Source: Halanaerobiaceae bacterium (GTDB taxonomy: Bacteria; Bacillota; Halanaerobiia; Halanaerobiales; Halarsenatibacteraceae). From it: a DNA stretch of 34,500 bases. Under the pieces are notes generated by a model that was not told the DNA's origin, searched no databases, and worked only from the letters and a program-made list of their open reading frames with translations. The DNA lies in contig PWEJ01000095.1 in NCBI GenBank assembly GCA_003553485.1, positions 1-34,500 of the forward strand, written 5' to 3'. The translations under genes and the position numbers were made by a program. Positions 1 through 34,500 of this stretch are shown here, one piece after another (positions within the stretch are counted from its first letter, which is position 1; every line of letters starts with the position of its first letter).

Positions 1-2
1 AG

Positions 3-125
3 GGGGCTAATATGTTAGACTGGGATATGGCTCGCAAAATCTTATTTGGCTGGATTGGCACCCCTTCCGTAGCTTTAGTTGTGGGAATTATTCTTAACCA
101 GGTTGCTTTCTGGCTGTTTTTTTAA
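3..125 (+). CDS. C-terminal end of a membrane permease, possibly PiT-type phosphate transporter (partial)
   Basis: An open frame enters from the left edge and stops at TAA (123-125). The visible 41 residues end with a segment containing ILFGWIGTPSVALVVGII, a hydrophobic helix with a TP turn, followed by a short hydrophobic tail. Inorganic phosphate (PiT) permeases end with a comparable helix carrying a W-x-x-TP motif, so that is my best guess, but too little is visible to be sure. The frame runs in the same direction as the MFS gene 58 bases downstream. The true start lies outside the window. Confidence 0.45.
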   Translation, partial: GANMLDWDMARKILFGWIGTPSVALVVGIILNQVAFWLFF

Positions 126-183
126 TGAGATATAACAAGATATCACAAGATAAAACAGGACTTACCCCTAAGGGGAGGATTAA

Positions 184-1434
184 ATGTCCTTAACCTTAAA
201 TATCGCCTGGCAACATAAAAATAAGCTGGTTATTTTTTCCTTACTGGGTATAACCCTCTTAGGTGATGCTATGCTTTATGTAGTATTGCCTGCTCAGGCC
301 TCAGCGCTGGCTTTAACAGCCGGGCAAATTGGAATTTTACTCAGCATAAATCGTATCATTAGATTGGGCTCAAATTTCTGGGCAACAGTTGTATATGAAA
401 AATTCGGCAGAAATTTACCCTTTTACTTTGCCGTCGTTATTGGCTCTGCCGTTACTTTAGGATATAGTTTATCTCATTCTTTTTGGTATCTACTGTTATT
501 AAGATTAATCTGGGGACTCAGCTATTCACTATTACGACTTAGAGCTTTACTAACAATCTTTTCTTCCCGGGCCCGGCCGGATATTCAGGGAAGATTATCT
601 GGAATATATCGCTCTATTTCTCGTATTGGCTATATGACAGGCATGATAGCTGGAGGGGTTTTGGCCGACCTCTTTAGTTTTTCCGGAGCAGCGTTAATTC
701 TGGGAGCTATCAGTTTCTTCAGTGTCATTATCCTGTTAGTATTTTATATTCTCTGCTTCCAAGAAAAAGACTTAGGTCCAGGTCCTCTGAAGCCAGAATT
801 AAAGACCTCAGCAAATTTTTTGAATTTATTTACTGATAAGGCCTTTTTCCTGTTGCTGCTGGCAGGAATTATAGTTCACTTTACAACTAGAGGTTTAATA
901 AATTCCAGCTATGGTCTCTTTTTGCAGCAATCCTTCGGTTATGAAATTGCTCTGCCTGTTGTGGGAGTAACAATAGGGGTGGCCTCATTAAATGGCTTCA
1001 TTCTTTCTTCCAATTCTGTTATAGAGCTTATTTTCAGCCCTTTACTGGGCTGGATTGTCGATAAATTCAAAAAGAAACAATTAATATTTTGGGGGCTTTT
1101 AGGGCAGTCTTTACTAATAATATCTCTGATACTAATGGATAGTCTGGTAGTTGCCATGGTGGCACCCCTATTTATTTTTCTACTTACAGCTTTTTTAATT
1201 ATACTTTTATATATTAAAGTTAATAACATAGCTTTACAGACAACTTCCCGCCGCATGGCCGCTCTTACCACCGCTGGTGATCTGGGAGCAGCTTTAGGTC
1301 CTCTAACTCTCTTTTTTGTTGATTTAGGTAGTTCTCTTTCCAGCATTTATCTGGTCTATGGTCTCATAATAGCCTTAATGGCTTTTTACCAGAGAAAGCA
1401 GTTAAAGCCAGTTAAGAGCGGTGGCAACAAATAA
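184..1434 (+). CDS. Major facilitator superfamily (MFS) transporter
   Basis: A 416-residue, very hydrophobic protein with about twelve predicted membrane segments in two halves, the usual size and layout of an MFS permease. The loop near residues 115-135 (RLRALLTIFSSRARPDIQGR) resembles the basic cytoplasmic loop after helix 4 in the family. A second short basic loop follows at about residue 297 (VDKFKKK). The ATG at 184 is preceded by a strong GGGGAGG site at 171-178. The substrate cannot be read from the sequence. The 3' end overlaps the convergent amidohydrolase gene by 33 bases. No terminator separates the two. Confidence 0.85.
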   Translation: MSLTLNIAWQHKNKLVIFSLLGITLLGDAMLYVVLPAQASALALTAGQIGILLSINRIIRLGSNFWATVVYEKFGRNLPFYFAVVIGSAVTLGYSLSHSFWYLLLLRLIWGLSYSLLRLRALLTIFSSRARPDIQGRLSGIYRSISRIGYMTGMIAGGVLADLFSFSGAALILGAISFFSVIILLVFYILCFQEKDLGPGPLKPELKTSANFLNLFTDKAFFLLLLAGIIVHFTTRGLINSSYGLFLQQSFGYEIALPVVGVTIGVASLNGFILSSNSVIELIFSPLLGWIVDKFKKKQLIFWGLLGQSLLIISLILMDSLVVAMVAPLFIFLLTAFLIILLYIKVNNIALQTTSRRMAALTTAGDLGAALGPLTLFFVDLGSSLSSIYLVYGLIIALMAFYQRKQLKPVKSGGNK

Positions 1435-2598
1435 GGCACTGCCTATCCAGAGCACCTCTTCATCAATGTCAAATTTGGGATTATGATGGGGGTAATCAGT
1501 CTCCTTCTCTAAGTTCATACTGCCGACTCCGAAAAAAGTCCCGGGCACCTGCTGGAGAAAGTAAGCCATATCTTCACCGCCCATGGTAGGGTTGGGTATT
1601 TCTACTACATTTTCTTCTCCCAGCATCTCGGTAGCCAGCTCTACGAAAAACTCGGTAAAATCACTGTCATTTTCCAGCACCGGGGGACCATAGGTGTATT
1701 CTAACTCGTAATCCGCTCCCATCTCCAGACAGACTCCTTCCAAAACATCTTCAATCATTTCTGGAAGTCTCTTTCTTATATCTTCATTTAATGTTCTTAC
1801 TGTGCCTGAAATATGAGCCTCCTCAGCAATTATATTGAAGGCTGAGCCAGCATTAAACTCACCAATGCTGATAACCACCGAATCCAGGGGGCTAATTTTT
1901 CTGCTGACAATCTTTTGCAGAGCAGAGACTACTTCCGCTCCGGTAACAATGGCATCTACTGCTGTATGGGGTACAGCTCCATGACCACCCTTGCCTTTAA
2001 TCTTTATTTCTATCATATCGGCTGCTGCCATCAAAGGTCCTTTCCTATACCCCACTTTTCCACTGGGCAAAGACCAGAGACTGCCAATATGGCATCCTAA
2101 AACAGCATCGGGTACCGGTTCCTCCTGAAAAACTCCCTCAGCCAGCATGGCTTCAGCCCCCTGACCGATCTCTTCCGCCGGTTGAAAAATAAATTTAACT
2201 CTTCCGGCAAATTGGTCTCGATTTTGCTGCAAAATTTTTGCCGCCCCTAAAGCCATGGCCATATGGGCATCGTGGCCACAGGCATGCATTTTGCCTGATT
2301 CTTGAGAAACATATTCTTTATCAGTTTCCTCCTGTAAATTAAGGGCATCCATGTCGGCCCTGATGGCCAAAGTTCTCTTATTTTCCGCCCTAAGTTCCCC
2401 CTTAACCACTGCCGCCAGGCCACTCTCAGCATAATTGCCTGTGATATTAAGGCCTAATTCCGTTAACTTTTCCTGCAGAAATTCTTTGGTCCGGGGAAGT
2501 TGAAAGCCGGTCTCAGGATGGCGATGAAAAAATCGCCGCCACTTGGTCATTTCTTCGTTTAATTCCAGCGCTTCATGTTTAATATCAGTTATATCCAT
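1402..2598 (-). CDS. M20 family (M20D) amidohydrolase / N-acyl amino acid deacylase
   Basis: The 398-residue protein belongs to the M20D metallo-amidohydrolases, which remove acyl groups from amino acids (hippurate, IAA-amino acid and N-acetyl-diaminopimelate hydrolases). Visible metal-site motifs are FHRHPE (residues 24-29), HACGHDAH (105-112, with the family's metal-binding Cys107), the PAEE pair (Glu142-Glu143), GGHGAVPH in the dimerisation-domain region, and a C-terminal HHNPKFD. A GGGAGG site lies just upstream of the ATG. It follows grdD in the same direction, but a terminator at 2737-2764 separates them, so it is probably transcribed on its own. The exact substrate is unknown. The gene is cytosolic, with no signal peptide. 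Confidence 0.85.
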   Translation of the reverse strand: MDITDIKHEALELNEEMTKWRRFFHRHPETGFQLPRTKEFLQEKLTELGLNITGNYAESGLAAVVKGELRAENKRTLAIRADMDALNLQEETDKEYVSQESGKMHACGHDAHMAMALGAAKILQQNRDQFAGRVKFIFQPAEEIGQGAEAMLAEGVFQEEPVPDAVLGCHIGSLWSLPSGKVGYRKGPLMAAADMIEIKIKGKGGHGAVPHTAVDAIVTGAEVVSALQKIVSRKISPLDSVVISIGEFNAGSAFNIIAEEAHISGTVRTLNEDIRKRLPEMIEDVLEGVCLEMGADYELEYTYGPPVLENDSDFTEFFVELATEMLGEENVVEIPNPTMGGEDMAYFLQQVPGTFFGVGSMNLEKETDYPHHNPKFDIDEEVLWIGSALFVATALNWL

Positions 2599-2736
2599 GA
2601 TCTTTCCTCCCTTTAAGACTTTTTACCTGCTAAGATTAAACTAGCCAATTAACGCATATAACTGCAAATAACTATAATCAAATAAAGTTATTGTTATATA
2701 GATTATTCTCCTTAAAGATTAAAAACCCTGGTTAAT

Positions 2737-2764
2737 AAAAAAATCCCCTCCGGAAGGGAGGGGA
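2737..2764 (-). terminator. Rho-independent terminator after grdD
   Basis: An 8-bp stem (TCCCCTCC with GGAGGGGA, 2744-2751 and 2757-2764) with a 5-base loop. On the minus strand it is followed by seven U residues (2737-2743). It lies 25 bases past the grdD stop codon and would close the trxB-trxA-grdC-grdD transcript. Confidence 0.9.
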
Positions 2765-2788
2765 GAATTTTGCTTGGTTTGTGGTAGT

Positions 2789-3937
2789 TTAACTGATAAA
2801 ACCTGCTTCCTGCAATACCATTCGCGCTTCCTCTTCATCTTCAGGAGCAATCATCACCACTGGGCCAGCACAACCCATTCCTGTCTCGGCATAAATATCC
2901 TGCTGCCAGAGAGTTTCCTTGGCTGTTTCAATATCAAGGACATCTATTCCAGCAATTTCAGCATCAGTTTGTTTTTTATCTGGAGCAGTTACTTCTTCTT
3001 TAGCCGGACCGGCAGAAGATTTCAATTCTGTCAGCAAGTCCTGTAAACCAGCTTTTTTAGCCTGTTGCCATTCTCGCTGGTAAACCTCTAGCAAACCACC
3101 TTCAGCACTGGCGGCAAGATATTCTAAAGCTCCGGCCACCACCGGGGCCCCTGAAGCTCGAGAAATAATTCCAATTAACTTATCCTGTTCTTTCCCTACT
3201 CCCGGGCCGTAACCAAAGCCAGAGACCTCATAGTCTCCTCCGCTTTCCCGGGCTGAAAATAGTTTCATTAGAATATTGCCTGTCAAAGTATCGCAGACCA
3301 TCACATCACAGCTGCCCAGCAAAAGATCATTACCCCGCATAACACTGCCGCCATCACTGCGGGCAGATGTGGCAAATTTAAGGGGGTAGCCATTATCTTT
3401 TAATTTAGTTAAAAGCTGCTCGACTTTACGAGCTCCATCTACATTCAAAATTCCAACTTCCGGTTCTTCTATACCCAGGGCACGAGCAGCAGCTTGACCG
3501 GCAATAGCATTCTTGACCATTGCCTCTACCCTGGAAGTACCGCTTGTGCCAGTTGTAGTGGCTAATAACATTTCATCTCCTGTAGCTGGAGTTTTAACTC
3601 TACCAACGGTGGCAACTCCCATGGGGAAATTATAGTGAAGGGTAACAGCAGCATCTATTTTATCCTCGACAAAAAGATTTTCCATGATATCATGGGCCTC
3701 ATCGAGGCATTCACAGTAATGGTGCTGACAATCAGCCACTGGCTTTTCACCTATAATGACCAACTCGATATCTTTCTGTCTGGCCAGTAACTTTTCAGCC
3801 CCTTTGCGCAGTTCTGCTTCCCCATGTTCACTACCAGGAGTAGTCAGAGCCACCCTGGTTTGGCTGCCAAACTGGCCTGTTTCCAGTGCTTCAGCCACTT
3901 CTAACAAAGTCCTGGCAACTTCTTTTTTGGCCTTCAT
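2789..3937 (-). CDS. grdD: Glycine/sarcosine/betaine reductase component C, alpha subunit GrdD
   Basis: A 382-residue protein of the GrdD family, distantly related to phosphate acetyltransferase and PlsX folds. With GrdC it forms component C, which receives the acetyl group from the carboxymethylated selenoprotein A and releases acetyl phosphate, giving one ATP through acetate kinase. The conserved C-terminal motif TGMGCAGP is present (Cys356), matching the reactive cysteine reported near the C terminus in this family. Residues 70-77 carry three further cysteines (CQHHYCEC). An alanine/proline/lysine/glutamate-rich linker (about 310-325) precedes the C-terminal segment. The ATG follows an AGAGGTG site, 28 bases after the grdC stop, so the two are co-transcribed. 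A strong terminator follows. Confidence 0.93.
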   Translation of the reverse strand: MKAKKEVARTLLEVAEALETGQFGSQTRVALTTPGSEHGEAELRKGAEKLLARQKDIELVIIGEKPVADCQHHYCECLDEAHDIMENLFVEDKIDAAVTLHYNFPMGVATVGRVKTPATGDEMLLATTTGTSGTSRVEAMVKNAIAGQAAARALGIEEPEVGILNVDGARKVEQLLTKLKDNGYPLKFATSARSDGGSVMRGNDLLLGSCDVMVCDTLTGNILMKLFSARESGGDYEVSGFGYGPGVGKEQDKLIGIISRASGAPVVAGALEYLAASAEGGLLEVYQREWQQAKKAGLQDLLTELKSSAGPAKEEVTAPDKKQTDAEIAGIDVLDIETAKETLWQQDIYAETGMGCAGPVVMIAPEDEEEARMVLQEAGFIS

Positions 3938-3965
3938 ATTATCACCTCTATTCTTCTACAAATAT

Positions 3966-5507
3966 TTATTCTTCCTCTGCCAGCATGTTCTCAGCCATAC
4001 CTCTCATGGCTTGAGCTATCATGCTTCTTATTTCATCGCGGTCAAAATCAGCCTGTTCTTCCTGCAGCTCACCGCTATTTTTCTCCAGGATAAAAGATAC
4101 TCCGTCAAACTGATTGGTCATCCGGGCCAGGAAAAGACTTCCTTTACCGATAATCATGGCCTTCTCCAATTTGCCTTCATCCATCATATCAGCAGCATGG
4201 CCTATGAAGGGCACTCCTGAAGGAATATGACCCTGAGTGGGGGCAAAGCCTGGCATACCATGTTCCTTAACAAAATCCATCAATTCAGATCTCTCTAGGT
4301 CGCCTCTTTTTACTCCCAGGGCAGCTATCATCTTATAATTAGATTCAGGCACATTTCCTGCACCGGCAGGCTCTGTTAACTCAGGATTTTGCATCTCTAC
4401 GGAATATTTATCGATATCCTGAATGCTCAATCCTGCTTTATCAAGAGAATCAGTAACAAGAGCAGAAATAACTGCCTGAGGAGAAGAACCTTTACCTACA
4501 GTATGTCTGCCAAGAATATCAGTCCGCATAATTGGGCTTTCTCCATCATCTTCAGTGACCAGCATGGCAAATCCGCCTAGAGTATCTTCTAAAATAGGCA
4601 TATCCTTTTTTACATAATCCTTGCCATTCATTCCCAGTTTAGCAACTGCTCCTCCAGCTACTACCAGCACATTATTGTAGATGCCTGATTTAACCAGCCC
4701 GCTGGCCTGGACTAAGGCATGGGTAGGAGCAGCACAGAAGGCTCTGGTATCACTGCCGGTGGCATTTTCACAGCCTGCCATTTCGGCGACAGCTTTAGCA
4801 AAGTTTCCTCCACCTCGCTGATTCATATCACCACAGGCTTCCTCAGAACATTCAATTACATAATCAACCTCTGTGAGATCTATTTCTGCATTGCGTTCTA
4901 AATTTTTGGCAGCCAGAACAGCGCTGGCCTTGGTCATCAAATTCTCCATGATAACATGGGGGCCTAAATTTTCGTCACTTTCATGGGCTCCTTTAACGCA
5001 ACCTACCAGCTCTTCCCCCAGATATAGGGGTTCAGCTCGATGTTCTTCCACTAATTTGCTGATTTTTTCCTGCTCGGTGGCCTCTAATTCCAGACCCATA
5101 TCTTTTAAGGAGGGATGATTATTGACCTTCTCCTCCACATCTTCAATAAAATCAGCCGTCAATTTAACCAGATCAAAAACATCGACATGCTGGAGGAGAG
5201 CAAAAAATTCATCTTCCGGCATAATCTCTCCTCGCTGGCCAAATCTTTTGTTTTCCAGCAGGTTTTCCTCAGCATACCAGGGTCGCTCTATTTCTTCCAA
5301 TTCCTCCGGAGAAATATTGCCAATATAGCACTGATTAGGAGCATAGGCTACACATTCCTCGAAGGGACGGATATGATCATCTAATTTCTCTAAATATTCG
5401 CTTTCTGGATCTTTCTTGCGAGCTTCAATCTGAGTGGTACCGCCAACCTTCATACTATTAGGGGCATGTACCAAAATATAGTTTGAACCTTTAACTACAG
5501 CTTCCAT
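3966..5507 (-). CDS. grdC: Glycine/sarcosine/betaine reductase component C, beta subunit GrdC
   Basis: The 513-residue protein matches GrdC in length and character. This subunit has a beta-ketoacyl-ACP synthase III (FabH/thiolase) fold and carries the acetyl thioester between selenoprotein A and GrdD. The family-typical N terminus is visible (SNYILVHAPNSM, then VAYAPNQCYIGN). The central thiolase-like segment contains GCENATGSDTRAFCAAPTHA around residues 246-265. A glycine-rich stretch (VVAGGAVAKLGMNGKDYV) follows. The ATG at 5507 has a good AGGAGG site. It lies 80 bases downstream of trxA with a small hairpin in the gap. Together with GrdD it forms the part of the reductase that is common to all Grd substrates. 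Confidence 0.94.
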   Translation of the reverse strand: MEAVVKGSNYILVHAPNSMKVGGTTQIEARKKDPESEYLEKLDDHIRPFEECVAYAPNQCYIGNISPEELEEIERPWYAEENLLENKRFGQRGEIMPEDEFFALLQHVDVFDLVKLTADFIEDVEEKVNNHPSLKDMGLELEATEQEKISKLVEEHRAEPLYLGEELVGCVKGAHESDENLGPHVIMENLMTKASAVLAAKNLERNAEIDLTEVDYVIECSEEACGDMNQRGGGNFAKAVAEMAGCENATGSDTRAFCAAPTHALVQASGLVKSGIYNNVLVVAGGAVAKLGMNGKDYVKKDMPILEDTLGGFAMLVTEDDGESPIMRTDILGRHTVGKGSSPQAVISALVTDSLDKAGLSIQDIDKYSVEMQNPELTEPAGAGNVPESNYKMIAALGVKRGDLERSELMDFVKEHGMPGFAPTQGHIPSGVPFIGHAADMMDEGKLEKAMIIGKGSLFLARMTNQFDGVSFILEKNSGELQEEQADFDRDEIRSMIAQAMRGMAENMLAEEE

Positions 5508-5547
5508 ATTATCGACCTCCTGTAATTGGCTTAGAAAAAGTTGCTGA

Positions 5548-5569
5548 CCTTTAAATCTTTATTTAAAGG
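5548..5569 (-). other. Hairpin in the trxA-grdC gap
   Basis: A perfect 9-bp inverted repeat, CCTTTAAAT and ATTTAAAGG, with a 4-base loop. On the minus strand the downstream sequence has only an interrupted run of U, so it is a weak attenuator or an mRNA processing or stability element rather than a clear terminator. No separate promoter for grdC is obvious. Confidence 0.5.
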
Positions 5570-5587
5570 CAAGTAATCTTTTCTATA

Positions 5588-5905
5588 TTAAACGTAATTT
5601 GCTACTGCTTCATCTACTTCACTGGCTTCTAAATCTTCTCCACTGAGATGTTCTTGCTTTTCACCATCCTGATAGATAACAATAGAAGGCAGTCCCATAA
5701 CCTGCTGGCTCATGGCCAGTCTTCTATTTCCCTTGATATTCAGTTTGGCAAATTTAGCCTGACCTTCGTATTTTTCAGCTAAATTCTCTATCTCGGGCAT
5801 TAATTCCAAACAGGGGTCGCAGCTCTCACTCCAAAAATCTACTACCACAATACCTTCACTTTCCAATACTTCCTCTTCAAAGTTATCTTTGTTCAGTTCT
5901 AACAT
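5588..5905 (-). CDS. trxA: Thioredoxin associated with the Grd complex
   Basis: A 105-residue thioredoxin. The active site is C-D-P-C (FWSESCDPC, Cys29 and Cys32 from the ATG at 5905) instead of the usual CGPC. The cis-proline region LPSIVIYQDGE is intact, so the fold and redox activity should be preserved. It would pass electrons from TrxB to selenoprotein A after each catalytic cycle. I choose the ATG at 5905 because the GAGGAG site lies 10 bases upstream of it; an in-frame GTG at 5914 sits too close to that site. It lies between trxB and grdC on the same strand, the standard context of Grd-dedicated thioredoxins. Confidence 0.92.
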   Translation of the reverse strand: MLELNKDNFEEEVLESEGIVVVDFWSESCDPCLELMPEIENLAEKYEGQAKFAKLNIKGNRRLAMSQQVMGLPSIVIYQDGEKQEHLSGEDLEASEVDEAVANYV

Positions 5906-6037
5906 TTTATTCACTCTCCTCTTTTTGATTTAGTATAAGTCTAGTCTTTTAATTTATTTAAGTCTTAAGCAATTTACATTCAGTAAAATTGTCCTTATTT
6001 AGCTTTAAACAATTTATTTTAAGCTTATATTTTTAAC

Positions 6038-7252
6038 TTATGATAAGACTTCCTCTAAATCTTCAGCAGCAGGTTTCGTCAATCTCTCCACAACTTCACC
6101 CTCTTCAATCAAAAGTATCGTGGGAATCTCTGTCACCTTATATCTTTCCGTGATAAGAGTGTTGCGATAGGTGTCTATTTTAACCAGTTTCTTATTATCA
6201 TCTTCTTCTACCCCTAACTTTTCAATGGTCTGTAAAGTGTCAAGACTATCATTGTCAGTGGGGTTCCAGAAGGCAACTACAACCTGCTTGTCAGTCTTTA
6301 AAACATTTTCCCGCCAGTGTTCTTCAGCTTCAAGATAGCTTTGAGACATCACTGCAGCAGTTGCTCCATCGCCAGCAGCTGTAACCACCTGCCGCACCGG
6401 TTTATCTCTAACATCTCCGGCAGCATAGACTCCCTGTACACTTGTCTGCATCTCATCGTTGGTGATGATGTAACCCTGCTCATTTAAGTCAACTTCAGTA
6501 TCTTCTAAGAAGTCGGTGCTGGGGACTCGACCAACGAAGATGAATATTCCATCGCAGTCAAACTCAGTGAGTTCACCGGTTTTGACATTTTTCAAAACAG
6601 CTGTATCAACTATGCCCTCTCCCTTAACCTCTTCCAGGGTAGAGTTCCAGACGAATTCTATCTTATCATTGGCATAAGCTCTTTCCTGGAATAATTTTTC
6701 AGCATCCATCTTACCCTCTTCATGAATAACAATTATTGTAACTTTGCGAGCAAATTTCGTTAGATAAATAGCCTCTTCGATAGCTGAGTTGCCATTCCCA
6801 ACTACCACTACATCCAGGTCAACATAAAAGTCAGCATCACAGGTGGCGCAGTAAGAAACCCCCTTACCTCTAAATTCATCTTCTCCCTTTGCCCCCAATT
6901 TTCTAGGTTCAGCGCCAGTAGCTATTACTATGCTTTTAGCCTGATACTCTTCACCTTTTTCTGTCCTGACTTTCTTGATAAATCCATCCAGTTCAAGCTC
7001 TGCTACCTCTCCCCGGGCAAATTCTGCCCCGAATTTCTTAGCATGCTCTTCAAAACTATCAACGAGCTCTGGAGCCGTTGTATCAACAACACCGGGATAA
7101 TTCTCCATCTCATGATAGTCAGCTACCTGTCCACCTAATTTGCGACTGGATTCCAGCACCAGAGTCTTTAACTTGGAGCGAGAACCGTAAATTGCGCAGG
7201 ATAATCCGGCTGGCCCTCCACCTATTATTAAAATATCATAAACCTCTGCCAT
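6038..7252 (-). CDS. trxB: Thioredoxin reductase with fused C-terminal thioredoxin-like domain
   Basis: A 404-residue flavoprotein about 90 residues longer than usual TrxB. Residues 1-310 form the reductase: FAD-binding GGGPAGLSCA (11-20), redox motif CATC (135-138), dinucleotide-binding VVGNGNSAIEEA and the C-terminal FAD segment GVYAAGDVRD. The HRRxxxR motif that holds the NADPH phosphate in E. coli-type enzymes is absent; the matching stretch is VIHEEGKMDAEKL, so the electron donor may not be NADPH. Residues about 322-404 form a thioredoxin fold (VVVAFWNPTDNDSL, cis-proline at EIPTILL), but the CxxC is replaced by D-N-D-S. It heads trxB-trxA-grdC-grdD and should reduce TrxA. The start has a good AAAGGAG site. 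Confidence 0.92.
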   Translation of the reverse strand: MAEVYDILIIGGGPAGLSCAIYGSRSKLKTLVLESSRKLGGQVADYHEMENYPGVVDTTAPELVDSFEEHAKKFGAEFARGEVAELELDGFIKKVRTEKGEEYQAKSIVIATGAEPRKLGAKGEDEFRGKGVSYCATCDADFYVDLDVVVVGNGNSAIEEAIYLTKFARKVTIIVIHEEGKMDAEKLFQERAYANDKIEFVWNSTLEEVKGEGIVDTAVLKNVKTGELTEFDCDGIFIFVGRVPSTDFLEDTEVDLNEQGYIITNDEMQTSVQGVYAAGDVRDKPVRQVVTAAGDGATAAVMSQSYLEAEEHWRENVLKTDKQVVVAFWNPTDNDSLDTLQTIEKLGVEEDDNKKLVKIDTYRNTLITERYKVTEIPTILLIEEGEVVERLTKPAAEDLEEVLS

Positions 7253-7315
7253 TTAAATCAGCTCCTTTAGTGAATTTTTTTTCAAACTAATCGGCCTCTT
7301 ATAATTAAAATATGA

Positions 7316-7329
7316 TTAACAAATGTTAA
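7316..7329. promoter_or_regulatory. Inverted repeat, candidate operator upstream of trxB
   Basis: TTAACA and TGTTAA arms separated by two bases form a 14-bp dyad about 65 bases upstream of the trxB start. It overlaps the expected -35 position of a weak trxB promoter whose -10 could be TATAAG at 7298-7303. It is a plausible binding site for the divergently encoded TetR protein, but nothing in the sequence proves this. Confidence 0.4.
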
Positions 7330-7523
7330 AAAATATATTAATCACCAGGATTCTTTATATATCGGGAATCTTGCTGCTCAGTTTTTTTCCATTAACAACT
7401 AATTTTTGCCTTTCTAAGACTAACTTTACTTGCATTTTATCATAATATATTGTATTCTTAAAATGAAATTTGACAACTTTTCATCTAATTTTTCCCCATT
7501 TTTGCGGAATTTTTAACAAATAT

Positions 7524-7553
7524 TTGCTTTTTATGCACTTTAATATATAAAAT
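7524..7553 (+). promoter_or_regulatory. Probable sigma-A promoter of the TetR gene
   Basis: TTGCTT (7524-7529) and TAAAAT (7548-7553) are separated by 18 bases. The -10 lies 27 bases upstream of the ATG at 7581, leaving a short leader with an AGGAGTG ribosome site. Confidence 0.4.
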
Positions 7554-7580
7554 AATTTTTATTAGGAGTGAGTAGTTATT

Positions 7581-8279
7581 ATGATTGAATTTGACCAGAA
7601 AGATATCAAGAAAATCCGGACAATAAAAGTATTTATTGATGCTGCTTCGCAAATTATCGAAGAAGAAGGCATTGAAAATGTCACCATTAGAAAGGTGGCT
7701 AAAATAGCTGGTTATAACAGTGCCACTATCTATAATTACTTCGATAATTGCAATCAGCTTATTTTTTTTGCAGCCACTAAATTTCTCAAGGATTATGTCC
7801 AGGCAATGCCAGATTATATAGATCAGGGAGATAACGAATTAGAACAATTAATTTTAATGTGGGAGTGTTTCTGCCTGCACTCTTTCCGCAAACCTAAAAT
7901 CTATTATGCTATTTTTGCAGATGACATAGGCGGTCGTCCTGGCACCTTGATAAAAAATTATTATCAATTATTTCCTGAAGATCTGGGTAGTCCCCCGGAA
8001 GAGTTAATCCCCATGCTGGTTGAAACCAGACTTTCTCGCCGCACCTCCATCTCCATGAAGCCAGTCTTAGAGGCCGGCTTTTTCTCTAAGGAAATAGCCT
8101 CAGAGATTGACGAAGAAATACGCCTGGTCTATCATGGCATGCTATCTCTCATCATAAATAAACGTATTGATTGTGAACCAGAAGAAGCAACGGCCAAGGT
8201 GATGAATCATATAAGAAGAATTTTCGCTTATGCCGTTGAACAGGATAACAAAGACAATTTAGAGAAAACCCCTGTTTAA
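7581..8279 (+). CDS. TetR/AcrR family transcriptional regulator
   Basis: A 232-residue protein with a typical N-terminal TetR DNA-binding domain. The helix-turn-helix spans about residues 34-60 (NVTIRKVAKIAGYNSATIYN, then YF). The rest is a helical ligand/dimerisation domain without a recognisable signature. It is the only plus-strand gene within the betaine reductase locus, divergent from trxB and convergent with the BCCT transporter, so it is the natural candidate regulator of the locus. Its ligand could be betaine or a related compound, but this is inference. An AGGAGTG site precedes the ATG, and a strong terminator follows the stop. Confidence 0.9.
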   Translation: MIEFDQKDIKKIRTIKVFIDAASQIIEEEGIENVTIRKVAKIAGYNSATIYNYFDNCNQLIFFAATKFLKDYVQAMPDYIDQGDNELEQLILMWECFCLHSFRKPKIYYAIFADDIGGRPGTLIKNYYQLFPEDLGSPPEELIPMLVETRLSRRTSISMKPVLEAGFFSKEIASEIDEEIRLVYHGMLSLIINKRIDCEPEEATAKVMNHIRRIFAYAVEQDNKDNLEKTPV

Positions 8280-8301
8280 AAGATTTTAAAGGGTTTTATT
8301 C

Positions 8302-8331
8302 AGCTGCCCCCCAAAAAGGGGCAGCTTTTTT
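8302..8331 (+). terminator. Rho-independent terminator after the TetR gene
   Basis: A 9-bp stem AGCTGCCCC / GGGGCAGCT (8302-8310 and 8318-8326) with a 7-base loop, followed on the plus strand by a run of T ending at 8331. It begins 22 bases past the TetR stop and ends just before the convergent BCCT gene's stop at 8334. On the minus strand no U-run follows. Confidence 0.9.
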
Positions 8332-8333
8332 AT

Positions 8334-9869
8334 TTATTTGCCTACCGCACTTTCCAAAACCTCTTTATCGATATCTGGAAGTTTCTCCTCATCAGCTTCT
8401 ACTTCTGCCCTTAGAGTTTTCACCATGGATCCCATTGCCAGTAACATAACTATGGCAAAGGGGAAGGCAGCTACAATTGAACCTGTCTGCAGCATCTCCA
8501 AGCCCCCTGACAGCATCAGAGCAATTGCCAGGCCAGTTTGAATAAATCCCCAGGTTATCTTGCGTTTAGTAGAAGGATTTATATTTCCTCTATCAGACAT
8601 CATCCCCAGCACAAAAGTAGCTGAATCGGCTGAGGTGATAAAGAAGGTCGTTAACAGGATTACAGCGATTATGGAAATCAACTGCCCAATGGGATACTCC
8701 TGCATTACCACAAAAAAGGCTGTCTCTGTTACTGCAATAGCCTCTTCTGCAACACCTTCGCCTAAGTTTATACCCATGGTACCCATAATGGAAAACCAGA
8801 CAAAGGAGGCTAGGGTGGGAGCAAATAAAACTCCCCCTACAAATTCTCTAATAGTTCTGCCCCGAGAGATTCTGGCAATAAAAGTCGCCACAAAGGGAGC
8901 CCAGGCAATCCACCAGGCCCAGTAGAAAAGTGTCCAGGCCCCATACCAGGGGTCATCCCCTATTCTAAAACTATTACTTACCAGTGAACTCATATATCCT
9001 CCAAAGGCATTGGTGAAGTTATTGATTATCATCACAGTGGGGCCAACAATCAGACATAAGACCATGATTATGGTAGCTAAAGATATATTAGCATTTGAAA
9101 GGTATTTAATTCCTTTATCAACCCCGGTTATGGCTGAAATCATAAATAAAACAGTTATAATGCCGATAATTATTAGTCGCACTGTGTCGGTCTCCGGAGT
9201 TCCAAAAAGAAAGTTAAAACCGCTGGTAAGTTGCATGGTAGCTAAACCTAAGGAGGTTGCTACTCCAGCCACTGTGGCAAAAATAGCCAGTATATCGATA
9301 GCCTTGCCAATAGGACCCCTGGCTCTCTCTTCACCTAATAGTGGAATGAAAATACTGCTTATCTGACCGGGTTTATCATGGCGAAACTGCATGTAGGCTA
9401 AAGCTAAAGCCAGTACCGCATAATTGGCCCAGGGATGAAGCCCCCAGTGAAAGAATGAAGTTTCTAAGGCAAAACCTGCTGCCGCTTCTGTACCACCTTC
9501 CATGGCCAGAGGAGCAACATAGTGGTTTAAAGGTTCGGCTACTCCCCAGAAAACAAGCCCCACTCCCATACCGGCGCTAAAGAGCATAGCAAACCAGGAT
9601 AAAGTGCTAAACTCCGGCTCTTCCTCTGGTTTTCCCAGTTTAATTTTACCATGTTTGCCAAAAGCAGCCCAGAGACAAAATACAATAAATAGGGTCATGG
9701 TAATTAAGTAAAACCAGCCAAAGTTAGTCGTCAAAAAATCGAAGAGTCCATTGGCCACTGTGCTGAAAGAGTCAGGCATAGCTATTCCCCAGACCACAAT
9801 AGCAAAGACAATAATCAGGGAGATTATAAAGACTTCCTGACCTCTTTTATGTTTTGTTTTTTTCTTCAT
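8334..9869 (-). CDS. BCCT family betaine/carnitine/choline transporter
   Basis: A 511-residue membrane protein with twelve predicted helices, typical of the BCCT family. The glycine-rich sodium-site segment SAGMGVGLVFWGVAEPLNHY (about 94-113) is intact, as is the tryptophan-rich betaine-binding helix (FYWAWWIAWAPFVATFIAR), followed by the conserved basic loop ISRGRTIREF. The HWGLHPWANYAV motif also fits. Such carriers import glycine betaine, usually with Na+, as osmoprotectant or growth substrate. It lies directly downstream of grdH, so it most likely supplies betaine to the reductase. The ATG has an AGGAGGGG site. A long hairpin at 9968-10007 lies between it and grdH. The helical tail is short and acidic. 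Confidence 0.93.
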   Translation of the reverse strand: MKKKTKHKRGQEVFIISLIIVFAIVVWGIAMPDSFSTVANGLFDFLTTNFGWFYLITMTLFIVFCLWAAFGKHGKIKLGKPEEEPEFSTLSWFAMLFSAGMGVGLVFWGVAEPLNHYVAPLAMEGGTEAAAGFALETSFFHWGLHPWANYAVLALALAYMQFRHDKPGQISSIFIPLLGEERARGPIGKAIDILAIFATVAGVATSLGLATMQLTSGFNFLFGTPETDTVRLIIIGIITVLFMISAITGVDKGIKYLSNANISLATIIMVLCLIVGPTVMIINNFTNAFGGYMSSLVSNSFRIGDDPWYGAWTLFYWAWWIAWAPFVATFIARISRGRTIREFVGGVLFAPTLASFVWFSIMGTMGINLGEGVAEEAIAVTETAFFVVMQEYPIGQLISIIAVILLTTFFITSADSATFVLGMMSDRGNINPSTKRKITWGFIQTGLAIALMLSGGLEMLQTGSIVAAFPFAIVMLLAMGSMVKTLRAEVEADEEKLPDIDKEVLESAVGK

Positions 9870-9967
9870 TAATTCTTCCCCTCCTGCATAGCAAGAAAAA
9901 ATTATTAGTTAATTGATTAGCAATTTTTTACAAAGAATATCTGTTATTTCTCTTTATTGACAGAGAG

Positions 9968-10007
9968 AAGTGATCTGCCTTATCTCTAAGGATAAAGCAG
10001 ATCACTT
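9968..10007 (-). other. Long hairpin between grdH and the BCCT gene
   Basis: An 11-bp perfect stem (AAGTGATCTGC with GCAGATCACTT) continues, after one mismatch, into a further 5-bp stem (TTATC/GATAA) with a 6-base loop. It starts 6 bases past the grdH stop. On the minus strand it is followed by a CU-rich tract rather than a clean U-run, so it may be a partial terminator or 3'-end stabiliser that lowers BCCT transcription relative to grdH. Confidence 0.6.
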
Positions 10008-10013
10008 TTTATT

Positions 10014-11333
10014 TTAACCGACTTTAAATACAGTTTGATCTTCAATATCAGTCTCTAAAGCATCTAAAGCAGCTCCAACTCTTGTATAACGGACTTTCCA
10101 TTGTTCATCTTCAGGAGTCTTTGGATCTCCCAGAGGATAAGGAATAGAAATCGTTGGAACTATTCTATTTGCTCCTGTAGTTTTGGCTACCGGTACCAGA
10201 TTTGCCATTTGCACAATAGTAATGCCAGCTCTCTCAATTTCTTTAGCCATCGTTGCACCGCAACGAGTACAGGTTCCTCAGGTAGAGGTCAATATGACGG
10301 CTTGCACACCAGCATCTTTAAGATCTTCAGCTATTTCCTGACCCATTCTAGCTGCTTCACCTACAGTAGTACCGGTTCCCACCGTTACATAAAATTCATC
10401 ATGTAGCTTTCCAATGCGTCCCTCTTCTTCAAATTTTCTCAGGGCATCTACTGGTACAACCCTATTAGGGTCTTCATCAGCAGCAGCTGGATCAAAACCA
10501 GCATGTATAGTTTTAAAACCTTCACTGGCTCTATTTTCCAGCCTATCCATACCAGCTATATTATATTTGCCCCACCGGGTAGCTGAAGCAGACTGAATTC
10601 TATCAGGATTACCTACAGGCACAATGCCACCAGAAGAAACTAGAGCTACTTTCACCTGGCTTAAATCTTCTATTGCCGGAGCAATATCTACTCTATCTAC
10701 TTCTGGTATAGGAAGTTCACTGGTATACTCTTCCCCCTTCATCTTTTTCAACAGCATATCCAAAGCTCTTTCGGCAGCTGTCTTTTCATCAGGGCGGAAG
10801 TACTGATGGCGTATTCCTCTTTTATAAAAGCCATATTCATCAGCCGGGAAGGGCCCTTCTGATGTCAATATTTCATTACCAAACTCAGCCATTTTTTTGG
10901 CATCTTCTCTCATTTTAGCCCCGCTTCTTCCACCGGGGAAGATATAGATATCTTTCTTGAACATCTCCCCTCCAGGGTTTTCTTCGTTCATGGAGGAGAT
11001 TACAGGCACTGCAAACTCTTCTTTGACAGCCTTACCTATTGCACCACAGGCATTGCCATATCTCCCGGCCTGAAAAGCAGGACCGGCAAAGAAAATATCA
11101 AAATCGATATCTTCCAGCATTTCTAAAATTCTAGCAGTAGCTTCCTCTTGATTGGAAGACATGAAATTATCTCCACATATTACTGTATGAGTTATATCTC
11201 CAGCAAATTCAGCTGCTAATGCCTGAGCAGCTCCTACAGCACCTTCTTTGATTTCCGGGGGATGGTCAGCAGCTTCTTCTCCCCCAACCTGTCCGAAAAA
11301 TTGATTTATATAGACAATTGCTTTTTTATCCAC
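10014..11333 (-). CDS. grdH: Betaine reductase component B selenoprotein GrdH (UGA read as Sec)
   Basis: A 439-residue selenoprotein encoded across an in-frame TGA at 10278-10280 (Sec352). The frame is open on both sides and the joined protein matches the GrdB/GrdF/GrdH family in length and Sec position. The motif at the UGA is ILTSTU-GTCTRCGATM, typical of component B. The N terminus YINQFFGQVGGEEAADHPPE is also diagnostic. GrdH pairs with the pyruvoyl subunit encoded just upstream and attacks the substrate adduct to hand a carboxymethyl group to GrdA. I choose GTG at 11333 (AGGAGG, 8 bases spacing); a GTG at 11342 overlaps that site. Betaine specificity, rather than glycine or sarcosine, is inferred from the BCCT neighbour. 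Confidence 0.9.
10250..10266 (-). promoter_or_regulatory. SECIS-like hairpin after the grdH UGA
   Basis: On the minus strand, 11 bases after the UGA codon, TCGTTGC and GCAACGA form a perfect 7-bp stem closed by the loop GGU. Bacterial SECIS elements are small hairpins at about this distance with a G-U in the loop that binds SelB. It lies within the coding sequence of grdH. Confidence 0.75.
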
Positions 11334-11355
11334 AATCTTCACCTCCTCAGGTTTA

Positions 11356-12681
11356 TTAAAATTCCTTCATAGTTTTTGTCGACCAGCCAGTTACTCCATC
11401 ACCACAGAACATAGCATTGTTCTCCATAATAATAGAGCCGTCTTCCCTAACTGAGGGGCCTAATTCTTCATCATCTTCCCAGCCTCCAGAAAGTCCATCT
11501 CGAGCCAGGGCTTCTAATTCACCAATAACGGTTTCCATTGGTGGAAGCTCTATTAGTTCTGATACATTTCCTGTAGAAACCAGAGCATCTGCCTTGGGAT
11601 CCATAGCTACCAGCGGTTGAGAAGTACCATCGCGACCTGTTGCTTCGTTACTAACTCCCACTGTATCAATACCAGCTTCCTCCAGAGCTACTAAACAGGC
11701 TGTATAATCAGCATCGGGATTTCCATAACCTTCTTCAGCAACAATTGCTCCTTCTGCTCCTAAAGTTGAAGCAATCTGAGCTACAAATTGAGCACTGCGT
11801 TCTTTTTCTTCCAGAGATACATTGAGGTTTGACATTATTACCCCGAGAAAATTAAGGGTCTCTCCATGTTCTTCGTACAGCTTTCTAATTAAGGGAAAGT
11901 TTTGGAAGTCATAGGTTGACCACTTTGAAGAGCAGGGCATGAAGCTACCAGAAATCATCGCTCCATCTAATACCTCATTGGGATGCATTAGAGTAGGGAG
12001 CATATGATTGGTGTCCCAGCCATAACTCAAATCATTATAACCATCTTCCTCCATCTGAGACTGCGGTTGTAGTACCAACACTACCCCGGGAAGATCTTCT
12101 AATTCACAAATTCTATCTGCAATAGGAGGTAATTCTAATTCCTGAACTTCTTCTGGCTCGAGGTCCTTTACTGCTCGACCTAGATATTCAGATAGCCTCA
12201 TACCAGCCCAGCGCAAAGCTCTATTCTTTTTCTGCTGTTCCCGTTTTTCAAATTCTTCATCGGTGTCAGCTACCAAAACTACATTTTTTAACCTGGAAAA
12301 ATAAGTGTACTTTGCACCTTCTCCTGCCATATCTATAAGACCGTCCTGAAAACCACCCCAGTGCTTACCGACAACTAAAACACTCATATCCTTTAAAGCC
12401 TTAGTCTGACCCTCTCCGGCCTGCATTAATTCTCCCGTTACTCCGGGAAAAACAGGGCCTCCACCTTCACGGTAACGAGGCTCTATTGCTTCTTTTACAG
12501 GAACTAGCCGAACTTCATCCCCAGGCTCAACTATCTTCAGGTCGGCGTCAATAATATGATCATCTTCATAAACAACACTTAGTGCTTCTTCTTTATTTAT
12601 AGTTAATGTGCCGTCCTGGTAAGCAGTCTGCTCACCGAATTCAATTTCCTTAACTGGAAAATTTCCAAGTTCTAATTTCAT
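11356..12681 (-). CDS. grdI: Betaine reductase component B proprotein GrdI (pyruvoyl alpha/beta subunits)
   Basis: A 441-residue protein of the GrdE/GrdG/GrdI family. These proproteins are cleaved before a cysteine that becomes a pyruvoyl group, giving two chains that bind the amine substrate. The best candidate is Cys250 in SGSFMPCSSKW: it leaves 191 residues after it, very close to the known cleavage point in the 428-residue GrdE. Conserved downstream segments include EEGYGNPDADY, GRDGTSQPLV and ALARDGLSGGW. The start is the ATG at 12681 behind AAGGGGTGG; an upstream in-frame TTG at 12729 has no such site. It lies between grdA and grdH. The assignment to GrdI rather than GrdE or GrdG rests on the neighbouring BCCT transporter. 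Confidence 0.85.
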   Translation of the reverse strand: MKLELGNFPVKEIEFGEQTAYQDGTLTINKEEALSVVYEDDHIIDADLKIVEPGDEVRLVPVKEAIEPRYREGGGPVFPGVTGELMQAGEGQTKALKDMSVLVVGKHWGGFQDGLIDMAGEGAKYTYFSRLKNVVLVADTDEEFEKREQQKKNRALRWAGMRLSEYLGRAVKDLEPEEVQELELPPIADRICELEDLPGVVLVLQPQSQMEEDGYNDLSYGWDTNHMLPTLMHPNEVLDGAMISGSFMPCSSKWSTYDFQNFPLIRKLYEEHGETLNFLGVIMSNLNVSLEEKERSAQFVAQIASTLGAEGAIVAEEGYGNPDADYTACLVALEEAGIDTVGVSNEATGRDGTSQPLVAMDPKADALVSTGNVSELIELPPMETVIGELEALARDGLSGGWEDDEELGPSVREDGSIIMENNAMFCGDGVTGWSTKTMKEF

Positions 12682-12776
12682 TTTTCCCACCCCTTTCTGG
12701 CATTTTTGTGATAATATTTTCACTTGCAAGACATTTATCTGCCAGCTTTGTTATATTATGCACATATCCTTTCTTT

Positions 12777-12801
12777 AAAAAGGGGGGAACTCCCCCCTTT
12801 T
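12777..12801 (-). terminator. Terminator-like hairpin between grdA and grdI
   Basis: A 10-bp stem (AAAAGGGGGG / CCCCCCTTTT, 12778-12787 and 12792-12801) with a 4-base loop; on the minus strand the stem ends in UUUU and one more U follows. It begins 20 bases past the grdA stop. It probably stops part of the transcripts so that the small shuttle protein GrdA is made in excess over GrdI and GrdH. Confidence 0.8.
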
Positions 12802-12820
12802 GCCTCTTTCTAAAGATAAA

Positions 12821-13291
12821 TTACAGTTTATACTTACTATATTTTTCTCGATAAGTTTTTACTTCTTCTATAATATCATCAACATCAAGTACCATTTCCA
12901 TCATACTTATCTGCTCTTCATAAACATCTTCGTCAATTGCTTCTTTGATTTCTGATTCTAAAACATGATAACAGGCGAGTCCTAACTGGACTCCTGCCAG
13001 TGGACCTGCAAAGGTTGGGTCACCATTTGTGACGGTTTCAACGGCAAGCCCTGAAGCCTCTGCTTCAGCACCTCCCAGAACTACCAGCATGTTCTCTGGC
13101 CCGTGTTCTTCAGCCAGATCTTTTACACGCTGCTGGTTCTCCAGGTCCATGGCACCAGCACTGGTTCAGACGAAACACTCAGTGGTGGTAAAGACTATTT
13201 CTGCTTCAGTAGTTTTTAAAGCCTCTTCTATAGCTGGTCCAGGAATTCCATCCCTATCACCTAGAATAGCTACTTTTTTGCCCTCAAGCAT
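12821..13291 (-). CDS. grdA: Glycine/sarcosine/betaine reductase selenoprotein A GrdA (UGA read as Sec)
   Basis: A 156-residue selenoprotein with an in-frame TGA at 13166-13168 (Sec42). The redox motif is Cys39-Phe-Val-Sec42 in [16 protein letters not shown], which is the signature of GrdA. The selenol is carboxymethylated by component B, and the selenoether is then cleaved by component C; TrxA and TrxB restore the reduced form. The N terminus [20 protein letters not shown] is typical. The ATG at 13291 has a strong GGAGGGAGGGGG site. It is the first gene of the locus, directly behind a strong promoter. Reading the TGA as a stop leaves only the 109-residue tail as an apparent gene starting at an internal Met. 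Confidence 0.96.
13132..13159 (-). promoter_or_regulatory. SECIS-like hairpin after the grdA UGA
   Basis: On the minus strand, 6 bases after the UGA, GCTGGT (13154-13159) pairs with ACCAGC (13132-13137) around a 16-base apical region that can pair further. This is where a bacterial SECIS should be, within the coding sequence. The structure is less perfect than the one in grdH. Confidence 0.55.
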
Positions 13292-13402
13292 CTTTCCCCC
13301 TCCCTCCAATTTATTATTTACACTTGCTCTTTTTCTTCAATATTGATAGTAACAATTAAACAGATTCATTGCAAGATATTTCGTGATTTCTTTATCAATT
13401 AA

Positions 13403-13431
13403 AGCTTAACATAATCATGATTATTTGTCAA
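13403..13431 (-). promoter_or_regulatory. Strong sigma-A promoter of grdA
   Basis: On the minus strand a consensus TTGACA (13426-13431) is followed after exactly 17 bases by TAAGCT (13403-13408), with an extended -10 TG one base upstream. The expected start lies near 13396, giving a leader of roughly 105 bases before the grdA ATG. A palindrome fills most of the spacer. Confidence 0.8.
13411..13424. promoter_or_regulatory. Palindromic operator candidate inside the grdA promoter
   Basis: ATAATCATGATTAT is a perfect 14-bp palindrome located wholly between the -35 and -10 of the grdA promoter. A protein bound here would block RNA polymerase (or, for a MerR-type factor, realign the promoter). I do not see the same palindrome at the trxB or BCCT upstream regions. 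Confidence 0.6.
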
Positions 13432-13486
13432 TCATTATTGCCTAATTTTATTGTGATTTTTTATTAAATTTTCTTATAGTTTTTAT

Positions 13487-15061
13487 CTAAAATACTAATG
13501 TAAGCAGCTTTGTTAATATGCCAACTATCCCGGCGCTTATTAAAGTATAGATCAAGCATCTTTTGAGCAAGATTCCTTCTAACCCTTCTTCACCAGCTGT
13601 AGCAGTGCCTAAAACAATTTTAGCCGGAGCAACAGCTGAACCCAGGGCCCCTCCTACTGTCTGGGCAGCGGCTAAGGGCAGAGGTGAAACTTCTAACAAC
13701 AGGGCTATTTCTGTCTGCAAGGCAGCAAATAATACGTTTGAGCTGGTATTACTGCCAGTTAAAAAAGCTCCTAACACTCCAATAAAGGGAGAAAAAATCG
13801 GGAAAACCTCACCGGTGGCGGCAGCAATCCCCTGAGCAAAGGTATAGATCATTCCGGAGTAGTTCATAACTCCGGAAAGCAGCAGCAGTAAAAAAATACT
13901 AAAAGCTGACTTACTTAATTGTTGCCAGCTGGCCTTTCCTATCTCCCACCATTTATCCAGTGATAATTCATTTTTACTCTGTAAAAACAAACCTCCCAGC
14001 AAAGCAGCCAGCAGGAGAAAGACAAAGGGGTGACCGACTAAACTAATAGCTGCATAATCTTCTACTGGGCTGACCTGATAACCTCTGGCCGTAACAAAGC
14101 CAGCAAAATCAAAGGCCAGTACATATTCGGAAAAAAATTCCTGGAGAAAGGGGATTTGAAAAATTGGCACCAGAACCAAAAGCAGCAGGTATGGCGATAG
14201 AGCAGTAAGTAGTTTAGAAGTTTTTAAGGAGGATTGGGAAGATTTTTTGCTATCGATGGAATTGGAATTTTTAACTGGAAAAATTTTATTCTTCATAAAA
14301 ATGAAGTATAAAACACTGCCTGCCAGGCCAGCAGCAAAGGTGGCCAGGTGCGGCAAACCAATCCCGGCAAATAAGGCCTGGATAGAGGAAAGGCAGAGAC
14401 CTAAGAGAAAGACAGGACCGGCAGCCTTTTTAACCAGCTGAAAACCTCCATTGAGCCAGGCTACTGCTAATCCGGTGCTCCAGATGGCTGGGAGAAAGAG
14501 CAGAACAGCTGTTAGGCCCAGCTCTCTAAGAGGTAGTTCGGTAACTAGATTAAGGGCATAAAAGGAAGACCCCATTGAACCAAAGCTTATTGACCAGGAA
14601 TGACCGAGCAAAACTGAGGCCAGGGCTAATAAAGGATCGTATCCCAGGCCCACCAGCAGTGAACCTACCACGGCAACTGGAACTCCAAAACCAGAAACAC
14701 CTTGAATAAAAGAAGAAACTAACCAGCTTAAAAGTAGCAATAGCCAAAAATTTGGTTGCTGTCCCTCAACGAGAAAAAAATCCTGCAATACTTTAAAACC
14801 ACCAGATTTTTCCACAACATTATATAGAAATATGGCTCCTCCGACTATTAAAATAATAAAAAGACTCATGCTAGCCCCTCGCAACAATGCATTAATCAAT
14901 TGCTGCAGGGATAGACCAAAGAGGGATAAGGATACTAAAACCGCTGGAATTAAAGCTAAAATTGCAGCCCGACGAGAATTAATTTTTAGGGCAGTTAGCA
15001 AAAAGAACAAAATTAAAAGCGGAAATATAGCTACTAATGATAAGAAATAATTTGCTTCCAC
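13487..15061 (-). CDS. L-lactate permease (LctP family)
   Basis: A 524-residue membrane protein matching the LctP/LldP lactate permease family in length and motifs. Family-like segments include SWLVSSFIQGVSGFGVPVAVVGS (given here as SWLVSSFIQGVSGFG then VPVAVVGS), the GHSWSISFGSMGSSFYAL region, and the C-terminal GAFLTGSNTSSNVLF and AAAQTVGGALGSAVAPAKI. These carriers import lactate or glycolate with protons. The start is a GTG at 15061 with an AAGGGG site 9 bases upstream. It lies 45 bases downstream of the HD-GYP gene on the same strand. The grdA promoter lies just past its stop, with no clear terminator between. Confidence 0.9.
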   Translation of the reverse strand: MEANYFLSLVAIFPLLILFFLLTALKINSRRAAILALIPAVLVSLSLFGLSLQQLINALLRGASMSLFIILIVGGAIFLYNVVEKSGGFKVLQDFFLVEGQQPNFWLLLLLSWLVSSFIQGVSGFGVPVAVVGSLLVGLGYDPLLALASVLLGHSWSISFGSMGSSFYALNLVTELPLRELGLTAVLLFLPAIWSTGLAVAWLNGGFQLVKKAAGPVFLLGLCLSSIQALFAGIGLPHLATFAAGLAGSVLYFIFMKNKIFPVKNSNSIDSKKSSQSSLKTSKLLTALSPYLLLLVLVPIFQIPFLQEFFSEYVLAFDFAGFVTARGYQVSPVEDYAAISLVGHPFVFLLLAALLGGLFLQSKNELSLDKWWEIGKASWQQLSKSAFSIFLLLLLSGVMNYSGMIYTFAQGIAAATGEVFPIFSPFIGVLGAFLTGSNTSSNVLFAALQTEIALLLEVSPLPLAAAQTVGGALGSAVAPAKIVLGTATAGEEGLEGILLKRCLIYTLISAGIVGILTKLLTLVF

Positions 15062-15106
15062 AATTAGAACCCCTTGTTATAAATCCCCTGACGTATTTTA
15101 ACTCTG

Positions 15107-17374
15107 CTAATTTTCATTATTTTTAAGGACCTCCATAAAAGCTGCCACAATCTCTTCGTCAAATTGGCTCCCGGCATTCTCCTGGAGCTCCTCTCTGGCT
15201 TTAGATCTCGACAGCGGATCTCGATAGGCTCTCTTTGAGCGCATGGCATCCCAGGCATCAGCAACATTTAAGATCCGGGAGCAGAGAGGTATCTCCTCCT
15301 TGGTAAGACCTTTAGGATATCCATCACCATCAATTCTTTCATGATGATGGAGGACATACCTGGCTATCTCAGCCAGTTTATCAGAAGTGTTTAAAACTTC
15401 ATAGGCCCAGACAGGGTGTTGTTTAATAATCTCATACTCCTCGTCACTTAAATCTTCCGGTTTATTGAGTATCCTTCCTGGAACCAGGGTCTTACCAATA
15501 TCATGCACCAGCCCTGCCCAATAGGCATTTTTGATTTTTTCTTCTGTTAAATCCAGTTTATCAGCAATTTGCGCTGCTAATTCCGCTACATTTTGAGAAT
15601 GAAATTCTGTATATTCATCATGGAAAGATAATAACCTTACCATGGCCATTAATATATCCCGCTGGAATTCGCCTTTTAGTCTGCTCATCTGCTGCATACT
15701 ATAAAAAGCCGTGGCCAGACTGTAAAAAGCCTCTAAAGTTTTTTGAGATTCAGCGCTAAAGGAAATATAATTATCCCGGGCTATATCCAGACTTAAGCCT
15801 ATCATTCTGGTGTCCTCAAAAAACAGATCAAAGGTCAGCGTCTCGTGGATTTCTTTGCTGCCTTCTAAAAATATTTTAGATTCTTCCGGAGGTAATGTCG
15901 GTAAAGTATTGGTCTCAATATTTTCCACCACCACAATCTCTCCTTTAGGAGTCTCGAAGGGAGAGCGAGGAAACTTTATTTTCTTTAGGATTTCTAATAC
16001 ATGTCCTTCAGTAGCGACAAACTCTACCGAATCCTCATGATAAAGATAGACTGAGCCATAATCAGCCTCTGGAATCATAGTTATAGCGGTAGCTAAAAGG
16101 TCCTGCAAAAATTCTTCTTCCTGCAGCTCAACAGTCGAAGACAAGTTGCTGGTTAAATCAATCATCTGTTCCAGCCTGTTGACCATATCATTCATTTTAT
16201 CATAGGATTCCTCTAGCTCATCATTTAAGGCTGCCGTCTCTTCATTAAAGGCTTCCAACTGTTCATAACTGGCAGCTAATTCTTCCTTCTGACTTTTTAA
16301 TCTATCCTCTTTTTCTTTAATCTGAGTTAACATTTTATTGAAGCTATTGCCAAGTTTATTTATCTCTTTGATTTTGCCCCCGGAAAAGTCAACTTCCCTT
16401 TCTCCTGAGGCTATTGACTCAGCCTTATTGGAAAAGGCTTGTAGAGGACTGACTATTTTTTTAAGCAACTGCCGGGATACTAAAATACCCAATAACAGGG
16501 TGAGGAAAATCCCACCCAATAAAATATTGGTGGTGCTATTAATTATTCCATAAGCAATAGATGCTGGCTGGCTGACGGCAAGCCCCAAGTTTAAATCAGC
16601 AATAAAACCGGCAGCTATTAGCTCATTTTCCTCTGAAAAGGCGTCCTTCTCAGCAACAGAAAACTGATCTTCTTCCATCGCCTCTTTAAAAAAGCTGTAA
16701 TCGGAAATATTTTTGCTGCCAATTATATCTGAGTCAGTCCCTAATATTATCTGACCGGAGTCATCAAATAAAAATACTTCTCTAGCTCTACCGATAGTAG
16801 CACTGCCCAATATTTCTTTTAAACCCTCAGTGTTTACCGTCATGGTTATCAGGCCATTAGAATACCCTCTGAGGAATTGCAGATACCTGGTGTCATCATC
16901 CTGTATTACCAACCACTCTTCCCAGGAGGATAGATCTTCTCTTTGATCCAGTTCAGCAGATAATTCATTATCTATAAGCAGGTCAAAGTCAAGATGACCG
17001 GTTGAATAGACCAGATATCCCTGACTATCAAAAAAACTAATATTATGTAAAACCTCTTCGTTATCAACAATATCCTGGGTTAATAGATAAACATCACTGC
17101 TGATCCTTCTTCTTGAGTCCAGCAAATCTATAAGAATATCGGCATTATTCTCCAAGCTGGCAAGATGATCATCAATCTGACTTGAGAGTTGATTTGTAAA
17201 CTCAAGATTATTTTCATTTATCAATACGGTGGCTTCATTGACAGCATAGCGCCAGGCCCCACCTACAATAATAAATAAAGGGATAGCAATTAACAAAATT
17301 GCTGCCAATATAAGATTAAAGGCTAGAGATTTGCCTCCATCCTCATTCTTATTCGCCTTTTCATCATTTTCCAT
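15107..17374 (-). CDS. Membrane sensor HD-GYP c-di-GMP phosphodiesterase
   Basis: A 755-residue signalling protein. Two membrane helices (about 18-40 and 278-298) enclose an extracytoplasmic sensor of about 235 residues that looks like a double-Cache domain. A HAMP segment (about 300-355), a coiled coil (about 350-405), a GAF-like domain (about 405-565) and a C-terminal HD-GYP domain (about 580-750) follow. The catalytic motifs are complete: HD at 624-625, HHERIDGDGYP at 677-687, and DAWDAM near 706. HD-GYP domains hydrolyse cyclic di-GMP, so this enzyme should lower c-di-GMP in response to an external signal. The ATG has a GAGGGA site. It may be co-transcribed with the lactate permease, so an organic acid could be its signal, but that is a guess. 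Confidence 0.9.
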   Translation of the reverse strand: MENDEKANKNEDGGKSLAFNLILAAILLIAIPLFIIVGGAWRYAVNEATVLINENNLEFTNQLSSQIDDHLASLENNADILIDLLDSRRRISSDVYLLTQDIVDNEEVLHNISFFDSQGYLVYSTGHLDFDLLIDNELSAELDQREDLSSWEEWLVIQDDDTRYLQFLRGYSNGLITMTVNTEGLKEILGSATIGRAREVFLFDDSGQIILGTDSDIIGSKNISDYSFFKEAMEEDQFSVAEKDAFSEENELIAAGFIADLNLGLAVSQPASIAYGIINSTTNILLGGIFLTLLLGILVSRQLLKKIVSPLQAFSNKAESIASGEREVDFSGGKIKEINKLGNSFNKMLTQIKEKEDRLKSQKEELAASYEQLEAFNEETAALNDELEESYDKMNDMVNRLEQMIDLTSNLSSTVELQEEEFLQDLLATAITMIPEADYGSVYLYHEDSVEFVATEGHVLEILKKIKFPRSPFETPKGEIVVVENIETNTLPTLPPEESKIFLEGSKEIHETLTFDLFFEDTRMIGLSLDIARDNYISFSAESQKTLEAFYSLATAFYSMQQMSRLKGEFQRDILMAMVRLLSFHDEYTEFHSQNVAELAAQIADKLDLTEEKIKNAYWAGLVHDIGKTLVPGRILNKPEDLSDEEYEIIKQHPVWAYEVLNTSDKLAEIARYVLHHHERIDGDGYPKGLTKEEIPLCSRILNVADAWDAMRSKRAYRDPLSRSKAREELQENAGSQFDEEIVAAFMEVLKNNEN

Positions 17375-17484
17375 TTAGACTTCCCTCACTTTGCTAGTCT
17401 TGGATTAATTTTGCCCCTGTCTTTACAGGATAACACAATATATTGCAATTTTCCACAGGCGAAAGGGCTAAAATTTCTCGACTT

Positions 17485-18012
17485 TTATAAAAAGGCTAAC
17501 ATTATAGCCCTAATTAGAAAATGGCAAAAGACAAGGAGAACTGAATAGCGTGCTTTAATCACATAGGAAGTGATAAAATCTCCAATGATAATATCATTTC
17601 TCCAGAGATATATTATATCATAAAATAATAGTAAAACAGCTAAAATTATCGAAAGAAATATGGCCACTCTAAGTTGTTCTTGAAAGCCGCCGAGAGGTAA
17701 GATTAGATAAAGAAGTATCAAAACTATTGATTCCCCTGTAAGGCCGGCTACTGAAAAAATAAAACCAAAATTCCAGGCAGGATCATAGCGATAATAGGCA
17801 GATAGAAAACCCTCTTCTCTAGATTTAACCCAGCCTGTTCCATTGTATAGGGATACCCTCTGGGGGAAGATAAATAATTCTATCTTAATTTTATTTTCTG
17901 GTATGCCAATCCACCTTCCTATAACGTACCTGCCCAGTTCCTGGCTAAAGTATAAGAGATAAGCCAAAAAAAGATAACTAATAAGCTGTAATACTACCAT
18001 CAACATTGCCAC
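17485..18012 (-). CDS. Membrane protein resembling a degenerate M50-type peptidase
   Basis: A 175-residue protein with about four to five hydrophobic helices. I cannot assign a function. The N-terminal helix ends in FSQELGRYVIGRWIGIP (22-38), which aligns by eye with the HEXXH helix of site-2-protease (M50) enzymes (H-E-L-G-H followed by a basic residue and G-I-P). Both metal-binding histidines are replaced here: H to Gln24 and H to Arg28. If the relation is real the protein is catalytically dead. The start is a GTG at 18012 with an AGGGGTG site. It follows the CPBP-like membrane gene with a 31-base gap, likely in one transcript. Confidence 0.7.
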   Translation of the reverse strand: MAMLMVVLQLISYLFLAYLLYFSQELGRYVIGRWIGIPENKIKIELFIFPQRVSLYNGTGWVKSREEGFLSAYYRYDPAWNFGFIFSVAGLTGESIVLILLYLILPLGGFQEQLRVAIFLSIILAVLLLFYDIIYLWRNDIIIGDFITSYVIKARYSVLLVFCHFLIRAIMLAFL

Positions 18013-18043
18013 TACAACACCCCTAATGGTGCAAGTCTAATAA

Positions 18044-18826
18044 TTAACCTAATATCAAATTTCCCCAGATCACATTCCAGCTGACTAAAAAGCCTAAATG
18101 CAACACTACAGCAGATAAAAAACCATACTGTTTAAATTGCCAGGCTGCCAGTAGCCCTAGAATAAAATTAACGATTAATGTTTTTATGATTAATAAACCG
18201 GATAAAGTAAAAATACTACCAGAAAATAAAATTGATATATCAGGATATAGATATCCACCGGCAAATATTACAGAAGATAGCAGAGCTGCCGGCCAAAACA
18301 ACTTGTTTTTAAGCTCTCTTTTTCGAGTCAGGCCCCGTCCGCCAATTTTACGCCATATCTTCAACATAATATAGATTAGAAAGGGAATCAAAAATAATCT
18401 ATACATTAATTCTTTACCAATAGCAGCAGCTACTGCTAAAACCAGAGAAGCTGCCAGGCCGGGATGGGGAATATTGCCCATTCCATGTACAGGAGCTAAA
18501 GTAATATCCAGCAACACATAGATTACGCCTAATAACCCTCCCCAAAAGAGCGGTTCTAAAATAAACCTATAATGTATATATCGTGGCGGAAAGAGACGAG
18601 GTAACTTTACTTCTTTAGCCAGGCGCAGACCAAATAGACCCAGAACACCATAGAGGATAAAGGCGAAAACCATATTCAGTGCTACTGTCAATCCCGGCGA
18701 CCCGGCAAGGGTTTCTATATTAAAGTGACCTCTCTCTGGAAAAAGAGAGCTTATTCCCACTGCTATAGCCAGGAGAAGTAACAATATTAAGTAAGTTTTA
18801 AAAGCCCTTCGAGCATTTTCTTCCAA
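18044..18826 (-). CDS. CPBP-like (CAAX protease/bacteriocin-processing type) membrane protein, degenerate
   Basis: A 260-residue protein with about seven to eight membrane helices. GKELMYRLFLIPFL (137-150) resembles motif 1 of the CPBP intramembrane glutamic proteases (EExxxR), but the first Glu is Lys138. Motif 2 (FxxxH) is FAGGY at 188-192, lacking the histidine. Motif 3 keeps His243 (VLHLGFLVSWN). It is thus probably not an active protease of the known type, or belongs to a divergent branch. The start is TTG at 18826 with a GAGGAG site; an in-frame stop lies immediately upstream, so no longer start is possible. It is paired with the degenerate M50-like gene. Confidence 0.65.
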   Translation of the reverse strand: MEENARRAFKTYLILLLLLAIAVGISSLFPERGHFNIETLAGSPGLTVALNMVFAFILYGVLGLFGLRLAKEVKLPRLFPPRYIHYRFILEPLFWGGLLGVIYVLLDITLAPVHGMGNIPHPGLAASLVLAVAAAIGKELMYRLFLIPFLIYIMLKIWRKIGGRGLTRKRELKNKLFWPAALLSSVIFAGGYLYPDISILFSGSIFTLSGLLIIKTLIVNFILGLLAAWQFKQYGFLSAVVLHLGFLVSWNVIWGNLILG

Positions 18827-18941
18827 TTATGTTCAGCTCCTCAGCTCCCTAAAAATTTTGTCCTTAAAATTAGGCTGGATTTCCTTAATATAAACTTCTT
18901 TATCTAAGGTCACAAATCCTGCTTATTATATCTGGACATAG

Positions 18942-18963
18942 AAAAAACCCCCTAAAAAGGGGG
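18942..18963 (-). terminator. Rho-independent terminator
   Basis: On the minus strand CCCCC and GGGGG form a 5-bp GC stem with a 6-base loop (18948-18952 and 18959-18963), followed by six U residues. It lies about 70 bases past the stop of the small membrane-protein gene at 19035 and insulates it from the CPBP-like gene. Confidence 0.75.
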
Positions 18964-19034
18964 CAATAAAATTCATTTTAATTTATCCTGCTCTTTATTT
19001 GCCAATTATAATCTTTAAAGCAAATTGCTGCAAA

Positions 19035-19313
19035 TCAGTTAGCCTGTAATAGCTGGTAAAATTCATTTTTAAAAAGAAATATCAATTTTATAAATAGAGC
19101 CAGTATAATTAAGAAGAGCAGATACCAGATTTCTCTACCAATATAGGCTGTCAATAAAGGAAAGATTAGTAAAACTCCACCAGCTCCCAACAAAATTCGG
19201 GCCAGTTGCTGTTGAGCTCTACTCATTTTCGCTTCATCATGAGCAGAGTTCAACAAATCAGATAGGTGTAATTCCTGACGATTTAAAATAACTCCTAACA
19301 AGATTAAAAGCAC
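19035..19313 (-). CDS. Small hypothetical membrane protein
   Basis: About 92 residues, with a short hydrophobic N terminus, a polar middle (HDEAKMSRAQQQLARI) and two C-terminal hydrophobic helices. I do not recognise a family. The GTG start at 19313 has no nearby ribosome site. The frame stays open for ten more codons upstream (to a TGA at 19344-19346), and these codons would complete a good first membrane helix. A GGGG site at 19347-19350 sits 9 bases before an in-frame ATA (19335-19337), so a non-standard start is possible. It is flanked by dppA upstream and a terminator downstream. Confidence 0.55.
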   Translation of the reverse strand: MLLILLGVILNRQELHLSDLLNSAHDEAKMSRAQQQLARILLGAGGVLLIFPLLTAYIGREIWYLLFLIILALFIKLIFLFKNEFYQLLQAN

Positions 19314-19403
19314 ACCTAAATATATTAAAAGATATATAGCACATCACCCCTTATTTCATCTGCAAGCAAATACTATCATAAACTCAAAACTTATGCAAGA
19401 TGA

Positions 19404-20222
19404 TCAGGTGGCAAAGTGAAGAAAAGTTAAAATATCAAAGTAATCAGAGGAAGAAAATTGTACTCTATAATCAGACTGAGTAGCTCCAGGATAATTACCA
19501 GCACTGATAGCGTCCTTGAGCTTACGATAATCTATCTCTAAATTGAATTCTGTCATATCCTTTCCTAAAACCGATAATTCTTCAGAGCTGGCAACAGCAT
19601 CACTAGCCCCTTTCTTAATCCGGTGCCGAGCTTTTTCTAAAGGCAGAGCTCTAACAGCTTCTCCCAAGCCATATTTAACTATGGCCACCTCGATGGCCGG
19701 TATTAATCTGCTTGCCTGCCGGCAACAGGCTTCATCGCCGGAGATAAAACCCACAGGGACGCCAAAGTAACCTGCCGTCAAACCATTTAAATAAGCTTCA
19801 CAGGCCGGCTTGCCATTTAGTTTTATCTGCTGAAACTTACCTGACATGGAATGGCCTAGGGTCCCTCCTTCTATACCTGGCCCGGCGTGATAGCCAACAA
19901 ACAAAGCGACATCAAAATCGGCAGAAATCCCATCCATCATACTCAGAGGGCGGCCAGACCAATCTCTAATTAATTCTGCTTCTTTATGAAGTTTGGCCGG
20001 CAAAATATTTCGAGCTGTAGCATGGGCATCCCTGACCACGACTTTCTCTGCCCCTGCTGCTATTGCCCCCTCAACAGCTGCATTAACATCTTCAGTCATC
20101 AACTTACAAAAATCATGATACTTTTCCTCTCCTCTGTCAACTTCATCCCAGGCCACTATGGAGCTAACTCCCTCCATATCAGCTGAGATAAAGACTTTTT
20201 TTCCTTCCTGTTGAGCTGCCAT
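19404..20222 (-). CDS. D-aminopeptidase DppA-like (M55 family)
   Basis: A 272-residue protein of the M55 zinc D-aminopeptidase family, which forms decameric rings and cleaves D-amino-acid-containing peptides such as those released from cell-wall turnover. The N-terminal zinc site is visible as SADMEGVSS (Asp15, Glu17). Other family motifs are VRDAHATARN (Asp65, His67), GYHAGPGIEGGTLGHSMSG (His112 and His124) and SGDEACCRQA. The ATG at 20222 is preceded by AGGGATGAG. A PHP phosphoesterase gene lies 57 bases upstream on the same strand, likely the same transcript. It is cytosolic, without a signal peptide. Substrate specificity is not determined. Confidence 0.87.
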   Translation of the reverse strand: MAAQQEGKKVFISADMEGVSSIVAWDEVDRGEEKYHDFCKLMTEDVNAAVEGAIAAGAEKVVVRDAHATARNILPAKLHKEAELIRDWSGRPLSMMDGISADFDVALFVGYHAGPGIEGGTLGHSMSGKFQQIKLNGKPACEAYLNGLTAGYFGVPVGFISGDEACCRQASRLIPAIEVAIVKYGLGEAVRALPLEKARHRIKKGASDAVASSEELSVLGKDMTEFNLEIDYRKLKDAISAGNYPGATQSDYRVQFSSSDYFDILTFLHFAT

Positions 20223-20278
20223 AATATCTCATCCCTTCCTGTGTGAAATTAAATAGATCTAAAGATTTTATAAATGCT

Positions 20279-21106
20279 TTAACTGCCTCTTTTCTTTAAC
20301 AAATTCTCATAGCTATAAAATTTCCTTTGCTCAAAATAGCCCACTTGCAAGCCAGTGTTACTGGCAATTTTTTGAGCATAAGTAAGACTATCTCCCAGTT
20401 CTTCTAGAGCATGAGCATCGGAACCTAATACCACTCTTCTGCCACCTAATCTATAATATTCTGCTAAAATATTTCTAGCCGGCATGGGCTCTAGACCTTC
20501 TTTCCTCACTGGAGAAGTATTTATCTCCAGAGCAATATTATTAGCCACTACTTCCTGCAAAATTTGTCTTTCAATTGCTGATATTTTTGACTTATAACTC
20601 TCTCCTAAATAACGCCGAGGAAAATCAAAATGAGCCAGAACATCAAAGCCAGCAAATTTAACTGTCTGTAATAATTTATCGTAATAATCAGCATATATCT
20701 CTTCTTTAGAGTAATTTTTTAACAGCTCTTTATCGCCGACAAAATTACCCTTAACCCAGTGAACTGCTCCTAGAATAACATCAAATTCTTTCCTGGCCAG
20801 CTGAGCAAACTCATCGCTATAAATATGGGGTTCAGAAAATTCTATGCCCTTAAGCAACAAAATATCAACTTGATTTTTATTTATTATATTCTTCATCTCA
20901 GCTAACTGCCGGGAAAAGGCCTCATAAGAAAAATAATTATAATGCTCTTCGGCAGGATTATAATCTGCATGCTCAGTAAAACAAAGGCCTTTAAGACCTA
21001 ACTCCTGCGCTTTAGCTATGTATTCGCTAATACCAGTTTCAGCATCTGCGGAAAAATTTGAATGGACATGCATATCTACATAGAGCAAATTTTTAGGTTC
21101 TGACAT
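20279..21106 (-). CDS. PHP-domain phosphoesterase, histidinol-phosphatase-like
   Basis: A 275-residue protein of the PHP superfamily, close in size to HisJ/HisK-type histidinol-phosphatases. Metal-binding motifs appear in order: DMHVHSNFSAD near residue 12, TEHAD, GIEFS, GAVHW, HFDFPRRY and the C-terminal GSDAHALEELG. No other histidine-biosynthesis gene is visible nearby, so the substrate may differ. I choose the ATG at 21106 over the GTG at 21112 because of spacing to the AGGTGA site. A probable promoter lies about 85 bases upstream. It may be co-transcribed with the DppA-like gene. Confidence 0.82.
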   Translation of the reverse strand: MSEPKNLLYVDMHVHSNFSADAETGISEYIAKAQELGLKGLCFTEHADYNPAEEHYNYFSYEAFSRQLAEMKNIINKNQVDILLLKGIEFSEPHIYSDEFAQLARKEFDVILGAVHWVKGNFVGDKELLKNYSKEEIYADYYDKLLQTVKFAGFDVLAHFDFPRRYLGESYKSKISAIERQILQEVVANNIALEINTSPVRKEGLEPMPARNILAEYYRLGGRRVVLGSDAHALEELGDSLTYAQKIASNTGLQVGYFEQRKFYSYENLLKKRGS

Positions 21107-21190
21107 TATCACTTCACCTCACCAAATATTATCAGCTAAATCAGCAAAATTAATAAACCAGAATAAGTTAAGGTTAATATATCAGTTTAG

Positions 21191-21219
21191 ATTATATCAT
21201 ACCAACTAATCAGTTAGAA
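21191..21219 (-). promoter_or_regulatory. Probable promoter of the PHP-dppA transcript
   Basis: On the minus strand a perfect TATAAT (21191-21196) with an extended TG lies 17 bases from a weak -35 (TTCTAA, 21214-21219). The position, about 85 bases upstream of the PHP gene's ATG, is reasonable. Confidence 0.45.
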
Positions 21220-21279
21220 GGATTTATGCCAAAATTGTTGTCCCTAAGCTAAAAAACATAGAAAGAAGAAAATTATTCC

Positions 21280-21307
21280 TTGACCTTTAGCTTAATTTTG
21301 ATATAAT
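21280..21307 (+). promoter_or_regulatory. Sigma-A promoter of the aminotransferase gene
   Basis: TTGACC (21280-21285) and a perfect TATAAT (21302-21307) with a 16-base spacer and an extended TG. The leader is about 50 bases. Because the -10 covers the in-frame ATG at 21306, translation must start at the later ATG (21366). Confidence 0.8.
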
Positions 21308-21365
21308 GGGATTTAATTATATAACACTTTACCAAACTATAACTCTAAAGAGAGGAGGCTGTATC

Positions 21366-22571
21366 ATGCAGTTAGCTAACCGTGTTCAAAATTTAGAATC
21401 AGAAGTTGCATTCCAGGTATTAGAAGAGGTGAAAAGTCTTACAGCTACTGGCAAAGATATTATTAGTCTGGCAATAGGGGAGCCTGATTTTACGACGCCT
21501 GAAATAATAAAGGAGGCTGGCATCACTGCTATAGAGAATAACAAAACAGGATACAGCCCCTCGGCTGGAATCCCTGAACTGCGCCAGGAGGTAGCAAATT
21601 ATTTGAATCAAAGTCGCCAGGTAAATTATGGGCCAGAGGAAACCATTGTTGCTCCAGGAGCAAAACCATTGATTTTTTATGCTTTAATGGCTTTAGTAGA
21701 GCCTGGCCAGGAAGTAATTTATCCTAATCCTGGCTTTCCCATCTATGAAACAGTTATTGAAATGATGGGTGGTATTCCCCGGCCCCTTCCCTTAAGAGCG
21801 GAGAATAAATTCAGCTTTGCAGTTGATGAGTTGAAAAATCTATTAGGTCCCAAAACTGCTGGCATTATTCTTAACTCCCCTCATAATCCAACGGGAAGTG
21901 TAATACCAGAAGAACAACTGGCAGAAATAGCTGAAATAATTAAGGCTCAGGACCTCTGGGCCATTTCAGATGAGGTCTATTCAGAGTTAGTATATGATAG
22001 AGACCATAATAGCCTTGCTGAATTTTCAGGTATTAAAGATAGATTATTTCTTATTGATGGTTTTTCTAAGTCTTATGCTATGACAGGCTGGCGAATTGGC
22101 TTTGGCGCCGGTTCTGAGAAATTAATCAAGATTATCAGCAAGCTCATCACTAATTCTGTCTCCTGCACTGCCACTTTTACCCAGCACGCCGCTTTAAAGG
22201 CCTTAAAAGCCGGACAAGACTCACTGGCCTCTATGGTAACAGAATTAAATCGCAGACGAGATTTTATCTGGCAGGGATTGAATAGCATTAAAGGTTTTAA
22301 GTGTCAGAAACCAGCTGGTGCCTTTTATGCCTTTGTTGATGTCAGTGAAGCCTGCCAGAATCTAGAATTACAGGATGCCCAGGAATTGCAGCGCTATCTT
22401 TTAGACAAAGCCGGGGTAGCGGTTCTCCATCGGGAATGCTTTGGCAGCAAAAACAGGGCAGAACAGGGTGAATTTCTGCGGATTTCTTACGCCAATAGGT
22501 ATGAATTATTGGAGGAAGCTATAAGAAGGATTAAAAATGCTGTGGAGATAGGAAAATTCCAGATCAGTTAA
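21366..22571 (+). CDS. Class I/II pyridoxal-phosphate aminotransferase (aspartate aminotransferase-like)
   Basis: A 401-residue PLP enzyme of aminotransferase fold type I. The N terminus has SLAIGEPDFTTPEI. The cofactor-contacting NSPHNPTGSV and AISDEVYSELVYD motifs are followed by the Schiff-base lysine in DGFSKSYAMTGWRIGFGAG, with the substrate-carboxylate arginine probably in the C-terminal EFLRISYANRYE. These enzymes move amino groups between amino acids and 2-oxoacids. The amino-acid specificity is uncertain. The start at 21366 has an AGGAGG site and fits the promoter at 21280-21307. The gene stands alone, closed by a shared terminator with the convergent glycosyltransferase. Confidence 0.9.
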   Translation: MQLANRVQNLESEVAFQVLEEVKSLTATGKDIISLAIGEPDFTTPEIIKEAGITAIENNKTGYSPSAGIPELRQEVANYLNQSRQVNYGPEETIVAPGAKPLIFYALMALVEPGQEVIYPNPGFPIYETVIEMMGGIPRPLPLRAENKFSFAVDELKNLLGPKTAGIILNSPHNPTGSVIPEEQLAEIAEIIKAQDLWAISDEVYSELVYDRDHNSLAEFSGIKDRLFLIDGFSKSYAMTGWRIGFGAGSEKLIKIISKLITNSVSCTATFTQHAALKALKAGQDSLASMVTELNRRRDFIWQGLNSIKGFKCQKPAGAFYAFVDVSEACQNLELQDAQELQRYLLDKAGVAVLHRECFGSKNRAEQGEFLRISYANRYELLEEAIRRIKNAVEIGKFQIS

Positions 22572-22627
22572 AAATAAGTCCAGGTTTATAACTTATAAGC
22601 TATAGAATACTAAAACCCCAAAATACT

Positions 22628-22672
22628 AAAACTCCGGTATAAATAGTAGAATTTTATTTGTACCGGGGTTTT
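22628..22672. terminator. Bidirectional terminator between aminotransferase and glycosyltransferase
   Basis: A 12-bp stem with one G-U pair, AAAACTCCGGTA (22628-22639) with TACCGGGGTTTT (22661-22672), and a 21-base AT-rich loop. T-rich sequence follows on the plus strand, and the stem itself ends in U-rich sequence on the minus strand. It lies between two convergent genes. Confidence 0.8.
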
Positions 22673-22676
22673 TATA

Positions 22677-23912
22677 TCATATATGGGCCAATATTTTTTC
22701 AAATACTGCCGGCCAGGCCAGACCTTTGATAGCCTGACGATAATTTTCCTCTTCCAGATAGTCATAACTATCTCTCTGCCCTAATTGAGACTCTAAAGCA
22801 ACTGCTAACCTTTTTTCGTAGGCAGGCAGAGTTTCCTTTACTGGCTCATCGATATTTTTTAACTCTGGTAATCTTACCATCTTGAAGGCCGAGCTTTTTT
22901 TAACCTCCTGGGGGAGCCAGGGCGCTACTCCTGGCAGTTTGCTGGTTACTACTCTTAAACCAGAGGCCAGAGCCTCCAGCAAGACCAGGGCAAAGCCTTC
23001 ATAAAATGAAGGCAGGCAAAATATATCAGCTCTTCTTAAAGCTGTTCCTACCTCCTCCTGAGACAAAAGACCCCTGAAATTTACCGGATAGGTAACTTCT
23101 GCAGCTAACCTTTTTATTTTCTCCGCCTCTACTCCCTGGCCCGAACCGACTAAAGTTAATTTGAAATCACCATTAATTTTTCTACCAGCTCGCAGCAGAG
23201 AAATAACCCCTTTAGAAAAACTCAATTTGCCGACATAGATTATCTCCGGCACATCTTTGGCCTGCCTTATCTCTATATCTTTTTCTGTGGGAAAAGAAAA
23301 GTTTTTTTCATTATAACCCAGGCCTGTTACTACTATCTGGTCAGCTGGATAATCATAGAGTGTACTTATTTCTTCTTTTTGCCCGGGATTAAGGGCAAAA
23401 ATTTTCTCTAATTGAGAAATTCCTTTTTTTACTTGATTTGAAAACCTTTTATTTTTCTTAAGCTGCCTCAAACCGGTTCCGTGACAGATGCCAACTACAG
23501 GAACATCAGTAAATTTTTCTGCGGTAATTGCTGTTAAAATCCACAGATGATGAGCAATTATCACGGGATTAACACTCTTCTCTATAGCTGCTGTTATTTT
23601 TTGTGTGAAGGCCTGGCCAAAGATTTTTTTAGTCTTATCATCCATATCTTCATATTTTCTGCTGGCATAGGGCATAACATCGCTCATGCCAAATATTTCA
23701 CCAGGCATCTGAGAGCTGCGAAAGATAACAGGAGTAAAATCAGCTTTATTGATATATCCTAAATCCTTATATTTATTCTCAGCAACAGCAGCAGCCACCA
23801 CTTTCTGGTTAATATCTTTCTTCCTTGCCGCTCTATATAATGACTGTAAATACATTCCACTCCCTGTGCAAGCAGGTCGCTGAGCTAATACCTGAATTAA
23901 ATCCCGGGCCAT
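22677..23912 (-). CDS. Glycosyltransferase, GT4-like (GT-B fold)
   Basis: A 411-residue protein with the two-domain GT-B layout. The C-terminal sugar-nucleotide domain starts at IYVGKLSFSKGVISLL and includes LPSFYEGFALVLLEALASG, which carries the E-x7-E motif of retaining GT4 enzymes. The N-terminal domain contains HHLWILTA and CHGTGLRQLKK. These enzymes transfer a sugar to lipid, protein or metabolite acceptors. The acceptor is unknown and no other glycan gene is close. The ATG has a good GGAGAG site. It is transcribed on its own between the CDF gene and the terminator at 22628-22672. Confidence 0.85.
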   Translation of the reverse strand: MARDLIQVLAQRPACTGSGMYLQSLYRAARKKDINQKVVAAAVAENKYKDLGYINKADFTPVIFRSSQMPGEIFGMSDVMPYASRKYEDMDDKTKKIFGQAFTQKITAAIEKSVNPVIIAHHLWILTAITAEKFTDVPVVGICHGTGLRQLKKNKRFSNQVKKGISQLEKIFALNPGQKEEISTLYDYPADQIVVTGLGYNEKNFSFPTEKDIEIRQAKDVPEIIYVGKLSFSKGVISLLRAGRKINGDFKLTLVGSGQGVEAEKIKRLAAEVTYPVNFRGLLSQEEVGTALRRADIFCLPSFYEGFALVLLEALASGLRVVTSKLPGVAPWLPQEVKKSSAFKMVRLPELKNIDEPVKETLPAYEKRLAVALESQLGQRDSYDYLEEENYRQAIKGLAWPAVFEKILAHI

Positions 23913-23995
23913 TTTTCTGCTCTCCTTTTTGAAATTGATTATAAGTAATTAAATAATCTTCTGCAAGCATCTCTCTTTATACCAAAATTTTTATT

Positions 23996-24874
23996 TTAAG
24001 AGCTATCTGCCGGTTCCACATGGACTAAAACCTCTCTGGCTTCAGGGTATTCAGCAATCAACTCCTGTTTTACCACAGAGGCTATATCATGCCCCTGGCA
24101 TACAGTGATATCAGGATTAACCGTAATTTTCAAATCAACAAATAAATCTGCCCCGTGATAGCGGGCCTTTATCTCGATAACATCCTTAACTCCCTCTATA
24201 GCCTTTGCTTTTTTTTCTAATTTTTTCATTTTTTTAGAGTGAGGAGCCCGTCCTAAAAGATTAACAAAGCCTTTTTGTAAGATCTCAAAACCCACTTTTA
24301 ATACCAGGACAGCTACCAGAAGACCGGCTAGAGGATCAAGTATTTTAAAACCCAGACGAGCTCCAAAGATACCTACCAGAGCAGCAATAGAGGAGAGGGC
24401 ATCACTGCGATGATGCCAGGCATCAGCTATAAGGGCTTCATTGTTAGTTTCTTTGCCCACATGAAGAGAGTATCTATATAATATTTCTTTAACGGCCAGG
24501 GAAAGCAAAGCTCCCCCAGCTGCTAACCAGCCCGGCAGAGAAATCTCTCCCGCCAATAGATTACCAATCATATTATAACCGAGCCCCGCTGCCGTTAAGA
24601 CTAAAACTACCCCCAGTAGACTGGCGGCTAAGGGTTCAGCCTGGCCATGACCATAATGATGATTGTGATCCGGTGGTTTGTTGGCAAAAATAACAGCAAT
24701 TAAAACTCCCAGAGAAGTTATCATATCGGAAAAAGAGTGAAATCCATCAGCAAGCAAGGCTGAGCTAGTGGCTATTACCCCTATTATAATCTTTAACACT
24801 GCCAATAATAAATTGGCAAAGAGACTAATGTAAAGAACTTTTTTCCCTCGAGCAGTTCGCGAATAGGCCTCCAT
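23996..24874 (-). CDS. Cation diffusion facilitator (CDF) metal transporter
   Basis: A 292-residue membrane protein of the CDF family. The metal-site motifs are in place: HSFSD in helix 2 (LLADGFHSFSDM) and HRSDA in helix 5 (DAWHHRSDALSS). A histidine-rich loop (DHNHHYGHGQAE) follows helix 2, and a cytosolic dimerisation domain with CQGHD makes up the last 90 residues. CDF proteins export Zn, Fe, Mn or Co in exchange for protons. The sequence does not settle the metal. It is divergent from the TauE/SafE gene, sharing a 93-base intergenic region. The start has a GGAG site. Confidence 0.92.
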   Translation of the reverse strand: MEAYSRTARGKKVLYISLFANLLLAVLKIIIGVIATSSALLADGFHSFSDMITSLGVLIAVIFANKPPDHNHHYGHGQAEPLAASLLGVVLVLTAAGLGYNMIGNLLAGEISLPGWLAAGGALLSLAVKEILYRYSLHVGKETNNEALIADAWHHRSDALSSIAALVGIFGARLGFKILDPLAGLLVAVLVLKVGFEILQKGFVNLLGRAPHSKKMKKLEKKAKAIEGVKDVIEIKARYHGADLFVDLKITVNPDITVCQGHDIASVVKQELIAEYPEAREVLVHVEPADSS

Positions 24875-24915
24875 ATAATCATCTCCAGCTGATTAAAAAA
24901 ATACTTTAGGCGCAT

Positions 24916-24944
24916 TTGCCTTCTCCTAGTTTATCATATATACT
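24916..24944 (+). promoter_or_regulatory. Promoter of the TauE/SafE gene
   Basis: TTGCCT (24916-24921) and TATACT (24939-24944) with a 17-base spacer, 23 bases before the ATG at 24968. An AAAGGTGG ribosome site lies in the short leader. Confidence 0.65.
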
Positions 24945-24967
24945 GTTTAAAAGAAAGGTGGGTTATT

Positions 24968-25741
24968 ATGCAGTATCTACCCCTTATTTCACTCTTGTTT
25001 ATAGGGCTTTTAATCGGTCTCAGTGGAATAGGTGGTTTCTTAATAGCACCGGTTTTAATTATCGTCTTTCCTATTACACTGCGAGAAGCAATAGTGGCTT
25101 CGCTGGCTGCGCAGATATTTGTCTATCTGGGCAGTTTTTATTTGTATTGGAAGCAGGAAAAAGTTGATTTTAAAGTCAGCAGATATTTAATTCTCGGCTC
25201 TATTCCTGGAGCTCTCTTAGGTCTAACGGCAAATCTAGCTTTATCTGAAGAGATATTGAGAATAGTTCTAGCTGTTTTCTTGCTTATGATAGTAATCTTT
25301 TTACTGGCTAAAGATAGCTTTAACTTAAATCTCCAGGATTATAATCATATGCCACTGCTGGTTTTAGTTAAGAATAACAAAAAGCTGGCCAAAACTCTAG
25401 GCCTCCTGGTGCTTGGACTTCTGGGAGGCGTAATGGCCAGCTTGATTGGAGTTGGTGGACCGGTCACCTTTGTACCGGTACTTATATTATTTGGTTATGG
25501 TGCTAAAATATCCATAGGCTCGGCACTTTTCAGTGGCATCTTCAATGTTGCTATTGCTTTAACTTTTCATCTGCTCTATACTACTGTGGGGTTGCCCTTT
25601 ATTCTTTTGGCCTCAATCTTAACGGTCTTGGGAAGCTTAATGGGCGCAGTGTTATCGGATATTATAAGCCCAAAAATAAGCAGATTGATTGTAATTTATG
25701 CTACTCTATTTTCTATAATTTATCTGTTATTATTTGCCTGA
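24968..25741 (+). CDS. TauE/SafE family sulfite/organosulfonate exporter-like permease
   Basis: A 257-residue membrane protein with about seven to eight helices and the two internally related glycine-rich motifs of the TauE/SafE (DUF81) family: GLSGIGGFLIAPVLI near residue 18 and ASLIGVGGPVTFVPVLILFG in the second half. Members move sulfite, sulfoacetate or other small anions. The substrate here is unknown. It has its own promoter and ends 14 bases from the convergent GltS-like gene, without a visible terminator. Confidence 0.9.
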   Translation: MQYLPLISLLFIGLLIGLSGIGGFLIAPVLIIVFPITLREAIVASLAAQIFVYLGSFYLYWKQEKVDFKVSRYLILGSIPGALLGLTANLALSEEILRIVLAVFLLMIVIFLLAKDSFNLNLQDYNHMPLLVLVKNNKKLAKTLGLLVLGLLGGVMASLIGVGGPVTFVPVLILFGYGAKISIGSALFSGIFNVAIALTFHLLYTTVGLPFILLASILTVLGSLMGAVLSDIISPKISRLIVIYATLFSIIYLLLFA

Positions 25742-25755
25742 TAAATCTATTATGC

Positions 25756-27156
25756 TTACAGCTCATCCATAACTGGTGAGCGATCCTGTCCCCAGTAACC
25801 AAAAATTTTGGCCAGCACAAAACAGAGTATTATAACGGCCAGGCTCAATATAGCAATAACTTCCACTCCCCACATGTGGGCCACAATGGGTAAGAAGGCC
25901 AGAATACTGAAAAAGACTGGAGCGTGAAAGCTATGCTTGTAGGAAAAGGATTCTAAAGCAGGTGTTTCAAACTGTGGGTCTACAACCCTTAACAGCATCA
26001 TTCCCACGGGAACATTCCCCATCGATTGACCATAATCTACCAGCATTCTCTCAGCCCAGTAATCAGGCATAATGCGTGGTGCTACATAAAGAGCAGAAGC
26101 CAGACTCCAAACAATACCTGAGATCACGATAACTCCCAGAGGAATGGAGGATTCTAAAATTAAGGGTACATTTAAGGAACCAAAGACTGCGAGAATGCAA
26201 AATTCCAGTCCTAAACCAGATAAGCGCTCCGCCATACCTCTATCAATCAAATGACCTAAACCAACTTTATTGAATATTATTTGAATTAACATACCGCTTA
26301 TCATGGCAAAGGGAAATTCCGGGGCGAAACCAAAAAAGGTCCCTAATCCTCCAGGCAGGCTAGCTAATAAGGTAACAATGCCCCAGCCACTTAACATCGC
26401 CAGACCAAAAAGGGAAAAATGAAAGGCTAGAGGTTCAATGGACTGCGGTACCATGGTTAGCTCCCCGGCATTTTTAAATTTGCTGGGCGGTAAAATGCCC
26501 CGTCTAATCTCTTCAGATAATTCATTGGGATCCTCTGTTTTTTTAGTATGTCCTCTTCTAACCAACCAGTTAATAACACTAACCCCCAGGATACAGCCAC
26601 CTAAAACACCAACAACGCCTGAAGCTATGGCCAGCTGAACTCCCTCAGGGTACCAGCCTAATTCCGTAAAGGTTGAAGTATAACCCACTGCCACAGTGGC
26701 ACCGCCATCAAAACCAATAGCTACCAGGGTGGCAAAAGCGGCATGTAAATCATAAAACCTGTTGAGAATAAAGATGATTATGAGGGAAGGGACTAATATC
26801 TGACCCCAGGAGAGTATCTGGCCTAGCAAAATCTGAGGACCAGCTTCTTTAATGGATTTAGAAAACCGAGGTATATCACGACCTAAGAACATACCGGCAA
26901 AGACAAAGTTTAATAAGAATATTGATATCTCTCCGAAGTTATCATAAATAGAAACAATAAATTCAGGATAATCAAATATACCCCCTAGAGAATAGGGGCT
27001 AACTGCCATAGCAACTAACCCACCAACTACAGCAGAAGGTAATAACAAAAACTGTAATATTTTAAATCTAACCCTTATTGCTTTTCCTAATAATAGAAAT
27101 AAAGCCATGAGTCCAACATGAAAAATTCCAATAACAAAAGGTTGAAATTCCATCAT
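25756..27156 (-). CDS. Sodium/glutamate symporter-like protein (GltS/ESS family)
   Basis: A 466-residue membrane protein with about twelve helices resembling the GltS sodium:glutamate symporter family. The motif-bearing re-entrant region is seen at AIGFDGGATVAVGYTS (about 144-159), where GltS itself has a GGHGTA-type signature, so it is a divergent member. A cytosolic loop of about 40 residues (RRGHTKKTEDPNELSEEIRR) separates the halves. It is somewhat longer than the 400-residue E. coli protein. The ATG has a GGGGGG site. A consensus promoter, a 140-base leader and a hairpin near the start suggest regulation at the leader. Confidence 0.78.
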   Translation of the reverse strand: MMEFQPFVIGIFHVGLMALFLLLGKAIRVRFKILQFLLLPSAVVGGLVAMAVSPYSLGGIFDYPEFIVSIYDNFGEISIFLLNFVFAGMFLGRDIPRFSKSIKEAGPQILLGQILSWGQILVPSLIIIFILNRFYDLHAAFATLVAIGFDGGATVAVGYTSTFTELGWYPEGVQLAIASGVVGVLGGCILGVSVINWLVRRGHTKKTEDPNELSEEIRRGILPPSKFKNAGELTMVPQSIEPLAFHFSLFGLAMLSGWGIVTLLASLPGGLGTFFGFAPEFPFAMISGMLIQIIFNKVGLGHLIDRGMAERLSGLGLEFCILAVFGSLNVPLILESSIPLGVIVISGIVWSLASALYVAPRIMPDYWAERMLVDYGQSMGNVPVGMMLLRVVDPQFETPALESFSYKHSFHAPVFFSILAFLPIVAHMWGVEVIAILSLAVIILCFVLAKIFGYWGQDRSPVMDEL

Positions 27157-27168
27157 TATACCCCCCTT

Positions 27169-27196
27169 ATTTTATTTTGCAATATCAAAATAAAAT
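27169..27196 (-). promoter_or_regulatory. Leader hairpin directly upstream of the GltS-like gene's ribosome site
   Basis: A perfect 11-bp AU-rich stem, ATTTTATTTTG with CAAAATAAAAT (27169-27179 and 27186-27196), closed by a 6-base loop. It ends a few bases before the GGGGGG ribosome site and 13 bases before the ATG. It could expose or mask that site, or stabilise the leader. Confidence 0.5.
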
Positions 27197-27303
27197 AACA
27201 ACTAATTTTTATTGAATTTAAATTCTCTGAGATTCAGCTTTTTATCTGCTAGGTAAAACCCCAAAGTATAAAATGACAATTACTGCCAGGCCGAGCCCTT
27301 TTA

Positions 27304-27332
27304 TTTATAACATATAAGAGGGGGATTGTCAA
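27304..27332 (-). promoter_or_regulatory. Consensus sigma-A promoter of the GltS-like gene
   Basis: On the minus strand TTGACA (27327-27332) begins just after the stop codon of the Na/Pi gene and is followed, after 17 bases, by TATAAA (27304-27309) with an extended TG. Transcription would start near 27297, giving a leader of about 140 bases. Confidence 0.8.
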
Positions 27333-28973
27333 TCATTTCTCCATTAGGTTGTGGGCGATATCGGCCATTTGGTCCGTTATATGTTCAATGTCTTCTATGG
27401 CTTCCAGATAGATAATGCCGGCTGTAGGTTCACAGATTCCTTGTTGCAATCTCTCAAGATGATCATTGCGGTATTCCAGTTGCAGGGAGTCCATATCTCT
27501 TTCTCCTTTGATCAGATCTGGAACCAGATCATAATTCTCCTCTTCCACTAGTTTTATAGATTTATCAACCAGTGTCAGAACTTCCTCAGCCAGATTTCTT
27601 AGAGTTTCCCGGGCTTCTGGAGAAAAGCTAACGTTATTATCCTTTATGTAATAAGCTAGGTCAGCCATATCATCTGCATCATCAGCCATACTCTCCACCA
27701 GGTCAGCAACGGCAATAAAGTAATCTCTAGTACGAACATCATCATCTGAAAGGGAGCTGCTTTCTAAAGAGGTTAAAAAGTGAAGCAGGTCTTCCTCGAT
27801 TTCATTTATAATCTCTTCTCGCTTTATCACCTCATCAGCCAATTCTGTATCAGCGGTAAGAAGGCTATTAAAAGAATCTTCTATCATATCTCTGGTAATT
27901 TCCTGCATTCTCACCACTTCTTCTTTGACCTGCTCTAAAGCAACAGTGGGAGTGTTTTTCATCCGGTCATCAACATAGCTCAAACCCCTTTTTATAGTCA
28001 GATCCTCTCCCGGCAGTAGTTTTATTACTGCTTTTTCAATAAAACCAATAAAGGGAAGCCAGAGCAGAGTGTTCACGATATTAAAGGCTGTATGGGTATT
28101 AGCCAGCATTCTTTCCATGGTTCTAGGGGTATCGAAAAATCGAAAAAGCCCCAGCATGATATTCTGCAGATTATCTAAAAATCCTGGAATCACGTAGATT
28201 AATAATAGCATCACCGAAGAGCCGAATATATTGAACATAAAGTGAGCTGCTGCAGCTCTTTTACTGGTCAGATTTGCTCCCAGACTGGAGAGAGCAGCTG
28301 TAAAAGTCGTCCCAATGTTTTCACCCAGGATAATAGGAATAGCCGCCTGGTAATCAATTACGCCAGCCGAAGCCAGCCCTAAAAGAATTCCAAAGGATGC
28401 TGTACTGCTCTGAACTGCAAAGGTCACAAAAACTCCTACCAGAAGTCCTAAAATAGGATAGGCACTGAGGGAGGCCATCATTTCCATAAATACTGGGGAA
28501 TCCCTTAGGGGGACCATTGTTTCACTCATAATATTTAAACCAAGAAAAAGCAAACCAAAGCCCAATATAGTTTGACCTATATAAGTTTTCTTCCTTTGTT
28601 GGGCAAATAAATAAAGAGCTACCCCCAAAAAGATAGCCGGAAAAGCATAATCTCCTAAATCAAAAGAAATCAACTGGGCTGTAACTGTTGTTCCAATATT
28701 GGCTCCCATAATCACCCCGATAGACTGGGCCAGGGTCATCAGACCGGCATTGACAAAACCAACTACCATAACAGTGGTAGCACTGCTGCTCTGGATAATA
28801 GCGGTAACACCAGTGCCTACTAAAATACCCATGATGGGTTTTGTTGTCAGTGAAGCCAACAGGTGACGCAATTTTTTTCCGGCTGTTTTTTGTAATCCTT
28901 CACTCATCTGTTTCATGCCATAGATGAAGAGGGCCAATCCTCCGGCAAACCCAAAAATTATATCTATCGACAA
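27333..28973 (-). CDS. Na/Pi cotransporter family protein with C-terminal PhoU-like domain
   Basis: A 546-residue protein. Residues about 1-320 hold the duplicated Na/Pi-cotransporter membrane unit, with its two QSS repeats: IIQSSSATTVMVVGFVNAG and VQSSTASFGILLGLASAG. Residues about 340-546 form an acidic helical PhoU-like domain. Such NptA/YjbB-type proteins move phosphate with Na+ or export it when in excess. The start is a TTG at 28973 with an AAGGAG site. It is the last gene of the minus-strand operon that begins at 34427, 39 bases after the YkuK-like gene. No clear terminator follows; the next promoter begins directly after the stop. Confidence 0.92.
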   Translation of the reverse strand: MSIDIIFGFAGGLALFIYGMKQMSEGLQKTAGKKLRHLLASLTTKPIMGILVGTGVTAIIQSSSATTVMVVGFVNAGLMTLAQSIGVIMGANIGTTVTAQLISFDLGDYAFPAIFLGVALYLFAQQRKKTYIGQTILGFGLLFLGLNIMSETMVPLRDSPVFMEMMASLSAYPILGLLVGVFVTFAVQSSTASFGILLGLASAGVIDYQAAIPIILGENIGTTFTAALSSLGANLTSKRAAAAHFMFNIFGSSVMLLLIYVIPGFLDNLQNIMLGLFRFFDTPRTMERMLANTHTAFNIVNTLLWLPFIGFIEKAVIKLLPGEDLTIKRGLSYVDDRMKNTPTVALEQVKEEVVRMQEITRDMIEDSFNSLLTADTELADEVIKREEIINEIEEDLLHFLTSLESSSLSDDDVRTRDYFIAVADLVESMADDADDMADLAYYIKDNNVSFSPEARETLRNLAEEVLTLVDKSIKLVEEENYDLVPDLIKGERDMDSLQLEYRNDHLERLQQGICEPTAGIIYLEAIEDIEHITDQMADIAHNLMEK

Positions 28974-29012
28974 GATAATCGGCTCCTTTTGACAATTTTT
29001 TGGTCAATATTC

Positions 29013-29501
29013 TTAGTCAGTAAATTTATCAGCAACTGAGGAGGCAGCATAGGCATCAGGCTTTATCAAAGCATCATAGCCACTACCCACTACCATACCT
29101 ACAACTTCTTTAATTATAGTGCTAGTAGGACCCTTTTCACCCACATCGACATGTATCTCTATCTCCAAATCCTCATCTAGAGTCTCTTCTTCAGCCAGGA
29201 GGCCAGTTAATTTACTGGCTATTTCCAGGCTGCGGGAAACTTCATAAAAAATCCGCTGTTTAAAACCAGCTCTATCTGGCGCTGTATCACGGTGATAAAA
29301 AAACCGCCCTCCTCGCCCTATCCGATAAATAACAATAGCCGTAACAAAGGAGGCCTCCTCGCCTCCAGGCTGGGAATCTGTTCCAATAATGAGCTTATAG
29401 GAATTATCAGGATGGTCTCGAACAAACTTCATGATGGTGTTATAAGTCTCCCTAAAAGACAAAGGGCCATCGGTAGGACTGACAAATTTCATATTAATCA
29501 C
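29013..29501 (-). CDS. YkuK-like protein, ribonuclease H-fold (DUF458)
   Basis: A 162-residue protein of the YkuK family, predicted to have an RNase H-like fold. LIIGTDSQPGG holds the first conserved Asp, and IHVDVGEKGPTS the later acidic segment. B. subtilis YkuK has no well-established function. The GTG start at 29501 overlaps the rsmA stop codon by 4 bases (GTGA), which indicates translational coupling; an ATG at 29492 is the alternative. The context next to rsmA suggests a role in RNA or ribosome metabolism, but this is inference. Confidence 0.82.
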   Translation of the reverse strand: MINMKFVSPTDGPLSFRETYNTIMKFVRDHPDNSYKLIIGTDSQPGGEEASFVTAIVIYRIGRGGRFFYHRDTAPDRAGFKQRIFYEVSRSLEIASKLTGLLAEEETLDEDLEIEIHVDVGEKGPTSTIIKEVVGMVVGSGYDALIKPDAYAASSVADKFTD

Positions 29502-30385
29502 CGATCCTCAATCAGTAACTTATTTACCACATCACTTAACTCGACGATCTGGGGCCAGTAAAGCTTCTCTCCTCTGAGCTTTGCATCTATCCCACATTCT
29601 TCTAAAGCCTGATCAACAATTTCACGACTTAAATCTATTTCAGCAGCTTTACTAAGAGAATTTCTTATGGTTTTACGCCGCTGTTGGAATAGGGCCCGTA
29701 CTATCTGAAAAAATAATTCTTCGTTATCAGCCCGATGTTTTCTTTCTTCGGCAAGATTTAATCTTAAAATTACTGACTCCACCTCTGGTTGAGGCCAAAA
29801 AACAGTTGCTGGAACCTGATAAATAACCTCGGGGTCAGCATAATACTGAACGGCAATGCTTAAAGTACCATACTCTTTCCCGCCAGGCTCAGCGGCAATT
29901 CTCTCCCCCACTTCCTTTTGCACCATCAAAACCAGCAGTTCCGGTTTAGGATCTAACTCCAGGAAGAGCCTGATTATGGGACTGGTGATATAATAGGGCA
30001 GGTTGGCTACCACTTTATACCCCAGGGGGGATGCCTGCTTTTTTTTAAGTAGCTCCTGCCAGTTGAGCTCAAGAGCATCATCACAGATAATTTCCAGCGT
30101 TTCATCATCACTATAAACATCCTGCAGGACCTGACACAATCTCGTATCTTTTTCTATGGCTAAAACTTTACCTTTCTTTACTTCGGCAAGCAAAACCCCG
30201 GTTAATGCTCCTAAACCTGAACCAACTTCTACCACCAGGTCCTCGGGTCTTAAGTCAGCCGATTCTACAATTTTAGCAAGTATATTATTATCCACTAAAA
30301 AATTTTGTCCCAGAGCTCGATTTACTCTAATATCATATTGTTCTAAAAGAGATTTTACCCCACTGGGGGTAGTTGGGTCGGGCAT
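29498..30385 (-). CDS. rsmA: 16S rRNA (adenine1518/1519-N6) dimethyltransferase RsmA/KsgA
   Basis: A 295-residue RsmA. The motifs are in order: RALGQNFLVDNNIL near the N terminus, SAM-binding VVEVGSGLGALTGVLL, the acidic AIEKDTRL motif, and the catalytic NLPYYITSPI. The enzyme methylates two adjacent adenines near the 3' end of 16S rRNA during small-subunit maturation. I choose the ATG at 30385 because GAGGAG lies 7 bases upstream; a GTG at 30400 is also in frame. It sits 11 bases after the regulator's stop and overlaps the YkuK-like gene. Confidence 0.97.
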   Translation of the reverse strand: MPDPTTPSGVKSLLEQYDIRVNRALGQNFLVDNNILAKIVESADLRPEDLVVEVGSGLGALTGVLLAEVKKGKVLAIEKDTRLCQVLQDVYSDDETLEIICDDALELNWQELLKKKQASPLGYKVVANLPYYITSPIIRLFLELDPKPELLVLMVQKEVGERIAAEPGGKEYGTLSIAVQYYADPEVIYQVPATVFWPQPEVESVILRLNLAEERKHRADNEELFFQIVRALFQQRRKTIRNSLSKAAEIDLSREIVDQALEECGIDAKLRGEKLYWPQIVELSDVVNKLLIEDR

Positions 30386-30396
30386 CTTTTCACTCC

Positions 30397-31041
30397 TCAC
30401 TTAAGTCGCACCAGGCCGTACTTTAAAGACTTTATTACAGCTTGTGTTCTATCATTAACATCTAATTTCCGCAATATATTACTCACATGATTTTTAACTG
30501 TTTTTTCGCTGATATATAATTCTTCCGATATTCTTCTATTGCTCATTCCTTTAGCCAGTAACCCCAGGACTTCATATTCTCTATTGCTTAAAATATCTCG
30601 ATAATCAACGTTTTCCTCATTGACCTCAGTATCATCAGCTATTATTGATTGCGGAAAGACAGTTTCTCCTGCTAACACTTTATTTATAGCTTCATTAAGC
30701 TCCTCGGAGGTAATATCTTTCTGAATAAACCCTTCCGCTCCAGCCTTGGTCACTTTATAGACATATTCCTCATCATCATGAATTGTTAAGATAATAACCT
30801 TTATTTCCGGACTAATCTCCTTGATTTTGCGGATAGCATCAATGCCATTCATCCTGGGCATATTTAAATCCAGCAAGACTAAATCAGGAAAATCCTCCCG
30901 CACCTTCGATACTGCTTCTAGACCATCAGCTGCTTCACCGATAACTTCAATGTTATCAAACAACTTTAATAACCTGACAATTCCCTCTCTTACCAATTCG
31001 TGATCATCCACCACTAAAACCTTTGTTTTTTTCACTTCCAT
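30397..31041 (-). CDS. NarL/FixJ-family response regulator, DegU-like
   Basis: A 214-residue two-component regulator. The receiver domain shows the acidic pair in VVDDHEL, the phosphorylated Asp58 in PDLVLLDLNMPRMNG, and a conserved Lys in GFIQKDIT. The C-terminal LuxR-type helix-turn-helix spans about residues 150-210 (LSNREYEVLGLLAKGMSNRR, then ISEKTVKNHVSNIL). Three consecutive start codons (GTG 31047, ATG 31044, ATG 31041) occur; the AAGGG site best fits 31041. It overlaps or abuts the kinase gene, so the two form a DegS/DegU-type pair. Its targets are unknown. Confidence 0.93.
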   Translation of the reverse strand: MEVKKTKVLVVDDHELVREGIVRLLKLFDNIEVIGEAADGLEAVSKVREDFPDLVLLDLNMPRMNGIDAIRKIKEISPEIKVIILTIHDDEEYVYKVTKAGAEGFIQKDITSEELNEAINKVLAGETVFPQSIIADDTEVNEENVDYRDILSNREYEVLGLLAKGMSNRRISEELYISEKTVKNHVSNILRKLDVNDRTQAVIKSLKYGLVRLK

Positions 31042-31043
31042 CA

Positions 31044-32186
31044 TCACCCTTTCTGCTTAACTGGCAACCTAATATTAATTCTAGTTCCCTGACCTTTTGT
31101 TGAGTTCAGATTAAATTCTCCCTGCAATAGACTACATCTTTCCCTCATATTCACCAGACCATAGGAATCCTCTTTATCGGTTTTGACCTCAAATCCTTTA
31201 CCATTATCAATAATAAGAATCTTGATATCTTCTCTGGTAAATTCTAAGATCACTTTACCGCTGGATGCTTCAGCATGTTTTTTGATGTTATTTAAAGCTT
31301 CCTGGACCAGGCGAAAAATCGTCACTTCATAGGTAGCTGATAGTTCCTTGACCTCTCCTCTTACCTGAAATTCAATTATTATACCGGTGCTTTCATTAAA
31401 GTTATCTATATATTTTCGCAAGGTAGGCACTAACCCAAGATCATCTAAGGACATAGGCCGTAAATCATAGATTATTTTCCTGACATCACGGACAGAATTT
31501 TTGACGATTGTTTTTAACTCCTCTAACTCCTTGTCCGCTTCTTCTTTATCTTCCTGCATCATTTTCTGGGCTATCTCAACTCTGAGCACCAGATTGGCCA
31601 GCGATTGAGCTGGCCCATCATGAATTTCCCGGGCAACCCTTTTTCTCTCCTCTTCCTGAGCCTCAATTATCTTGAAGATAAAATCCTCTTTGCTGCGCAG
31701 ATCCTCAATTCTTTCAGAAATATCTATCATTCGCCCCTGGAGAAAATCCTTCACCACCCCCATTCTACTGACTAAACTCTCTGCCCGGCGGTGAGTCTTT
31801 TCCATTACTTTAATTCTCTTTTCTAATTCTCTCCTTCTCTGCTGTAACTGCTCCTCCTTTTCCCTGAGGACAGCTATTTCTATTGAAGTCTCTTCAGCCA
31901 GTTCATATACCTGCTTGATCTCCTCTTCACTGTAATTCTCAAAGTCTTTACTGACCCTCATTAATTTAAGTCTGGCTCTTTTATTTATCTTCTCCTTCTC
32001 CTGTAACTCATCAATGAGGTCAGCAATATCCCCACGGACCAACTCTAATTCACTTTCAATATTTTTTATTTGCTTCCTGGAAGATTCCACAATGGCAAAG
32101 ACATCGTCTTTACTATCATCGATATAACTAACAGTTTTCTCAAGAATTTCTTCCAGGTTCATGGAAAGTTTTTGACTGCCGGCCAT
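31044..32186 (-). CDS. Cytosolic sensor histidine kinase, DegS-like
   Basis: A 380-residue kinase without membrane segments. Residues about 1-170 are a long charged coiled-coil sensor like the DegS input domain. The HisKA_3 dimerisation region follows, with phospho-acceptor His189 in VAREIHDGPAQSLANLV, then the ATP-binding domain: ALNNIKKHAEA (N box), IDNGKGFEV and GLVNMRERC. B. subtilis DegS controls DegU in stationary-phase, motility and stress responses. It starts 5 bases after the butyrate kinase stop, with its ribosome site inside that gap region, and overlaps the regulator gene. Confidence 0.94.
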   Translation of the reverse strand: MAGSQKLSMNLEEILEKTVSYIDDSKDDVFAIVESSRKQIKNIESELELVRGDIADLIDELQEKEKINKRARLKLMRVSKDFENYSEEEIKQVYELAEETSIEIAVLREKEEQLQQRRRELEKRIKVMEKTHRRAESLVSRMGVVKDFLQGRMIDISERIEDLRSKEDFIFKIIEAQEEERKRVAREIHDGPAQSLANLVLRVEIAQKMMQEDKEEADKELEELKTIVKNSVRDVRKIIYDLRPMSLDDLGLVPTLRKYIDNFNESTGIIIEFQVRGEVKELSATYEVTIFRLVQEALNNIKKHAEASSGKVILEFTREDIKILIIDNGKGFEVKTDKEDSYGLVNMRERCSLLQGEFNLNSTKGQGTRINIRLPVKQKG

Positions 32187-32191
32187 ATAAG

Positions 32192-33265
32192 TTACCCCCT
32201 AACCTCAGCATACACCTTAGCTTCTTCCTCCTGCTGTAAAACTCTCAGCCCTCCCCCTACTAAATGCTCCATTTCTGCGGTACCGGGAAATATATAGACT
32301 GGGGCCAGAAAGTTAACATACTCCTCTAATTTCTCTGTTACATAATCAGAATTAGCCAGACCTCCTGTCAAAAATATAGCTGCTACCTCACCGGCTAAAA
32401 CAGCAGCCATGCTGCCTATTTCCTTAGCTATCTGATATATCATTCCCTGATATATCAGCTCAGCTTTTTCATTACCGGCAGCAATCTCTTTCTCAATTTT
32501 TCTGCCATCGGCTGTCCCTAAATAGGCAGTCAATCCTCCTTTGCCTACAATCTTTTTCTTCATCTCTGCTGCTTCTGGTTTCTCAGTAAAAATATAATTT
32601 GTCAGATCTAAGGCAGGCAACGTGCCGGTTCGTTCAGGAGAATAGGGGCCTCCCTGGTTGGCATTATTAACATCTACAATACGCCCCTTTTTAAGGGCAG
32701 CAATGGAGATTCCTCCCCCCAGATGGACGCCTATCTGATTGAGAGCAAAAAAATCCTTATCCAGAGCAGCAGCCGTTTTGCGACCAATGGCCTTTAAATT
32801 TAAAGCATGAGACTGGCATTTTCTAGGCAACTCAGGCAATCCCGAAAGTCGGGCTAATGCTTCAAATTCATCGACTGATACCGGATCAACAATAAAAGCC
32901 GGTATATCAGCCTCGGCAGAAATTTCTTTAGCCATTATGGCCCCTAGATTAGAAGCATGCTCACCATTTTTGCCAGCTTTTAAGTCAGCAATCATATCTT
33001 CATCAACAAGGTAAGTTCCTCCTGGGATAGGGTCTAACAATCCACCCCGGGCTACTACAAAATCAAAATCCTCCTGAGAATAGCCTGCTTCTCTCAGACG
33101 ACCTATACATAATTCAAGCCGCCAATCCAACTGTTCTATTATACGAGAAAAGGAGTTGATTTTTTCACGTTCATGGTTGATGTTTTTTTCCCATTCTGGA
33201 CTTTTATCTGTAAAAACAGCCAGTTTAGTAGAGGTAGAGCCTGGATTTATAACCAGTGAGCGCAT
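32192..33265 (-). CDS. buk: Butyrate kinase
   Basis: A 357-residue acetokinase-family enzyme with the typical butyrate-kinase N terminus (SLVINPGSTSTKLAVF) and motifs VARGGLLDPIPGGTYLVD, GVHLGGGISIAA and LTGGLANSDYV. It transfers phosphate from butyryl phosphate (or a branched-chain acyl phosphate) to ADP, giving ATP and the acid. The usual partner, phosphate butyryltransferase (ptb), is not visible in this window. It lies between the Crh-like gene and the DegS-like kinase in one operon. It could act on branched-chain acyl phosphates from amino acid fermentation, which would fit a Stickland-type organism. Confidence 0.92.
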   Translation of the reverse strand: MRSLVINPGSTSTKLAVFTDKSPEWEKNINHEREKINSFSRIIEQLDWRLELCIGRLREAGYSQEDFDFVVARGGLLDPIPGGTYLVDEDMIADLKAGKNGEHASNLGAIMAKEISAEADIPAFIVDPVSVDEFEALARLSGLPELPRKCQSHALNLKAIGRKTAAALDKDFFALNQIGVHLGGGISIAALKKGRIVDVNNANQGGPYSPERTGTLPALDLTNYIFTEKPEAAEMKKKIVGKGGLTAYLGTADGRKIEKEIAAGNEKAELIYQGMIYQIAKEIGSMAAVLAGEVAAIFLTGGLANSDYVTEKLEEYVNFLAPVYIFPGTAEMEHLVGGGLRVLQQEEEAKVYAEVRG

Positions 33266-33285
33266 AAAAGTTACACCTACCCTTC

Positions 33286-33540
33286 TTATTCATCTTTTAA
33301 TAAGTTTGCCAACCTCTCATAGGCAAGCTCCTCATCAGGGCCTTCGGCTCTAATAGTAACCCTATCTCCAGCCCGAGCATCCAGGTTTAAGACACTGATA
33401 ATGCTTTTGGCATTGGCCAGTTGGCCAGATTTTAAAATTTCAATTTCTGCTTTAAATTTACTAGCTATCTCCACAAAACTTTCTGCTGATTTGGCCTGCA
33501 GACCATACTTGCTAGTAATTTTTATTTCACCTTCAATCAT
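33286..33540 (-). CDS. Crh-like HPr family protein (Gln15, Ser46)
   Basis: An 84-residue HPr-fold protein. The phosphorylatable His15 of HPr is replaced by Gln15 (YGLQAKSAES), while Ser46 in ANAKSIISVL is kept. That is the arrangement of B. subtilis Crh, which is phosphorylated by HPr kinase on Ser46 and acts with CcpA, and cannot carry phosphate for sugar uptake. The basic residue after the active site is Lys17 rather than Arg17. The ATG has a GGGAGGG site. It is 20 bases upstream of butyrate kinase. A Crh name is justified by these residues only. Confidence 0.88.
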   Translation of the reverse strand: MIEGEIKITSKYGLQAKSAESFVEIASKFKAEIEILKSGQLANAKSIISVLNLDARAGDRVTIRAEGPDEELAYERLANLLKDE

Positions 33541-33575
33541 GAAAATTTACCCTCCCGCTTCCAAAATAAAACTTG

Positions 33576-34427
33576 TTATTGACTTCTGGTTAGCTGGCGA
33601 TAAGCCTGATATAAAGTTTGCGTTACATCACCAACCTGTCCCTTAGCAACCTCTTTATCATTGACCTGTATTACAGGCATTACCTCTGTTGTTGTTCCTG
33701 TTAAGAATATTTCATCTGCTGCTAAAAACCTAGTAAGGGCAATGCTTTCTTCTTTGACCTCTAATCCTTTTTGGGGGGCTATATCTTCTATCACTGTCTG
33801 ACGGGTGATTCCTTTCAGAATATAGTTAGTAGCCGGTGGTGTTATTAAGGTGCCTTTCTCCACAATGAAAACATTTGCCGAGGATCCTTCGGTGATAAAA
33901 CCGTCTCTTTCCATCACAGTTTCGTAGGCAGCTTCTCTTTTAGCTTCTTTCTTGGCCATTATATTGGGCAGCAAAGCTATTGATTTGACATAACATCTAG
34001 ACCATCTTTCATCAGGTCTAATTATAATTTTAACCCCCTCTTTAAAGTAACTTTCCGGCTTTTCCCCCAGGGGTCCTGCCTTCATCACCAATACTGATTC
34101 CAAACCGTCAGGATAAGCATGCGTTCGAGAACAAACACCTCTGGTCAATTGAAGGTAGATCTTTCCATTTTGCTGAGAATAATCTGTTGAGGCCAGATAC
34201 CTTTGACATTCCTGCTCCAGTTTCTCCAGAGGGGGACACTCTATTTCCAGCTCAGCAGCCGAAAAGACCAGCCTTTCTAAATGTTCTGTTAATTTAAAGG
34301 GTTTTCCCTGATAAATTGCAATTACTTCATAAACTCCATCAGCAAATTGATAACCTCTATCTTCTATATCTATAGTAGCTTTTTCTCGGGGAATAATCTC
34401 TCCATTTAAATATACTTTTTGTTTCAT
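33576..34427 (-). CDS. dat: Class IV aminotransferase, D-alanine aminotransferase-like
   Basis: A 283-residue PLP enzyme of fold type IV. DRGYQFADGVYEVI near residue 23, RWSRCYVKSIALLPNIMAKK with the probable Schiff-base lysine (VKSIALLPN), and EGSSANVFIV are typical of D-amino-acid transaminases (Dat), which interconvert D-alanine and D-glutamate. Branched-chain aminotransferases share the fold, so the specificity is probable rather than certain. It is the first gene of the minus-strand operon visible in the window. The ATG follows an AGGAGG site. The promoter is likely in or beyond the last 70 bases of the window. Confidence 0.87.
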   Translation of the reverse strand: MKQKVYLNGEIIPREKATIDIEDRGYQFADGVYEVIAIYQGKPFKLTEHLERLVFSAAELEIECPPLEKLEQECQRYLASTDYSQQNGKIYLQLTRGVCSRTHAYPDGLESVLVMKAGPLGEKPESYFKEGVKIIIRPDERWSRCYVKSIALLPNIMAKKEAKREAAYETVMERDGFITEGSSANVFIVEKGTLITPPATNYILKGITRQTVIEDIAPQKGLEVKEESIALTRFLAADEIFLTGTTTEVMPVIQVNDKEVAKGQVGDVTQTLYQAYRQLTRSQ

Positions 34428-34500
34428 TTTTAGCTGGCCTCCTATTTTATTTATAAAATTATGTTATTGACCAAAGTAATTAATAAGTCTAAAAAGCAGA

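Follow-up and report, generated by a model that had tools for sequence, protein, structure and literature searches.

A conserved, cysteine-less thioredoxin-fold tail on the thioredoxin reductase of glycine/betaine reductase operons

Results

The window, by which we mean the whole stretch of 34,500 nucleotides analysed here, comes from a halophilic anaerobe and carries a betaine-type reductase cluster encoded on the minus strand. Selenoprotein A, GrdA, is encoded at 12821..13288 (PF04723, E 3.7e-77; NF040748, 272.6 bits), the component B alpha subunit (GrdG/GrdI-like) at 11356..12729, and a GrdH-like, betaine-type selenoprotein B at 10014..11342 (TIGR01918, 642 bits; NF040795, 762 bits against a cut-off of 775). 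In both the GrdH-like subunit and GrdA an in-frame TGA is read as selenocysteine. Between the two halves of the cluster, at 8334..9869, lies a glycine-betaine transporter gene, assigned from its sequence and from its recurrence as a neighbour, whose product we take to be of the BCCT family. The remaining genes are trxB (6038..7252 including the stop codon), trxA (5588..5914; NF047697, 153.3 bits), which encodes a separate, redox-active thioredoxin with the active site S-C-D-P-C, grdC for the component C beta subunit (3966..5507; NF040746, 790 bits) and grdD for component C alpha (2789..3937; NF040747, 553 bits).

The trxB product, of 404 aa, consists of a thioredoxin reductase followed by a C-terminal, redox-dead thioredoxin domain. 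Its core matches TIGR01292, the family of low-molecular-weight thioredoxin reductases, with 361.7 bits against a cut-off of 343.45, and none of the 102 clade-assigned fused homologues has lost the reductase redox disulphide C-A-T-C (residues 135-138, 6839..6850, minus strand). An AlphaFold2 model of the full-length protein, built from a 20-sequence alignment, reached a pLDDT of 90.2 and a pTM of 0.81; when it was compared with solved structures, bacterial thioredoxin reductases (TrxRs) aligned over residues 1-313, and only TrxR chains were among the matches listed. The genome encodes two more TrxB-like enzymes, both without a tail. None of the curated families searched with TrxB sets the fused grd-type protein apart from ordinary TrxB.

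The tail has a genuine thioredoxin fold minus its first strand (residues 309-404, 6041..6328, minus strand), as assigned from Pfam, AlphaFold2 models and Foldseek. Residues 309-401 match PF00085 with an E-value of 1.9e-8 in the context of the whole protein (34.7 bits, cut-off 23.5) and of 1.2e-9 when the tail is searched alone; the tail is 30% identical to the window's own TrxA (E 8e-6), and phmmer relates it to solved thioredoxins at E ~1e-11. Folded alone, it gives a pLDDT of 86.5 and superposes on thioredoxins with a TM-score of 0.85-0.88 at 1.6-2.0 Å over ~94 columns, and in the full model its helices and strands follow the thioredoxin order, strand 1 being absent. The original prediction of a thioredoxin-like fold joined to the reductase, for which it had proposed structure prediction of the full protein, is thus borne out. 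Its placement of the domain in the last ~83 residues (6038-6290) was right as to location and too short, missing the first helix; the domain begins at about residue 309.

The pseudo-active site F-W-N-P-T-D-N-D-S (residues 328-336, 6245..6271, minus strand) stands in place of F-W-A-P-W-C-G-P-C, as seen in the sequence and alignment. In terms of E. coli thioredoxin, Trp31-Cys32-Gly33-Pro34-Cys35 is replaced by T-D-N-D-S (residues 332-336), the buried Asp26 by Ala327 and Asp61 by Tyr362, and Trp28 is retained as Trp329. The substitution of D-N-D-S (6245-6256) for CxxC and the preservation of both the FWNP start (6260-6271) and the cis-proline, all claimed at the outset, hold: no cysteine occurs anywhere in the tail of the window TrxB, and Pro377 (6122..6124, minus strand) occupies the position of the E. 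coli cis-proline Pro76 and is kept in 101 of 104 fused homologues. Adjoining the pseudo-active site is a family signature, D-T-Y-R-N (residues 360-364, 6161..6175, minus strand), identified by its conservation in grd-linked sequences. The tail is unable to carry out dithiol chemistry or to transfer electrons.

Reductase and tail meet in one continuous helix (residues 289-318, 6299..6388, minus strand; DSSP on the model, pLDDT above 90), in which the last reductase helix passes unbroken into thioredoxin helix 1 with no linker. Because the two are joined in this way, the tail appears in the model to be rigidly attached, and the continuous helix disfavours a flexible, tethered arm.

The nucleotide site is also altered. 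In the alignment, the window TrxB has H-E-E-G-K-M-D (residues 177-183, 6704..6724, minus strand) where the NADPH 2'-phosphate motif HRRxxxR would stand, and GxGxxA is present as GNGNSA. The fused proteins retain GxGxxA, and in 103 of 104 HRRxxxR has given way to an acidic H[DE]xGx[LMV]D; one fused protein keeps HRR. Among unfused relatives the site reads HRRxxxR, except for a few lineages with other letters; none of them has the acidic motif. Rossmann enzymes that prefer NADH typically carry acidic residues at the 2'-phosphate position. Since such residues here take the place of the 2'-phosphate arginines while GxGxxA stays, the sequence suggests that the fused TrxBs use NADH. NADPH-dependent TrxRs (NTRs) are defined by the joint presence of GxGxxA and HRRxxxR (PMC10880999), the second of which is replaced in the window TrxB.

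To follow these features through the family, 104 distinct fused homologues were aligned, a set chosen for length, so that loss of the tail could escape notice. The nucleophilic cysteine (position 333) is present in 0 of the 104; the position of the second cysteine (336) holds Cys in 14 and Ser in 80, and no acid was found at the Asp26 position anywhere in this alignment. A Cys-less tail common to 104 distinct sequences, under the selection described below, rules out a local sequencing error or frameshift, a doubt raised with the original prediction. The sole CxxC match, a CRDC in a Spirochaetales tail (L028), lies one helical turn past the usual active-site position and was rejected as an intact active site. 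Asp360 is retained in 102 of 104 fused homologues, and across 77 grd-linked sequences the signature is conserved at 100% for D, 95% for Y, 97% for R/K and 96% for N. In those same 77 sequences F328, W329, E344, K358, D360, Y362, N364, R370, Y371, P377 and G385 are 91-100% conserved. The conserved residues of the tail gather at the pseudo-active-site pole, among them Tyr362, which takes the place of thioredoxin Asp61.

In close pairs the dN of the tail is well under its dS, with dN/dS mostly ~0.05-0.3, and by this measure the tail is under purifying selection. Its evolution is faster than that of the core (mean entropy 1.98 versus 1.12), and no frameshifted or decayed tail was found among the 104 length-selected, full-length fused proteins. 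The nucleophilic cysteine and the buried acid have been lost and yet dN remains well under dS, which argues that the tail is kept for a non-redox role. Of 299 genomes drawn evenly from the window's phylum, at least 79 encode a full-length fused protein, and such proteins occur also in relatives from the window's class. Elsewhere, 198 genomes from the phylum to which a Spirochaetales MAG (L034) belongs gave 4 fused places among many unfused ones, and 13 from that of a Cloacimonadota MAG (L012) gave 1 fused place. That dozens of anaerobic Bacillota families have retained the fusion makes it probable that the dead domain serves some purpose beyond electron carrying. Some unfused TrxBs from the L034 phylum (L239, L243-L248, L250-L252, L254, L255 and L257) form a group with VRKDxVRCA in place of HRRDxxRA.

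Fused loci 7 kb or longer numbered 88, and 62 of them had genes of the grd system in the stretch; this locus set is biased, having been found with a grd-linked query. Approached in reverse, from the grd side, GrdA was present in 90 of 299 genomes, and the collected grd stretches held 76 distinct fused TrxBs and 14 unfused ones (16 listed, minus 2 contig-cut fragments), so that the survey proposed with the original prediction found the tail to be recurrent; 31 grd stretches had no TrxB at the threshold used. Some genomes (L097, L098, L118 and L119) have several betaine reductase clusters, each with its own fused TrxB, and this set includes two clusters in tandem within one stretch.

TrxA adjoins TrxB in most fused grd operons, and its active site differs with the reductase: of the 65 grd operons with a fused, acidic-motif TrxB, 61 have a C[ED]xC TrxA, versus 1 of the 9 with an unfused HRR enzyme, the TrxA of unfused-TrxB grd operons being mostly C[AVI]PC. 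Three loci part these characters, L161 combining a tail with HRR and a CAPC TrxA, L203 having a CENC TrxA with neither tail nor HRR, and L199 having HRR and a CEPC TrxA with no tail. The first two suggest that the TrxA motif may follow the cofactor site of the reductase rather than the tail, and L199 speaks against this. Within the grd clade the reductase still has its own Trx-docking signature, GKG...CATCDADF, matching the GKG...CATC...F described for TrxR (PMC5627308), which argues that the separate TrxA is still its substrate. This pairing of TrxA, like the altered nucleotide site and the breadth of the family, had been missed by the original prediction, which was correct in its central proposal of a redox-dead, fused thioredoxin.

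Fused proteins are also found in other settings. In a second fused clade (15 sequences) a thioredoxin-like gene mostly adjoins trxB. A third (10 sequences) has neither grd nor TrxA beside TrxB, and the members inspected (L014, L034, L114, L144 and L168) adjoin genes for TusA/YeeD-like sulfurtransferases and for the halves of a split, YedE/TsuA-like transporter, a context that suggests a part in the uptake of sulfur or selenium.

In a mixture-model tree computed from the reductase core, the fused proteins all fall into a single group (SH-aLRT 91, not starred, by a quick method), the nearest relative of which is L207, an unfused, grd-linked TrxB of the HRR type (joining branch 95, starred). An earlier FastTree run had split the fused group, setting the second fused clade and L161 apart; the repeated, independent fusion and nucleotide-site change which that split implied is not claimed here, as the mixture-model tree unites all fused proteins. 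The simplest reading of the tree would be one fusion in a grd operon with a linked change of the nucleotide site, and later spread and formation of paralogues. The tail, the nucleotide motif and the TrxA motif would then share essentially one origin, so correlations among them are not independent evidence.

Discussion

What does a thioredoxin fold that has lost its chemistry do on a catabolic reductase? The reading we prefer, plausible if still short of likely, is that the tail is a fixed docking or specificity module which would confine the reductase to its own TrxA. Electrons would pass from NADH to FAD, then to the CATC disulphide, the separate SCDPC TrxA and finally the selenoprotein GrdA, with no redox step taken by the tail. 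The old active-site pole of the tail (FW-S-P, D-x-Y-[KR]-N and the cis-proline) would instead bind another protein, for which the cognate C[ED]xC TrxA is the likeliest candidate and GrdA the second; docking would keep a high-flux catabolic path from NADH to betaine apart from the ordinary NADPH-TrxB-Trx system. The position of the conserved residues on the old active-site pole agrees with this idea, as do the pairing of fused, acidic-motif reductases with a C[ED]xC TrxA, usually encoded alongside, and the two further, tail-less TrxB-like enzymes of the genome. In a mirror-tree comparison the tail may track TrxA slightly more than the other subunits: with core distance removed, partial r was 0.20 for TrxA, 0.11 for GrdA, 0.11 for GrdC and -0.14 for GrdE-type subunits, a weak signal from a permutation that ignores relatedness. 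The reductase core tracks TrxA far more strongly (0.56, likewise uncorrected for relatedness). Against docking on TrxA stand the fused clade with TusA/YedE-like genes, which has no TrxA alongside, the faster evolution of the tail than of the core, and L161 and L199, which break the pairing of tail and TrxA motif.

The main rival, which we judge rather unlikely, holds that the tail has no outside partner and acts structurally within the enzyme: it would pack against the dimer or the moving nucleotide domain, and would set the switch between flavin-reducing and flavin-oxidising states, or stability. A rigid helix that, in the model, runs on from the FAD domain would suit such an element, as would the single origin that the tail shares with the changed nucleotide site and its retention in three operon settings with differing partners; the conserved residues, however, lie on the protein-binding pole of thioredoxin and are not spread over the fold, and the unfused sister enzymes found in these operons have no tail. 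It is improbable that the tail docks an electron donor, ferredoxin or an NADH-oxidising protein, for an enzyme no longer using NADPH. Gain of the tail and loss of HRRxxxR do fall on the same branch, and TrxRs linked to ferredoxin are known from Clostridia (PMC10880999, PMC12796991), but arginines turned acidic beside a preserved GxGxxA are the pattern expected for NADH and not for loss of the nucleotide, and L161 has a tail with an intact HRRxxxR site.

The original prediction had also offered the tail as a competitor that sits on the reductase's own Trx site and shields the redox centre. Trp28 and the cis-proline of the thioredoxin binding face are indeed retained; this variant has nonetheless become very unlikely, as Trp31 and Asp61 are replaced, the modelled rigid helix leaves no linker for swinging back, the reductase keeps its Trx-docking signature, and a shield would inhibit the TrxA encoded next door. 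Equally far-fetched is a functionless vestige of an old, active TrxR-Trx fusion, to which the faster evolution of the tail and the second cysteine kept in 14 of 104 might point, and against which stand purifying selection, the lack of decayed tails in the length-chosen set, and the 95-100% conservation of the signature residues within the grd clade.

The wider form of the docking reading is possible, and we advance it with reserve: a widespread class of catabolic TrxR in which a rigid pseudo-thioredoxin on an NADH-using reductase would serve as a partner-recognition domain, insulating the electron line of selenoprotein glycine/betaine reductase from the general NADPH thioredoxin system, with a C[ED]xC TrxA adapted to it. 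Many anaerobes carry a grd-linked TrxR with a pseudo-thioredoxin that curated families lump with ordinary TrxB. Should the tail prove to be a specificity module, one could understand how a single cell keeps a high-flux catabolic thioredoxin line running beside a low-flux housekeeping line, and nature would here offer an example of a pseudo-enzyme domain evolved from the enzyme's own substrate. If the NADH reading is right, Stickland-type reduction of glycine and betaine would draw directly on catabolic NADH and not on NADPH.

Comparison with known systems

Fusions of TrxR and thioredoxin are known from the NTRC of plants and cyanobacteria and from Mycobacterium leprae TrxB/A, and redox-dead thioredoxin folds from AhpF and PDI-type domains; proteins of the AhpF type combine a TrxR-like core with thioredoxin folds of which one lacks CxxC. 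AhpF and AhpF-like proteins (TIGR03140, TIGR03143) carry a tandem pair of folds that includes an active one, whereas the window TrxB has a single, dead fold and scores far under the cut-offs of both families, reaching for TIGR03143 359.5 bits against 687.65 over 555 positions, with only positions 1-310 aligned. NTRC (PMC4988983, PMC3792407) and the M. leprae protein share with the window TrxB the order of a low-molecular-weight TrxR and a C-terminal thioredoxin domain in one chain. Their thioredoxin domain is redox-active (CGPC), whereas the window tail has neither cysteine, nor the buried acid, nor strand 1, is joined through a continuous helix, and has a separate, active TrxA encoded alongside.

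A search of mainly open-access literature returned no description of a Cys-less thioredoxin tail on TrxB, and a "chimeric" fused TrxA/TrxB is named in a figure legend only (PMC10880999). TrxR-Trx fusions themselves being known, it is the conserved, rigid, Cys-less tail on grd-type TrxB that we have not found described in the searchable literature. The grd-linked, NADPH-dependent TrxB/TrxA of Clostridium sticklandii and C. difficile (TrxB3/TrxA3) share the operon setting and the reductase core of the window proteins. C. difficile TrxA3 has GCEPC, and TrxB3 is reported with GxGxxA and HRRxxxR (PMC10880999); the window TrxB differs from TrxB3 in lacking HRRxxxR and in possessing the tail. Loss of the 2'-phosphate motif is shared with the TrxRs that do not use NADPH, namely FFTR, DvTRi and the NADH-linked DvTR3. 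FFTR, in which both nucleotide motifs are absent, and TRi, defined by TQ/NGK at the 2'-phosphate site and a degenerate GxGxxA (GEGxxAxN and TQGK; PMC5627308), have in addition lost GxGxxA, whereas the window type keeps GxGxxA intact together with its acidic H[DE]xGxxD.
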